DNA of 63,957 bases from NCBI GenBank assembly GCA_937919225.1, contig CALFRH010000405.1, forward strand, positions 1-63,957. The letters run 5' to 3'. The translations under genes were made by a program, and so were the position numbers. The notes under the pieces were generated by a model, which saw only the letters and a program-made list of their open reading frames with translations, searched no databases and was not told the origin of the DNA. Positions 1 to 63,957 of this stretch are shown piece by piece (position 1 is the first letter of the stretch; the number at the start of each line of letters is the position of its first letter). The DNA comes from an uncultured Parvularcula sp. GTDB lineage: Bacteria; Pseudomonadota; Alphaproteobacteria; Caulobacterales; Parvularculaceae.

Positions 1-32
1 GTTCTGTCGGTCAGTTTGTTCTGAGCGCCCAC
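1..32 (-). CDS. Probable tyrosine-type integrase, N-terminal fragment only (MGAQNKLTDRT...), continues off the left edge
   Basis: Minus strand GTG at 32..30 preceded by GAGGGGACACC (good SD spacing); translation VGAQNKLTDRT resembles the N-terminus of P4-type integrases (LTDRTI/VKAAKP); directly downstream of tRNA-Leu on the same strand. Confidence 0.45.
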   Translation of the reverse strand, partial: MGAQNKLTDR

Positions 33-211
33 GGTGTCCCCTCAGCTGATGGACCCGCGTCAAAAGCGGACCCCACAAATGGCCCCACATTCTGCATCCG
101 TCTCGATGTCCAGTGTGGACTGCGAAAGCGCGATGACGTTACAAGAACAGCAGAAATACGGCCTTTTCGCAAGGGAAATAGGGTAATCGCGGGATTTAAT
201 GGGGATGTCAA

Positions 212-300
212 TGGTGCCCAGAAGAGGACTCGAACCTCCACGTCCATACGGACACCAGCACCTGAAGCTGGCGCGTCTACCAATTCCGCCATCTGGGCAC
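212..300 (-). tRNA. tRNA-Leu (anticodon CAG), CCA encoded
   Basis: Reverse complement GTGCCCAGATGGCGGAATTGGTAGACGCGCCAGCTTCAGGTGCTGG...GGTTCGAGTCCTCTTCTGGGCACCA; class II tRNA with matching acceptor stem and anticodon loop TTCAGGT. Confidence 0.93.
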
Positions 301-740
301 GCGCTCCCCTGGGGAGGGACGCGTGAAGAAACGCAGCTACGCTTACGCCTCGCGCTTGTCAAACCTTTGTCTCCCTTGTTCGGCCAAAAGGATGGACAGG
401 CGGAGCAATCTATAATTGTTTTAAAACAATAAGATAAGAGATGAAGCGTTGGGCGCCATGGATCCATAAGCCCTCCCTAAGCAGCATCGTATGCCCCACC
501 CTTTCGCTCTCCGAACTGACCGTGCGCTATCCATAAAAAGCTAGAGCGCTTTCAAGACAATCGCGGTCACAGAGAGCGCTGGCTCATGCGTTAACCTTAA
601 GAAACGAACACATCGGAGCGAAGCAAGAATAGGCTTTTAGCGAGACAAAGAAGCCTTAGCTATCGCTTAAGCAACCACAATGCTTAATCACGCGTTAGGA
701 GATAGCGCCTAGGTTGCGGCATCAGCGCTTTGAGGCTCCC

Positions 741-2222
741 ATGTCGACCACCCTCACCGCCTATACGCTCTTTACGAGGACCATTGCCGCCAATGTGCCG
801 GAACCATCGGGCGATGCGACGGTGGAGGCAGAGGTGACCTACTGGCGCGAAACCATCCGAACGATCTCAACCGTCGAAGAACTGACCAGCGACGAGCGGC
901 TCTATGCCTTTGCGACCACAGCGTTCGGGTTCACCGAGGAGGATGCCCCCCTCCCCGTCCTCGCGCAGTTGGCCTTCGAAGGGGGCGCGTCGGACCTAGG
1001 CTCCTACGTCAATGCTGAATATGACACGCGCCTAGAGGAAATGGTTCGTCAGTTTGCGTTTAACGAATTTGGCCTTTCGAGTGCACGGGATCCGTTCTTT
1101 ATTGGCAATATCGAACAACGCTACCGCGCCGCCGTTAATCAAAACCCATTGCTACAAACCGACACAACCGTCGTGCGCGGACGCGCAGAACAAGAGGCGG
1201 ATTACTTCCGGACCCGGATCGGAGGGATTGATAGCCCCGACGAACTGCTAGCGGACTTCCAACTCTATCAGTACTCGCTTACCGCCTTTGGCCTTGAGTC
1301 CTATGCGAGCAATCCCTTCCAAATTCGGCAAGTGCTTGCGGAAGGGGCTGGCGACAGTACCGATCTTGCGGTCGTCCTTGGTGACCCAAAGCTTGAAGCC
1401 TTCACCCGTGCTTTTGGTTTCGACAGTGCAGACGGACCCAATGTGACAGAAGCTCAATTCGCTGAAAGCATTATCACCCGCAACCAACGGGCCACCGGAA
1501 CCATTGAATCCCTATCCCGTGAAGGCGAAACTGATCAATCCGTATACTTTCGGGAAAATATCGGTAAAATTTCGAGCGCAGAGGATCTGCTCGCGGATAG
1601 GCGTCTGTACACCTATGTAATGACGGCCTTTGACTTAAGCGGTGCCATCGATCAGCCTGGCATTATCCGCAAGGTTCTTGAAGAAGGGACCGCTGACGAA
1701 GATGATTTCACCAATCGACTGCCGGACCCCCGCTATCGCGCGATGGCGAAGGTGCTCGCATTTGCAGAGTTTGGTCTACGGAATGTTCAGGATCCGGGGG
1801 TCGTTGATCAAATCGTTGATCGGTATGAACGGGTACAAAGAGAGATTGATGCCGGACGCGACAATCCGGCTGTGGAGTTAGCTGCCTATTTTGATCGCAA
1901 GGCAGAAACCGTTACCGAATGGATCCAGGTCCTCGCCGACTCGCGCCTGCGCAGTGTTACCTTTACCGCCCTTGGGATTCCTCAAGAATTCAATGTGCTG
2001 GGGACCTCAAAGCTTATTGAAGAACTCGAAGCGCGCTACGACATTGCGGACTTCCAGAACCCTGAGCGCCGTGAAGCGTTTATTGAGCGCTATGCCGTTT
2101 TGAACGACGTTGCCACGGGCTTCAGCACGGGGGCGACTAGCGGGTCCGTGGCGGGGCTGTTTCAGCCTGCCCTGAATGGGGCAAGCGTCGAGAATCTCTA
2201 TAGTCTCGTCATTCAGCTTTAG
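741..2222 (+). CDS. DUF1217-family (flagellar-associated) protein with repeated modules
   Basis: ORF 714..2222; likely ATG at 741 (MSTTLTAYTLF). Repeated motif (LYxYxxTAFGL...PFxIRxVLxEG) typical of DUF1217. Confidence 0.7.
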   Translation: MSTTLTAYTLFTRTIAANVPEPSGDATVEAEVTYWRETIRTISTVEELTSDERLYAFATTAFGFTEEDAPLPVLAQLAFEGGASDLGSYVNAEYDTRLEEMVRQFAFNEFGLSSARDPFFIGNIEQRYRAAVNQNPLLQTDTTVVRGRAEQEADYFRTRIGGIDSPDELLADFQLYQYSLTAFGLESYASNPFQIRQVLAEGAGDSTDLAVVLGDPKLEAFTRAFGFDSADGPNVTEAQFAESIITRNQRATGTIESLSREGETDQSVYFRENIGKISSAEDLLADRRLYTYVMTAFDLSGAIDQPGIIRKVLEEGTADEDDFTNRLPDPRYRAMAKVLAFAEFGLRNVQDPGVVDQIVDRYERVQREIDAGRDNPAVELAAYFDRKAETVTEWIQVLADSRLRSVTFTALGIPQEFNVLGTSKLIEELEARYDIADFQNPERREAFIERYAVLNDVATGFSTGATSGSVAGLFQPALNGASVENLYSLVIQL

Positions 2223-2312
2223 CTCCGGGCGGGACCCATTATGGCGCTTCTCCTGGGTGGACATCCAACACCAATCCCCAGCAAATAGAGACAAATCGCG
2301 CTGAGGTCACCT

Positions 2313-3572
2313 ATGACATCTTCATCCCCCGCTCCTTTTGGACCAAAGGTTGAAAATACCATCAGTCCTCGTAGCTTGCCCTATGCCTTTTTTGCCATCG
2401 CCCTGACGGTGCTGATGTTCTACATTGTCTGGGTTGCCCAGGGCGTATTGGTGCCGCTGGTCACAGCGATTTTTGTCTCTTTCCTGATCATGTCCGTGAA
2501 AAGCGGGATTGATCGCATCCCCTTTATCGGACGATATATTCCCAGTGCGGTTGGATTTATTCTCTCTTTTATCGTCATCGCGATTACGCTGCTCGCGCTT
2601 GCGGTAATCGTGCGGGAGAATATTGAGGCCGTGCTCGCCAAGGCACCCGAATATCAGGTTCGGTTTCGCGAAGTGGCGCAAAATCTTGTAACGTTGGCGG
2701 AGGGGCTGCCCTTTATTCCGCCTGATATTGTTGAAGCCTTCGCCGGTGTTATTGAAGGTGTGGGCAGCGGCATTATGCAGGAAACCGATGCGCCCACTGG
2801 GGACAATAGTGCTACGGAGGATTTACGGCGGCAAGCCTTCTCCCTCGTCCAAGGGGCGGTGGGCAGTGTCACCAGCGCCGCGGGCGGCCTGTTGGGTAGT
2901 CTTGTTACTACATTTCTGTACACCGCTTTTTTTCTGCTGGAGCGCGGACGGTTTTTAAACAAGCTGGCTCTTATCGCGGGTAAGGAGCGCGGCGAAGCGT
3001 TTGTCCATGACGTGGTGGACGATATTGGCCATCTCATCCGCACTTATATTTCGATGAAGACCCTCATCAACCTGTTCGTGGCGGGGATCTCCTTCATCAT
3101 TATGTCGTTGCGCCAAACCGACTTTGCAGGCTTTTGGGCGCTCATTATTTTTGCCTTCGGCTATATCCCCATTGTGGGCGCGATTTTGGCCGTCTCCATG
3201 CCGACCATATTAACGCTGGTGCAGCCCGAAAATGGCGGGTTGCTCAACGCTGTGATCACGATGATTTTGCTGACCGGTGCGGAACAAAGCGTGAGTTCCG
3301 TTATTGAACCAAGACTGATGGGGCGATCACTCAACCTCTCGCCCCTGGTGATCCTCATTTCACTTGCCACATGGGGCACCTTATGGGGCTTTCCCGGGAT
3401 GTTACTCTGTGTACCCATGACGGTGACACTTCTTATCGTCTTGTCACAGTTTGAAACCACCCGGCCAGTGGCCATCTTACTCTCTGATAACGGAGAAATT
3501 GCACCACTAAAAGGTGGACACACGGATGCGGAAGAAAAGCGGATGGCAAAGCAGGCTGAAGCGGGCGCCTAA
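2313..3572 (+). CDS. AI-2E family transporter / PerM-like permease
   Basis: Multi-TM protein; AFGYIPIVGAILAVSMPTI and EPRLMGRSLNLSPLVILISL are family motifs. Confidence 0.85.
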   Translation: MTSSSPAPFGPKVENTISPRSLPYAFFAIALTVLMFYIVWVAQGVLVPLVTAIFVSFLIMSVKSGIDRIPFIGRYIPSAVGFILSFIVIAITLLALAVIVRENIEAVLAKAPEYQVRFREVAQNLVTLAEGLPFIPPDIVEAFAGVIEGVGSGIMQETDAPTGDNSATEDLRRQAFSLVQGAVGSVTSAAGGLLGSLVTTFLYTAFFLLERGRFLNKLALIAGKERGEAFVHDVVDDIGHLIRTYISMKTLINLFVAGISFIIMSLRQTDFAGFWALIIFAFGYIPIVGAILAVSMPTILTLVQPENGGLLNAVITMILLTGAEQSVSSVIEPRLMGRSLNLSPLVILISLATWGTLWGFPGMLLCVPMTVTLLIVLSQFETTRPVAILLSDNGEIAPLKGGHTDAEEKRMAKQAEAGA

Positions 3573-3583
3573 GGAAGATGGAG

Positions 3584-4477
3584 TTACCCGGCCATCAACT
3601 TCGCCAAATCCACCGCCTCCGCTTCACGATCAGACCCTCGACGCCAGGCAAGGCCCAGATCCCGCGACGGCGCATGTCCGCCTGGATCAATCACGGGGAT
3701 CGTGACGAGGCCCGTGACGTCAGCCAACCCGGCCGTCACCGCCAGTTGAGGGAGTAAGGTTGTACCGAGGCCAGATCGCACCATCTGCGCCAAGGTAAAC
3801 AGTGAGGTGGCGCCAAAAGCATCGGCAGTATCCCGCGGCTGAAGATGGCAGGCGGACAAAGCATGATCCCGCAGGCAATGTCCGTCCTCCAATAAAAGCA
3901 GATTCTCCGCCGCTAACGCTTCGCTGCTTACTGATTTTCTTGCCGCCAGAGGGTGGTCAGGCGCACAAGCAAACAAAAAAGGATCCTCCCCAAAGATAAG
4001 CGTATCGAGGCCGTCGGTTTCCACCGGCATAGCCAGCACCGCAATATCAATCCGGCCTGCCCGTAATCCATCAACCAGTTGGTTGGTCAACTCCTCCCGC
4101 AGAAACAGCCGCAACGCAGGGTAGCTCTTCCCGATCAGTGGCATGAGTTGCGGCAGCAAAAAGGGCCCAATCGTGGGGATAAGCCCCAGGCGGAGATCTC
4201 CGGTGAGGGGCGGTCGGGCCTCCGCCACCCGAACCATATCCCGCGCGAGGCCCAGCATCTCTTCCGCACGACCGGCAATCGTTTCCCCCAATGTGGTGAG
4301 CGCAAATTGCCGTGACGTCCGATCCACCAGCATGGACTCAAGGACCCCCTCCAGCTCCTTAATCCCCGCTGACAGGGTGGACTGGGACACATGGCATTCC
4401 TCCGCCGCCCTAGAAAAGGACTGGTTCCGGGCGAGACTTTCGAAGAATTGGAGCTGGCGAAGAGTAGGTAGGGGCAT
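3584..4477 (-). CDS. oxyR: LysR-family hydrogen-peroxide regulator OxyR
   Basis: LysR HTH (LRQLQFFESLARNQSFSRAAEECHVSQSTLSAGIKELE) plus redox motif GHCLRDHALSAC; divergent from ahpC. Confidence 0.85.
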   Translation of the reverse strand: MPLPTLRQLQFFESLARNQSFSRAAEECHVSQSTLSAGIKELEGVLESMLVDRTSRQFALTTLGETIAGRAEEMLGLARDMVRVAEARPPLTGDLRLGLIPTIGPFLLPQLMPLIGKSYPALRLFLREELTNQLVDGLRAGRIDIAVLAMPVETDGLDTLIFGEDPFLFACAPDHPLAARKSVSSEALAAENLLLLEDGHCLRDHALSACHLQPRDTADAFGATSLFTLAQMVRSGLGTTLLPQLAVTAGLADVTGLVTIPVIDPGGHAPSRDLGLAWRRGSDREAEAVDLAKLMAG

Positions 4478-4621
4478 GGGGTGGATGTTGCCTGAAAGCG
4501 GGCGTCAACGCCATCGAAAAAATCGATCAAGCATCGCCGAATAATCTATTTGCCCGGAAGGCAAGCACACGCCATATCCACTCCAGACGCGAGAGAGCGC
4601 GTTTACGGACTCAACCGAATA

Positions 4622-5179
4622 ATGGAGACGAATATGCTCGGTATTGGCGACAAACTGCCTGACTTCAAAGTGGTCGGGGTGAAGCCTGGCTTCAATCAAA
4701 TCGAAGAAAATGGCGAAAGCGCCTTTGAAGACCTCACCCAAGAGAGCTTTGCGGGCAAGTGGAAGATCATTTACTTCTACCCCAAGGACTTCACTTTTGT
4801 GTGCCCTACGGAAATCGCTGAATTTGGCCGCCTCGCCAAAGATTTCGAAGATCGCGATGCGATTGTGCTCGGTGGCTCCACTGACAATGAATTTGTGAAG
4901 CTTGCCTGGCGCCGCGATCATGCTGACCTCGACAAGCACCCCGCTTGGCAGTTTGCCGACACCACCGGCGCCCTTGTAGACGGTCTTGGCATCCGCGCAG
5001 AAGAAGGTGTCGCCCTACGCGCAACCTTCGTTGTGGACCCCCACAATGTGATCCAGCACGTTTATGTCACAAATTTGAATGTGGGCCGGAACCCTCAAGA
5101 TACTTTACGTGTTCTTGACGCGCTCCAGACTGATGAGCTCTGCCCGTGTAACCGCCCCCTCGGCGGTGAGACGCTCTAG
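4622..5179 (+). CDS. ahpC: Peroxiredoxin (AhpC/TSA family)
   Basis: FYPKDFTFVCPTEIAEFG and C-terminal CPCNRP; next to oxyR. Confidence 0.85.
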   Translation: METNMLGIGDKLPDFKVVGVKPGFNQIEENGESAFEDLTQESFAGKWKIIYFYPKDFTFVCPTEIAEFGRLAKDFEDRDAIVLGGSTDNEFVKLAWRRDHADLDKHPAWQFADTTGALVDGLGIRAEEGVALRATFVVDPHNVIQHVYVTNLNVGRNPQDTLRVLDALQTDELCPCNRPLGGETL

Positions 5180-5440
5180 GTCTTGAGTACTATTCCTGTG
5201 TCTGTCGGCGCCTTCCCAATGCCGGCAGACACAAATCTACGGTGCTTCTCATGGAACGTTTTTGACGGTCGAGAAAGCATCGAGAGAAGTTGGCTCCGTG
5301 CCCTAGATCTCCCCCTAACCCTCCCTCGGGCTCGGGCCACTTCTCGCCTCTCAAATCCCTACGCTTTGCCCAACGCGCCGGGGCGCTCCACGCGCTATAC
5401 CAGCCCTTCTTTATACGCCTTATTATAAGGAGAGATTTCC

Positions 5441-5974
5441 ATGTCATTAGATCAATTGCGCGATCAGTTACCAGACTATGCCAAAGACATACGTCTCAAT
5501 CTCGGCAGCCTAGCGAACGAGACCATCCTATCTGACCAGCAAAAGTGGGGTACGTATCTCGCAAGCGCTCTGGCAAGCAGGAACGCCCCCGTCATTCAGG
5601 CCATCAATGCCGAAGTAGCGGACAAATTGTCCCCCGATGCTATTCAAGGCGCCAAAGCGGCGGCGGCAATCATGGGGATGAACAATATCTACTACCGATT
5701 CACCCACATGGTCTCGGAAAAGACCTATGGGACCCTGCCTGCTAAGCTACGCATGCAGATTATTGCTAACCCGGGTGTCGATAAGGTAGATTTCGAGCTC
5801 TGGAGCCTTGCTGTCTCAGCCATTAATGGCTGCGGCATGTGCATCGACAGCCACGACGCGGTCGTGCGCAAAGGCGGCATGACCACGGAACAAGTGCAAG
5901 CTGCGGTGCGGATAGCCTCAAATGTCCATGCAGCAGCGGCAATCCTTGACGGTGAGGCCGCACTGGCGGGGTAA
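5441..5974 (+). CDS. ahpD: Alkyl hydroperoxidase AhpD / carboxymuconolactone decarboxylase family
   Basis: [33 protein letters not shown] (CxxC...H motif); downstream of ahpC. Confidence 0.85.
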
Positions 5975-6092
5975 AGGCGCAAAGCCAGCCCTTTCCTCAA
6001 TCAGGATCAAGCCGATCGCTCGCAGGTATCAAGGATGCAACAGCGGTGTCGCGAGACCAAAAGAACGCGAGCCGCTGTTGAATGGTACCTAC

Positions 6093-7115
6093 TCAGGCCG
6101 CCTTCTGAAGAAGTGGATCGAGCACAGGATCAACATTGGGAGAGTTGGTTTTGATGATTTTTAGCAGCTGCAGGACGCCCTCAGAGAGGACGGGTGCTTT
6201 TTCGATTTGAGCGATAAGCCAGGTCGCCTCATCATGGGTGATGGCCTCTCTCTGAACGGCCTCTTGTAGGCGCGCCGTTTCCCGCGCAGCCGCTTCTGCC
6301 TCTTTCTTTCGCCAAAAGGGGTCAAGGTCGCTCAACACCTCCCTCAGCGGGATGTTTCCGGATGCAAGCGCTTGTCCGGCTTGTGTAAAAATCTCGCCAA
6401 TAGTGCCTCGCTCCTTTAGCCACTCTTCGCGACGAAGCGCTTCATTGGGTTCAGGGACAATCGGCGCGCCCCTCGGAAACATCAGGTAATTGGCAACCCC
6501 TTTAGCAAGAAGGTCTGGCCAACTGTCTGCATTTTCATCAGCAGACGTCTTGCGATCCAGTTCGAGGAGCCTCTCCGCTTCATCACGCGAAACAGTGAAC
6601 CCCCCAGGGCTACCAGGCGCGTAAATTGTGCTACGGATTAGCTCGACATCTTCATTCAAGATAACAGCAGGCGGACGGTTCGACCCATAACAACTATGGT
6701 CTGTGTGCAGTACGCTATCCCGCACGGCGCTGATCGCCAATTGACCAAGTTGATCCGGACAATGGGTACACCAGTGAACGATGTTAATGAGTAGGGCCAA
6801 CTCCGACGCATCATCAATGTGCCCATCTTGGCTTATTGCGGCGATAAGCTGCGACGCCTGTTCATCACTCACATATCCGCGGGGGGTGCTCTGCCAAACG
6901 AAGTAGTCCGTCAAAGCCTCGACATATAATCCAAACCACTCGTCGCATTTATCTGTACAATTGTCATTCAGCCGAAACAGGGTTTGCGCTTGTTCATCAT
7001 CCACGACACCGTCTTGGAAAATTAGTCTTCGTAAGCTTAAAACATCATCGGGACGTATGGCACTGGCATCAGAAAGCCGACGGGCCAACGCGTGAAAATT
7101 CTGAATGCTGTTCAT
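6093..7115 (-). CDS. Hypothetical protein with tandem TerB-like/helical repeats
   Basis: 340-aa ORF with internally similar segments (RRLIFQDGVVDDEQAQTLFRLND...; VSDEQASQLIAAISQDGHIDD; VSRDEAERLLELDRKT). Confidence 0.6.
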   Translation of the reverse strand: MNSIQNFHALARRLSDASAIRPDDVLSLRRLIFQDGVVDDEQAQTLFRLNDNCTDKCDEWFGLYVEALTDYFVWQSTPRGYVSDEQASQLIAAISQDGHIDDASELALLINIVHWCTHCPDQLGQLAISAVRDSVLHTDHSCYGSNRPPAVILNEDVELIRSTIYAPGSPGGFTVSRDEAERLLELDRKTSADENADSWPDLLAKGVANYLMFPRGAPIVPEPNEALRREEWLKERGTIGEIFTQAGQALASGNIPLREVLSDLDPFWRKKEAEAAARETARLQEAVQREAITHDEATWLIAQIEKAPVLSEGVLQLLKIIKTNSPNVDPVLDPLLQKAA

Positions 7116-7337
7116 GATAACCCACCAAGAAGCTCGCGCGCCGCTAACGGCGCGCCCTATCTAACAAAACGGTGGGATGGCTGTCAGCTCATGTGTCGTT
7201 AAGGTAACCAATCCAGATCACCAACACCTCTAGCCGACGCGCACCCTCAACCTCACCATATTCCATATAATCATTACCGATTAATCAATATAACGAGGTC
7301 ATTGGTACCAGAAAGGCAATTATCCGTTTGGCAGTGT

Positions 7338-7832
7338 TTAGTCCGCCACCATGGCCGTCACCACCGCCTGAGATGTTTTTACGGGCATGGCGGATAAAAT
7401 AGCGCCTGCCACATCAGGGTTCATCGTTGCAATGACGCCTGCAGCCTTTTCATGGGGTAGGCCAGCGAGTGCACCCGCCGCCTTCACCGGATCCATCGCG
7501 GCATAAACCGCCGCCATCCGTTTTTGGGTAATCCCCTTTTTCTCTTTTACGGCCTTGGCTTCAGAGGCGACCGCCGCGTGACGTTTCGCCTCCGCTAGAG
7601 CGATATCGCTAGCAATCGCACGCGCTTCAACCTCTCGCTCCCGCACAGCCAGTTCCTCCTCCCACGCATCAAGTTCCGCGAAGGGAGGGGGCGCTTCGGC
7701 CACTTTGGTCGCAGCAGCAGCGGACCATTCAGCAGCCTGCACATCCAGATGCCAGAGACCTTCAGCGGTACGGCCCACCAACACAACACCGAATAACGCC
7801 ATCAGGGTGGGGAAGACGGGGGTCCGTGCCAT
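7338..7832 (-). CDS. MotE-family flagellar protein
   Basis: N-terminal TM, coiled coil, C-terminal MgtE-N-like MDPVKAAGALAGLPHEKAAGVIATMNPDVAGAILSAMP; in flagellar operon. Confidence 0.7.
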   Translation of the reverse strand: MARTPVFPTLMALFGVVLVGRTAEGLWHLDVQAAEWSAAAATKVAEAPPPFAELDAWEEELAVREREVEARAIASDIALAEAKRHAAVASEAKAVKEKKGITQKRMAAVYAAMDPVKAAGALAGLPHEKAAGVIATMNPDVAGAILSAMPVKTSQAVVTAMVAD

Positions 7833-7835
7833 TCC

Positions 7836-8423
7836 TTATCGATCTCCCACTGCGCGAAGGAACGGATTATTCTCCCGGTCCGACCGCGATGCTGCAACAG
7901 ATGCGACAGCCGCCGCCCCTTCCCCCTCTAACGCCTTAAGCTTAGCGGCATTCGCCCGGCGCGCGCGGCGCAGCGCCTGCTCGCGGGTCAGTGCATTCAC
8001 TTTACCGGCAATCTCCACCGCCTTTGTCAGCGCATTGAGTTCGTGCCGCGCTCGTTCGGTCAGGGTACCAAGGCGTTCGGACAAAGCATCGGCTCCCTTC
8101 ATGGATTGGGCGACCCGTGTTTTTGCGCGATGCACCTGGCCATCGAGGATACCAATTGTATCCTCTGCTGACTGTTTGTTTTCTTCGATTTTGGCTAAAA
8201 CCGCGTTTAGATCGTTCAAGGATTCCCTTGCTTTTTCAGAGATTGATTCTCCAGCTTCCTGAGAAGCTTTCACAGCATTGGAGAGATTGACAATTGCTTC
8301 GCCCACCCCTGTTTTCAGTTCATGCAGCGCGCGTAGGCGCCGCCCCAACTGCCAACAGTAAAGAATGGCCGTCGCTGAAGTCAGAATGAGGATCAGGTCC
8401 AAAGTCGCAGATATTGGTGTCAT
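7836..8423 (-). CDS. DUF6468-type flagellar-associated membrane protein (PflI-like)
   Basis: N-terminal TM followed by long coiled coil; position between FliL and MotE. Confidence 0.55.
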   Translation of the reverse strand: MTPISATLDLILILTSATAILYCWQLGRRLRALHELKTGVGEAIVNLSNAVKASQEAGESISEKARESLNDLNAVLAKIEENKQSAEDTIGILDGQVHRAKTRVAQSMKGADALSERLGTLTERARHELNALTKAVEIAGKVNALTREQALRRARRANAAKLKALEGEGAAAVASVAASRSDRENNPFLRAVGDR

Positions 8424-8433
8424 GGTGGGCCCT

Positions 8434-9108
8434 TTATGTCATTAAATAGTCAGTAATGAGAATAGCAGAGACGGCATCCTCACCCAGCATATCCTTCGCC
8501 GCCGTCAACAATTCCAATCGCAATGCTTCGAGGCCCTCGGGACCTCCCAACGTTTCTGGCGGCAGCGCTCGCGCCGCCGCAGTGAAGCCGTCTCGCAGTT
8601 TGAGCTGAATAACCGCGGGGTCCGTGAGATAGTCTTCAAACGCCTCAACCGCGATAACCATCCGCAGGCGGGGCGCCCGCCGGGGGCCTCCTGTCTCTTG
8701 CGACAAAGAAATGACAATCGGCTCAATTTTTAAGAGAGCGAGACCAGGGGCCTCATCCTTACCCTTCTTTTTCTTTTTTTTGTCACCGCCATCTTCACCA
8801 ATCAGGGTGGGAAGGGTTTTGGGTTTCGCGCCCGCGGCAGCGTAAGCATCGTCCTTTTTTTCTTTATCGTGACCGTCGCCATAGGCGTCGTCACTTTTTT
8901 CGGTGGCGCCATTATCATCATACGCCTTGTCAGTGTCCGCCATCTCAGTCGCCGGCGCCCCGGCCATGCCTGGAAGGGGTCCAAAGTAAGAGACACCAAA
9001 GGCGGCCGCCCCCGCCAAGACCGGGGGTAGGACGAGACCTAACATCCCGCCGCCCTTATTGGGCTGCACCTCTTCCTCCACATCTGTCGGGGTATCCCCG
9101 CTTGCCAT
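8434..9108 (-). CDS. fliL: Flagellar basal body-associated protein FliL
   Basis: N-terminal TM, acidic/lysine-rich linker, C-terminal ALLKIEPIVISLSQ...LRMVIAVEAFEDYL...DMLGEDAVSAILITDYLMT; start taken as MASGDT. Confidence 0.8.
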   Translation of the reverse strand: MASGDTPTDVEEEVQPNKGGGMLGLVLPPVLAGAAAFGVSYFGPLPGMAGAPATEMADTDKAYDDNGATEKSDDAYGDGHDKEKKDDAYAAAGAKPKTLPTLIGEDGGDKKKKKKGKDEAPGLALLKIEPIVISLSQETGGPRRAPRLRMVIAVEAFEDYLTDPAVIQLKLRDGFTAAARALPPETLGGPEGLEALRLELLTAAKDMLGEDAVSAILITDYLMT

Positions 9109-9171
9109 AGCCAGCCCTTTCCCGGTTGCGCGTGCCTTTATGGACGCTGCGTCCACAATCAAAGATTACTA

Positions 9172-9187
9172 TGGCCCACTTTTTGCA
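9172..9187 (+). promoter_or_regulatory. Candidate sigma-54 (-24/-12) promoter upstream of fliF
   Basis: TGGCCCACTTTTTGCA: GG-N10-GC spacing, 70 bp upstream of the fliF start codon. Confidence 0.55.
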
Positions 9188-9257
9188 ACCATAGGTAAAG
9201 GCTCTGTTAACGGTTCGCCCATAGATTTTGCTGGAACGTTAATTATTAGGGCGCGGG

Positions 9258-10766
9258 ATGGCTTTCCTTGACACGTTGATGGGGCTTTCACTCCAGAAGA
9301 AAATTTTTGCAGCAGCGGCTTTGGGCCTGGTGTTCCTGGCGATGGGCGCGCTTATCCGCACCGCATCGCAACCACCTATGTCTCTTTTATATGCCGGTGT
9401 TGATGCAAGCACGGCGGGCGAGATTGTGACCAAACTCGATGGAGAGGGTGTCGCCTATAAAGTTGAGGGGGAACGGATCTATGTGGAGGCGCCCTCCCGT
9501 GATCGGTTGCGTCTCACCTTGGCGCAGGAAGGTCTACCGCGACAGTCTATCGCCGGATACGAACTTTTGGATGATCTCAGCGGGTTCTCCACCACTTCTG
9601 ATATGTTCAGTGCGGCCTATTGGCGGGCAAAGGAAGGAGAGCTGACGCGAACTCTTCTTCAAATGCCGGGTATCCGGGCCGCCCGTGTCCATATTGGCGC
9701 AGATCAACGCTCTCCCTTCGAACGAAACCGCGCACCGCGGTCAGCTTCCGTCACCGTGACCGCGCCGGCTGGGCTTTCTTCGTCTCAAGTGAAGGCCATT
9801 CAACATATGACAGCCCTCGCCGTTTCCAATATGCGGCCGGACAGCGTCGCGGTGATCGATACGAATCGGGGGCTTTTATCCGCTGCCGGAGAAGAATCGG
9901 AAACCGCCGGCCTTGATGAGAACAAGCGGGCCGCCAGCCTCGAGGCCACCCTCCTTCGCCTTGTGGAAGCGCGGGTGGGCCCCGGCAACGCCCGGGTATC
10001 GGTTTCAATGCAGGTGAGCCGCCAGCGAGAGGCGATCTCCGAGCAGTTAGTGGACCCTGATACCGCCGTGGTGACCAGCCGAACACGGAGTGAGTCCCGT
10101 GAAAACGAAGTTGGGCGTGAAACGGCCACGACCGTCGCCAGTGACTTGCCTGACGGTGATGCAGCGGGCGGGGAAGAATCGACCTCGGAACGCACAGAAA
10201 CCAGGGAGGAAGTATCCTTTGCGGTGACCACGCGGGACCGGACCGTCGAACGCCTACCAGGTGAGATTGAGCGGCTGACGATTGCCGTCCTACTTAATCA
10301 TCTGCCTGCGCCTGAAGGGGAAGACGGCACACGCCCACGGCCCGCCGAGGAAATCACCGCCCTGCAAGAGCTTATTGAAACCGCCGCCGGCGTCGATGCG
10401 GGCCGCGGGGACCGGGTCACGATCCAGTCCCTTGCCTTTGAACGACCCATTATTGAGGAGGCAGGCGACGCCCCGTCTACAATGGCCACCGGCCTTGCCG
10501 CCATCGAACCACGCTTATGGCATGTGGGACAACTTGCCCTCCTCAGTATCGTGGTCCTGATCTTGGGTTTGTTTGTGGTCAAACCGATTCTCACCCAAGG
10601 GCCGCCCGACGCCATGGCGAGCCCCGCCCTTGCCACCATCGAGGGACAGGCCGCGCCGCTCGTTGTGGAGGATCCGGTGACCATGTTGCGGACAGTGTCG
10701 GCCGATGAGCCAGACCAGGCCGCCGCCCTATTGAACGCCTGGCTTGAAGAGGAAGAAGTCGCATGA
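9258..10766 (+). CDS. fliF: Flagellar M-ring protein FliF
   Basis: LLYAGVDASTAGEIVTKLDGEGVAYKVEGERIYVEAPSRDRLRLTLAQEGLP; two TM segments. Confidence 0.92.
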   Translation: MAFLDTLMGLSLQKKIFAAAALGLVFLAMGALIRTASQPPMSLLYAGVDASTAGEIVTKLDGEGVAYKVEGERIYVEAPSRDRLRLTLAQEGLPRQSIAGYELLDDLSGFSTTSDMFSAAYWRAKEGELTRTLLQMPGIRAARVHIGADQRSPFERNRAPRSASVTVTAPAGLSSSQVKAIQHMTALAVSNMRPDSVAVIDTNRGLLSAAGEESETAGLDENKRAASLEATLLRLVEARVGPGNARVSVSMQVSRQREAISEQLVDPDTAVVTSRTRSESRENEVGRETATTVASDLPDGDAAGGEESTSERTETREEVSFAVTTRDRTVERLPGEIERLTIAVLLNHLPAPEGEDGTRPRPAEEITALQELIETAAGVDAGRGDRVTIQSLAFERPIIEEAGDAPSTMATGLAAIEPRLWHVGQLALLSIVVLILGLFVVKPILTQGPPDAMASPALATIEGQAAPLVVEDPVTMLRTVSADEPDQAAALLNAWLEEEEVA

Positions 10767-11038
10767 GCCAACCTGCCCCCCTCCAAGAGGGTCTGCCCCC
10801 CGCACTCCAAGGGGTCCCTCTGACCCTTACCGTTCGTGTGGGAACTGCCACCCGTACCGTTAAAGATCTGATGAGCCTGCGGGAGGGGACCCTTGTCACC
10901 CTGAACTCCCGTATTGATGAGCCCGTCGAAATTTGTGTTGAGGACCGTGTCATTGCGCGGGGTCAATTGGTGGAGGCGGAAAATGGCGATGGCCTCGCTG
11001 TGCGCCTAACGGAGTTAGTGGGGGCGGATCTCAAGTGA
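10763..11038 (+). CDS. fliN: Flagellar motor switch protein FliN
   Basis: SpoA domain: VPLTLTVRVGTATRTVKDLMSLREGTLVTLNSRIDEPVEICVEDRVIARGQLVEAENGDGLAVRLTEL. Confidence 0.85.
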   Translation: MSQPAPLQEGLPPALQGVPLTLTVRVGTATRTVKDLMSLREGTLVTLNSRIDEPVEICVEDRVIARGQLVEAENGDGLAVRLTELVGADLK

Positions 11039-11895
11039 CCAACCCGGTAGCGCCCCAAGACCCATTTTGGTCGAGGACCGACGGCGTCAGCGTGACAAAA
11101 GATAGGCACGCCGCGCGCTGGCGATTCCAAAGGGCTGTAAAACGACATAGCCTTTGGGCGGTTCTGACCGGGGGCGTTTTCCTGTTTTCTATGATGACAG
11201 GCACAGCCGCCGCCCAGGACGCAGGCGCCGCCGATGCCGTCGCCGCCTTTGTGGAGGATTCATCCTCCTTACGCGGTACGATTGTTCCCCTCTTTTTGTC
11301 CGTAACGGTCCTCAGCCTCGCGCCGGGCCTTGCGATGATGGTCACATGCTTTCCCTTTATGACCATCGTTTTCTCTTTTTTACGCCAGGCGATTGGACTG
11401 CAACATGCGCCCCCCGCGATGATGCTGACAAGCCTCGCTTTGTTCCTCACCTTCTTTGTGATGGAACCCGTGTTCAAAGATGCATGGACCCTCGGGGTGA
11501 AGCCTTATCTCGACGGAAACATGACCGAGGCGGAGGGGTTCGTGGCCATGTCAGAGCCGTTGCGGGCCTTTATGTCGGGACGAACATCGCCGGACACGAT
11601 TGACCGTTTAGCCGCTGCGGCGGGCATTGCCCTTGACCCCAATGAGGAGCCGGGCCTCAGTGTCCTGATCCCCTCCTTCATGTTGTCAGAGATCACCCGC
11701 GCCTTCCAAATCGGCTTTGCGATTTTTCTACCGTTCCTGGTGATTGACCTTGTCGTCGCCTCCGTCCTCATGGCTATGGGCATGATGATGGTGCCGCCCG
11801 CTGTGGTCTCCCTTCCTTTTAAACTCGCCTTTTTCGTCGTCGCTGATGGATGGATGAAACTCACCGAAGCGCTATTGAGAGGATATCTAAATTGA
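11035..11895 (+). CDS. fliP: Flagellar biosynthesis protein FliP
   Basis: FLSVTVLSLAPGLAMMVTCFPFMTIVFSFLRQAIGLQHAPPAMMLTSLALFLTFF; GTG start overlapping fliN stop. Confidence 0.92.
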   Translation: MTNPVAPQDPFWSRTDGVSVTKDRHAARWRFQRAVKRHSLWAVLTGGVFLFSMMTGTAAAQDAGAADAVAAFVEDSSSLRGTIVPLFLSVTVLSLAPGLAMMVTCFPFMTIVFSFLRQAIGLQHAPPAMMLTSLALFLTFFVMEPVFKDAWTLGVKPYLDGNMTEAEGFVAMSEPLRAFMSGRTSPDTIDRLAAAAGIALDPNEEPGLSVLIPSFMLSEITRAFQIGFAIFLPFLVIDLVVASVLMAMGMMMVPPAVVSLPFKLAFFVVADGWMKLTEALLRGYLN

Positions 11896-12983
11896 GCGCC
11901 ACCTTGCCCGCCCCCGCCCCGATGCCGTCGCCTCCGCGCCCAAGGCGCCCCACACCAACAAGCCCTGATGATATGACAGGGAGCGAGCGGGTGGCCGTCG
12001 TCCTCTCCCTCTTAGATCCCCCTCAGGCCAAAGCCCTCGCAGAAACCCTGGATGCTGGCGCCGTTGACCGGGTGATCGCCGCCTATGAAGATATGCGGTC
12101 GGTACCAAAGCCCGTCCTTTTACAGATTATTGCGGGCTTTGTGGCCGAGCTAAGAAGCAAAAGCCCGAAAGTGCGGGGCGGTCGCCGCGGTGCTGCGGCG
12201 CTGGCTGAAGCCATTTTAGATCCGGCCGCCGACGCCAACGATGAAGGCGAGCAGGAGACCAGCCTTGGCTCCGTCGCGCCGGGGGCGGACCCTGAGGCGA
12301 TTTGGGCTTATCTTGAACAAATGGAGCCGGTCCTTCTCTCTCGGATGATCAGCAATGAACGCCCCGCCGTCATCGCAGCTATTCTGGCCCGCGTCCCAGA
12401 AGATAAGGGCGGGCAAATCGTCACGAACCTTCCCGAGACAAAGGCCGCTGCCGTGGTCACCCAAATGGCGCAAGGGGCGCCCGTATCGCAAATGACCCTT
12501 GATGCGATTACGGAAAGCCTGAGGCGACGAGCCAGCAGTGCAGGAAGCGGCGATCATGCCGAGGAGGACAATGATGCCCTCCCGCGGCTCACCGCAATCC
12601 TCAACCGTTGCCCAATGTCCCGGCAAGAAGCTGTGCTGGCCCCCCTGCGAGAGACCGCCGAAGAACACGCTATGGCCGTGGAACAGGGCCTTATCCGCTT
12701 CCCGAATTTAGGAAATCTCATGCCGCGGAACGTCGCGCCAATGCTCTTCCGTGAAATCGAGGAAACTGTTCTGCACACTGCGGTGCGCTTTGGCGCTGAG
12801 AACGCAACAGAGACCGTGGACTTCCTTTACGCCAATATCTCACAGCGGTTGGCGGAACAAATCAGGGAAAGGATTGACGCGAACCCGATGCCATCCGAGG
12901 AAGACGGGGAAAGTGCCCAGGCGGAAGTCATCTCCACCCTCCTCGAATGGGAGAAAGAGGGACGCTTCGCATTTAGTGTTTAA
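11892..12983 (+). CDS. fliG: Divergent flagellar motor switch protein FliG
   Basis: TTG start overlapping the fliP stop; FliG-middle-like LLSRMISNERPAVIAAILARVPEDKGGQIVTNLP and FliG-C-like segments; flagellar context. Confidence 0.7.
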   Translation: MSATLPAPAPMPSPPRPRRPTPTSPDDMTGSERVAVVLSLLDPPQAKALAETLDAGAVDRVIAAYEDMRSVPKPVLLQIIAGFVAELRSKSPKVRGGRRGAAALAEAILDPAADANDEGEQETSLGSVAPGADPEAIWAYLEQMEPVLLSRMISNERPAVIAAILARVPEDKGGQIVTNLPETKAAAVVTQMAQGAPVSQMTLDAITESLRRRASSAGSGDHAEEDNDALPRLTAILNRCPMSRQEAVLAPLRETAEEHAMAVEQGLIRFPNLGNLMPRNVAPMLFREIEETVLHTAVRFGAENATETVDFLYANISQRLAEQIRERIDANPMPSEEDGESAQAEVISTLLEWEKEGRFAFSV

Positions 12984-12992
12984 GAGAAGCGA

Positions 12993-13025
12993 GCCCCCCG
13001 CGGGACCGCAGGTCTCACGGGGGGC
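12993..13025. terminator. Hairpin between convergent fliG and gcrA
   Basis: GCCCCCCGCGGGACC-GCA-GGTCTCACGGGGGGC, 15-bp stem with two mismatches, in the intergenic gap. Confidence 0.55.
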
Positions 13026-13060
13026 GAGAGATTGGTCTCTCGCACGAGTAAAGAGTTTTG

Positions 13061-13525
13061 TTATCCCGCCGCTTTGCGCGCCGCTGGTAGGACGGGCTGA
13101 GCCGGGCGAGGGGGCTCCCGCCGCGTGGTCGATGGTTGGAACGCCAATTGACTGTGATAGGCGCAATAGGGTTTGCCTGCTGATGTCGGCTGACCACAAA
13201 AGTGGAAGTCCTCCGACGCCGGATCACCAATGGGCCATTTGCACTGATTGCCCCCAATCGTGGAGACCGTCGGCCGCTCATCCCCCAAGGTGAGGGTCTC
13301 CAAATTAATGGACGCCCCCTTCGAAATCACCTCCGGTTCAGCGGCCACGACCGCTTTTGGTCTCGGGGCCGCAGGGGTAGCGCGCCCAGCCAAGCCAAGG
13401 CGATGCACCTTGCCTATCACCGCATTTCGGGTCACCCCGCCCATGCGATTGGCAATTTGGCTGGCTGAAAGCCCCTCTCCCCATAATTGCTTGAGTTGTT
13501 CAACGCGATCATCGGTCCACGCCAT
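13061..13525 (-). CDS. gcrA: GcrA family cell-cycle regulator
   Basis: MAWTDDRVEQLKQLWGEGLSASQIANRMGGVTRNAVIGKVHRLGLAGR signature and C-terminal CKWPIGDPASEDFHFCG. Confidence 0.95.
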   Translation of the reverse strand: MAWTDDRVEQLKQLWGEGLSASQIANRMGGVTRNAVIGKVHRLGLAGRATPAAPRPKAVVAAEPEVISKGASINLETLTLGDERPTVSTIGGNQCKWPIGDPASEDFHFCGQPTSAGKPYCAYHSQLAFQPSTTRREPPRPAQPVLPAARKAAG

Positions 13526-13562
13526 CTTCGTCTCCGTCGTCCGCTACGGGCTTCAGCAACCG

Positions 13563-13585
13563 TAGAGGTTAGTCGTTAACCTCTA
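13563..13585. promoter_or_regulatory. Perfect inverted repeat TAGAGGTTA-GTCGT-TAACCTCTA upstream of gcrA
   Basis: 9-bp perfect arms, 5-nt spacer, about 38 bp upstream of the gcrA start. Confidence 0.55.
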
Positions 13586-13695
13586 GATCCTGTGCCTCTG
13601 ACATCATTTACCCTAGATATGGTGGACCCACAATAGAAAGCGCACAAGATGCTGCGGGGCTTAGTTTTCAAGGAATAGATCTAGTAGGCCCCTTT

Positions 13696-13704
13696 TTATC
13701 CACA
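13696..13704 (+). promoter_or_regulatory. Consensus DnaA box (TTATCCACA)
   Basis: Exact 9-mer in the gcrA / ABC permease intergenic region. Confidence 0.5.
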
Positions 13705-13842
13705 TCTTAACCTTTTCGCGGACGTCGAAGGTTCCTATTTTCTGGCTCATGGGTTCAGCCATTGCGGCGACGGGCCGAAACCGGTCTAACCCCTCTCAAG
13801 CGGGATGCCCGCCCCTTACCTTACGTTGAAAGGATCCCTGCC

Positions 13843-14724
13843 GTGCCCGACGGTCAGTCCATCTCCGCCCCAGAAGCCCCCGCAGCAGCGCCCGCGATCG
13901 ACACGTTCGGCGCACGACGGTTTGGCCGGGTGAACTGGATCGGCGTCTGGACCCTCTACAAAAAGGAGGTACAGCGGTTTTTGAAGGTGGCCTTCCAAAC
14001 CGTTTTTGCACCGATCATCACCACCATGCTTTATCTCACGGTGTTCCTGGTGGCATTTTCGGGGGCCGACCGAAACCCGGTGATGGAAGGGGTGATGGTC
14101 CCCTATGCCGCGTTCTTGCCGCCAGGCCTTATGATGATGGCCATTCTGAGTAATGCGTTCCAGAACGCCTCCTCCTCTTTGATTATCGCAAAAGTACAGG
14201 GCTCAGTTGTCGATATTCTGATGCCGCCCCTGTCGCCGTCTGAGTTGACGGCGGCGTTTGTGGCGGGCGCGGCAACCCGCGGCTTGCTGGTGGGGGCTGT
14301 GACAGCGGTGACCATTGCCCTCTTTATGCTGACAACAGGGGCTGGGTTTAGCATCGCCAACCTCGCCGCGATTATTTACTTCGCCCTGATGGCCTCCCTA
14401 TTCCTCGGGGCCATTGGCGCCATTGCGGGCATGTGGGCGGAGAAGTTCGACCAGCTGGCGCTTATTACCAACTTCGTCATTACGCCCCTCACCTTTTTGT
14501 CAGGAACGTTTTATTCGGTAAACAAAGAGGGGCTGCCCGATTGGGTACCTGCGCTTAGCCAGTTCAACCCCCTCTTTTATTTGATCGATGGGTTCCGATA
14601 TGGGTTTATCGGCGTAGCTGATGCCCCGGTCCTTCGCGGCGCGGTGATCAGCTTTTTGCTGACGGTGGCCACCATTGCGCTTACGTACTTTTTGTTCCGA
14701 CGCGGTTACAAACTCAAAGCCTAA
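13843..14724 (+). CDS. ABC-2 type transporter permease
   Basis: About 6 TM helices, NFVITPLTFLSGTFYSVNKEGLPDWVPALSQFNPLFYLIDGFRYGFIG; likely GTG start near 13843. Confidence 0.85.
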   Translation: MPDGQSISAPEAPAAAPAIDTFGARRFGRVNWIGVWTLYKKEVQRFLKVAFQTVFAPIITTMLYLTVFLVAFSGADRNPVMEGVMVPYAAFLPPGLMMMAILSNAFQNASSSLIIAKVQGSVVDILMPPLSPSELTAAFVAGAATRGLLVGAVTAVTIALFMLTTGAGFSIANLAAIIYFALMASLFLGAIGAIAGMWAEKFDQLALITNFVITPLTFLSGTFYSVNKEGLPDWVPALSQFNPLFYLIDGFRYGFIGVADAPVLRGAVISFLLTVATIALTYFLFRRGYKLKA

Positions 14725-14735
14725 GGATACGTCCC

Positions 14736-15698
14736 ATGGTTCACGACCCCAACGGTCCGACAACCGCCTCACCGGCGGATGACTTCATTCTTCCCTTTCA
14801 AGTGGGGGATAGCGCAGTGCGTGGACGGATTGTCCGCCTGGGCCCTGCCATTGACGAGATTTTAAGCGCCCATCCTTTTCCCGACCCCGTTCAGGGTCTG
14901 GTGGGGGAGGCTGCCGCGCTGGTGGCGCTTCTCGGAACGGCACTCAAATTTGACGGTAAGCTGATCCTTCAAGCCAAAGGGGACGGGCCCGTCAGCATGC
15001 TGGTCGCCGATTACAGCGCCGATGGCGGCCTGAGGGCCACCGCCACCCTCCCCGAAGAAAAGGTCGAGATTGCCGCCAAAGCGCAAGGGGCAGAATTACA
15101 CTACCTTCTGCGTCAAGGGCATTTGGTCATGACCATTGATCAGGGGCCTGACATGGAGCGCTACCAAGGGGTGGTGCCACTTGAAGGGGCCACCATCGCC
15201 CGTGCGGCGGTGAATTACTTTGCGCAGTCAGAGCAAATCCCCACCGCCATTGAACTTGCCGTGGGCAAAGTCACCACACCCGAGGGGGAGCGTTGGCGCG
15301 CCGGCGGCATTATGGTGCAATTCATGCCAGGCGAAGGCGGCACGCGGGAGCGCGGTGAAGAAATCATGCTGGCTGAGGATGACCGCGAAGAGTGGAACCG
15401 GGCCGCCACGCTGCTTGAAACCACCAAGGCGGACGAACTCATCGACCCCACCATTGCCGCAGAAACGCTGTTATACCGTCTTTACCATGAGGATGGGGTT
15501 CGCATTTTTGAGCCCCGCACCGCGCAGCGCGGGTGTACCTGCAGCCGGCAAAAAATCGCGTCTGTTTTAGCGCAATATGGGCGGGAAGATATTAAGGAAA
15601 TGATCGTCGACAACGCCATTGAGGCATCCTGCGACTTTTGCCGAAAGGTCTTTCGCTTCGAGCTCGACGAAACCGGCGAGCAGTTCAAGGCGGATTAA
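14736..15698 (+). CDS. hslO: Hsp33 redox-regulated chaperone
   Basis: Zn-Cys motifs RGCTCSRQKI...ASCDFCRKVFRF and Hsp33 N-domain. Confidence 0.92.
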   Translation: MVHDPNGPTTASPADDFILPFQVGDSAVRGRIVRLGPAIDEILSAHPFPDPVQGLVGEAAALVALLGTALKFDGKLILQAKGDGPVSMLVADYSADGGLRATATLPEEKVEIAAKAQGAELHYLLRQGHLVMTIDQGPDMERYQGVVPLEGATIARAAVNYFAQSEQIPTAIELAVGKVTTPEGERWRAGGIMVQFMPGEGGTRERGEEIMLAEDDREEWNRAATLLETTKADELIDPTIAAETLLYRLYHEDGVRIFEPRTAQRGCTCSRQKIASVLAQYGREDIKEMIVDNAIEASCDFCRKVFRFELDETGEQFKAD

Positions 15699-15746
15699 AG
15701 TAATCTCTACACCGCTCATCCCCGCGCAGTCGGGGATCTGTTGTGA

Positions 15747-15785
15747 CCTCGTCACCCCGGGCGCGCCGCGCGCGGGATGACGAGG
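15747..15785. terminator. Long hairpin between convergent hslO and trxA
   Basis: CCTCGTCACCCCGGGCGCG-CC-GCGCGCGGGATGACGAGG, near-perfect arms. Confidence 0.5.
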
Positions 15786-15793
15786 TAAACGGA

Positions 15794-16123
15794 TTAGGCC
15801 GCGGCGATCGAGTCCTTCACCCAGTTCTCAATATTGCTCTTGGTGTCGGCGCCCACTTTCGTGGCCACTGGCTGCCCCTCTTTGAAGAGGATGAGGGTTG
15901 GTACGCCGCGAACACCAAACTGCTGGGGCGTGGTGGGGTTCTCATCAATGTCAACTTTGGCGACAGTGAGGGCGCCCTCCATCCCGGTCGCGATTTCGTC
16001 AAGCGCGGGCGCGATCTGACGGCACGGCCCGCACCAGGTAGCCCAAAAGTCGACAAGCACCACACCTTCATCCTTCAGGACATCGGCTTCGAAACTTCCA
16101 TCAGTCACAGTTTTTACGGCCAT
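15794..16123 (-). CDS. trxA: Thioredoxin
   Basis: VDFWATWCGPCRQIAPALDEIA. Confidence 0.95.
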   Translation of the reverse strand: MAVKTVTDGSFEADVLKDEGVVLVDFWATWCGPCRQIAPALDEIATGMEGALTVAKVDIDENPTTPQQFGVRGVPTLILFKEGQPVATKVGADTKSNIENWVKDSIAAA

Positions 16124-16234
16124 GATTGTATCCTTTTTTACGCCTTTTATGCCGGAAGCGCCGGCGTTTCATCTTTCAGGAGAGACTTAAGCGATCCCCT
16201 CGTGACCGCAAGACTTGACGGGCGCGACAGTTTC

Positions 16235-19200
16235 TTAAAGCGGCCCCAGCATCTCTTCAGGGACCTGAACCAGGGCGGGTGCGTCCGTCCACAAAACCGC
16301 TGCCTCGACCTTTCGCCCGGGGTAGAGCTGCGCAGCCAGGGCCGCATAGATCCGCAGCTGCCCCACAATGCCCGATGGCAGGGCCGCGGGGTCAAGTACC
16401 GGCGTCCGGTGGGTCTTATAGTCCACCACCAACACGCAGTCAGGACCCACGAAAAGCCGGTCAATCTGCCCGCTATAGCGCTGCCCCCCCACCATACCGT
16501 GCACCGCCACCTCCGCCCGTGAGCCTGGTGCGAAGACCTGCCCGAATGCCGGATCATTGAGGATGCCCATGACCTGTCCCACCGCTTGGCGCCGCTCCTC
16601 TTCGGGCCAGTCTGGCGCCCTTGCGGCAAGAAACGCCGCGGCGGCCTCCTCCCGTCGGCCCGTTGGCAGTCCGGGCAAGAGTTCCAAGAGAGCGTGGATA
16701 AGAATACCCCGCTCCCGCGGGTCGATTGCCTCTTCAGATAGGCGAGCGCGCGGGGCCCGGACCGGCCCCCGGTCCGACAGGGCAGCGGGTCCACCCTCCG
16801 CTGAAGGGAATTGAATGACAGACTTTTGGTCCTCCGGCACGGGCGCGAACAACCAATCAGGCGGCGTGACGGCCGCCATCGCCTGGGGGGCCGCCCCCAC
16901 CGCGGCGGAAGAGGCCTCTGATCGTTGGCCTGATTCAAGAAGGAGAATGTCTTCGCCCTCCGCCCAGGGGCAGGCCCTCGTGCTCAGCCGATCTTTTATC
17001 CCCCCAAACGCGCGCTCGGCCAATCCGTACCAGGATTGCCTGGGCACTGGCTTTTCCACCGGCGCATTTTGCGAAGCCCGTCCGCGCACCACGCCACAAA
17101 GGTAAAGCCGTTCCTCCGCCCGGGTGGCCGCCACATAGAGCTTTCGGCGATATTCCTCATATTCACGGGTAAGAGCCGCCTCCCGCGCCTCAGCAACATT
17201 TGGGGGAAGCTGGTCCTTACCGCCAAGGGCCGCCACCAAATATCCGGGGCGCTTATCAAGGACCCCCCCTGGGGTCGGTTGCATCAGGGGGAAAAGGCTG
17301 TCCCCCGGTTTCGTCGGTGCTGCGCCACAATCGGCGAGGATGACAATGGGCGCCTCAAGCCCCTTGGCGCCGTGAACCGTCATGAGGCGAACAGTATCAG
17401 ATCCCTCATCCGCTTCCTTTTTAACGTCCGTATCTAGGGTTTCGAGGTGCGCTAGAAACCCCTCCAGGGTGCGGGGCGCTTTCAGCTCAAAATCGAGCGC
17501 TTCATTCAACAGCTCATCAATCGCTTCGTCGGATTCGGCCCCCAGCCGCGCGCGAAACCGCCTGCGCCCCGTAGGCCCGCCCATTTCAAGGAACGAAGAG
17601 AGGAAGGCAAAGGGTCCCGCCCGGGCACCTGCCTCTTCGGCGCGCTCAATCTCTTGGACCACCAACGCGCAGCGGTCCTTAAGAGCCGCGGGCACCGCCA
17701 CAGTGCCCCGCGCCGCACCCAACACCCGGGACCAAAGGCTGCGTCCACCACGATCATGGGCAAGCGTAAATAAGTCGTCTTCGGACAAAGCCCATAGCGG
17801 GGATTTCAGCGCTTCGGCGAGGCTCAAATCATCATAATGGTTGGCCGCGAACCGCAACAGCGCGAGGAAGTCCCGGACAGCCACATCCTCCTTAAGCGAA
17901 ACGCGATCCGCCCCCGCCATAGGGATGCCGAACTGCGATAGGGCACGCAGGATTTCGTGGAACTGCTGCCCGCGCTTTTGGCATAGAATGAGGATATCCC
18001 CAGGGGTAATGGGCCGCCCCGGCCCTTCCAACCGTTCACCGCGGTCAAGCCATCCTTTTATTTCCTCACAGAGGAAATGGGCGAGGCGGCGGGTTGGGTG
18101 TTCCGGCGCGGGCATATCCACCGGCACGTCCCAGGGGTTACCCTTTTCTTCCTCTAAAGGCGGCACTAAGGGCCACAGCTCCACCCTGCCGTAAGCTGAC
18201 GGCTTGGCACTCGCATGGGCCTCGGCCTCGCCATCATGGACCCCCTGCCCCGCCTCGCCCTCAAACAAACGGTCCGCCACCTCCAAAATGGCGCTGGCCG
18301 ACCGGAAGGAGAGGAATAGCGGCACCTCTTCATAGGCCCCGCCCTCGGGGATCGCCTCACCCAGCTCCATCCGTTTGCGATCAAATAGGCTGGCATCCGC
18401 CCCTTGGAAGGAGTAGATGGATTGCTTTTTGTCTCCCACCACGAAAAAGCTGCGCTCACGCCCATCAGACAGACCGGCAAAGAACTCTTCCCGAAATTTG
18501 TCGATCACAGACCATTGAAGGCCACCTGTGTCCTGCGCTTCGTCAAGGAGGAGGTGATCAATCCCTTGGTCCAGCTTATAAAGAACCCATGCCCCCGAGG
18601 TGGTTTCCATGAGATGCGCGACCTTCGCGATGAGATCAGCATAGTCAAGGCGACCGGCCCGGTCCTTATAGGCGGTATACTGTTCATAAAGGGCAAAGCC
18701 CAACGTGTAGTACGCCAAGGTGTCAGCGAACGCTGCTGCCGCCCGCTCCGCATCGATGGCTTCACACAGGCAGTCGAGGAAGGCTTCAGACTGCGCAGTG
18801 AAGTCAGGAATGGCCGCGCGGAGCGCCGCATTGGTGCGAAAAGGCTTAGGCCGGGCATACCCCTTATTGAGCCAAACACTTGCCATGAGATCGAACCGGT
18901 CTGTGGCCGGCGCGTCGTCGAACAAGGCTAGCGCGGCTTCCGCCCGGGCGGCATGCTTCCCCTCAAGGCTCGGTAGGGCCCGTTCCATCGCCCGGACAAA
19001 GCCGCGATCCATACGATCAAGGGCCGCCGCGCGCCATTCCTCAGGACCCGCCCCATCGGGCACCCCCATATGGCTCCGGAGCGCGGCGATAAACCCGTCA
19101 TGCCCCCCGGCGGCGGTCACCGCCCGCTCAATATCCGGCATCTGGTCCATGAGGAGGAGCAACGCCTTGTCCCGCTGTGCATCACTCCCCCGCTCCTGCA

Positions 19201-19774
19201 ACCGGCGGAAGGCGGACCCCAGCGCTTCATCCCCAAGGGCCGCTTGGGCAGCAAGATCCGATAAAAGGCGTGTCCGGACCGACACCATTTCCCCATCGTC
19301 CATCACAGTGAAACCGGGCAGAAGACCCGCCTCCACCGGAAACCGACGTAAGATCCCCTCACAGAAAGAATGGATGGTTTGGATCTTAAGGCCCCCCGGG
19401 GTCTCAAGGGCTTGGGCAAAAAGGCGCCTCACCCCGGCAAGGCGGTCGTCACTCAACGGCCCTGACGCCAGACCCGCCAACGCGTCTCGTAGGGTCTCAT
19501 CATCCGCCAGCGCCCAATCAGAGAGGCGCCCTAAAAGACGCCGTTCCATCTCCGCCGCCGCCGCCTTGGTATAGGTGATACAGACGATTTTGCTGGGGTC
19601 CGCCCCGGGGCGACCATCCTCACCGCCCATCAGAAGACGGATCACCCTTTGCGTCAGCACATGGGTTTTGCCCGACCCCGCATTGGCCGAGACCCATACG
19701 GACCGGTCCGGGGCCGCCGCGCGACCCTGCCGCCGGGTGGTTTCCTGGACAGCGGGCTGATTGGGATCAATCAT
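16235..19774 (-). CDS. addA: Double-strand break repair helicase AddA
   Basis: UvrD-like motifs (WVSANAGSGKTHVLTQRVIRLL, LLLDEAQDTGGLQW, VVGDKKQSIYSFQGA, RLMTVHGAKGLEAPIVILAD) and C-terminal nuclease. Start taken as MIDPNQ. Confidence 0.95.
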   Translation of the reverse strand: MIDPNQPAVQETTRRQGRAAAPDRSVWVSANAGSGKTHVLTQRVIRLLMGGEDGRPGADPSKIVCITYTKAAAAEMERRLLGRLSDWALADDETLRDALAGLASGPLSDDRLAGVRRLFAQALETPGGLKIQTIHSFCEGILRRFPVEAGLLPGFTVMDDGEMVSVRTRLLSDLAAQAALGDEALGSAFRRLQERGSDAQRDKALLLLMDQMPDIERAVTAAGGHDGFIAALRSHMGVPDGAGPEEWRAAALDRMDRGFVRAMERALPSLEGKHAARAEAALALFDDAPATDRFDLMASVWLNKGYARPKPFRTNAALRAAIPDFTAQSEAFLDCLCEAIDAERAAAAFADTLAYYTLGFALYEQYTAYKDRAGRLDYADLIAKVAHLMETTSGAWVLYKLDQGIDHLLLDEAQDTGGLQWSVIDKFREEFFAGLSDGRERSFFVVGDKKQSIYSFQGADASLFDRKRMELGEAIPEGGAYEEVPLFLSFRSASAILEVADRLFEGEAGQGVHDGEAEAHASAKPSAYGRVELWPLVPPLEEEKGNPWDVPVDMPAPEHPTRRLAHFLCEEIKGWLDRGERLEGPGRPITPGDILILCQKRGQQFHEILRALSQFGIPMAGADRVSLKEDVAVRDFLALLRFAANHYDDLSLAEALKSPLWALSEDDLFTLAHDRGGRSLWSRVLGAARGTVAVPAALKDRCALVVQEIERAEEAGARAGPFAFLSSFLEMGGPTGRRRFRARLGAESDEAIDELLNEALDFELKAPRTLEGFLAHLETLDTDVKKEADEGSDTVRLMTVHGAKGLEAPIVILADCGAAPTKPGDSLFPLMQPTPGGVLDKRPGYLVAALGGKDQLPPNVAEAREAALTREYEEYRRKLYVAATRAEERLYLCGVVRGRASQNAPVEKPVPRQSWYGLAERAFGGIKDRLSTRACPWAEGEDILLLESGQRSEASSAAVGAAPQAMAAVTPPDWLFAPVPEDQKSVIQFPSAEGGPAALSDRGPVRAPRARLSEEAIDPRERGILIHALLELLPGLPTGRREEAAAAFLAARAPDWPEEERRQAVGQVMGILNDPAFGQVFAPGSRAEVAVHGMVGGQRYSGQIDRLFVGPDCVLVVDYKTHRTPVLDPAALPSGIVGQLRIYAALAAQLYPGRKVEAAVLWTDAPALVQVPEEMLGPL

Positions 19775-22700
19775 CGCCACCTCCATCACCACTGCCACCA
19801 CCGGCGCGCCCAGCCCATTCCCCGCGCCGGGCCAAATGGTCATAGTCCCCATAATCATGGCGGAAGAAGGGACGAGGCTGAGAGGGATATCCCTGATCGG
19901 GGTGTTGATAGGCCTCTAAAAGAGCGGTCAACGCGCTGCCCGCCTCCACCATGGCCTCCCGCAGCGCGTCACCCGAAAGGGCATGGTGCCCCGCAAAGGG
20001 GTCGTGGGGCGGTCGTTTCGAAATCATGTTCTGAAAACTGATGGACGAGACCTCCCCGGTGGTTTCAGGGGGAAAGGCCCCAGCCTCCACCATCAGCGCC
20101 GTCAGCAGCAATTGCGGGCTAAAGGTACTGGCCTGCTTATTGGTGGGGCGTTTTTCACCGGTCTTAAAGTCAATAATCCGTATACTTTTATCGGTAAGGC
20201 GGTCCATCCGGTCCGCGCGCCCCATAAAGGTCATCTCCCCACCGCCGATGGGAAAGCGCCATTCCCCCTCCCCCTCTAACAGCGCGGGAAGGCCGTCCGC
20301 GCGGGCCGCCTCTTCAAACGCCGCGAGGAACAGTGTGGCGCGCGCCAAATCCGCCTGCCAATAGGTTTGAATATCGAGAGGCAGGGCCCTTGCCGTCACA
20401 ATATCAGCACACAATTCATTGATATGATCATAAAGGTCGTCGGGAAGCCTATCAGGATGGGCCTTAGCAAACGCCTCCGCCAATGCGTGCACCAACTCCC
20501 CCCGATCCGCCGGGCCCAACGGTTCATCAAGACAGCGCCAGGGGTAAAGCCCCAGCACCCGCTTGGCGTAAATGCCGTAAGGATCTCGCAACAGGCGCTC
20601 TATATCCGTGATGCTAAACCGCTTAGGCCGCGCAGCAATAGCCGGTTTGGGCATCGGCGGAGACACCGGCACCCCTTGGGGGGACTCATGCCGCAAAGCA
20701 TTTAGCGCCCGCAGGCGCGGGGTCTCATCCGTCGCCGCTAAAAGGTCAGCTTTCGCAAGAAAACTCTCGAGACGAACAATCCAGCGGGACGGGGTGGCGG
20801 GGGAGCGCCCCTGGCGTTGGGCACGGGTCAGCACCACTTGAGGGGCTGCGGCGCCTTGAGCAAAATCATGGGCGGCGGCGCCAATCATTTGTTCAGGAGA
20901 CGGCAGGCCAAGCGCCTTCCGCATGGGCCTGGATAAAAATGGGTCCGTCGCGGCCGCGTCGGGCCACACCCCCTCATTTAATCCTGCGAGAATGATGAGG
21001 TCCGCCGTCTGGAGCCGTGCTTCCAACAAGCCGTAAATGGCCACCCTTGGGTGACCGCCCCGTTTACGCACCATGCCGCCTACGAGAAGGGCATCAAAAA
21101 GGTCGGCATACCCCTCTTCCACCTCTTGGGGGAGAGCGGCACTTTGCAAAAGGCCCTCAAGCGTTGCCGCTAAGGGCTCCCCGTCCTCAAACCGCCATAG
21201 CCGCGCCGGACCCGTTTCTTTGTCGGTGGCCGCTAACGCTTCGGCGAGGCGAAGATGACCCTCCAGCTTTGACGATAGGTCTGGCGCCTGCCGAAAATCG
21301 GTGAGCGCCGCACCGAGAAAGGAGAGAAGATCCGCCGCCCCATCCCGCAACCGCTCGGCCCAAGGCGGAAGCTTCGCTGTTGCCCACCAAATTGGCAGAT
21401 CGGCAAAGGTCAGTACAGGGCGCGGTCCGCGCAGGGCGGCATCAAGAGCCCGCACCAGGTCCCCAAAGGCGTTTCGGTCGCCGCCAAAGGCCGTCAGCTC
21501 ATGCTTGAGTGTCTCCATAAGGAGAATAGGATTGGACGGATCATCAAGCCATCGCGCGAGGGAGCGCAGGAACGTTCCCCGCACGGTACCGCCAAGGGGG
21601 ACACCCCCAGAATCATCAAGCTGGAGATCCCAGGCCTCTAGCTTCACTGCCACCCGGCGGGCCAAATCCCGGTCGGGGGTCACCACCATCACGGTTTGGT
21701 TTGGGGCGGCAAGGGTCTGTCGAATAAGAAGGCTGATGAGGGAGGCCTCCTCATCCTGGGTTGCCGCGGTGACACGCCGTAACCCCTCACACGCCTCAGC
21801 CAGCGTGCCCTGGGCTTGAAATATCCGAAAACGCGTATACCAATCATCCGTCGCGTTCGCGGGCCGAAGGGCGAGGGACAAAAAGGCCCGGCGCGAGGCG
21901 GCCGCGGGCTCCTATTCAGCTTCTCTGGGCCAGGGCAGAATGGCTTCGCGTCCGGCATCACCAAAATCGCGGGTTAACCGTTCACGGAAGACCCCCTGGG
22001 GATGGGGGGGGTCCACCTCGGCCCACCCGGCCTCGTCAAGGTCGGTGTCGAACCCCGGCAACACCACAAGGCCCTGGGACGCCCGCGCGACAGCCGCCAT
22101 CAACTGCCCGGTGGCACGAACAGTGCCGAGGGAGCCCGCCACGATAATCGGCTTTGCCGCCGCGCCTGCGGCCACACTGTCCGCCAGCGCGCCCATTAAA
22201 ATGCGACGTCGGGCGGCCGGTTCCATCGCCCCTTGGGATGCCAGGATCTTTGGCCAGTAATCCGTCACGATAGAGAGGAATTCAAGGGATTGTTGCCAAT
22301 GGCCCGCCGCCCCTTCCACCACCTCCGGCGGCACGAGGGTTTCTAATCGCGAAAGATCAATATCATCCGTGTGGCACTCATCGAGAAGGCGGCCCAACGC
22401 ATCCGCCCCATCAAGGCACGCGGCCCAGCGCTGCTGCCCCCCTTGCGCCCTATGGACGAGCTGCGCCAGAATGAGACGTCGCGTTTGCGGATCAATGGCG
22501 GGGGGCAGCTCTCTCGCCACCTCGGGCACACCGCCCGAAAATAAAAGATCTGTCTCGTCCACATCGCCCAGGGCCCGAAGCCGGGGGAGGGAAACGGCCC
22601 CGCCCTCAGGGTGCCGCTCATGAATCACTTCAGCAAGGCTGCGAACCGCACGCCGGTTGGGTAGAAAAATGGTGACATCGGCGAGACCCACAGGATCTGC

Positions 22701-22817
22701 CCCATAGGCGTCAAGCAGGGGGTGCACCAACTCTTCCAAAAAGGGACGGCCCGCCGGGATCGAGTAAAGCGCCGGGTTCGGCGCCGCTAACCTTTCTAAA
22801 AAGGCCGTTCCCGTCAT
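19767..22817 (-). pseudogene. addB: AddB, split by a single in-frame TAG at 21912..21914
   Basis: ORFs 21912..22817 and 19767..21881 are in the same frame: ...ILPWPREAE-TAG-EPAAASRRAFLSLALRPANATDDW...; together they give a full AddB with C-terminal nuclease (RADRMDRLTDKSIRIIDFKTGEKRP). Confidence 0.85.
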
Positions 22818-23602
22818 ATCGCCTCTGCGTTCGCTCCGCCCGTCAGATAGTCGGTGGCCGCCCTATGCCCCTCTGGGTCCCCCACATGCATCCACCGGCC
22901 CTCATAGAGGAGACCATAAAGCCGGCCGGCTGCCATCGCTTTGTCCCAAAAGACACGGGTGGATTGTTTCGTTACTGGTTCCCCGGCCCAGAGACGTGGG
23001 TGGATAATTTGCAAGCCGGTGAAGACATAGCGAGGCCCATCGCCGTCCCGCGCAACCCGACCATCCGCGCCCAGGGAAAAGTCTCCCTGACCATCATAGC
23101 CTGAAGTTTGTTCAATCGGCACAAGCAAAAGGAGGCCGTCCATCTCATCGTCTTGCCAAGCGCGTCGTAGACGGCGGATGATCTCACCTGTTTGATCATC
23201 TAAGATCGCATCGGTATTGGTGCAAAAAACCGGGCCCTCACCCAAATGGGGGGTGGCTTTCATGAGCCCTCCGCCCGTTTCCAGCAGCTCGCCCCGCTCA
23301 TCGGAAAAGATGATGCCCGGCTTCAGCCGAGATGCCAAATGCGCCTCGATCTGTTCGGCCTTATAATGAATATTGACCACCGCACGGCTAACGCCGCCCG
23401 CCGCCAGAAGGTCGAGGGACCAATCCACCAGCGGTTTACCTGCCACATCGACCAGGGGCTTAGGCTTATCACCGGACAGCGCGCGAATACGGGTCCCGAG
23501 CCCGGCCGCCAAAACCATGGCGGTGTCGAGAAATGTGTCGGGCGCCGTCATGACCGACCTCCCCCATCGGAGAGAAGGCCTGGCAGGTAACGCTCTGCCC
23601 AC
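22814..23602 (-). CDS. murU: Nucleotidyltransferase, MurNAc-1-P uridylyltransferase (MurU)-like
   Basis: TAMVLAAGLGTRIRALSGDKPKPLVDVAGKPLVDWSLD; neighbour of an AmgK-like kinase. Confidence 0.75.
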   Translation of the reverse strand: MGRALPARPSLRWGRSVMTAPDTFLDTAMVLAAGLGTRIRALSGDKPKPLVDVAGKPLVDWSLDLLAAGGVSRAVVNIHYKAEQIEAHLASRLKPGIIFSDERGELLETGGGLMKATPHLGEGPVFCTNTDAILDDQTGEIIRRLRRAWQDDEMDGLLLLVPIEQTSGYDGQGDFSLGADGRVARDGDGPRYVFTGLQIIHPRLWAGEPVTKQSTRVFWDKAMAAGRLYGLLYEGRWMHVGDPEGHRAATDYLTGGANAEAI

Positions 23603-24639
23603 GCACGAAGAGGCGCCACCGCAGGGCGGTCAAGATCCCGCGCCATATGGGCGGCCACCCGAGGGATAAAGTCCGCATAGCGGTCTTTACCATCGCGGTG
23701 GATAAGCCGCGCGAAAATGCCGAGGATCTTTGCGTTCCGCTGCGCCGCGAGCACCGCATAGGCGGTTTCATACGCGCCAGGGTCGGGGGCGCTGTCCCGA
23801 TCCTCCTGGTAAAGCTCACCAGCCAACCCTAAGTCCACATCGCGGCGCGCATCCTCCAACAAAGACACAACATCGTAAGGGGCATGGCCGATAAGCGCAT
23901 CCTGGAAATCAATGACCGCCAAGGCCCCCTCATCCGGCACCAGAATATTCTCAGCGTGGAAGTCCCGCAGGACCAGGGTGTCCGGCGGGCCCATGCGACC
24001 GATAAGGTCTGCCCACGCCGCATCCCATGCATCCTGTGCCTCGGCACCCACTGTGCCGCCAAGATGCGGCACATACCATTCTGGCAAAAGGCTCGCCTCC
24101 GTGCGCAGGACCAGCGGGTCATAGGTCATGAGGGTCCACCCCCCAATATCGCCCGGGGTAACGGTCCGCTTTCGAACTGTTCGTAAAACGTCCAGCGCCC
24201 GGGCATAAAGGGAGGCCTCAGCCTTTAGATCTGTGGCCGCGTCCACCAGGTGCCGGTTCCCGAAATCCTGGATCAAGGCAAGGCCGCTCTCTCTATCCTC
24301 CGCATAAATCTGCGGCGCGCGCACCCCTGCCTCATTTAACCAGCGGGACAAAGCGGTGAAGGCTTCAAGCCGGGGGCCGGCCAAGCGCGCCATAGCGTTA
24401 TAGCCAAGGGTTTCGCGCTCTTTTTCATCCGCCCCCGGCGGACAATTCGCAGCCTCCCGCCCTGGCGGCGCATCCATGAGCAACGCGCGCTGATCGCCCT
24501 TTTGAGCCCGCGCGTAAGACCGGGTGGAGGCATCCCCCGCCAGGGGCGCGAGGCTTGCCTCCCCCCATTCCGCCTTCTCCAGGAACGCTGCCCGCAACGC
24601 CGCGCGATCTGGGCCCTGCGCCTCACCCGTGTCACTCAT
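23548..24639 (-). CDS. amgK: Aminoglycoside-phosphotransferase-fold kinase, AmgK-like (MurNAc/GlcNAc anomeric kinase)
   Basis: LVLRDFHAENILV (HxDxxxxN-type loop) and VIDFQDALIGHAPYDVVSLLEDARRDV. Confidence 0.75.
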   Translation of the reverse strand: MSDTGEAQGPDRAALRAAFLEKAEWGEASLAPLAGDASTRSYARAQKGDQRALLMDAPPGREAANCPPGADEKERETLGYNAMARLAGPRLEAFTALSRWLNEAGVRAPQIYAEDRESGLALIQDFGNRHLVDAATDLKAEASLYARALDVLRTVRKRTVTPGDIGGWTLMTYDPLVLRTEASLLPEWYVPHLGGTVGAEAQDAWDAAWADLIGRMGPPDTLVLRDFHAENILVPDEGALAVIDFQDALIGHAPYDVVSLLEDARRDVDLGLAGELYQEDRDSAPDPGAYETAYAVLAAQRNAKILGIFARLIHRDGKDRYADFIPRVAAHMARDLDRPAVAPLRAWAERYLPGLLSDGGGRS

Positions 24640-24643
24640 CTAA

Positions 24644-25126
24644 TCATCCTTCTACGAACCGCTGGCGCCAGGCCTCACCGCCTGATAGCTGCCATAACCG
24701 CCCTTCACCGTCCTTTGGGATAGAGCCTGTCACCCAAAGGGCTCCTTCCTCACCGGGGAGATAGCCTTCGCCCTGTTCAGGCCATTCCACAAGCACCGCC
24801 CCCGTCTCCAGCGCCTCATCAAGGCCCAGCTCCACCAGGGCACCCGGCGCCTCAAGCCGGTAAAGATCGGCATGCCAAAGAGGCAGACGCCCCTCATAGG
24901 GTTGCACAAGGGTGAAAGTGGGGCTTGGCACCTCCACCGGCGCAAAAGGCGGCGCCTCCCCGATCACGGCCTCCACCACACCGCGGGCGAGCACAGTCTT
25001 CCCCACGCCGAGGGTAGCCGACAGGAACACCGCATCCCCCGCACGCAAGGTGGCGCCTAGACGATGGCCAAGCGCCAACGTCGCCTCAGGGGTATGGGCA
25101 AAATGGGTGAGAAAGGGCAGCACAGC
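24644..25126 (-). CDS. tsaE: tRNA threonylcarbamoyladenosine biosynthesis ATPase TsaE
   Basis: P-loop ATLGVGKTVLARGVV, SPTFTLVQPYEG, WHADLYRL. The supplied ORF extends to 25276; start estimated. Confidence 0.85.
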   Translation of the reverse strand, partial: AVLPFLTHFAHTPEATLALGHRLGATLRAGDAVFLSATLGVGKTVLARGVVEAVIGEAPPFAPVEVPSPTFTLVQPYEGRLPLWHADLYRLEAPGALVELGLDEALETGAVLVEWPEQGEGYLPGEEGALWVTGSIPKDGEGRLWQLSGGEAWRQRFVEG

Positions 25127-25262
25127 GCCACTATAGACCTCCCAACACCAAAAACACCCCTTGTGATCCCCCGCTGAGATGGCAATAAGCGTTTTTCGAT
25201 AAACGGCGCAAAGACCCGTAAACGGCCCAGAGGCCGATGAACGGCGAGAGGAATGAGCAACA

Positions 25263-25583
25263 ATGGCGAAGGTCACTTACATCGAGCATGACGGCACCGC
25301 CCACGAGGTTGAGGGCGAAACCGGCCTCACCGTCATGGAGATTGCGGTGAAGAATGGCGTACCGGGGATCGATGCGGACTGCGGCGGCGCCTGCGCTTGC
25401 GCCACCTGCCACGTGTTCGTGGACGAGGCCTTCACCGGTAAAACCGGCACCCCGAGCAGTATGGAAGAATCCATGCTCGACTTCGCGTCAGAGCGAGCAG
25501 AAAATTCGCGCCTGTCTTGCCAAATCAAATTGTCCGACGAGCTGGACGGGCTCACCGTTCGCCTGCCAGCATTCCAAGGGTAA
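25263..25583 (+). CDS. 2Fe-2S ferredoxin (adrenodoxin type)
   Basis: [22 protein letters not shown] and [18 protein letters not shown]. Confidence 0.92.
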
Positions 25584-25662
25584 GCGCGCTCAATTTCAGA
25601 TATGTTGCGGGCTTTCTCCTGAGGCGGTAGCGTCTCTCTCATGCCAGGAGAGGGGCCGTCAC

Positions 25663-26826
25663 ATGATCCGCAACTTTCTATTTGTCCTGAGCGCTCTTTG
25701 CTGCCTCGGCCTCGCTGCGCCCGCGCCGCACCTTTTATCGTTCAAGCAATATAAAGAAGCGCTCGACGCCGGCGACGAGGAAACGGCCGCCATTCACGCC
25801 GAGCGCGCCTGGCAGCAGTCCATCGATGATGGCGCCGATCTTCAGGCCCGTGCCCTCCTTGCACAGAACTTTCTGGACCTTGTCATTTTGTCTGATCCAG
25901 AGCGCGCGGCCCCCGCGGTGGAGGATGCACTTACCTTAGGCGAACAAGGGTACGGGGTTGAGAACTACGGCGTTGAAGAGGTAAGACTATTCAGTGCGTA
26001 TATTGCATTAAAAGCAGAACCCAAAAAACGTAAAAGTAGGGAGACGCTGATTGACGCACTAGAGGGAATGCAGGCTGCTGATCTGAATGATACAGCATTG
26101 TCGATTAGTATCCTTATTCAATCAATAGACATATTTATGTCTGCTGAGGACATGAAAAAACTGAGAGTACTAACTGGATATCTGGACCGAAGCCTTTCCA
26201 AAAATCCGTCCGTGTCAGTGAAAACACTATCTTATGTCCGTTCCATAAGGGTGCTGTCGATACTATCAATAAGACGAAAGTCGACGGCCAACCCATCAAA
26301 CCCCAATAAAAGGTTTGTGGGCGACCTCAATGATTCAGCTGTGTTGATAGAAAATACTCTTCCCCTATTTGAACCAGTTCAGTCTATCGATGACGTTGAT
26401 CCGATGCATGCGACGATCGTTACCCTGAACGGTATTGTCGAATCCTTCGCCGGATCCTACTCCATCGAGCTCAATCCAAACCATGTGTTCGAGAACATGT
26501 CGAGGATTATAACTGAAACGACTTCCCTAAACGATATCATTATCAGTGGACGGCCAGACCACTGCGATATCGAATGGAGACAAGATCGTGTAGCAGACTT
26601 TCCGGAACGGCAATATGGCGGTAATGGATCGATACTGATTGGCTACCATTTAAATCAGGATGGGGACGTTTATGGCGAGCGCGTACTGGCGCAAATCCCC
26701 AAAAAACTGTTCACAGATTCGGCATTGAGTGACGTTAGCAAATGGAAAGCGGAGCCATCGTCGATAGACGATGAAGCCTGTCGGAAAAATCTCATTGCGC
26801 GACTGACTTACTCCTCTAGCCCATAA
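25663..26826 (+). CDS. Exported hypothetical protein with TPR-like N-terminus and TonB-C-like C-terminus
   Basis: Signal peptide MIRNFLFVLSALCCLGLAAPA; C-term NGSILIGYHLNQDGDVYGERVLAQIPKKLFTDSALSDVSKWKAEP. Confidence 0.65.
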   Translation: MIRNFLFVLSALCCLGLAAPAPHLLSFKQYKEALDAGDEETAAIHAERAWQQSIDDGADLQARALLAQNFLDLVILSDPERAAPAVEDALTLGEQGYGVENYGVEEVRLFSAYIALKAEPKKRKSRETLIDALEGMQAADLNDTALSISILIQSIDIFMSAEDMKKLRVLTGYLDRSLSKNPSVSVKTLSYVRSIRVLSILSIRRKSTANPSNPNKRFVGDLNDSAVLIENTLPLFEPVQSIDDVDPMHATIVTLNGIVESFAGSYSIELNPNHVFENMSRIITETTSLNDIIISGRPDHCDIEWRQDRVADFPERQYGGNGSILIGYHLNQDGDVYGERVLAQIPKKLFTDSALSDVSKWKAEPSSIDDEACRKNLIARLTYSSSP

Positions 26827-26894
26827 CTAGCTTACGACCGTACCGATTGCAGCCCATTGACTCCCCCTCCTTTTCAGTGTCCTTTTGCAGAAGA

Positions 26895-27392
26895 ATGAAA
26901 CAGGAACATTCCCACGCGATCCTGATGCCCGATGCAGCGGACGGCCGGGCGCCCGTGACCCAGGCGGTGACCCGCGGGGTGGCGCGTCTCTTTTATGATC
27001 GGGGGGATGCTGTGTTGCCCGAGGTGACCCTCGCCAATGGGCGGCGGGCGGATGTGATGGCGCTATCGCCTAAGGGCGTGCTCACCATCATCGAGATCAA
27101 ATCTTGCCAGGCGGACTTTGACGTTGACCAAAAGTGGGAGGACTATCTGGAGTTCTGCGACCACTTCTTTTTCGGCGTGGCGGAGGACTTTCCCCAGACC
27201 ATTCTCCCTCCTGAGGAGGGGCTCATCATCGCCGACCGATTTGGCGGCGGCATTGTGCGAGAGGGGCCCACTCGCCCGTTAAGGGCCGCGCGGCGCAAGG
27301 CGGTGACGTTACGCTTTGCCCGCCAGGCTGCCTATGCGGCGACGGGTCTTCGGCAAGGCGCGGACTTTTTTACTGGGATTGAAAGGCTCTGA
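26895..27392 (+). CDS. mmcB: MmcB family DNA repair protein
   Basis: PVTQAVTRGVARLFYDRGDAVLPEVTLANGRRADVMALSPKGVLTIIEIKSCQADFDVDQKW (PD-(D/E)XK-like). Confidence 0.85.
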   Translation: MKQEHSHAILMPDAADGRAPVTQAVTRGVARLFYDRGDAVLPEVTLANGRRADVMALSPKGVLTIIEIKSCQADFDVDQKWEDYLEFCDHFFFGVAEDFPQTILPPEEGLIIADRFGGGIVREGPTRPLRAARRKAVTLRFARQAAYAATGLRQGADFFTGIERL

Positions 27393-27690
27393 GCACGATC
27401 CGGCCTCTATACGAAACCCCTGGACCAGCACCGAGGGAGCAGTAACACCCGCGCCCTTCAAACTCACTTTGAAGGTAATCCGTCTTCTCCCCCCTTTGTG
27501 AACAGGCGAGAAAACGAGGATGTCACCGCTCCCGAGGCCGGTGGCCTCAGGGAATGTGGGCAGTTCATTCCCCCATCGGCGGCGGCAAAGTTGGGCAGGG
27601 CCGCCGCGTCGGCTGGCATATCACACAAAGCGGTCAAGACCATCCCCAATCGGTGTCTGTCCCCCATCAAGGGGCAATGGGAGATCGGCC

Positions 27691-28407
27691 CTAACCCGAT
27701 GCCGACAATGCTGCGATCGCGGACCGGAGGGTCGAATGATCCGACAAGATCGCCTCCGCTCCTACCTCTTCGAGCCGCTCAGCGTGGTTTGGCAGGCAAT
27801 GCCCCGCCCCGGTAAAGCCCCAAACGGTGGCACCCGCCGCACAACCCGCCTTCCCCCCGTTGGGGCTGTCTTCAATCCCCAGCCCGGCCTCAGGCGCTAC
27901 CCCTAATCTTTCCGCCGCATAAAGAAAGATATCAGGGGCGGGCTTGCCCTCCGCAACATCATCCCCCGAATAAACGTGCTTGCCAAAGTGGGGCGCAAAA
28001 CCGAACTCAGTGACTTTCTTCGATAGCTGCGGCATTCCTGATGAGGACGCCACCGCCACCCCCACACCGCCTAAGCGCGCCGTCCACGCCACCGTGTCGA
28101 GCGCCCCTGGGACAGTCTTCATCAAGTGTCGGCGGACCCGGCGGCAGGCGATGAACCCTTCCAATAGGTCATCAACTTCTTCATCCGAGGGGGAACGGTC
28201 TAGCACAAGCTCATAATCGGCCATAAAGGCCGCGCGCAGCCGGTCTGTCCGCATACCGGTAAAACGCCTCACTGCATCCTCAACGGTCAGGGAAAAGCCG
28301 TGCGCGTTTAAAAACGCCACCCCTTCCTTCAGTCCCACGACCTCTGAGTCCACCAGGACTCCGTCGCAGTCGAACAGAATGGCTGCGTAGGGAAAGGAAG
28401 ATGCCAT
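27691..28407 (-). CDS. HAD-superfamily phosphatase
   Basis: AILFDCDGVLVDSEVVGL; LGIEDSPNGGKAG. Confidence 0.9.
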   Translation of the reverse strand: MASSFPYAAILFDCDGVLVDSEVVGLKEGVAFLNAHGFSLTVEDAVRRFTGMRTDRLRAAFMADYELVLDRSPSDEEVDDLLEGFIACRRVRRHLMKTVPGALDTVAWTARLGGVGVAVASSSGMPQLSKKVTEFGFAPHFGKHVYSGDDVAEGKPAPDIFLYAAERLGVAPEAGLGIEDSPNGGKAGCAAGATVWGFTGAGHCLPNHAERLEEVGAEAILSDHSTLRSAIAALSASG

Positions 28408-28492
28408 AGGACGGCCTGATCGATGACGGAAGCATTCGAAGGGGGTTCACCACGGCTTATCGTCATTGTCCAACAGAGAAACGACCGCACAC

Positions 28493-28521
28493 AAAAAAAG
28501 CGGGCCCATTGCGGGCCCGCC
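28493..28521 (-). terminator. Intrinsic terminator
   Basis: Minus strand GCGGGCCCGCAATGGGCCCGC followed by TTTTTTT; downstream of ORF 28549..28851. Confidence 0.75.
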
Positions 28522-28548
28522 TGGATAAGATTGAGTTGCCCTAAAAGC

Positions 28549-28851
28549 TTAGCGACGCTTCAAGAAAATGCCTGAGATGAGGCCCAGAACACCGCCGCCC
28601 CCGGCGCCCTCAGCCAGGTTTTGCAAGGTGACCATGAGCCCCTCGGTCGCTTCGCCAGAAATAAGGGTGCTGTAGCCCTGCATGTCAGCGCCATACCCTG
28701 CGGCGATGCCACCAAGGACGCCCGTGAGGAAGCCGGTGCCCGACCCGCCCCGCACCAAACGGGCTAAGATGGGGCCCAAAACGCCGCCACCAATCGCGTT
28801 CTGCACAATCGGCATTTCAAGGTAAGGCAGCAACTGCTCAAGATATTCCAT
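28549..28851 (-). CDS. Small Gly-rich membrane protein, hypothetical
   Basis: 100-aa ORF with glycine-rich hydrophobic segments and its own terminator. Confidence 0.6.
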   Translation of the reverse strand: MEYLEQLLPYLEMPIVQNAIGGGVLGPILARLVRGGSGTGFLTGVLGGIAAGYGADMQGYSTLISGEATEGLMVTLQNLAEGAGGGGVLGLISGIFLKRR

Positions 28852-29006
28852 GTCATTCCCTCTAATTATTGCCCAAGGGGTATGTTTACCCTCTGTTAAT
28901 GATTGAGCCTGGTTTTTTGGCTCTTGGCAAGGGACGCCGACGCATCATTTGCGTTTGTCGCGCCTTCAAAGCGCGAATCCGTGGGACAGTGTCGCCACAG
29001 CGCCCG

Positions 29007-29045
29007 AAAAACAAAAACGGCCCGGGAAAAAGCCCAGGCCGTTTC
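29007..29045 (-). terminator. Intrinsic terminator of hppA
   Basis: Minus strand AAACGGCCTGGGCTTTTTCCCGGGCCGTTTTTGTTTTT. Confidence 0.8.
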
Positions 29046-29069
29046 GTGTTTTGAGGGTGTCGGCAGGCT

Positions 29070-31229
29070 TTAAACGCCAGGGCCCGCAAAGAAGGCCAGC
29101 ATCAAGAGCGCCACAATATTGGTGATCTTGATCATCGGGTTCACAGCCGGACCCGCTGTGTCCTTATAAGGGTCACCAACAGTGTCGCCGGTCACCGCGG
29201 CCTTGTGGGCTTCGGACCCTTTGCCGCCATGATTGCCGTCTTCAATGTACTTCTTGGCATTGTCCCACGCGCCGCCGCCAGCGGTCATGGAAAGCGCCAC
29301 GAAAAGACCCGTAATGATCACGCCCATCAACATCGCCCCAAGGGCCGAAAGCGCCGCATTGCGACCATCAATCCAGCCGCCATCGGTAAAGCCCGCCACC
29401 GACAGGCCGATGACGAAGTAAAGGACGATGGGCCCAAGGATCGGCAACAGGCTGGGGACAATCATTTCTTTGATTGCCGCGCCGGTGAGAAGGTTCACTG
29501 CCTTGGCGTAGTCGGGCTTTTCCGTCCCCGCCATAATGCCTGGCTTCTCTTTGAACTGACGACGCACCTCTTCCACAATGGCACCCGCCGCACGGCCAAC
29601 CGCCTGCATGGCCATAGAGCCAAAGAGGAACGGCAGAAGACCACCCGCGAAGAGGCCGATGATGACATACGGATTATCGAGACCAAAATTGACCTCTACA
29701 CCTTCAAAGAAGGGGTATTTGTCCGCATTCCGCGTGAAGTACGCAATGTCTTGGGAGTAGGCCGCGAAGAGCACGAGGGCACCAAGACCCGCTGAGCCAA
29801 TCGCGTAGCCCTTGGTCACCGCCTTGGTGGTGTTGCCCACCGCATCGAGGGTGTCGGTGGTATCCCGCACGGAACTCTCAAGCTCCGCCATCTCCGCAAT
29901 GCCGCCCGCATTATCGGTCACCGGACCAAAAGCGTCGAGGGCCACAATCATCCCGGCAAGAGCCAGCATGGTCGTCACCGCCACCGCGATCCCATAAAGA
30001 CCGGCAAGGCCAAAGGTGATGCCAATCCCCAGCATAATGATGAGAGCCGGCAACGCTGTGGCTTCCATAGAGACCGCAAGACCCTGGATCACATTGGTCC
30101 CGTGACCAGACTCAGAGGCCTTCGCCACCGACTTCACCGGACGGAACTCTGTGCCGGTGTAATACTCCGTCACCCACACAATAGCGCCGGTGACGACGAG
30201 GCCAAGCACACCGCAGATAAAGAGGTTCATGCCGGTGAAGGACCGACCACCTTCAGTGACGAATGTGTCAGAGAAAGGCAGCATCATTTGGGTGACAACG
30301 CCGAGGGCCACGATCGATAGCGCGCCTGTGACGATCAACCCCTTATAAAGCGCGCCCATCACATTGCTGGACCCTTTGGACAGCTTCACAAAGAAGGTCC
30401 CGGCGATGGAGGTCAGGATACAAGCCCCACCAATCGCCAGCGGGTAAAGCATAAAGTCGACCGCCAATTGGGTTGAGAAGATGATCGATGCCAACACCAT
30501 GGTGGCCGCGATGGTCACCACATAGGTCTCGAACAGGTCAGCCGCCATGCCAGCACAGTCACCAACATTATCCCCCACATTGTCGGCGATGGTCGCCGCG
30601 TTCCGGGGATCATCCTCAGGAATGCCGGCCTCGACCTTCCCCACCAGGTCGCCGCCAACGTCGGCCCCTTTGGTGAAGATGCCGCCGCCAAGACGCGCGA
30701 AGACAGAAATCAGCGATGCGCCGAGGGAGAGGGCCACAAGACCGTTCACCACCTGACGGCTGGTCGCCGTATCTGAAATATTGAGAAGAATTGCGAAATA
30801 GCCCGCCAACCCGAGAAGAGCGAGGCCCGCCACCAGCATGCCGGTGACCGCACCGGACTTGAATGCCACATCAAGGCCCTGTTGCAGGCCTTGGCGAGAC
30901 GCCTCGGTGGTCCGAACGTTCGCCCGTACCGACACAATCATTCCGATATAACCGGCAACCCCTGACAGGGCGGCACCAATCAGGAAGCCAACGGGGGCGA
31001 CCCAATCGCCAAAAAAGATGAAGAGAAGAACGAAGACCACTGCGCCGACAATGCCGATGGCAGTATATTGCTTATTCAAATAGGCCTGAGCGCCCTCTTG
31101 GATCGCACCAGCGATCTCCTGCATCCGCTCATTGCCAGCGGACGCTTTCATCACGTCCCTGGCCGTAACGTAGCCGTAAATTACGGCCACCAAACCCGCC
31201 AAAATAACGAGCGCAAGTGTAATGGTCAT
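29070..31229 (-). CDS. hppA: Membrane-bound proton-pumping pyrophosphatase (K+-independent type)
   Basis: [74 protein letters not shown]. Confidence 0.97.
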
Positions 31230-31460
31230 CGTTGATGATCCCCTTCAGCGTAGATTGTTTTCGTCCCAAAATGAGGCCTTAGACCCCGTTATAGTTGCGC
31301 GCAAAGTCGCTGAGGTTTGGTGGAAGGTCAACCACTTGGCGCGCACTGTTCGCCATGAAGCATAAGATCGTCCCCAATGCATCATTTCCTCCACGCCCCC
31401 TACATGCCCGCCCCTGGCCTCACGCGCTCTTGTCTGGCCGCCAAAAATTCCCTACATTAG

Positions 31461-31478
31461 TTTCAGAAATTTTTGAAA
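31461..31478. promoter_or_regulatory. Palindrome TTTCAGAAATTTTTGAAA upstream of the GbsR-like gene
   Basis: 18-bp palindrome (TTTCANAAATTTNTGAAA) ending 35 bp before the regulator start. Confidence 0.5.
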
Positions 31479-31513
31479 TTTAGAGAATAAGAAAAATCCG
31501 AAACGAGAAATCT

Positions 31514-32089
31514 ATGCAGCTTTCCCCCCTCCACCAGGACTTTGTCCTGCACTTTGGCGAAATGGGCTCCCGTTGGGGGATCAACCGCACCGTGGGACAG
31601 ATTTATGCGCTTCTCTTTTTGAGTAGTGAGCCCCTGAACGCCGATCAGATTGTCGAGGGGCTGGGCTTCTCCCGCTCGAACGTCTCCATGGGGTTGAAAG
31701 AGCTTCAAGCCTGGCGGCTGGTGCGTCTTAAGCACTTACCCGGGGATCGGCGGGATTACTTCACGACCCCTGATGATCTCTGGGAAATTGTCCGTACATT
31801 GATAGACGAACGAAAGAAAAGAGAGATCGATCCCACCCTCACCAAGCTGCGGGAACTTCAAATGGCCGCACCGGGATATCCCGACGAAACCTATGCCAAC
31901 AATCGCATTGCTGAACTGACATCCCTGATTGAACTCCTGACGGGGTGGTACGATGATATGAACAGCCTTGAAACCGACCGGCTTGTCCAGCTGCTGGCGC
32001 TCGGCAGCCGGGTTCAGAAGTTTATTGCGACAACGGAGAAAATTGTCCCCCTCGGACGGAGTAGAAAAGAGAAAGAGAAGGACGCGTAA
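31514..32089 (+). CDS. GbsR/MarR-family transcriptional regulator
   Basis: wHTH: GINRTVGQIYALLFLSSEPLNADQIVEGLGFSRSNVSMGLKELQAWRLVR; TAATG junction with cydA. Confidence 0.85.
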   Translation: MQLSPLHQDFVLHFGEMGSRWGINRTVGQIYALLFLSSEPLNADQIVEGLGFSRSNVSMGLKELQAWRLVRLKHLPGDRRDYFTTPDDLWEIVRTLIDERKKREIDPTLTKLRELQMAAPGYPDETYANNRIAELTSLIELLTGWYDDMNSLETDRLVQLLALGSRVQKFIATTEKIVPLGRSRKEKEKDA

Positions 32090-33489
32090 TGATGGATACT
32101 CTGCTTCTTTCACGGATACAGTTCGGTGCGAACATCTCCTTTCACATTCTTTTTCCGACCATCACGATTGCGCTCGGGTGGGTCCTTCTCTTCTTCAGGC
32201 TGCGCTATGGCGCGACGGGCCAAGAGAAATGGATGGATGCCTATAAGTTCTGGGTAAAGGTCTTTGCCCTGTCTTTTGCGTTGGGTGTTGTCTCCGGCAT
32301 CACCATGAGTTTTCAGTTCGGCACCAATTGGCCGGGCTTTATGGAAACGGTTGGGAACATTGCGGGGCCCCTCCTCGCCTATGAGGTGCTGACCGCCTTT
32401 TTCTTAGAAGCGGTGTTCCTGGGTATCATGCTGTTTGGCACCGGCAAGGTGCCAGGATGGCTCCACACGCTCGCGACCTTCCTTGTCGCCTTTGGCACGA
32501 CATTGAGCGCCTTTTGGATTTTGGTCCTCAATTCCTGGATGCACACCCCCGCTGGGGTAGAGATGCGAGACGGGGTGGCTTTTGCCACCGATTGGCTCGC
32601 CATTATCTTTAACCCCTCCATGCCCTACCGGCTGACCCATATGTTGGTCGCCAGCGGGCTGACGGTCTCATTCCTCATCGCAGGAGTGTCCGCTTGCCGC
32701 GCCTTATGGGGCGACAAAAGCAATGGGGTTCGCATCGCCCTCAAATCAGCGATTGCGATTGCGGCCGTGCTGATCCCCATACAAATCTTTGTTGGGGATC
32801 AACACGGGCTCAACACCCTTGAATATCAACCGGCGAAGGTCGCCGCTATGGAAGCGAATTGGGAGACGCAGTCAAACGTGCCCCTCCTCCTCTTCGCTCT
32901 GCCCGATGAGGAGGCGCGCGAAAATCGATTCGAAGTTGCCATTCCCAATGGCGCGAGCATTATTCTGAAGCACAAACCAAGTGGGGTTGTCCCGGGTCTG
33001 AATGATTTTGTCGCAGAAGACGGCACCCCCCTTCACCCCCCTGTGAGCCCGGTCTTCTGGTCGTTCCGCATAATGGTGGGAACAGGCCTCGGGATGCTTG
33101 CCCTCTCCTGGGCGGGGGTCTGGTTCCTCTGGCGACGCAAAGCGCCGCTGACGGAGGGCCTTGGAAAATGGTATCTCCGCGGTCTCGTCGCCATGACCTT
33201 TAGCGGATGGCTGGCCACGCTCGCAGGGTGGTACACGACGGAAATAGGGCGCCAGCCTTGGCTGGTAACAGGCCTCCTCACCACCAAAGACGCGGTTTCC
33301 GACGTCGCCGCGGGCATGGTGGCCTCCACCCTCATCGCCTATTTGCTCATCTACGCGGCCCTGACAGCTCTTTATATTTATGTGGTGTTTTTCCTCGCGC
33401 GGCGGGCCACCACGGGCGAGCCGATCGTGCGAGAAGAACCAAAATCAGAAGCGCCTTTATCGGCGGTTCCCCTGGCCCCCGCTGAATAA
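32089..33489 (+). CDS. cydA: Cytochrome bd-type ubiquinol oxidase subunit I (CIO type)
   Basis: LSRIQFGANISFHILFPTITIALGW and downstream heme-ligand regions. Confidence 0.95.
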   Translation: MMDTLLLSRIQFGANISFHILFPTITIALGWVLLFFRLRYGATGQEKWMDAYKFWVKVFALSFALGVVSGITMSFQFGTNWPGFMETVGNIAGPLLAYEVLTAFFLEAVFLGIMLFGTGKVPGWLHTLATFLVAFGTTLSAFWILVLNSWMHTPAGVEMRDGVAFATDWLAIIFNPSMPYRLTHMLVASGLTVSFLIAGVSACRALWGDKSNGVRIALKSAIAIAAVLIPIQIFVGDQHGLNTLEYQPAKVAAMEANWETQSNVPLLLFALPDEEARENRFEVAIPNGASIILKHKPSGVVPGLNDFVAEDGTPLHPPVSPVFWSFRIMVGTGLGMLALSWAGVWFLWRRKAPLTEGLGKWYLRGLVAMTFSGWLATLAGWYTTEIGRQPWLVTGLLTTKDAVSDVAAGMVASTLIAYLLIYAALTALYIYVVFFLARRATTGEPIVREEPKSEAPLSAVPLAPAE

Positions 33490-33506
33490 GAGATGGAGTA
33501 AAGAAG

Positions 33507-34517
33507 ATGGCTTTTTTCTCTGACCCCGGACAATGGCTGCCCTTCACCTTCGCAGGCCTTATGGGCCTCTCCATCCTCATCTATGTGGTGATGGATGGTT
33601 TCGACTTAGGCGTGGGCATTCTATTTCCTTTTGCCAGCGACGACGAGAAAGATCGCATGATCGCTTCGATCGGCCCCTTTTGGGATGCGAATGAGACCTG
33701 GTTGGTGCTGGCCATTGGCCTTCTCTTGGTCGCCTTCCCCGCCGCCCATGGGACGATCTTGACCGCCCTTTATCTGCCCGTTGCGATCATGTTGGTAGGC
33801 CTTATCCTCAGGGGCGTCGCCTTTGAGTTTCGCGCCAAAGCACCGCTCACGCAAAAGAAGCACTGGAATACAGCTTTTTTTGTGGGATCCCTTATGACCG
33901 GCCTATCCCAGGGGTTCATGCTCGGGATCTATATTATGGGCCTTCAGTATACGGCGGCAACGGTTTTATTCGCGCTGATGACGGCAATCTGCCTTGCCCT
34001 AGGATATGCCTTCATCGGTGCCACCTGGCTCATCATCAAAACCGAACAGGCCCTGCAAGCGAAAGCCATTGCGTGGGCCAAAGCGGGCCTCGGCGGTGTT
34101 GTGGGCGGTATGGCCGCGGTTTCCCTGGCCAGCCCGATTGTCAGCCCCCGCATTTTCGAGAAATGGTTTGCCTTTCCCAATATTATCTGGATGGCACCGC
34201 TGCCGCTCTTATCCCTCGCCCTTCTTATCGCCCTATGGGTAGGCCTTAGGCGCCTTCCCGACCCTGACGATAAAAAGGCATGGCTGCCCTTCGCGGCCAC
34301 GACCGCCCTCTTCGCCCTTGCTTTCGGTGGGCTCGCCTATTCCTTCTACCCCTATGTGGTACCAGAACAGCTCACCATTTATGAGGCCGCCAGTGCGCCG
34401 GAGGCCTTGATGATTATCCTCGTCGGCACGCTGTTCGTTCTCCCCATGATATTAGGGTACACGTATCTTTCGTACCGAGTGTTTGGCGGCAAAGCGACAG
34501 CGCTCAGATATTATTAA
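33507..34517 (+). CDS. cydB: Cytochrome bd-type ubiquinol oxidase subunit II
   Basis: LIYVVMDGFDLGVGILFPFASDDEKDRMIASIGPFWDANETWLV. Confidence 0.95.
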   Translation: MAFFSDPGQWLPFTFAGLMGLSILIYVVMDGFDLGVGILFPFASDDEKDRMIASIGPFWDANETWLVLAIGLLLVAFPAAHGTILTALYLPVAIMLVGLILRGVAFEFRAKAPLTQKKHWNTAFFVGSLMTGLSQGFMLGIYIMGLQYTAATVLFALMTAICLALGYAFIGATWLIIKTEQALQAKAIAWAKAGLGGVVGGMAAVSLASPIVSPRIFEKWFAFPNIIWMAPLPLLSLALLIALWVGLRRLPDPDDKKAWLPFAATTALFALAFGGLAYSFYPYVVPEQLTIYEAASAPEALMIILVGTLFVLPMILGYTYLSYRVFGGKATALRYY

Positions 34518-34524
34518 CCGCCCA

Positions 34525-34660
34525 CGCTGTCATCCCGGAAGCGCCGAAAGCGTTATCCGGGACCCATAAGCTGATGATGCATGAGCGATGCGAAAGGTCA
34601 GCAATCAAGCTTTTGGATCCCGGTCTTGCCCGCCCGCGCAAATCGGGATGGCAATCACTT
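34525..34660. repeat. Bipartite palindromic (REP/BIME-like) intergenic element
   Basis: GTCATCCCGGAAGCGCCGAAAGCGTTATCCGGGACCCATAAGC ... CAAGCTTTTGGATCCCGGTC...ATCGGGATGGCA between convergent cydB and ppa. Confidence 0.6.
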
Positions 34661-34663
34661 CGC

Positions 34664-35194
34664 CTATTTCTTTGCGTTTTCCACGCCTTCAAGGATCAGT
34701 TTCTCGGCAACTTCCTTGGACTGCCACTCTTTCACATTCACCCATTTATTGGGTTCAAGATCCTTATAGTGATCAAAAAAGTGCCAAATCCGTTCCAGGA
34801 GGATGTCCTGCACGTCTTCATGGGTTTTGATATTGTCGTAGTAGCGGGTGAGCTTTGGGTGCGGGGCCGCCAAGATCTTCTCATCAATCCCCGCCTCGTC
34901 CTCCATGATCAGCACACCAATCGGACGGGCCCGTAGCACAGCGCCGGGCAACAAAGCCCGTTGGCCAAGGCACATGACATCAATCGGATCCCCGTCACCT
35001 GACAAAGTGTGAGGCACAAAGCCATAGTTACAAGGATAGCGCATGGAGGTGTAGAGGAACCGGTCCACGAACATCGCGCCCGAGTCTTTATCCACCTCAT
35101 ATTTGATAGGCTCCCCCCCTAAGGGGACTTCCATAATGACGTTGATGTCGGTGGGTAGGTCCTCTCCTGGTGAAATTTTGGAGATGTCCATTCC
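34664..35194 (-). CDS. ppa: Inorganic pyrophosphatase (family I)
   Basis: INVIMEVPLGGEPIKYEVDKDSGAMFVDRFLYTSMRYPCNYGFVPHTLSGDGDPIDVMCLG. Confidence 0.95.
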   Translation of the reverse strand, partial: GMDISKISPGEDLPTDINVIMEVPLGGEPIKYEVDKDSGAMFVDRFLYTSMRYPCNYGFVPHTLSGDGDPIDVMCLGQRALLPGAVLRARPIGVLIMEDEAGIDEKILAAPHPKLTRYYDNIKTHEDVQDILLERIWHFFDHYKDLEPNKWVNVKEWQSKEVAEKLILEGVENAKK

Positions 35195-35466
35195 GCGCGC
35201 TCCTTCAGTGGATGAGGCCGAAAAGGACGGACGGCCTGTCTTAAAACAATACAATTCATGCCCGTCGACTGGTTCCACCCCAGGGGCTTCGGGGCCGACG
35301 GCGATCCTGTCTATGCCGACAATGCTGCGGTGCAGCAAGGCCTATGCCGGTTTTGCGACTACGCTGATGTAAGATGTGAGAAAAATTTGCATTTTCGCGG
35401 GCAAAAATCGCGCGCGAGTCAGCCCTTTTTTACGCCTTTGTCGTAACAAGCCGCCTGGGGCGGGGT

Positions 35467-36915
35467 GTGAGGCGCATGAACAAAGCGAATTTTTCAGATG
35501 GGAAACCCTTATGGGTTGAAAAAGCACGCTTTGCGGCGTCGCTGACCGTGATCGCAATGGCAAGCGCCGTTGGTTTGATTTACCTCTATCACGAGTTTTT
35601 TCGGCCCGAGTTGCAGCTCCATAATAGTGCATTAGCGGCGGTGGCCTCTTTTATCATTGCCGCCCCTTTAGCGTCTTACCTATCGAACCTTCGATATGAT
35701 CTTGAGCGTACCACAAAAGCGATGCGGAGCGGCAAACAAGCCGCTGAAAAGGCCGACAAAGCCAAATCCGAATTTTTGGCGAATATGAGCCATGAAATTC
35801 GCACACCAATGAATGGCGTCCTCGGTATGGGGCAACTCCTTGCCACCACTGCGCTGACTGACAAGCAACAGCGCTATGTGGATACGATCAATGCGTCGGG
35901 CGCCGTGCTTCTCACCATTATCAATGATGTACTCGATTTTTCAAAAATTGAGGCGGGTCAGATAGACCTTGATCCCACCCCCTTTGACCTCCGCCAGACG
36001 GTCAATGACGTGGTGATGCTGCTATCGCTCCGGGCCGATGAGAAGGGCCTTCATCTCGCCGCTGACATTCCCGAAGCCCTGCCGAGCCGGCTAGTGGGCG
36101 ATTCCGGTCGTATACGGCAGATTTTGGTGAACCTGGTGGGCAACGCCATTAAATTCACCCGTGAGGGACGAGTGGATATCAACGTCTTGAGCGTGGACCG
36201 CGAGGACGGGTTATCTGACATCGCCATCACCGTTTCAGATACAGGCATTGGGATTAGCCCAGACCGCATCGATCACATCTTTAACAAGTTCGCCCAGGAG
36301 GGCGCGTCCACAGCGCGCGAATTTGGAGGCACCGGATTGGGCCTCGCCATCTCTCGACAGTTGGCTCACATTATGGGCGGGTCCCTGACGGTGTCGTCCA
36401 CCCAAGGCCATGGGTCGACATTCACTCTTTCCATGCCCCTTAAGCCCCATGAAAGCGTGCGTGACGCACCGGCGATGGTTTCCCCCCCCGACTCCATAGC
36501 GGCCGCAGAGGGCAAAGATGGTAAGCGGATCCTCGTTGCCGAAGATAATAAGGTGAACCAACTCGTCATCGACGGGATGATTGGCGACACCCATCATCTC
36601 CACTTTGTCGACAATGGCCAAGAGGCTTGTGCAATCGCCGCCCGGGAACACTTTGATGCCATTCTGATGGACATCTCGATGCCGGTCATGGACGGCCGAG
36701 AGGCGACCCAGGCAATCCGAGCCGCCGAAGCTCAGGACGGTCGGACGCCCGTCCCAATTATCTGCCTCAGCGCCCACGCGATGCCCAGCGAGCAAGCGGA
36801 GAGCTTGGCCTTAGGCATGAACGACTATCTCTCGAAACCCATCAAAAAAGAGGCGCTTCTTCAATGCCTTAACCGTTGGACTGGGAAAACAGACGGGAAA
36901 ATCGACGCGGCCTAA
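35467..36915 (+). CDS. Hybrid sensor histidine kinase (TM, HisKA, HATPase, REC)
   Basis: [59 protein letters not shown]...[13 protein letters not shown]. Confidence 0.95.
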
Positions 36916-37010
36916 GACGGCTTCTCGAACAGCGCTTACCCCTCAATGCGAGGGAACCCCCAACCAGCGCCTTGACCGTGGGGGGCGGAGCCGACAATCC
37001 TCGTCCGATC

Positions 37011-37973
37011 ATGACCGACGTTCAGTTTCCCCAACGCACCCCGCCCCCCAACCCATCTGGTGCAGAACCAAAGGGAGGGTCACTTCGCGAACGGCTGACG
37101 CGGTCATTGACACGACACGTGTCTCGGCTGCTCAGCCACTCGCCAGCGGCGCGGCGGACGTTTTTTGACAGTATGACTGACCCCCTCCTGCTGGCGGCAG
37201 GACAGGAGACCTTTATTGTCAGTACACAGGATAAAATTATTTCCCGAGCGGTTTATGAAACGCGGGAATTCGACCTCGATAAGTTCTTCACCGCCCGCCG
37301 TCTATTGGGGGTGCAGACCAACGCGCTGACCCTTTTAGACATTGGCGCAAATATTGGCACCATCTGCATTCCGCTCGTTGCGCGGGGGGAGGTCGCCGCA
37401 GCGATCGCCATTGAGCCGGAACCGCAAAACTTCAAGCTGTTAAAAGCCAATATCGTGCTGAACGAAGTGGAAGATCAGATCACCGCCATGAATGTTGCCT
37501 TGGCCTCTGATCCCACAGAGAATCTCACCTTTGAGCTCAGTGCAGACAATTTCGGCGATCATCGGGTACACCAATCACGATCCGACGGCGCCTTCGGCGA
37601 AGAAGAAAGAAAAGTGGTAAGCGTTGCTGCCAAAACCCTTGATGAGGTGATGGCAACGCAGCCATCGTCCGAAACTTTTATCTGGATGGATACCCAAGGG
37701 TATGAGGGCCATATTTTGGCGGGCGCGCCAAAGACCCTTCGGGATGCCCCGCCCATGGTCATTGAATTTTGGCCCTACGGGATGAAACGCTGCGAGAGTT
37801 TTGCCCCCCTTAAAACCGCTCTTCAGCAGTCATCTTACACCCATTTTTGGGACCTCGGCACACCCGACAGCCCCGCGCAGCGCTTAAACGACACGGTGCT
37901 CGACAGCCTTTACAACCGGCTGGGGGAAGCTTGGCCATTCACCGATCTTCTCCTCACTCGGCAGCAATCCTAA
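37011..37973 (+). CDS. FkbM-family methyltransferase
   Basis: LLDIGANIGTICIPLVARGEVAAAIAIEPEPQNFKLLKANIVLNEVEDQI; WMDTQGYEGHILAGA. Confidence 0.88.
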   Translation: MTDVQFPQRTPPPNPSGAEPKGGSLRERLTRSLTRHVSRLLSHSPAARRTFFDSMTDPLLLAAGQETFIVSTQDKIISRAVYETREFDLDKFFTARRLLGVQTNALTLLDIGANIGTICIPLVARGEVAAAIAIEPEPQNFKLLKANIVLNEVEDQITAMNVALASDPTENLTFELSADNFGDHRVHQSRSDGAFGEEERKVVSVAAKTLDEVMATQPSSETFIWMDTQGYEGHILAGAPKTLRDAPPMVIEFWPYGMKRCESFAPLKTALQQSSYTHFWDLGTPDSPAQRLNDTVLDSLYNRLGEAWPFTDLLLTRQQS

Positions 37974-38125
37974 GCGCTATGGAGAGAGAGGCTTCGGAAT
38001 GCTTGTGTATACATGTCGGATTTCAAAAAGACAGGCTCAATCAGCAGAAAGTCGCGTGCCCAACCTGTCGGTCCGATCATCAAGACACCAGTAGAAAGCA
38101 ACGATAAGTTCAGCGAAGAGTGACG

Positions 38126-39927
38126 GTGATCTCCCCCTCCCAATCAAGTTCATTGTCTATTCAAAGACAAACGCCAAGACGATTGCTGCGAATGCGGGGC
38201 AACCGGAATATAGCTACTATTTTATCCTAAAATCCTATCTTCCGTTTCTAGAAGAGATCGGCGAAGTCCATACGGTCTACGAACCCGAAACCGAAGTCGA
38301 TAAAGCGTATGCTGAGTGCCAACGCCTGGGGCAACCATGCGTTTTCCTCCACTTCTCAGCGCCGCAGAACTTTATTCCGAACATTCAATGCCCAACAATC
38401 CATGTGATTGCGTGGGAGTACAGCACGATCCCAACAGAATCCTGGGCGAATAACGAACAAGATGACTGGCGGATTGCATTTGATAACTCTGCCGCGGTGA
38501 TTGCGATCAGCTCCTATACGATTGACGTTCTAAAGGAAACAATGGGTGCGGATTACCCTTCCGCGGCCATCCCATGCCCAGTATGGGATAATATGGAACG
38601 GTTCAGAGCGCGACAGGACACCGCGACACCCCTCAAAGACATTCGACTCGATTTTGATGGCGTACTAATTGATTCGTATGCGATGAACTTGAAGGTATAT
38701 GTCCCCTCGGAAGAGGAACTCAAGGAGCGATATCGCCGCGATGATGAACAAATGCTGGGCCTGCAAGAAACCCACCGGCGCCTCCGCGATCGGGAAAAAG
38801 AGTTAAAGAAAGAATGGGCCCACATTAATGCATACCGCGAATATTTGCGAGGCGAACAGGTTGAGGCGGTTCGCCATGCGAAATATAACCTGTTTCAACA
38901 AACGCTCGATAGTCGCGGGTCCCTTAAAAGCAGACTTGGTCTGCTTTTCTATTTAACCCGTACCTTCTTTGCCGACGGGCTGATTGCCCTGGGCCTACGG
39001 TCCGCTGAGAGAACGCTTCAAGGTGGTCTGGGGTATGACCGTGCGAACCTAGAGCAATTGGACTGGTTTTCAGACGTTTACGAGGAAAATTACAAAAGAG
39101 CATCCGCTGACGAAGGTCTGGTGGACAAGGAAATGGACGCCTATCTTGCCCAAGACACTGAGGAAGACGACGTCGCCGAAGAGGACCTTGAAAGCGATTC
39201 CGTCATCTCAAACAGTGTACAGCTTAAAGGATATATCTATACGGCAATCATCAATCCCTATGATGGCCGCAAGAACTGGCAAGATATGGTGGTCGCCTTT
39301 TGTTGGGCCTTCAAAGACACCGAAGACGCAACGCTGGTCCTGAAAGTCTCTGCACGTCATGTTGTCCAATTTGCCGATGAACTTGTTTTCCATCTTCAGC
39401 GATTAGCGCCATTCAAATGCCGGGTCATCGCAATTGACGCCTACTTAGACGAAGACGCGTACGATAAACTCCTTGAGGGAACCACCTACTACGTAAACAC
39501 ATCGTACGGAGAGGGGCAATCCATACCATTGTGTGAGGCCCTCTCGGCGGGTATTCCCGCGGTGACCTCAAATCATACTGCGATGCGCGATTATGTGTTC
39601 GAGGATGCATGCTTTATCTTTAAAAGTAACGCTCAGCTGACCCATTGGCAGCACGATGCCCGCAAAGCGTTTCGTTGCCTTCACTTCAGGCCAGATTGGC
39701 TAGATTTGGTAAAGGCTTACCGAGATAGTTACGACACGGCCAAAAATGCTCCAGACACATATGTCGCAATGGGCGCCCGTGCCGCCATCCACCTCAAGGG
39801 GCATTGCTCTCTACCCGCTGTGAAGGCGCAGTTTTCCTCTTTCCTTGATCAATACCGTGATATTTTCCATCACCAAACGACCCATGATGCCGTCACGCTA
39901 GCCCATGAGCCACGAAAGGCTGAATAA
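38126..39927 (+). CDS. Glycosyltransferase (GT-B/group 1-like), apparent 5' frameshift
   Basis: Supplied ORF begins at GTG 38404, but the same frame is open from 38095 and encodes KFIVYSKTNAKTIAANAGQPEYSYYFILKSYLPFLEEIGEVHTVYEPE, homologous to the N-terminus of the paralog at 48853..50400. Confidence 0.75.
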
Positions 39928-41751
39928 ATGTTTCTTCTCTATGTGGATCAATCAGATGGGGATTTGGATGCCATCCGCGCCCGCCAGAGCAGAGCCCTCC
40001 TTAAAGACGCCTTTGACGATATTAGCGACACCGCGATCGTCAACGATATAGAGGATATCAGTCGCCTTATTGAGGAGTACCCTGCCCCCCACTCTTGCTT
40101 GACGGTTCCCTTTGGCGAGAAAGCGACAGAACGGGCCGCCAAGAGATTTTTCTGTACCCCCGTTCTGAACGAACGGAAGACTGATCTTCTGAGGTCCCCC
40201 AAAATATTGGCCGCCTTTGTGGTGGGCGGGCCTGAGGGTTTTCGGAAAGATGAAATGGCTATGGTGCCCGTTTCTGGCGGTGCCCCCAAGGCAATGCCCC
40301 CTATCGCTTGGCCCTTCTGGCACGATCCAGCGGTTAAATCATGCCGCCTTAGCTCCCCATCGGCCCATAAACCCATTCACCTGCCGGATACTGATATTCT
40401 CCACGACACAGCTGTTGGTGGGGAAACGGCGGGGACAGGGACAATTTTTGCCGCATCGCCCAATAGCGTCAATGCCCTCACCAGTTTGATAGACGTTTTT
40501 GTCAATGACTTTCGACATTCACCAGAGGCCATTTTACTTCTTTATACCGATGGTTCATCCAGTGATGCCGCGAAGGCTTCAAAACAACGGCTTTCCACCC
40601 TCAGCGATCATGCGTGCCGGATCATCGTTCTGGGGACGAGCGGGAATGACGGCACATTTCTTCATCCGGCCTCGTTCTATATTAAGGGGGATGACGATCA
40701 GGATGATCTGACGGGATATCGTCACTTTTGCGCCCAAGTCCCTCTTATCACACGAGAGGCGTTTGGCGCTAAGGTCGGCCTACCAAACGACTATGCGATG
40801 ACCATTTCCGAAGAGGGGGGACTATCCGCAAAGCTAAAGGATGCCTTCCACATCGCCCAAACGGCTCCTGAAGGATACCACCATCTACGCCGCACCACTG
40901 CCGACAATGCCCGCGATCATTTCTCGATCACACGAACCGTCCAGACTATTCGGTCCGTTATAGGGTCGAGAGAGTTCTCAGAAACACTGCCGCATACCGA
41001 TGACCGGAGATTGCGCGAAGAACATTTTGGAACCATGGTGGGCATTTATGATTATAAGGAAAGTGGGTGGCTGGATCATGAAAACCAGTCCGTGGCCCCC
41101 GGCTTCCCGATCACAAATGGCGATATCGTTGTCGATGTAGGATGCGGCACGGGCGGCTACTCTTATTTCTCTGCTCAATTCGCTGGCGAGATCGTTTACT
41201 GCGATGTTGACTCTACCTCACTAAAGGTGGCCAGTGAGCGGATCGGTTCGGTTGCCACATGTCCCATACGGGGTCTACTGACAACTGGTGAGCAGCTTGA
41301 TATTAACGAAGGCTATGCCGACAAAGTCATCTGCACAGAGGTGCTAGAGCATGTCGACAACCCAAAGCAGGTGATGCAGGAATTATTCCGCATCGGGAAG
41401 CCGGGCGGTCTCTACCTTATCTCCGTGCCGGATACTCTTGGCGAGCGGCTGCAGGAGCCTGTGGCCCCTCCCGGCTATTTCGAAAAACCTAATCATATTC
41501 GAATTTTTGAACGGGAGGAGTTTGCGCGCCTTGTAACCGATGCGGGGTTTGAGATTGTCGACCATCAGTTCAGAGGGTTTCACGCGGTCGTCGAATGGCT
41601 TCTAAAATGGTTTGATAGCCACACGATTGATCATCAGTGGGCCGCCCTATGGAAGAACGTTCTTGATCATCGTCAAGGCGCGAAAACAAAAGCCGTCCTC
41701 GATCGCTATATCGCAAAGTCGCAGACCATCATTGCACGCAAACCTGGATAG
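39928..41751 (+). CDS. Fusion: about 330-aa uncharacterised N-terminal domain plus SAM-dependent methyltransferase
   Basis: C-term VVDVGCGTGGYSYFSAQFAGEIVYCDVDSTSLKVASERIG and CTEVLEHVDNPKQVMQELFRIGKPGGLYLISVPD; N-term not recognised. Confidence 0.8.
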   Translation: MFLLYVDQSDGDLDAIRARQSRALLKDAFDDISDTAIVNDIEDISRLIEEYPAPHSCLTVPFGEKATERAAKRFFCTPVLNERKTDLLRSPKILAAFVVGGPEGFRKDEMAMVPVSGGAPKAMPPIAWPFWHDPAVKSCRLSSPSAHKPIHLPDTDILHDTAVGGETAGTGTIFAASPNSVNALTSLIDVFVNDFRHSPEAILLLYTDGSSSDAAKASKQRLSTLSDHACRIIVLGTSGNDGTFLHPASFYIKGDDDQDDLTGYRHFCAQVPLITREAFGAKVGLPNDYAMTISEEGGLSAKLKDAFHIAQTAPEGYHHLRRTTADNARDHFSITRTVQTIRSVIGSREFSETLPHTDDRRLREEHFGTMVGIYDYKESGWLDHENQSVAPGFPITNGDIVVDVGCGTGGYSYFSAQFAGEIVYCDVDSTSLKVASERIGSVATCPIRGLLTTGEQLDINEGYADKVICTEVLEHVDNPKQVMQELFRIGKPGGLYLISVPDTLGERLQEPVAPPGYFEKPNHIRIFEREEFARLVTDAGFEIVDHQFRGFHAVVEWLLKWFDSHTIDHQWAALWKNVLDHRQGAKTKAVLDRYIAKSQTIIARKPG

Positions 41752-41758
41752 AGGCGCA

Positions 41759-42913
41759 ATGCAATCCCCGGCTCGACGGGCCCACATTGCAGACGTTCAA
41801 GTCTTACGCGCCCTTGCGGTAGGCCTTGTTATCTTCTGGCACCTCAAAACCATCCCAGGCATGGGGCCCCTACTTCCGGCGTCGGTGACGCATTGGTTGA
41901 GTGGTGGCGCGGGGGTTGATCTGTTCTTTGTGATCTCCGGATTTGTGATCGCGAGAAGCCTCATTCCCAGTTTGGAAAATGCCCATCAAGAGCGTCGGCG
42001 ATGGCCGACAGTGGCGGCCTTTTGGGTACGGCGGCTCTTTCGCTTAACCCCGTCAGTGTGGTTTTGGCTCGCCTTTATCTTACTTGGCGCCAGTCTAACG
42101 AGCCGCCCCATCCTGTGGCAAAGTGTTGAAACCAACCTTTGGGCGACACTGAGCGTTGTTTTACACTACGCTAATTTTCGGTTTGCGACCCATTTTATGG
42201 TGGAACCCATCGGAACCTCGTTCCCCTATTGGAGCTTGTCCCTTGAGGAACAGTTTTACTTCCTACTCCCCCTTATCATCCTTGTCACACAACGGCGATG
42301 GCGCCTCACCCTTGTCTTAATCGGTATTATCGCGGTCCAATTTCTCATCACTCGCAATATTCTAGGAATAATGTTTCGAAGTGAAGGGTTGGCCTTGGGC
42401 GTGCTTATCGCCCTTTTCGAAGCAAGCCCCTACCATCGCCGTTGGGAACCAAAATTCCTGAAAAATCCGTATATTGGGCTACCGATCATCATCGGTCTCA
42501 TTTGTTTCATTGTTATGATCGGTTCGCGAAACGCCCAAGATCTCTTTGGGTTAAGTTCTTCAAGATCCTTTAATCTCATCGCATTGGGGAGTTCTATCAT
42601 TGTACTGATCGCAAGCTTCAATGAGGATTATATTTTCCCAAAAGGCAAAGTGCAGACTATTTTATCATGGTTAGGTGACCGGTCTTACGCTCTATATCTC
42701 TGCCATATACCCATTTTCTACCTGTCACTTGAAGTGACCGAATGGCTGCTTCCACCGGACATGGCCTATCAGCCAAAAGGGCTCGTCGCAGTTGGCATAG
42801 CGGTGCCCCTTATGGTCATCGCAAGTCAGCTGAACTACCGATATATTGAGCAACCCCTAACCGCGCGCGGACGAACCATCGCACAGCGCCTTCTTCACCG
42901 CCCCAATAGGTAG
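41759..42913 (+). CDS. Acyltransferase family 3 (OafA/YrhL type)
   Basis: IADVQVLRALAVGLVIFWHLK...GGAGVDLFFVISGFVIARSL; FPYWSLSLEEQFYFLLPL. Confidence 0.93.
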   Translation: MQSPARRAHIADVQVLRALAVGLVIFWHLKTIPGMGPLLPASVTHWLSGGAGVDLFFVISGFVIARSLIPSLENAHQERRRWPTVAAFWVRRLFRLTPSVWFWLAFILLGASLTSRPILWQSVETNLWATLSVVLHYANFRFATHFMVEPIGTSFPYWSLSLEEQFYFLLPLIILVTQRRWRLTLVLIGIIAVQFLITRNILGIMFRSEGLALGVLIALFEASPYHRRWEPKFLKNPYIGLPIIIGLICFIVMIGSRNAQDLFGLSSSRSFNLIALGSSIIVLIASFNEDYIFPKGKVQTILSWLGDRSYALYLCHIPIFYLSLEVTEWLLPPDMAYQPKGLVAVGIAVPLMVIASQLNYRYIEQPLTARGRTIAQRLLHRPNR

Positions 42914-45900
42914 CGCCTCAAACGTCCCCGCGCCGCCTCCGGCAACACATCAAACCAAAACTGAGACAAAGCTCGATTAAACCGTAAACGCCATAATAGA
43001 GGAGCGATGAATCGCCTTAACCCCTTTTGGGACGCATCCCGATGGGACGGAGCAAATAGAGTGGCAAGCGCCTCCTGGGATAAAGATAAAGGAAGAGGCG
43101 TCACCGGGCGCTCCAATCGCGCCGGCACATAATGGTCATCACTATAGTATGCCTGCCCATGGGAGGGTTGTGGCGCCCAAAGCGCGACTTCTCCACCTTT
43201 TTCCGCCAAAACCGAAAGGCAACGCTCTATCTCTTTCAGTTGGCGCGTCGGATCCATATCGTAAGGAAAGTACCATGTATATGGGCGCCCATCCGTACGG
43301 CTTGCAAATGCGCCAATCTTAGGGACCAACAAAGGAACTCCCGCTTCCATGGCGGAGGTCAGGGTATAACTGTAGGTCTCAGGCCATTGGCATGGGAACC
43401 AAATAAGATCTGGCTTCAGTTCTGCGATTTTTTGCTGCAACGCTTCTTCAGTGTAAGGGCCATGGGTGATGACAGAATCATCAAGCACGCGATAGGCATA
43501 GCCAACAAGATGAAACTCGATAGGAAGCCCACGCCTTTTCGCATCAGCGGCGGCCGCTTGAAGCAAGTCTGCTCCTTTTTCTTTGCCCAACGCCCCCAAT
43601 ATCAAAACCCGTTTGGGTTTGTTGGCCTGCCCGTTCTTCACACGAACAGGGGGCAGGCTGGGGATAAGCTCTGTACCGATATGCTCTTGAACCCTGATTT
43701 CAAGATCAGGGTGGACCCCTTTATAAATCGCTGCCGCTTCCAAACTTGGCGTCACAAGAGCTTTGGCCGTTTTGAGCAACGTTTCCTTTAGCGATGAAAA
43801 CTCGTCCTCGCAGGGCCGACCATCTATAAAGTATCGATCAGGATCATACCGCCCCTCACTGTCGATCAAGCTTGGACTAGACCCCAAGAAATAATAATCA
43901 TGAAGCGTGATAAGATGCTCTACGCCAAGTTCATCGAGCAGCTCGGGTGTGAATTTCTCAATCCCTCTTATATGATTGATGTGGACAAGATCGACACCCG
44001 CCGCACGAATACTATCAAACAACTGATCTTTATCGGCTTCAAGATTATATATTTGCGTGTAGGAACTCGCCCAATCGGGGAAAACTAAGCGAACACATTC
44101 ATCCCCTTCAGGTTCAATCCAAAGAAAATTAATCTTTTCTCGGAAGAAATATCGCAACTCATTTATAAAGCGACGCGTCCCCCCTCCCTCACCATGGCCA
44201 ATAATCAAGACAACAGGGAGGTTGCTGGATGATAAAGACTTCAACACCAGTTGAAACCGTACCGGCTTTACCGGATTTTCGACGCAGTAATTCTCAATAA
44301 GGCGGTTATAGCCTGGGTGACGCTTCTCCAACAGCTTGATCGCATAGGCAACACGCGCCTTTTTTTCATCGCCGAAGCTAAGCCCGCCCTCATGATAGAC
44401 GAATATGTTTGTAAGCAGAACATTACGCCACCCTGCATCAGCTGCCCGCCGACAAAAATCGGTCTCTTCACCATAGCCGCGGCCAAATGCTTCTTCGTCA
44501 AAGGGCCCGAACGCATCAAGAGCGGCTCGGGATATGTAAAGGCAGAAACCAACACCGGTAGGAATATCGATTGGTTGCTCCGAAGCCCATTCCTGCACAT
44601 GGTCGTCCATCGACTGAACGTCCATCCCTGGCGGAATTGGGTTCACCTCGCAAAGGTTTGGGTAGGAACAAATTTCTCCATTGTTGGTGAATGGCGTTGC
44701 CGTTGCGATGGATGGGTCAGAGCGAGCGGCCCTTGCCATTCGATCCGCCCACCCCTTTGGCACCTCTGTATCGCTGTTGAGGATAATGACATCATCGGTG
44801 CCCGCGAGAGAAAAACCACGATTAGCGGTTCTCACAAACCCTAGATTTTCGGCGTTTTTGTGAAGCTCGATCAACCCTTTTCGCGACAGAATGTCGAGAT
44901 AGCGCTCAATCCGACCATCAGGGCCACCATCATAGATAACGATCAACCGATATGGAGTTTGGCATTCACTCTCCAAAACGGAGGTAAGGCATTTTTGGAC
45001 GGACTTGAGGCCGGCATAAACGGGGACCACCACCGATAGGCCACCATCCGAAGTCGCGGGGCTATTCCCCATAATTGGGCCAGAAGACGCGCCTTGGGGG
45101 TCGGTGGGTTTGAGAGACGGAAGGGGGTCCCCTGTCACACTATCTGTATTCTCAAAGATAGAAGACCGCTCATCCTCGATTTCATCCAACCAAGATGTGT
45201 TATCTAGTCGAAAACGATCAGCAAACGCATGGTTCTTCGACGTTGCAATTTTTTGATGCTGGGACCCAGCTTCTCTTGCGTCCTCAATCCGGCTTTGTGG
45301 CGTAACGACCTCGACAAAATACCGGATGACCTCCTCCACCGGGCTTTGGGTAAGTTCTTCGTAAACAAGTCTGTGGGGCGTGATGCCATGGTGATCAAAA
45401 AAGCGAAGTAGAGATTTTTCATGCTCCAGAATCTGGTGCAGACAGCGGCGAATGGCCCGCTCGTCATAGAAAAAGGCGCCCTCTGACCGTCGTCGCGTCT
45501 CTGTTGTTGAGTTTACGGTATCGAATACACCCGTGGTCATCATCCGGTTTAATGAGATGGCTTGGGCAACAATATCACGCCGGAACAGCATAAAAGCCCG
45601 CGTCTGATCGACGGGGAAATGGGTGAAGTAATCCGAGGTTTCTTGATCAATGGCGTCGGGCCACAGCGCGTTGAGATCATGCCATGTGATTGTTGCCCCA
45701 TAGACCCCATTGGGTGACTGCCCACGGCCCAAATGAAGTTGAGTATAAGCGTGTACGGAATTTGCATTAATCGATTTTGCAAAGGCGTTGAGCATTGTGG
45801 TGTTAAACCACTCTTCCGGCCACCCCAGAAGGTCCGTAGACCGCAGCAAGTCTCTCAACCAAGACGACCCGGTGCGCGGCGTCATGTAAATCATGTATCG

Positions 45901-45990
45901 AGCGGATGGCGCCTTTACCGCCGCGAGCTCAGACCGAAGCCTGGCCTCGTCGACCTCAATCTTCGCCAACAGTCGATCAAAATGGCTCAT
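42895..45990 (-). CDS. Multidomain Stf0-like sulfotransferase - GT2 glycosyltransferase - GT4/group 1 glycosyltransferase
   Basis: IYMTPRTGSSWLRDLLRSTDLLGWPEEWF; LSVVVPVYAGLKSVQKCLTSVLESECQTPYRLIVIYDGG...IILNSDTEVPKGW; VVLIIGHGEGGGTRRFINELRYF...VLILGALGKEKGADLLQAAAADAKRR. Confidence 0.88.
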   Translation of the reverse strand: MSHFDRLLAKIEVDEARLRSELAAVKAPSARYMIYMTPRTGSSWLRDLLRSTDLLGWPEEWFNTTMLNAFAKSINANSVHAYTQLHLGRGQSPNGVYGATITWHDLNALWPDAIDQETSDYFTHFPVDQTRAFMLFRRDIVAQAISLNRMMTTGVFDTVNSTTETRRRSEGAFFYDERAIRRCLHQILEHEKSLLRFFDHHGITPHRLVYEELTQSPVEEVIRYFVEVVTPQSRIEDAREAGSQHQKIATSKNHAFADRFRLDNTSWLDEIEDERSSIFENTDSVTGDPLPSLKPTDPQGASSGPIMGNSPATSDGGLSVVVPVYAGLKSVQKCLTSVLESECQTPYRLIVIYDGGPDGRIERYLDILSRKGLIELHKNAENLGFVRTANRGFSLAGTDDVIILNSDTEVPKGWADRMARAARSDPSIATATPFTNNGEICSYPNLCEVNPIPPGMDVQSMDDHVQEWASEQPIDIPTGVGFCLYISRAALDAFGPFDEEAFGRGYGEETDFCRRAADAGWRNVLLTNIFVYHEGGLSFGDEKKARVAYAIKLLEKRHPGYNRLIENYCVENPVKPVRFQLVLKSLSSSNLPVVLIIGHGEGGGTRRFINELRYFFREKINFLWIEPEGDECVRLVFPDWASSYTQIYNLEADKDQLFDSIRAAGVDLVHINHIRGIEKFTPELLDELGVEHLITLHDYYFLGSSPSLIDSEGRYDPDRYFIDGRPCEDEFSSLKETLLKTAKALVTPSLEAAAIYKGVHPDLEIRVQEHIGTELIPSLPPVRVKNGQANKPKRVLILGALGKEKGADLLQAAAADAKRRGLPIEFHLVGYAYRVLDDSVITHGPYTEEALQQKIAELKPDLIWFPCQWPETYSYTLTSAMEAGVPLLVPKIGAFASRTDGRPYTWYFPYDMDPTRQLKEIERCLSVLAEKGGEVALWAPQPSHGQAYYSDDHYVPARLERPVTPLPLSLSQEALATLFAPSHRDASQKGLRRFIAPLLWRLRFNRALSQFWFDVLPEAARGRLRRYLLGR

Positions 45991-46066
45991 TCAGACGCAC
46001 TTCCACAGTCGAATTGCACCATAAAGAGATATAACAGAACAGCCTAGGGCCAAAGGGACACAGGAG

Positions 46067-46975
46067 CTACGCCTTATTGACCATCCAGGTGAGCGTGTCC
46101 TCTAGGCCAAACTGACGATAGGATCCGATCATCGCCTCTAGCGGTCCTGGGTCTCCTACGAGCCGAATGATGTCCTGTTTTCTCACAAATGCAGGGTTTA
46201 TTCTTACTTCTAGTCGATGCGATGTGATTCGCTCAATAAGCGCGAGCACTTCTTTGAGGGCATAGGCGGTTCCCGACGCAATATTGACGGTCGCACCACT
46301 GTGAGGCGACTGCGCCAGGCGTAGGTAAGCCAGCACAACATCCCGCACGTCAGAAAAATCCCTTACAATGTCAGTGTTACCAAGCTCAATGAATGGCTTT
46401 CGCTCAACGGCATGGGAAATGATCTTTGGAACAAGGAAGTGATCGGCTTGCCCTAAGCCGGTATAGTTGAAAGGCCGCGTGATGATGATGGGAAGACGGT
46501 CTTGATAGGTCCGCGCCATGAACTCCATGCTGACCTTGCTACAGCCATAATGGTTGATAGGCGCAATGGGATGGTCAATCGTTACGCACGCCGTCTTTGG
46601 GTCACCATAAACGTTGGCACTACTGGCAATGACGACTTTTTCAAGCGTGTCTTGATGATGCTGGAGCGCTGATAGCAAGCGCTGCGTGTAAACCGTATTG
46701 ACATCATAGAACGCCGAAGCATCTGCATGCGGTACAAATGAAATCGCGGCGAGATGGAAGACGTAATGAGGCCGAATGCGGTCGAACAATTGACCGAGGG
46801 CCGCTTCATCACTCAGATCCGCAACAATATCGTTCGACCCGGTGACCGAACCACTGGACTGATGAACAAAGGCATGCACCTCAATGCCATGCTCGGCCAA
46901 CAAATGGCACAAAAAGCGGCCGGTGAACCCATTCGCCCCTGTGACCACCGCCCGTTTAACGGTTGCGTTAGACAC
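46067..46975 (-). CDS. rmd: NAD-dependent epimerase/dehydratase, probable GDP-6-deoxy-D-lyxo-4-hexulose (4-keto-6-deoxymannose) reductase
   Basis: [37 protein letters not shown] motif; overlaps the end of gmd. Confidence 0.75.
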
Positions 46976-47996
46976 GTTGACGCCTAACAATGTCTTGAGC
47001 CACCATCATCGAGCTTAACTCCTCCAATGAGGTTTTGGTGGCCCACCCCATCACCTTTTGGGCCTTTGATGGATCGCCGACCAATAGATCAACCTCCGCA
47101 GGTCGATAATATTGTGGATTGATACGCACCAAAGGACGGCCGGTCCCTGCGTCGATACCGACCTCATCCTCCCCGCTTCCCTGCCACGTTAGTTCGATAT
47201 CCGCTGCCTGAAAGGAAAGCTCCACGAAAGAGCGTACGGTTTCCGTCCTCCCCGTTGCCAGAACAAATGTGTCAGGATCATCAAGCTGCATCATCTGCCA
47301 CATGCCAACGACATATTCAGCAGCATACCCCCAATCCCGACGAGCGTCGAGATTGCCAAGTTCTAACACCTCAACTTGCCCCAGTTTAATCCCAGCCACC
47401 GCGTCGGTGATCTTCCGGGTGACAAATTCACGCCCCCGCAATGGTGACTCATGATTAAAAAGAATACCGCTTGTCGCAAAGATATTGTAGGACTCGCGGT
47501 AGTTTACCGTCGTCCAATGCGCAAAGAGCTTTGAGACACCATAGGGGCTACGCGGATAAAAAGGGGTCTCCTCCCCTTGGGGAACAGCCTGAACCAACCC
47601 GAACATCTCAGATGTTGATGCCTGGTAGAAGCGAATATCTTTATTCACAATACGGATCGCTTCAAGCATATGAAGAGCGCCGCGGCCAGTGATGTCAGCG
47701 GTCGTGATCGGCTGCTCAAAAGAAGTTTGAACAAAGCTCTGGGCAGCCAAATTGTAGACCTCATCAGGCTTGATGGAATCCAGCAACCTGATGGAAGAGC
47801 TTAAATCGGTCAGGTCATGATCGACTAATGTCAGATTCTCATGCCCGAGGGCCGACACTTCTTCTAAACGCCAGAAATTAGGTGCGCTGACACGTCGATG
47901 CGCACCATAAACGCGGTATCCTTTATCTAACAAAAGACGCGCTAGATAAGCGCCATCCTGTCCTGTAACCCCCGTCACAAAAGCCGACTTTGTCAT
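46968..47996 (-). CDS. gmd: GDP-mannose 4,6-dehydratase
   Basis: [71 protein letters not shown]. Confidence 0.93.
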
Positions 47997-48052
47997 CGGA
48001 AAATCCCCAGTTTCAATAATGCAATTTATGCGCTGCCATGAAGGCGGCAACC

Positions 48053-48850
48053 CTATCGGTGAAAACCATATTCCTCAGCCAAGTCACCGAAAATCCCCCA
48101 TGCAATTTCGATATCCTCCGCTGGAAGAACAGTTTTGTATTTGTTTTTCTCCGGCTTGATCTTCGTTAAGTCATAGGTCACTTGACGCGAATCTTCCCCA
48201 AGAAACGCCATGACACGGCCAAGTTCTTTTTCTGGATTTTGAGTGAACTGATCATAAGTGATCTCAAGCAACCGGTCCCCCACAACATCGCGCATCGACT
48301 TCATGATGAGCGTGCTTTCGTACCAGTAATTCGCTGCGCCCACGACCTCTTTAATCACCATCACCTTCGACGTCCGAAGGCTGGACACCACATTTAACGG
48401 ATGCCTGACAATATGGACAAAGCGGGATTCTGGAAACTCCGCCGCGAGAAGCAGTGCACCAAAGACATTCTGGGGTGTTTTGTCGAACCAGCGGGCATCC
48501 TTAGGGGCGCCCTGCGCATTTAGATATGCCGCTGCATAATTCTCCATCAACTCCCGTCGAGTATGGGATTTGACAAGAATTTGATCCCGAAAATAATCGT
48601 CCGATATCGTATCAAGTCGGCGATGCTCTTGAAAGAGTTTTTGGTTAATCAATGGACGAACATATGTCATCGTGCCGTAAGGGTCGGCAAACCGAAAAAA
48701 ATGTGTCTCGTTAGGGCAAAAGAGCCTTGGGTGCGAGGCGATGACATCGCGCAACATCGTTGTGCCCGAGCGTACGGAGCCCAAGATAAAAAATGGCGGT
48801 GCTTTTTCGTGGTGTCCCCTTTTATCCCCTCGATTGGCTAAATCACTCAC
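48053..48850 (-). CDS. Sulfotransferase family protein
   Basis: [34 protein letters not shown] (5'-phosphosulfate loop); [16 protein letters not shown]. Confidence 0.88.
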
Positions 48851-48852
48851 TA

Positions 48853-50400
48853 CTATCCCTCTTGAACGTCGGTGGCGCTGACAGCATTTGCCGAACCCGA
48901 CCCACGCTCGTCAATCACCGCGCCAGCAGGATCCTCGGTCGCGAAAAAAGCCGCAAGCTCGGCTTCCGCCACCGCCAAGGAACAATGCTGGCTCATCCGA
49001 TCCATCGCCGCTTGACCCATGCGCCGCCATTCCGACGGGTCTTGATGCGCCACCTCATAGCTACGTTTAAATGCTTCGACCAGCTTCAACCAATCCACTC
49101 TGTAGCGCAGGGCCCGGTAAGACAAGCGAGGATCATGTTGCCACGTGGATGGCTCGGCGTGAGAGGGGACGACGAAGGCCATCTCCGGGTTGATATAGTC
49201 GGCCAAAGCCGTGCTGTCGGGGGCAATCGCGGGCACCCCTGCCGACAAATACTCCATCAAGGGAAGGCACTGCCCCTCTCCAAAAGATGTGTTCACGTAA
49301 TAGCTTGTCCCCTCTAACAGGCTCTCATATTGGCCATCTTTCAAATACGCCTTCAACACAACAATCCGGCAATCGAAAGGCAAAAAAGCCTTTAAGAAAC
49401 TGATGAGCGGATCAATAAAGTCGTGAACGTCCAAATTCGGTGTCTTGAGGACAAGGGTCGCGTCTTTATTGTCCTTATGAGCCCACACAAACGCCGAGAT
49501 CATATCGCGCCAGTTTTTCCGACCATCGAGAGGATTGAAGATCGAGGTATAGACGACGCCCTCAAGCTTTAACGCGTTAGGCTTTTTATCTGTATAAATA
49601 TCTATTTCAGCCTGAGAGGGGGCTTGCGGTGTCGGATTGTCCTTTTCCTCAGTAGGCGTTGATCGGGCCCACGCCAGACGACGTTCAAGGAACCGCCATA
49701 TCAAGGGGGGCGTTAGGCCGTGGGCCAACTTCTTTAAAAGTCCGCCGGGGGAGATATCGCCCCCCTCGGCCGGCACGATTTCTTCCCCCGCCGCCTCGCG
49801 CGATCGTCGCAGATGGTGGCTATCTAGGTCCACAAAAAGCTCAATCTGGCGCGTATCAAACACTCTCCCCTCAAAGTGGAGATCAACGTCCTTGAGCGGG
49901 CCGCGCTGTGCGAACCGTTCCCGCTGGAGGGCAAATTTATCCCAGACGGGGCACGGGACCACAGCCACCGGAAAATCGGGGCCCATGGCATCTTCAATGG
50001 CGTTCTTGGCATACTGCGAATGCGTGATCGCGCGTGCATGCGCCCCGAGCGCAAACCGCCAATCTTGAAGGCCATCCGCCAACCAGCTGTCGGTCGGAAG
50101 CGTATCGAACTCCCATGCAAACACATGAACCGTCGGACATTGTATCTCGGGGACCAAATTGTGAGGAGCCGTGAAGTTGAGGAAGACGGCTTTCCCCCCC
50201 GCATCGGTGATGTCGCGATAAAGCGCGTCGACCTCAGCGCCTGGGTCTTTGACCACATGCACCTCGCCCATTCGCTCAAGCACAGGGACAAAGTCCTTCA
50301 GCACGAAGTAATAAGAATACTCAGTGAGACCGATACTCTGGGATATCGATGCGTCATTGATCGCTGCGTGGAGGAGGAAGTGGCGTGATGGTTCCAGCAC
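48853..50400 (-). CDS. Glycosyltransferase (GT-B/group 1-like), paralog of 38126..39927
   Basis: GVVYTSIFNPLDGRKNWRDMISAFVWAHKDNKDATLVLK; YYVNTSFGEGQCLPLMEYLSAGVPAIAP. Confidence 0.85.
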   Translation of the reverse strand: MLEPSRHFLLHAAINDASISQSIGLTEYSYYFVLKDFVPVLERMGEVHVVKDPGAEVDALYRDITDAGGKAVFLNFTAPHNLVPEIQCPTVHVFAWEFDTLPTDSWLADGLQDWRFALGAHARAITHSQYAKNAIEDAMGPDFPVAVVPCPVWDKFALQRERFAQRGPLKDVDLHFEGRVFDTRQIELFVDLDSHHLRRSREAAGEEIVPAEGGDISPGGLLKKLAHGLTPPLIWRFLERRLAWARSTPTEEKDNPTPQAPSQAEIDIYTDKKPNALKLEGVVYTSIFNPLDGRKNWRDMISAFVWAHKDNKDATLVLKTPNLDVHDFIDPLISFLKAFLPFDCRIVVLKAYLKDGQYESLLEGTSYYVNTSFGEGQCLPLMEYLSAGVPAIAPDSTALADYINPEMAFVVPSHAEPSTWQHDPRLSYRALRYRVDWLKLVEAFKRSYEVAHQDPSEWRRMGQAAMDRMSQHCSLAVAEAELAAFFATEDPAGAVIDERGSGSANAVSATDVQEG

Positions 50401-50588
50401 TGATTTATATCCCGCTAAGGTCTTGCCGGAATGGTTCGCGGTTAAAGCTGATTACACGTCTTTCGTCAATCAACGCCGGGATTCCCTTGCCCCCGCGATG
50501 ATCTTAATACTCATGTCAAAACGCTTCTGGTGTGACGGACGCCAGACCACCCGCCGCGGCGATCTGTGAGCCAGCAATCCATAAGATA

Positions 50589-50673
50589 TGGTACGGGTGG
50601 TCGGACTCGAACCGACACTCCTTGCGGAACCGGATTTTGAATCCGGCGCGTCTACCAATTCCGCCACACCCGC
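50589..50673 (-). tRNA. tRNA-Leu (anticodon CAA), CCA encoded
   Basis: Reverse complement GCGGGTGTGGCGGAATTGGTAGACGCGCCGGATTCAAAATCCGG...GGTTCGAGTCCGACCACCCGTACCA. Confidence 0.93.
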
Positions 50674-50822
50674 GCTGCCCGATCTACTCGATTAGCGGGC
50701 CACTCGTTTAGCGGGTTGCGCCCTCTTGTCCATAGGGTTAGCGGCATTGGCACCAATTATGCGAGCGCTTTCGCACAAGCCGGTTCCATGGCGGCGCTAA
50801 AGAATGAAGGAGCAAGGTCGCG

Positions 50823-51491
50823 ATGACCACCACCCACGCCGCTGGCGCCGTCACGACCCTTCTCTCTCAGACCCTTCGACAGTTGAAGGAAGAAGGCGCC
50901 AGTGTCGCCCCGCAGGCCGGGCCCACCGACGACGACCAATCGGCAGGCCGGTCAACCCTTGGCGCTCTCCTCGACGCCCTCGACGAGCGGGCCTATGGGC
51001 TCATGCTGCTTCTCCTCGCGCTCCCCTGCTGCCTCCCCTTTCTTTATGGCATTCCGCAGATTGTGGCCTTGCCCATGCTGGCCTTGGCTGGGCAGCTGGC
51101 CATGGGACGCCAGGATCCGTGGCTGCCCAATGCGCTGAGCAAGCGGGAGTTTGAAATCGCCCAGATGCAATCGGTGGTCGACCGCGCCGCCCGTTATGTG
51201 GGCTGGCTGGAACGCCTATCGAGCCATCGGCTGGCCGCCCTCACCTATGGTCGGGGGGCGCAAATTGTGGGCGCGCTTCTTCTTATCCCCACCGCCTCAA
51301 TTCTCGTACCGCTCCCCTCTACAAACACCATGCCGGGTATTGGGGTCGCTATTGCTGCGGTGGGATTGTTAGAACGGGACGGTCTTCTCACCCTATTGGG
51401 GCTTGCCATTGGCCTTCTATGGGTCGGTCTCTTGGTCTTTTTTGGCGCAGAAGCTGTCAGCTTTATCAAGGACATGGTGCTGAACCGCTAG
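50823..51491 (+). CDS. exoD: ExoD family exopolysaccharide synthesis protein
   Basis: LDALDERAYGLMLLLLALPCCLPFLYGIPQIVALPMLALAGQLAMGRQDPWLP. Confidence 0.88.
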   Translation: MTTTHAAGAVTTLLSQTLRQLKEEGASVAPQAGPTDDDQSAGRSTLGALLDALDERAYGLMLLLLALPCCLPFLYGIPQIVALPMLALAGQLAMGRQDPWLPNALSKREFEIAQMQSVVDRAARYVGWLERLSSHRLAALTYGRGAQIVGALLLIPTASILVPLPSTNTMPGIGVAIAAVGLLERDGLLTLLGLAIGLLWVGLLVFFGAEAVSFIKDMVLNR

Positions 51492-51561
51492 ACCTGCGAC
51501 CCTTTCGCACGCGACGCCGATAGGGCTATGATCACCAATGACCTTCCCGCAGTAAAAACGG

Positions 51562-52134
51562 ATGGAAACCCTCGTGGCACGACTAATCTCCCCTAAAATT
51601 GCGCTATTGTGCTCAATGGGCGTGAGTGCAGCGTTGCTGATTGGGGCGCATTTGTTCGAGCGTGTGGGCGGGCTCGCGCCATGCCTTCTGTGCCTAGACC
51701 AAAGAGAGGCCCATTGGGCCGCTTTCGGCGCGGCAGCCGCGACAATGCTGGCCGCAAAGGCGTTTCAGGAGCGCATCATGCTCGTCGCCGCGTTGGGCGC
51801 CCTTATGTTGATTTACCTCTTCTCCGCAGGGTTGGCAGGCTTTCATGCTGGGGTTGAATGGGGCTTTTGGGACGGGCCAGCGGCCTGTGCTGCCACCGGT
51901 GCGGGCGCCCCTGTCCTCGACATTAGCGGCGAAGACATTTTGAGCAGCCTGTCCCAGGCAGGGCCTAGCGGGCCCTCCTGTGAGGAGGCCCCCTGGCGCC
52001 TAATGGGCATGTCCATGGCGGGCTATAACGCCCTAGCGTCACTTGGCCTGGCGCTCATCGTTGGAATGGGTTTTCGTGACGCCTGGCGACAAAACCAGGA
52101 CCAAGGCCCTTTTGTCATCGGCCAAACCTCCTAA
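51562..52134 (+). CDS. dsbB: Disulfide bond formation protein B
   Basis: LFERVGGLAPCLLCLDQREAHW with second Cys pair; 4 TM. Confidence 0.85.
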   Translation: METLVARLISPKIALLCSMGVSAALLIGAHLFERVGGLAPCLLCLDQREAHWAAFGAAAATMLAAKAFQERIMLVAALGALMLIYLFSAGLAGFHAGVEWGFWDGPAACAATGAGAPVLDISGEDILSSLSQAGPSGPSCEEAPWRLMGMSMAGYNALASLGLALIVGMGFRDAWRQNQDQGPFVIGQTS

Positions 52135-52162
52135 GTCACTCCACAAGACCAAGGGGATCCCC

Positions 52163-52723
52163 ATGACAGACACAACCACTTCCCCCCGCCGCCCCGGGCC
52201 CACGGCCCAGCGCATCGCTGAAATGCTGCGGGTGGACCATGCTGGTGAGTATGGCGCGGTGAACATTTATCGCGGCCAACGGGCTGTTTTCGATAAACTG
52301 CCCGGCAAAGAACGAACCGCCGCCCTTTTGAAAGAGATGGAGGAGGGCGAATATAAGCACCAAGCCGCGTTTGACGACCTTCTGCTCTCGCGCGGGGTCC
52401 GGCCCACCCTCCTCGCCCCCATCTGGAACGCCGCCGGCTTTGCCTTAGGCGCGGGGACCGCTCTTATGGGCGAGAAAGCCGCGATGGCTTGCACCAGCGC
52501 CGTCGAGGCGGTGATTGAAGGGCATTACAAAGAACAGGCCGACGAGCTGGGCGAGGATGAAGCCGACCTCAAAGCCATGATCCTAGAGTTCCGCGAAGAT
52601 GAACTCGAGCACCACGACACGGCCATTGAGGAAGGGGCTGAGGAGGCCCCTGCCTATGGCCTTATGAAGCGTGTCATTGGGGCTGGCTGCGCCGTGGCGA
52701 TCAAAATCTCTGAGAAGATTTAA
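52163..52723 (+). CDS. coq7: Demethoxyubiquinone hydroxylase Coq7
   Basis: EMLRVDHAGEYGAVNIYRGQRAVF; EFREDELEHHDTAIEEGA di-iron motifs. Confidence 0.93.
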   Translation: MTDTTTSPRRPGPTAQRIAEMLRVDHAGEYGAVNIYRGQRAVFDKLPGKERTAALLKEMEEGEYKHQAAFDDLLLSRGVRPTLLAPIWNAAGFALGAGTALMGEKAAMACTSAVEAVIEGHYKEQADELGEDEADLKAMILEFREDELEHHDTAIEEGAEEAPAYGLMKRVIGAGCAVAIKISEKI

Positions 52724-52899
52724 CCGAGCGCAGCCCAAAAAGACTCTGCTTGTTTTCTCCCCATGGCGGCGCTACAGCCCGCGCTCTTCACGAAGCCGGA
52801 AGGCGGCGCAGCATAGATAATGCCGCCTTTCTTATTCCGAGGGTGCTTGGGTCAAAGGGTGACCAGAGGCATTTGCGGGCTAATGAAAAGGAAAAAACC

Positions 52900-53553
52900 A
52901 TGTCAGACGTCACCGTCTTTGATTGCGAACTTCGTAAACGCGCCGGCACCGGCGGCAGCCGCGCCGTCCGCCGCGATGGGTGGGTGCCCGCTGTCCTTTA
53001 TGGCGGCGACGAAGCCCCGGCCAACATCAAGCTGCGCTACAACCAGATTTTGAAGGCCTACCAAACCGGACGCCTTATCGACGTTCTGTCAAAAATCTCC
53101 GTGGACGGCAAAGAACAACAGGTCATCGGCCGGGATATCCAGGTGGATCCGGTGAAAGACCTTCCCATGCATGTGGACCTGATGCGCGTGAGTTCGAAAA
53201 CCCGCCTCACCGTGAACGTGCCCATGCGCTTCCTCAACGAAGAGCAGTGCCCAGGCCTCAAAAAAGGTGGTGTGCTGAACGTTGTGCGCTATGAGATCGA
53301 AGTGGTTGCCTCTGCCACCGCCATCCCCGAAGCGTTGGAAGCGGATCTTTCCGAGGCTGATGTGGGGGACACCATCCATATCTCAGCAGTGAAACTGCCT
53401 GATGGCGTTATCCCCACCATCACCGACCGCGACTTTACCGTGGCAACCATCGCCGCACCATCGGCCCTCCGCTCCAGCGAAGGGGAAGCCGACGAGGAAG
53501 AGGCAGAAGGCGAAACAGAAGCCACCGAAGGCGAAGAGGGCGGCGCGGAGTAA
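52900..53553 (+). CDS. rplY: 50S ribosomal protein L25/general stress protein Ctc
   Basis: KRAGTGGSRAVRRDGWVPAVLYGG; acidic C-terminal tail. Confidence 0.95.
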   Translation: MSDVTVFDCELRKRAGTGGSRAVRRDGWVPAVLYGGDEAPANIKLRYNQILKAYQTGRLIDVLSKISVDGKEQQVIGRDIQVDPVKDLPMHVDLMRVSSKTRLTVNVPMRFLNEEQCPGLKKGGVLNVVRYEIEVVASATAIPEALEADLSEADVGDTIHISAVKLPDGVIPTITDRDFTVATIAAPSALRSSEGEADEEEAEGETEATEGEEGGAE

Positions 53554-53578
53554 TCCTTCTCCCCATTCTAAGATTGAT

Positions 53579-53612
53579 GAAAACGGCCTCTCCATTGGGA
53601 GGCCGTTTTTTG
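53579..53612 (+). terminator. Intrinsic terminator of rplY
   Basis: AAAACGGCCTCTCCATTGGGAGGCCGTTTTTT. Confidence 0.9.
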
Positions 53613-53694
53613 TCATCTCCACCACCAACTTGCGCAACCTAAATCAAGTGGCCTTCTCTAAGCTCCAACAAGCAATCACTTGAGGAGCGAACCC

Positions 53695-54093
53695 ATGGAC
53701 GTCCCATCCATCATCAACCACCTGTCCGTACCCGTGTCAGATACCGATAAAGCCCTGGCCTTTTACGACGACGTCCTCCCCACCATCGGGGCAAAACGGA
53801 TTTTTGAAGGCCATGGCGCTGTCGCTTACGGCAAAATGTTCCCCGAGTTCTGGGTACACCCGCCCTTTGACGGGGAGGCGGCCGCGGGCAATGGCTGGCA
53901 TGTGGCCTTCATGGCGCCCAGTAAAGAGGCCGTCCACGCCTTCCACGAGAAAGCCTTGGGCGCTGGCGGCCAATGCGACGGTGCGCCGGGCGCCCGCCCC
54001 CAATATGGACCGCAATATTACGGCGCCTTTGTTCGCGACCTCGACGGCAACAAGATTGAAGCCAGCTTCTGGGACGAAAGTGCGGGTGCGTAG
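53695..54093 (+). CDS. VOC (glyoxalase/bleomycin resistance-like) family protein
   Basis: INHLSVPVSDTDKALAFYDDVLPTIGAKRIFE; AFVRDLDGNKIEASFW. Confidence 0.9.
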   Translation: MDVPSIINHLSVPVSDTDKALAFYDDVLPTIGAKRIFEGHGAVAYGKMFPEFWVHPPFDGEAAAGNGWHVAFMAPSKEAVHAFHEKALGAGGQCDGAPGARPQYGPQYYGAFVRDLDGNKIEASFWDESAGA

Positions 54094-54351
54094 AGTTCGT
54101 CACCCCGGGCACGCTGCGGCGCGTAACTTCGCTCCGCACAGCGCACGGGACGACGACTACCTCTCCCTCTCCCGAATTCATAAACGATTTCGACCGCTCC
54201 CCACCGGAGACAAGGGGGAGAGGTGGCAGCGACGGTGGCTATTTCACTCCCCCACCGGATCTGCTACCATCCGCACCGGAAACGAGACAAAATCAGATTT
54301 TGTCTTGCGAAAGGCGCGTCTGGCACAGATGCATACTGGGGAGTAAATCGA

Positions 54352-55020
54352 GTGAAGATGATGATCGGGCTTGCCGCCCTCACCGGCATCACGGCCATGG
54401 GCGGCGCCCAGGCTGAGGATGATGAGTCAAAACTGTACTGGCGCATCGGCGCCGGCGCCGTGTTTGCAGAGGATTTTGATGAGTCCTTTGAACGCGCTCC
54501 TCTTCCAGAAGGCGCCGTCACATGCGCAGCCATCGGATGCCGGCCTGACCAACGAATTTTAGAGTTCGATACGGGTTTCGCCTTAGGAGGGGCACTCGGC
54601 TACCACTTTGGTAAGAGCATCAGAGGTGAGATAGAGTATCGCTACAGCAAAAATGAGATGTCCAAAGCGCGCTCTTTGGAGGGGGGCACGGAAGGCTTCG
54701 GCCCCGCCTTTCCCGACACGGATTTCACAACCCATTCTGGCTTCGCCAACGTCTACTATGACTTCCACAATGAAAGCCGCTTCACCCCCTTTATCGGCGT
54801 GGGGCTCGGCTTCACCACCGTTGATGAGGAGAATTGGGAAAGCAATACGGCCATCGCTTACCAAGGGCGAGTCGGTGTATCAACCGACCTGAATGAGCGG
54901 TTCCTGATCGACACGGAATATGTGTATCATCGAACCGGTGACATTGAGCTGGTGGACCGGTCCGCAGGTGCGGCGTTCGCGACGTCCAACATCCTCGTCT
55001 CCCTGCGCGGCTCCTTCTAG
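54352..55020 (+). CDS. Outer membrane beta-barrel protein (OmpA/OmpX-like barrel)
   Basis: Signal peptide, alternating beta strands (IRGEIEYRYSKNEM; GFANVYYDFHNESRFTPFIGVGLGF), terminal SLRGSF. Confidence 0.8.
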   Translation: MKMMIGLAALTGITAMGGAQAEDDESKLYWRIGAGAVFAEDFDESFERAPLPEGAVTCAAIGCRPDQRILEFDTGFALGGALGYHFGKSIRGEIEYRYSKNEMSKARSLEGGTEGFGPAFPDTDFTTHSGFANVYYDFHNESRFTPFIGVGLGFTTVDEENWESNTAIAYQGRVGVSTDLNERFLIDTEYVYHRTGDIELVDRSAGAAFATSNILVSLRGSF

Positions 55021-55075
55021 GGTAAAGGGCAACGCCAGCCTTTCCCGGAAAGGGCAAAAGGCCTAAACGAAGCCC

Positions 55076-55777
55076 ATGATACTCCTCATTGGCCTTGGCA
55101 ATCCTGACGCAAAATACGCAAAGAACCGGCACAATGCAGGGTTCCTGGCCGTGGATGCCATCGCCGATGCCAATGGCTTTGGCCCCGAGCGGCAGAAGTT
55201 CAAAGGGCTTCTCAGGGAGGGAAAGCTCGGCACCCAAAAGGTACTGATCCTCAAACCCCAAACCTTTTATAATGAAAGCGGCAATGCCGTGGCTGCGGCC
55301 GCGCGCTTCCATAAAATTCCGCCTGAGGACATTGTGGTCTTTCACGATGAAATAGATCTGGCGCCGGGAAAACTCCGGGTGAAGAAGGGGGGAGGGCTGG
55401 CTGGGAACAATGGCCTTAAATCCACCGCCGCCCATATGGGCCCTGACTTCTGGCGGGTCCGCATCGGCATTGGCCACCCCGGGCAAAAGGATGCGGTGAC
55501 CCGTCATGTCCTTGGCGACTTTTCCAAAACCGAGCATCAAGAGTGGCTAGACGAAATGCTGGAGCGCATGGGCAGTGCTGCACACCATCTCGTCCCCCCG
55601 ACCGAGGAGGCGGCAGGACGGTTCATGTCTGGAGTGGCTCAGCCGGGCGCGAAAGAGAAACCCCAAAAAGCGCCAAGCCAAAAACCAGCCCCGACCAAAG
55701 AAAAGGCTGCGGCTCCTACTGAACCTCAAAAGTCCTCACCCTTTGATTTGCTAAAGCGGCTCAAAGGCGAGGAGTAA
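55076..55777 (+). CDS. pth: Peptidyl-tRNA hydrolase
   Basis: LIGLGNPDAKYAKNRHNAGFLAVDAIA; KPQTFYNESGNAV. Confidence 0.95.
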   Translation: MILLIGLGNPDAKYAKNRHNAGFLAVDAIADANGFGPERQKFKGLLREGKLGTQKVLILKPQTFYNESGNAVAAAARFHKIPPEDIVVFHDEIDLAPGKLRVKKGGGLAGNNGLKSTAAHMGPDFWRVRIGIGHPGQKDAVTRHVLGDFSKTEHQEWLDEMLERMGSAAHHLVPPTEEAAGRFMSGVAQPGAKEKPQKAPSQKPAPTKEKAAAPTEPQKSSPFDLLKRLKGEE

Positions 55778-55867
55778 CCCGCCCCCCTTACCGAAGCCCC
55801 TACCCATCGGCCCCTCCCCCCGCTATAGGCGTCCTTCACGAAAGATGAGATAGAAAGGCGCCATGCC

Positions 55868-56965
55868 ATGGGGTTCAAATGCGGGATCGTGGGATTGCCC
55901 AATGTGGGCAAATCAACGCTGTTCAACGCGCTGACCAAAACCGCGGCGGCCCAGGCCGAAAACTACCCGTTTTGCACCATTGAACCCAATGTGGGGGATG
56001 TGGCGGTGCCCGAGGCGCGGCTCAAAAAGCTTGCCGAGATCGCCGGCAGCGCTGAAATCATCCCCTCACGGATTCAATTTGTCGATATTGCCGGCCTTGT
56101 CCGGGGCGCGTCAAAGGGTGAGGGCCTTGGCAACCAGTTCCTTGCCAATATCCGTGAGGTGGACGCCGTCGCCTATGTGCTGCGCTGTTTCGAAGATGGC
56201 GATGTCACCCATGTGGAGGGCCGCGTAGACCCCATCGCCGACTTCGAAACGGTGGAAACCGAGCTGATGCTAGCGGACCTTGAAAGTTTAGAGAAACGTC
56301 GCACGAACCTCGCTAAAAAGGCGATGGCCCAAGACAAAGAAGCAAAAGAGACTCTCGTTCTGGTCGACTTAGCACTGGAGCAATTGCAAGAGGGCAAGCC
56401 CGCCCGCGCCGCTGAGATCACTCCTGACCAAGACAAAGCGTGGAAGGGGCTACAGCTTCTCACCCAAAAGCCGGTCCTGTTCGTTGCCAATGTTGAGGAG
56501 GCCGCCGCCGACACCGGCAATGATCATTCCAAGAGCGTGGCTGCCCGCGCCGAGGACGAACACGCGGTGGCCGTCACCATCAGTGCCAAGATCGAAGCCG
56601 AACTTGCCACCCTGGACGATGACGAGGCCGCAGAGTTCCTCGCGGAATTGGGCCTTAAGGAGCCGGGTCTCAACCGCCTTATCCGGGCGGGGTATGATCT
56701 TCTCGGCTTACAAACCTACTTTACCGCTGGTCCGAAGGAGGCACGCGCTTGGACCACCCGCCGGGGGGCCACCGCGCCCGAGGCGGCAGGTGTCATCCAC
56801 ACCGACTTTGAGAAAGCCTTCATCCGGGCAGAAACCATCACCTATGACGACTATGTCGCCCTTGGCGGCGAACAAGGCGCCAAAGAGGCGGGCAAGCAGC
56901 GGATCGAGGGCAAGGACTATATTGTTCAGGACGGGGATGTCATGCATTTCCGTACCAGCGCCTAA
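55868..56965 (+). CDS. ychF: Redox-regulated ATPase YchF
   Basis: [40 protein letters not shown]. Confidence 0.97.
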
Positions 56966-57534
56966 TGGGCGTGCCTCTGGCGGCCGCGCCGCTCGCCTAC
57001 GCTCTTCTGGTCATCATTCCTGCGCTCAGCCTATACGGGCTGATGCGGGATCAGAGCTTTGTGGAAAGTGGGCTCTTTCACATGCGCGCCGTGACAGAAC
57101 GGGGCGAATGGTACCGGATGGTGACCCCCGCCTTTCTGCATGCGGATCTTGGGCACCTCGTCGTCAACATGATCACCTTCTTTTTCTTTGGCCCTGTGGT
57201 CGAAGCGATTTTTGGCACGTTTGGATTTTTTGTTATCTTCTTTGGGTCGCAGTTGGGGGCGCAAGCCTTCACCTATTGGCGCAAAAGGAACGATCTCGAC
57301 TACCGGGCCCTTGGGGCATCGGGCGCCGTGTCCGGCATCCTTTTTGCCTTTTGCACCGTGGCGCCCATGGAAATGCTCTACCTGTTCTTCGCCATTCCCA
57401 TTCCGGCCTTCCTGTTTGCGATTGGCTATGTGGCCTATTCGAGCTTTGCCATGAACGGGCCAGGCCGGGTCGCCCACGAAGCGCATCTGGGCGGCGCGGT
57501 CGCAGGGGCTGTGCTTGCCCTCTTGCTGGGGTAG
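56965..57534 (+). CDS. Rhomboid family intramembrane serine protease
   Basis: HADLGHLVVNMITFFFFG; GASGAVSGILFAF (Ser) and HEAHLGGAVAGA (His). Confidence 0.9.
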   Translation: MGVPLAAAPLAYALLVIIPALSLYGLMRDQSFVESGLFHMRAVTERGEWYRMVTPAFLHADLGHLVVNMITFFFFGPVVEAIFGTFGFFVIFFGSQLGAQAFTYWRKRNDLDYRALGASGAVSGILFAFCTVAPMEMLYLFFAIPIPAFLFAIGYVAYSSFAMNGPGRVAHEAHLGGAVAGAVLALLLG

Positions 57535-57584
57535 GCTCGGCTGCTCTAAGTGGCTTTGATCGCTTCGGGTTGTGTGGGTTGATG

Positions 57585-57716
57585 CCCATGTCACCCCGGT
57601 TTTCGCCATCGGCGAAAGACCGGGGCCCATATTGTGGGGATGCCAACATTTTTTGCATCGACACCTCAATCCAAGCTTATGGATTCTGGAGATTTGCTAA
57701 CGCAATTTCCAGAATG
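57585..57716. repeat. Bipartite palindromic (REP/BIME-like) intergenic element
   Basis: GTCACCCCGGTTTTCGCCATCGGCGAAAGACCGGGGCCCATA ... CAAGCTTATGGATTCTGGAGATTTGCTAACGCAATTTCCAGAATGACAA. Confidence 0.65.
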
Positions 57717-57744
57717 ACAAGAACGAACGACGAAAGAGAACCCA

Positions 57745-59631
57745 ATGACCACCCGCCAAAGCCTCACCCAATCCGCCAGTGACAATAATGATGCCTTTTG
57801 GCTGGAGGAGGCAAAGCGGCTGGACTGGATCACCCCGCCCACAAAGGCCAGTGACGTCTCCTGGGATCCCGAAAACCTTCACATCAAGTGGTTTGATGAT
57901 GGTGTGCTGAATGTGTCAGTGAACTGTATTGATCGTCACCTTGCCACCCGCGGCGACCAAACCGCGATCATCTGGGAGGGGGATGATCCCACCGTCTCAC
58001 AGAACATTACGTATAGTGAGTTATACGATCAAGTTTGCCGAATGGCGAATGTGCTAAAGGCACGGGGCGTCAAAAAAGGCGATCGGGTCGTCATCTACAT
58101 GCCCATGGTGCCCGAGGCGGCCTACGCGATGCTCGCCTGCGCCCGCATTGGGGCCGTCCACTCGGTCGTATTTGGTGGGTTCAGCCCCGACGCCTTGGCC
58201 AGCCGGATCGACGATTGTGGCGCCACCGCCGTCATCACCGCCGATGAGGGGCGCCGCGGCGGCAAAGCCGTGCCGCTCAAGGCGAATGTGGATGCCGCCC
58301 TTGAAAAAGCCGCCGGCGTGCGCCTCGTACTTCTTGTTCAAGTGACCGGCGCCGACGTCGCGTTCGAAGCGGGCCGCGACCTTTGGTGGCACGAATGGCG
58401 GGATGAGATGGCCCCCGACTGCCCGCCTGAGCCCATGGCGGCAGAGGATCCCCTCTTCATTCTCTATACGTCTGGATCAACGGGGACCCCTAAGGGGGTG
58501 CTGCACACCTCCGGCGGGTACCTCACCTACGCCTCTTTCACCCATGACCATGTGTTCGGGTACAAGGACGGCGATGTTTATTGGTGCACCGCTGATGTGG
58601 GGTGGATCACAGGCCACAGCTACATCGTCTATGGACCGCTGGCCAATGGCGCGACAACCCTCATGTTCGAAGGGGTGCCCACCTACCCCGATGCGGGCCG
58701 CTGCTGGGACGTGGTCGATAAGCATAAGGTCAATATCTTCTACACTGCGCCGACGGCGATCCGGGCCCTGATGAGAGAAGGGGACGATTTCGTTACCCGT
58801 ACGGATCGGTCGTCTTTACGCCTTCTTGGCAGTGTGGGAGAACCCATCAACCCCGAGGCCTGGCGCTGGTACCATGAGGTGGTGGGCGAAAGCCGCTGCC
58901 CCATTGTCGATACCTGGTGGCAGACGGAGACCGGCGGTGTTCTTATCTCCGCGTGGCCGGATGATCCCATGACAAAACCCGGGGCGGCCACCAAACCCCT
59001 CCCCGGCATTAAGGCTGCCCTTGTGGACAATGACGGCAATGAACTGGAAGGCGCGACCGAGGGCAACCTTGTCCTTACTCAATCCTGGCCCGGACAAATG
59101 CGCACCGTCTATGGAGATCATGAGCGCTTCATCAACACCTATTTCACCACCTATCCGGGGCGCTACTTTACCGGTGACGGAGCCAAGCGGGATGAGGATG
59201 GGGATTATTGGATCACCGGCCGGGTCGATGATGTCCTCAACATCTCAGGCCACCGCATGGGTACAGCGGAAATTGAAAGCGCTCTTGTCTCTCACCCCTC
59301 GGTCGCCGAAGCCGCCGTCGTCGGCATGCCCCACGACATTAAGGGACAAGGCATCCATTGCTACGTCCTTCTCCAGGCGGATGCGAGCGACGACGGCTCC
59401 CTGTCTGATACTCTGCGCAAACATGTCCGTACAGAGATTGGTCCCGTGGCCACCCCGGACATTGTGCAGATCGCACCCGGCCTACCCAAAACGCGGTCAG
59501 GGAAAATCATGCGCCGCATTTTGCGCAAAATTGCCGAGGACGACACGGGCAGCTTAGGGGATACGTCCACCCTCGCCGATCCGTCGGTGGTGGATGCGCT
59601 CATTGAGGGGGCAAAGACGGCCCGAGCGTAG
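57745..59631 (+). CDS. acs: Acetyl-CoA synthetase
   Basis: [69 protein letters not shown]. Confidence 0.97.
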
Positions 59632-59660
59632 TCTCGCAAACGCCGATCATTGGGAAGCGA

Positions 59661-60374
59661 TCATCCGGTGGCGCAGGAAGGGTCCTCTGGAGCATCGCTT
59701 TTTGAGAAGACGAACTCATCAAGCCACAGGATCAACGGCATAAGGGCCTGGTAACCCGCCATGGCCGCTTGAACGAACGCAGCTTCGTCCTTGGGGAAGG
59801 GGGCGACGCAGTCCTGCCACACCGCCAGAGACTTTCGGCAAGACAGCGCCCTCAATCGCTCGTCGGCCAGCGCAGGCGCAGGTGGTCGTTTTAATTCGGG
59901 ATCAGGGATACGGTATCCATTGGACTCAAGCACGCTGATGAGGTCGAGCAGCTGTAGACCGGCAGCGTCCGAAAGGACCCTTCGATATTGCTTAAGATCT
60001 TGCTTAGAGAAACCAATGATCCCAGTACCGAAGGTCATTCGGTCAGCGTCTAAGGAAAAATGCCAACACCCTCGCTTCGTTAAATCCGCCTCCCCCCCAA
60101 ACGACGCCCTCAGATGAACATTGTAAGGCGTTTTATCCTTCGCAAAGCGCAAGTCCCGATTGATCCGATAAGTCTTGTAGCGCACCGGATTCCCAACCAC
60201 ATTGCTGAGCGCGCTGGAGAGGGCATCGCAGACCCTCTCACCAGGATCCTTCAATAGCTCTGTGTACTTCTGACGATGATCGTCGAACCACCCCTTATTA
60301 TTGTTCTTAGCCAAAGCGCGCAAAAATGACTGGGCACCGAGGGGAAAGCGTTCGTCTGATCGAAAACGTGTCAT
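59661..60374 (-). CDS. DUF2461 (TIGR02453) family protein
   Basis: FPLGAQSFLRALAKNNNKGWFDDHRQKYTELLKDPGERV; ATGA overlap with the upstream gene. Confidence 0.85.
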   Translation of the reverse strand: MTRFRSDERFPLGAQSFLRALAKNNNKGWFDDHRQKYTELLKDPGERVCDALSSALSNVVGNPVRYKTYRINRDLRFAKDKTPYNVHLRASFGGEADLTKRGCWHFSLDADRMTFGTGIIGFSKQDLKQYRRVLSDAAGLQLLDLISVLESNGYRIPDPELKRPPAPALADERLRALSCRKSLAVWQDCVAPFPKDEAAFVQAAMAGYQALMPLILWLDEFVFSKSDAPEDPSCATG

Positions 60375-60733
60375 TTGCCCCCTCCGCCTGTCACCCCGTG
60401 GATTTCGCGGCATTTATCCAAACAAAAAAGCGTAAGAGGCATCCATTCGTCTACATCCCCGATGCCCGCAACAATCCAATCCTTCATCGGGGGTTTCGTT
60501 TTGAACGGAGCCAGATGTTGCCAATCCCGAAGGCCTAGCGTCGCGGGATCGATTTCCCGTCCAATACGTCCCCCCAACCCCACTCGCCCCCCTTTGGTAG
60601 AGAAAAAGACGAAAACCTTGCTGCGGTAGGTCAATGCGTCTGCGGACATCATCTTCCCAGGCCGGACATCGGAATGCTGACTTAATAGATCCGTTTTTAT
60701 CCTTATCCATGCCTCTTCTTCTAACGGCTTCAC
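60371..60733 (-). CDS. Hypothetical small protein (possibly TfoX/YjbR-like)
   Basis: VGLGGRIGREIDPATLGLRDWQHLAPFKTKPPMKDWI; GTG start overlapping the MAPEG stop. Confidence 0.55.
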   Translation of the reverse strand: MKPLEEEAWIRIKTDLLSQHSDVRPGKMMSADALTYRSKVFVFFSTKGGRVGLGGRIGREIDPATLGLRDWQHLAPFKTKPPMKDWIVAGIGDVDEWMPLTLFCLDKCREIHGVTGGGGK

Positions 60734-61143
60734 GATAATCCCCCAAGGAGCAATGCGTAGAGGGAGAGACCCACAAGCACCAGCCAAGTGCCCATCGCGC
60801 CGATCGCTCGCGCGATCTTTCTCCAAAATTTGTCATCGCCCCGTTTCAGAGAGATCGCGTGCGCGCAGCGGGAGAAAACCAATGCGCTGCCCGCACTATG
60901 AAGTGCCATATGAGCCGCCCCCGAAAGCTCAAGTAACGCCATCGCTAAAATGATAAAGGGCGCATACTCAATGAAATTTCCAAACGCCCGGATCCGGGTG
61001 TAAAGATCAAGGTCCCCTGCATCTCCCCAAGGGGCATTCAAAGCCGCCCTCCTCATCGGGACACGAATGGACAAAAGAGCCATCAACAACCCCAAGAGCC
61101 CAGCATAAAATAGGGTAATGTGAACCATCAGATCCCCTCTCAA
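60730..61143 (-). CDS. MAPEG family membrane protein
   Basis: HITLFYAGLLGLLMALLSIRVPMRR...YTRIRAFGNFIEYAPFIILAMALLELSGA. Confidence 0.9.
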   Translation of the reverse strand: MRGDLMVHITLFYAGLLGLLMALLSIRVPMRRAALNAPWGDAGDLDLYTRIRAFGNFIEYAPFIILAMALLELSGAAHMALHSAGSALVFSRCAHAISLKRGDDKFWRKIARAIGAMGTWLVLVGLSLYALLLGGLS

Positions 61144-61158
61144 TCTGTTGTATAGGAA

Positions 61159-61920
61159 TTAATCGCGCTGCCGATCATAGATCCGCCCATCAAATACCAA
61201 CGTCTTTTCGCCATCGCCCGGCCAGAAAAAGGCGGTGTGGTTCGTATTGGCCCCGGATCTGGATTGAATCGTAAGGCGACACCCCTCCCACCGATAAGAG
61301 GCCTGAAAATCCCGACCTTGCGTACCGATGATACGGCCGTCGCTGCTCGTGTCCGTTGAGAATCCGGTTCGCGCCCTGTTGGTTACCGTGCCTTTCCGAG
61401 AGAAGGTCAGTACACTTTCACTTGCGAAATTGATCTCCCCGGTTCGCATATTACGGTTGCCGGCACTGCCAACAGTTCGCGCGCGATATTGTCCTTCTAG
61501 TGTCTGATTGCTCTTTGCACAGGTGACAGGTTTCAGCTCAACTCCATTGAGAAGATATCCATGCGTGGTTTTCTCATAGACTTGGCGTTGATGAGCCCCC
61601 CGGCGATGTGGCCATATCACGGCGAGTTGGCGACCATCACGCGACCACCGCCCCACATGGCGGGCGGGGGTTTGTTGGATCTGATCTTCGCTGAGGGAAA
61701 GCGCGCCCCCTGCGGGAATGAGCGAAAGGGCCCGCCCCTGCGGCAACAGAAGTAGGTCATAGCGCGAGAATCCTGATCCGCCGACAGCCATCATGGCCGG
61801 GTTGTACTTTATACCAACATAAAGTTCAGGAGGGGGGTTCGCCGCCCCCTGACAGGAAACAGCGAAGAAGGCCCACGCAAGCAGGCCTGCTTTTAGCAAC
61901 AACATCCCTCGGTCACGCAT
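61159..61920 (-). CDS. Lipoprotein, hypothetical
   Basis: Signal peptide with lipobox FFAVSC. Confidence 0.65.
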   Translation of the reverse strand: MRDRGMLLLKAGLLAWAFFAVSCQGAANPPPELYVGIKYNPAMMAVGGSGFSRYDLLLLPQGRALSLIPAGGALSLSEDQIQQTPARHVGRWSRDGRQLAVIWPHRRGAHQRQVYEKTTHGYLLNGVELKPVTCAKSNQTLEGQYRARTVGSAGNRNMRTGEINFASESVLTFSRKGTVTNRARTGFSTDTSSDGRIIGTQGRDFQASYRWEGCRLTIQSRSGANTNHTAFFWPGDGEKTLVFDGRIYDRQRD

Positions 61921-61958
61921 ATTGGTTTTCCTTTCGGCTTGCCGACGCTGCCGAAAAA

Positions 61959-61980
61959 ATATATGTTAGTCAACATATAT
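61959..61980. promoter_or_regulatory. Palindromic operator candidate ATATATGTT-AGTC-AACATATAT
   Basis: Perfect 9-bp arms in the divergent intergenic region, 16 bp before the TetR TTG start. Confidence 0.65.
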
Positions 61981-61996
61981 AAATGGAGCCGCCCAT

Positions 61997-62575
61997 TTGC
62001 GACTGACCCAAGACAATAAGCGAGAAATTACTGAGAGAATTCGCCACGGCGCGGCCATCGCGTTTCGGGAGCTTGGGTATGAGGGGGTCAGCCTTGACGA
62101 ATTGATGAAACGGAGCGGGCTCACCCGCGGTACATTTTATGCGCACTACAAATCAAAGCGCGCTCTGTTCGAGGACGTGGCACGCCACGAGCATCCCTTA
62201 TTGGCTATGCTCATCCGTCGCCCCGGCAAAACAGCTCACCAACTCAAGATCCAACTGCTGGAGATCTTCGAAGGCTATCTGAACCCGGATAATCTTGAAA
62301 AGGTTTTCGTGGGATGCTCGTTAGCAGCGCTCACCGGCGATGTGACCCGCGCCCCGGAGGCGGTGAAAATTGCCCATGGCGCCGCCTTCGACGATATTTT
62401 GGAGGAAATGGCCCGGGGTCAGTCCTGCACAACCGCTGAGCTTGTGCCCGCTCTCATCCTGGCCAGCGGCGCTATCTGGTCAGCCCAGGCTGTATCCGAC
62501 AAACAGCAGAAGGCGACAATCCTCAAGACGAGTTGGGCATCATTTCGTAAGCAGATAAAATCGATTCTCGCCTAA
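61997..62575 (+). CDS. TetR/AcrR-family transcriptional regulator
   Basis: AAIAFRELGYEGVSLDELMKRSGLTRGTFYAHYKSKRALFEDV. Confidence 0.93.
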   Translation: MRLTQDNKREITERIRHGAAIAFRELGYEGVSLDELMKRSGLTRGTFYAHYKSKRALFEDVARHEHPLLAMLIRRPGKTAHQLKIQLLEIFEGYLNPDNLEKVFVGCSLAALTGDVTRAPEAVKIAHGAAFDDILEEMARGQSCTTAELVPALILASGAIWSAQAVSDKQQKATILKTSWASFRKQIKSILA

Positions 62576-62596
62576 GCGAGCGTTTTCACAAAACCC

Positions 62597-63271
62597 TCAT
62601 AACACCGACATGATCCCTGAGAGCGGTTTTTTCTTCAGCGCATGAAGGGGCACGGTGGCGTCTTCAGCCGGGTAACCGACCACTAACAGAACAAATGCTT
62701 TCTCCGTATCGGGACGGCCGCAAACCTCGTTTAGGAAGGTCATCGGATTAGGTGTATGGGTCAGCGTCGCAAGGCCAGCATGGTGCAAGGCGGTGATCAG
62801 CATGCCGGTGGCGATGCCTACCGACTCCGAGATATAATAATTCTTCCGTGCTTCCCCTTCTTCAGGGCCGCCCCGCCGCTGGGCGAAAATGGCGATTAGC
62901 CAAGGCGCAATTTCAAGATAGGGTTTGTCCGCGTCCGTCCCTAAGGGCGATAGGGCATCAAGCCACTCATCGCTCGCCCGCCCCTCGTAAAAGGCACGCT
63001 CTTCCGCCTCCGCCCGCTCCCGGATCTGGCGCTTTACTGCCGCGCTTTTGATGGCCGCAAAGTGCCAGGGCTGGTGGTTGGCGCCGTTGGGAGCCGTGCC
63101 AGCCGCAGCGATGCAGGTTTCAATCAACGTCTGAGGCACAGGACGGTCGGAGAACGCTCGGATCGTGTGGCGGCGCTTAATCTCATCGTAAAAGTCCTGC
63201 GCCCGCGCCAGCATTTCGTCAGAGGGGTACTCAATAAAGTCATCGAGCGGTTGGTTATCATGATCTTTCAT
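62597..63271 (-). CDS. Nitroreductase family protein
   Basis: [44 protein letters not shown]. Confidence 0.92.
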
Positions 63272-63410
63272 GGAGCCTTCGCCAGTTTAGAACGCCACCT
63301 AGGAAGCCAGACGGCGGATCGAGCAACAATAGCGTCATCGAGCGGACCGCAGGGAACGTCTTACCCAAGCGCAGGACCTGGCGTCTTGCGAGGAATCGAT
63401 AACCCTTCGT

Positions 63411-63489
63411 CCACCACGGCTTGTCCGTGGTGTCTACTGGACAGGGAAACCGCCCCCACCCCGATGGATGCCACGGATAAACCGTGGCA
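63411..63489. repeat. Paired-hairpin intergenic element
   Basis: CACCACGG-CTTGT-CCGTGGTG and TGCCACGG-ATAAA-CCGTGGCA, 36 nt apart. Confidence 0.6.
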
Positions 63490-63523
63490 AACGCTTGATT
63501 TTATGTAAATCTCCGCGAGCCCC

Positions 63524-63890
63524 TAAAATCGCTCCACAGGAGCGATTTTTTCCCCTGCGGCGAACCGGTCCGAAACCAAGGCGCACCCATGGAGATCTAA
63601 GAGCGAAGATCGGCGGATCATGCGCCTAAAATAAAATGAAAACGGTTTTTCTACGCCCCCTGCCGGGGGCCTTCTCGACCTAAAATCGCTCCACAGGAGC
63701 GATTTTTTCGCCTGCGGCGAACCGGTCCGAAACCAAGGCGCAGCCAAGGAGATCTAAGAGCGAAGATCGACGGATCATGCGCCTAAAATAAAATGAAAAC
63801 GGTTTTGCTATGCCCCCTGCCGGGGGCCTTCTCGACCTAAAATCGCTCCACAGGAGCGATTTTTCTGCCTGCGGCAGACCGGTCTCGAAG
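63524..63890. repeat. 157-bp tandem repeat, 2 full copies plus a partial third
   Basis: Starts at 63524, 63681 and 63838; each starts TAAAATCGCTCC-ACA-GGAGCGATTTTT; copies 1 and 2 differ at about 6 positions by eye. Confidence 0.95.
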
Positions 63891-63957
63891 TGGTGGGCGT
63901 ACCAAGGATCGAACTTGTGACCCCTTCGATGTCAACGAAGTGCTCTACCGCTGAGCT
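63891..63957 (-). tRNA. tRNA-Val (anticodon GAC), 5' end cut by the window edge
   Basis: Reverse complement AGCTCAGCGGTAGAGCACTTCGTTGACATCGAAGGGGTCACAAGTTCGATCCTTGGTACGCCCACCA. Confidence 0.88.

Follow-up and report, generated by a model that had tools for sequence, protein, structure and literature searches.

WbbB of Klebsiella O12 and Raoultella is a trifunctional O-antigen enzyme in which a Kdo-adding GT99 domain lies N-terminal to the polymerising glycosyltransferases, and in known systems a carbohydrate-binding domain of the exporter reads a Kdo or methyl-phosphate mark. Sulfated surface polysaccharides occur in many marine bacteria and, to our knowledge, little is known of how bacteria coordinate sulfation and chain assembly. 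The two C-terminal glycosyltransferases of WbbB polymerise and GT99 terminates (PMC9587256, PMC11231755); a coiled-coil ruler carries known terminators at its far end (PMC11231755).

The window analysed here, a 63,957-nucleotide stretch of DNA from an uncultured Parvularcula sp., encodes a protein in which an Stf0-type sulfotransferase is joined to a GT2-GTB core (Table 1). An earlier note, made from the letters alone, had described one 1031-aa ORF here, leaving out its strand; the ORF was found to have that extent, uninterrupted, and to lie on the minus strand, with a start ATG at 45990, a stop at 42895, 0 internal stops and even GC3 (codon position) over the domain junctions. The motifs that it quoted were found where it had placed them, and both Pfam and the predicted structure agreed with its assignment of Stf0, GT2 and GT-B to a single chain, with PF09037 (Stf0) and PF00535 (GT2) scoring above cut-off and PF00534 (GT-B) below.

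Table 1. Features of the fusion gene and of the surrounding island, in window positions
Feature	Position	Strand	Basis
1031-aa ORF, Stf0 sulfotransferase - GT2 - GT-B fusion	42895..45990	-	ORF calling and Pfam
Stf0 sulfotransferase domain, aa ~28-275	45166..45909	-	PF09037, profile, model
PAPS 5'-phosphosulfate-binding loop region, aa 35-46	45853..45888	-	alignment with Stf0 loop
Glu60	45811..45813	-	invariant in alignment A1
3'-phosphate-binding strand-turn-helix, aa 134-150	45541..45591	-	alignment A1
Short Pro/Ser/Gly-rich linker, aa 276-316 (~41 aa)	45043..45165	-	composition, heptad score, model
GT2 domain, aa ~317-590	44221..45042	-	PF00535, core model, motif alignment
GT-B domain, aa ~593-932	43195..44214	-	PF00534, Foldseek, alignment with WbbB-type proteins
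Basic amphipathic C-terminal helices, aa 985-1031	42898..43038	-	alignment, model
SDR reductase, GDP-4-keto-6-deoxyhexose reductase-like	46067..46990	-	PDB 4lw8 3e-65, 2pk3 2.8e-36, 6x3b 3.4e-26
GDP-mannose 4,6-dehydratase (gmd)	46968..48050	-	TIGR01472 463 bits vs cut-off 415
Second, different sulfotransferase (Sulfotransfer_3)	48053..48850	-	PF13469 2.3e-31; PDB 4gox/4gbm and TPST
GT-B glycosyltransferase-like, 515 aa	48853..50400	-	PF13692 1.2e-4, below cut-off
Acyltransferase family 3, convergent neighbour	41612..42913	+	PF01757 6e-33
607-aa protein, C-terminal class I methyltransferase	39928..41751	+	PF08241 4.1e-17
GT-B glycosyltransferase-like, 507 aa	38404..39927	+	PF00534 1.2e-5, just below cut-off

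The domain search proposed in that note identified the N-terminus as an Stf0 sulfotransferase (PF09037, aa 32-263, E=3.2e-21, 76.4 bits against a cut-off of 22), and the Stf0-subfamily profile A1 matched M. smegmatis Stf0 (1TEX) at 1.9e-14. In the AlphaFold model this part, with pLDDT mostly 80-97, adopts the Stf0 fold (Foldseek to 1TEX, E 3.7e-8, TM 0.67 by target). Residues T37, P38, R39 and G41-S43 of the PAPS loop region and R137, I140, Q143, S146 and L147 of the 3'-phosphate region were invariant in alignment A1, and Glu60 aligns with the Glu of the Stf0 PxEFF motif, the proposed catalytic base. With R39, E60, R137 and S146 all kept, the PAPS loop Arg, the catalytic Glu position and the 3'-phosphate motif are present. 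The earlier association of the domain with Stf0 stands as to family. No sign of trehalose as its substrate was seen: the trehalose 2-sulfotransferase model NF047724 scored 46.8 bits, far short of its cut-off of 400.

The GT2 domain (PF00535, aa 319-445, E=3.9e-14, 53.4 bits against a cut-off of 23.3) retains an NxD motif (N405-S-D407) and a GYGEETD motif at 505-511. It came out poorly in the full-length AlphaFold run with its mixed alignment; the core was modelled alone and, given its own alignment, showed GT2 at high pLDDT. For the third domain the GT-B assignment held and the GT4 label fell short of Pfam's curated threshold, the GT-B/GT4-like match of PF00534 at aa 783-895 (E=6.5e-5) reaching 23.0 bits where the cut-off is 26.4. 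In its motif WPETYSYTLTS, E871 is the first Glu of E-x7-E and the second is replaced by Ser (S879). The fusion model's other Foldseek matches were to structures of GT4 enzymes, PglA and BshA among them; a fold search with the core gave GalNAc transferases and RmlT as best matches, at a low coverage from which no specificity is read. Model confidence fell below pLDDT 50 over aa 292-327, and a crude heptad score detected no coiled-coil or heptad segment in the protein.

Comparison with WbbB-type proteins gave the core a characterised relative. Residues 313-916 of the window protein matched a 1188-aa GT99-GT2-GTB protein, encoded beside genes for an ABC transporter and for a GT2, with 232/622 identities (37%, E=8e-134), a level of identity from which neither the sugars nor polymerisation can be deduced. 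A plasmid WbbB-type ortholog, whose GT99 part matches crystallised WbbB (5FA0) at 3.6e-64, aligns to the window protein through the C-terminal tail, and the helices at aa 985-1031, probably a membrane anchor, resemble its tail. Judged by these alignments, the GT2-GTB core and the polymerising half of WbbB-type proteins are homologous. GT99 (PF21912) had no match in the window protein, and Stf0 occupies that place. The earlier note knew of no characterised example; this holds for the whole fusion as far as the literature searched shows, in which no characterised Stf0-GT fusion was found, but the core does have a characterised relative in the WbbB polymerase.

A survey of fusion architectures, also proposed earlier, recovered the same parts in other arrangements. 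Thermopetrobacter sp. TC1 (L092/L115) encodes a GT2-GTB-Stf0 fusion whose Stf0 lies in a different, supported clade, indicating that this fusion arose independently. In Parvularcula mediterranea, of the same genus, Stf0 and GT2-GTB are separate, overlapping genes, and in several Rhodobacterales they are neighbours, including in annotated plasmid capsule clusters that carry ABC exporter genes. A GT2-GTB gene lay within 8 kb in 15/21 close Stf0 relatives compared to 1/14 distant ones (Fisher p=3e-4), and among 43 Stf0 genomes a close core homologue was present in all 4 with a close Stf0 relative compared to 1/39 of the others (p=4e-5); in a less selected Rhodobacteraceae sample the core gene was nearby in 3/12 close Stf0 relatives and 0/8 controls, which was not significant. 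Querying the genome contigs with the single protein gave no relative, whereas the Stf0-subfamily alignment gave 35 loci; a phage collection yielded one weak GT2-only match. The searches turned up no further protein with the domain order Stf0-GT2-GTB, and no close relatives of the window's other island genes were seen beside Stf0/GT pairs. Three further long frames were rejected: in 1388-aa (G116, L037) and 682-aa (G114, L093) Stf0 "fusions" the upstream part looks like a stop-free non-coding high-GC frame before a normal Stf0 start, and a spurious 1153-aa frame (L124) overlaps the GT gene. Together, the domain matches and two further genomic arrangements of the same parts place the architecture far beyond chance.

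The island is low in GC and carries further sugar genes. Neither Wzm/Wzt nor a polymerase, flippase or exporter belonging to it was found in the island. The source bin, which is fragmented and slightly contaminated (5.7%), contains a Wzt with a C-terminal carbohydrate-binding domain (Wzt_C) on a separate 3.6-kb contig (C323). It also encodes an APS kinase, an enzyme required for PAPS.

We consider it somewhat probable that this is a dual-glycosyltransferase polymerase of the WbbB type, with Stf0 in place of the GT99 beta-Kdo terminator and sulfating the nascent chain in cis, giving a sulfated O-polysaccharide or capsule. The C-terminal amphipathic helices would hold it at the inner membrane, where GT2 and GT-B may alternately add two sugars to a lipid-linked chain to build a disaccharide-repeat polysaccharide; Stf0, on its short flexible linker, would move sulfate from PAPS onto this chain in the cytoplasm, and we infer that an ABC transporter would export the sulfated product afterwards. 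Three domains in one chain, the PAPS and NxD motifs, the WbbB-type core and the recurrent linkage of Stf0 with GT2-GTB are consistent with such an enzyme, as are the APS kinase and Wzt of the bin and the sugar genes of the low-GC island, and recurrent fusion and neighbourhood lend support to the coupling of sugar transfer and sulfation that the earlier note suggested. Against the proposal stand the Ser in place of the second Glu of E-x7-E, the lack of a second Stf0-GT2-GTB protein, the low share of linked genes (3/12) in the less selected Rhodobacteraceae sample and the lack of Wzm/Wzt in the island, the Wzt being on a separate contig of a contaminated bin, as does A. salmonicida, where a different sulfotransferase gene adjoins wbbB and yet the O-antigen has no visible sulfate (PMC4483657).

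Sulfate might instead cap the chain, with Stf0 as a terminator whose terminal sulfate blocks extension and is read by the exporter's carbohydrate-binding domain. Stf0 stands where WbbB has GT99, methyltransferases hold the same position in other GT2-GTB proteins (Comamonas, Hirschia) and the bin has a Wzt with a C-terminal binding domain. However, the ruler of known terminators (PMC11231755) was not found and the linker is only ~41 aa, while the Hirschia protein, a same-order protein (G062) and plasmid WbbB do show ruler-like segments by the same crude heptad score; the Thermopetrobacter fusion carries Stf0 at the other end. We regard capping as unlikely, and it is slightly more doubtful that sulfate, through a domain replacing the WbbB Kdo terminator, is both the chain-terminating and the export-licensing mark of an ABC-transporter-dependent pathway; no sulfotransferase acting as a terminator was found in the literature searched. 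As no ruler was found, we prefer a model in which repeats are sulfated while the chain grows to one of length-controlled capping.

There is likewise a small chance that no polymer is made, the two glycosyltransferases supplying a lipid or protein acceptor with one or two sugars before sulfation. Small glycolipids are the substrates of known Stf0 and NodH-type enzymes (PMC11625862), the island lacks its own polymerase, flippase and exporter, and its neighbouring genes look capable of methyl and acyl addition, but the core is closely related to WbbB with a tail common to both, and the Rhodobacterales pairs sit in capsule and ABC exporter clusters. That adjacent genes were joined by stop loss or misassembly, meaning no more than co-expression, is very improbable: the order is known from one example, the same genus has unfused neighbours and the bin is fragmented and slightly contaminated, but there is no stop or frame break, the motifs are intact, codon composition is even over the junctions and a second, independent fusion exists in the opposite order.

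The preferred reading, of a polymerase that sulfates its own growing chain, suggests that some bacteria couple surface sugar-chain building directly to sulfation. If true, it would extend to sulfate the modular WbbB/WbdD scheme, so far comprising Kdo, methyl and methyl-phosphate. A polymerase with its own sulfotransferase, together with the unfused pair in Rhodobacterales capsule plasmids, offers a testable system for distinguishing sulfation of repeats from that of the chain end, and possibly a one-protein tool for producing sulfated glycans.

Among described systems, mycobacterial Stf0 (PF09037) shares the PAPS loop, catalytic Glu position, 3'-phosphate motif and fold, although the window domain is 18% identical to 1TEX in the structural match and, unlike mycobacterial trehalose 2-sulfotransferase, is part of a glycosyltransferase fusion. 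The Thermopetrobacter fusion has all three domains of the window protein, GT2 being 43% and Stf0 33% identical, in reversed order, with its Stf0 in a different clade. A modifier N-terminal to a two-glycosyltransferase core also occurs in the methyltransferase-...-GT2-GTB proteins of surface-polysaccharide clusters on Comamonas and Hirschia plasmids and in K. pneumoniae O7 ORF6 (methyltransferase-kinase-coiled coil-GT2-GT2, PMC11231755); in these the modifier is a methyltransferase and the middle region is long. WbbB of Raoultella terrigena and Klebsiella pneumoniae O12 resembles the window protein in its GT2-GTB core (37% over 622 aa), its N-terminal modifying domain and its basic C-terminal tail, and differs in having GT99 rather than Stf0, in the coiled-coil ruler that a crude predictor did not find here, and in its setting, the window island having gmd and a GDP-hexulose reductase-like gene and lacking rml and Wzm/Wzt.

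The fusion is real: a single open reading frame of 1031 aa, with no internal stops, occupies positions 42895-45990 on the minus strand of the window, and across its domain junctions the frame is unbroken and codon-position GC does not shift. Together with a Pfam domain search, this bore out the earlier note's claim of a sulfotransferase, a GT2 and a GT-B domain in one chain (features listed below). The Stf0 domain gave a high-confidence AlphaFold model, and solved Stf0 1TEX was matched both by Foldseek and by a profile built from five relatives (1.9e-14); the GT2 domain was modelled well once the alignment was restricted to the GT2-GTB core (aa 313-916). For the GT4 label, Foldseek returned many GT4 structures but the Pfam score lay under the curated cut-off. 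No characterised Stf0- or sulfotransferase-glycosyltransferase fusion was found in the partial literature searched, within which the earlier claim of no characterised example held; the domain kinds are already known, and their combination and recurrence were not found described within the same literature.

Features of the fusion protein and of the island that encodes it
Feature	Position	Strand	Remarks
Stf0 domain	aa 32-263		Pfam 3.2e-21
PAPS loop TPRTGSS	aa 37-43		Kept in Stf0 domain
E60	aa 60		Stf0 domain; aligns with Glu proposed as Stf0 catalytic base
3'-phosphate motif RRDIVAQAIS	aa 137-146		Kept in Stf0 domain
GT2 domain	aa 319-445		Pfam 3.9e-14
GT-B/GT4-like region	aa 783-895		Pfam 6.5e-5
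SDR	Upstream of fusion gene	minus	Close to GDP-4-keto-6-deoxyhexose reductases
GDP-mannose 4,6-dehydratase	Upstream of fusion gene	minus	
Second sulfotransferase	48053-48850, upstream of fusion gene	minus	Sulfotransfer_3; best solved relatives 4gox, 4gbm
GT-B protein	Upstream of fusion gene	minus	
Acyltransferase, methyltransferase protein, GT-B protein, FkbM methyltransferase	Island	plus	

The fusion gene sits within a ~12-kb island (38-50 kb of the window) of GC near 0.50-0.53, compared with about 0.54-0.63 in the rest of the window. From its gene content we infer that the product of the island is probably a decorated glycan containing a GDP-derived 6-deoxyhexose. This glycan may bear two kinds of sulfate, since the second sulfotransferase is of a different family; an APS kinase is encoded in the bin. 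No exporter or Wzy was seen within the island. A separate 3.6-kb contig of the bin (C323) encodes a Wzt that ends in a carbohydrate-binding domain at its C-terminus (L205, 1643-2944, plus strand); it is a possible exporter for the island glycan. The bin, of one genus with Parvularcula mediterranea, comprises 695 contigs totalling 5.4 Mb, with contamination put at 5.7%, against relatives near 3 Mb; it is possibly mixed, and the contig's host is therefore not certain.

Few genomes encoded Stf0 proteins: 15 of the 385 from the class and 25 of the 398 from the order, with nearly every match inside a short open frame. The Stf0-GT2-GTB fusion was absent from all 149 relatives searched. The nearest Stf0 relatives (30-36% identity) were those of G1053 (labelled Maritalea mobilis), Hyphomonas sp. 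TMED17 (G773), Thermopetrobacter (G864) and P. mediterranea (G009). In P. mediterranea, a 1011-aa X-GT2-GTB gene and a 320-aa Stf0 ORF overlap at the end of the former, and the Stf0 and GT2-GTB genes of G1053 are arranged tail to tail. Close core homologues occurred in 4/4 genomes with the nearest Stf0 relatives compared with 1/39 other Stf0 genomes (Fisher p=4e-5, with E-value thresholds picked afterwards and genomes related to one another). Among named GTDB genomes, a GT2-GTB gene lay ≤8 kb from 15 of 21 close-Stf0 loci, three of these 15 having served as core-profile seeds, and from 1 of 14 distant-Stf0 loci; linkage was weaker in a less selected Rhodobacteraceae sample (3/12 close, 0/8 controls). 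RTX calcium-binding and DUF2793 proteins adjoin some pairs (L126:4608-7958, plus; L113:5915-9196, minus). TMED17 has two copies of Stf0 and two of GT2-GTB, lying on separate contigs and scoring identically in the match (L111, L112; C2, C14), which probably reflects duplicated contigs in the MAG; its GT2-GTB gene contains an in-frame TAG.

Thermopetrobacter sp. TC1 carries the same three domains in reversed order (GT2-GTB-Stf0, a 981-aa frame, L092:8810-11755, minus). Its Stf0 fell in a supported clade excluding that of the window, in a tree whose deep branches were weak, and given this separation and the reversed order the two fusions look independent. A 1067-aa TPR-GT4-Stf0 fusion was seen in another family of the class (G295, L040:6617-9820, plus).

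The core matched large glycosyltransferases from enterobacterial O-antigen-type loci on annotated plasmids. The window protein also aligns to an 1188-aa GT99-GT2-GTB protein (Pfam) whose gene neighbours encode an ABC transporter and a GT2. This alignment begins at the GT2 domain (232/622 identities, E=8e-134), and its 37% identity is too low for sugar or linkage assignment. A plasmid ortholog matched crystallised WbbB (5FA0) at 3.6e-64. In WbbB the two C-terminal GTs polymerise the chain and GT99 terminates it (PMC9587256, PMC11231755). Methyltransferases stand N-terminal to this core in other proteins, and one from Rhodospirillum rubrum is without an N-terminal modifier. Judged from core homology and these other modifiers, the window protein is thus of the WbbB-type scheme, with Stf0 in the N-terminal slot held by GT99 in WbbB. 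The gene for a WbbB-type protein looks split on E. coli plasmid pEM20-18-50_5 (L199:4674-8238, plus): its product lacks the first ~95 GT99 residues, and a 309-bp ORF lies directly upstream.

In Rhodobacterales, plasmid-borne clusters that hold an Stf0/GT2-GTB pair also contain genes for capsule export and nucleotide sugars, which supports a surface polysaccharide as the likely product. On Tateyamaria plasmid pDOK1-4-7 (L196) the pair accompanies capsule export and dTDP-rhamnose genes, with more sulfotransferases nearby, and on Thioclava plasmid p5 (L201) capsule export and GDP-mannose genes. In Aeromonas salmonicida a sulfotransferase gene adjoins wbbB, yet the O-antigen is without detected sulfate (PMC4483657), which urges caution in reading such neighbours as O-antigen sulfation.

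In known systems chain length is set by a coiled coil, with the terminator at its far end (PMC11231755); Stf0 might likewise cap the chain under length control. By a crude heptad score, however, the coiled-coil-like segment present in the plasmid WbbB, as in Hirschia and G062 proteins, was not found in the window protein, which has only a 41-aa linker rich in Pro, Ser and Gly. This favours sulfation in cis over length-controlled capping, in which case Stf0 would sulfate the chain as it is extended, close to the GT2 site. The likeness to the plasmid WbbB-type ortholog extends to its basic amphipathic C-terminal tail, which aligns with that of the window protein.
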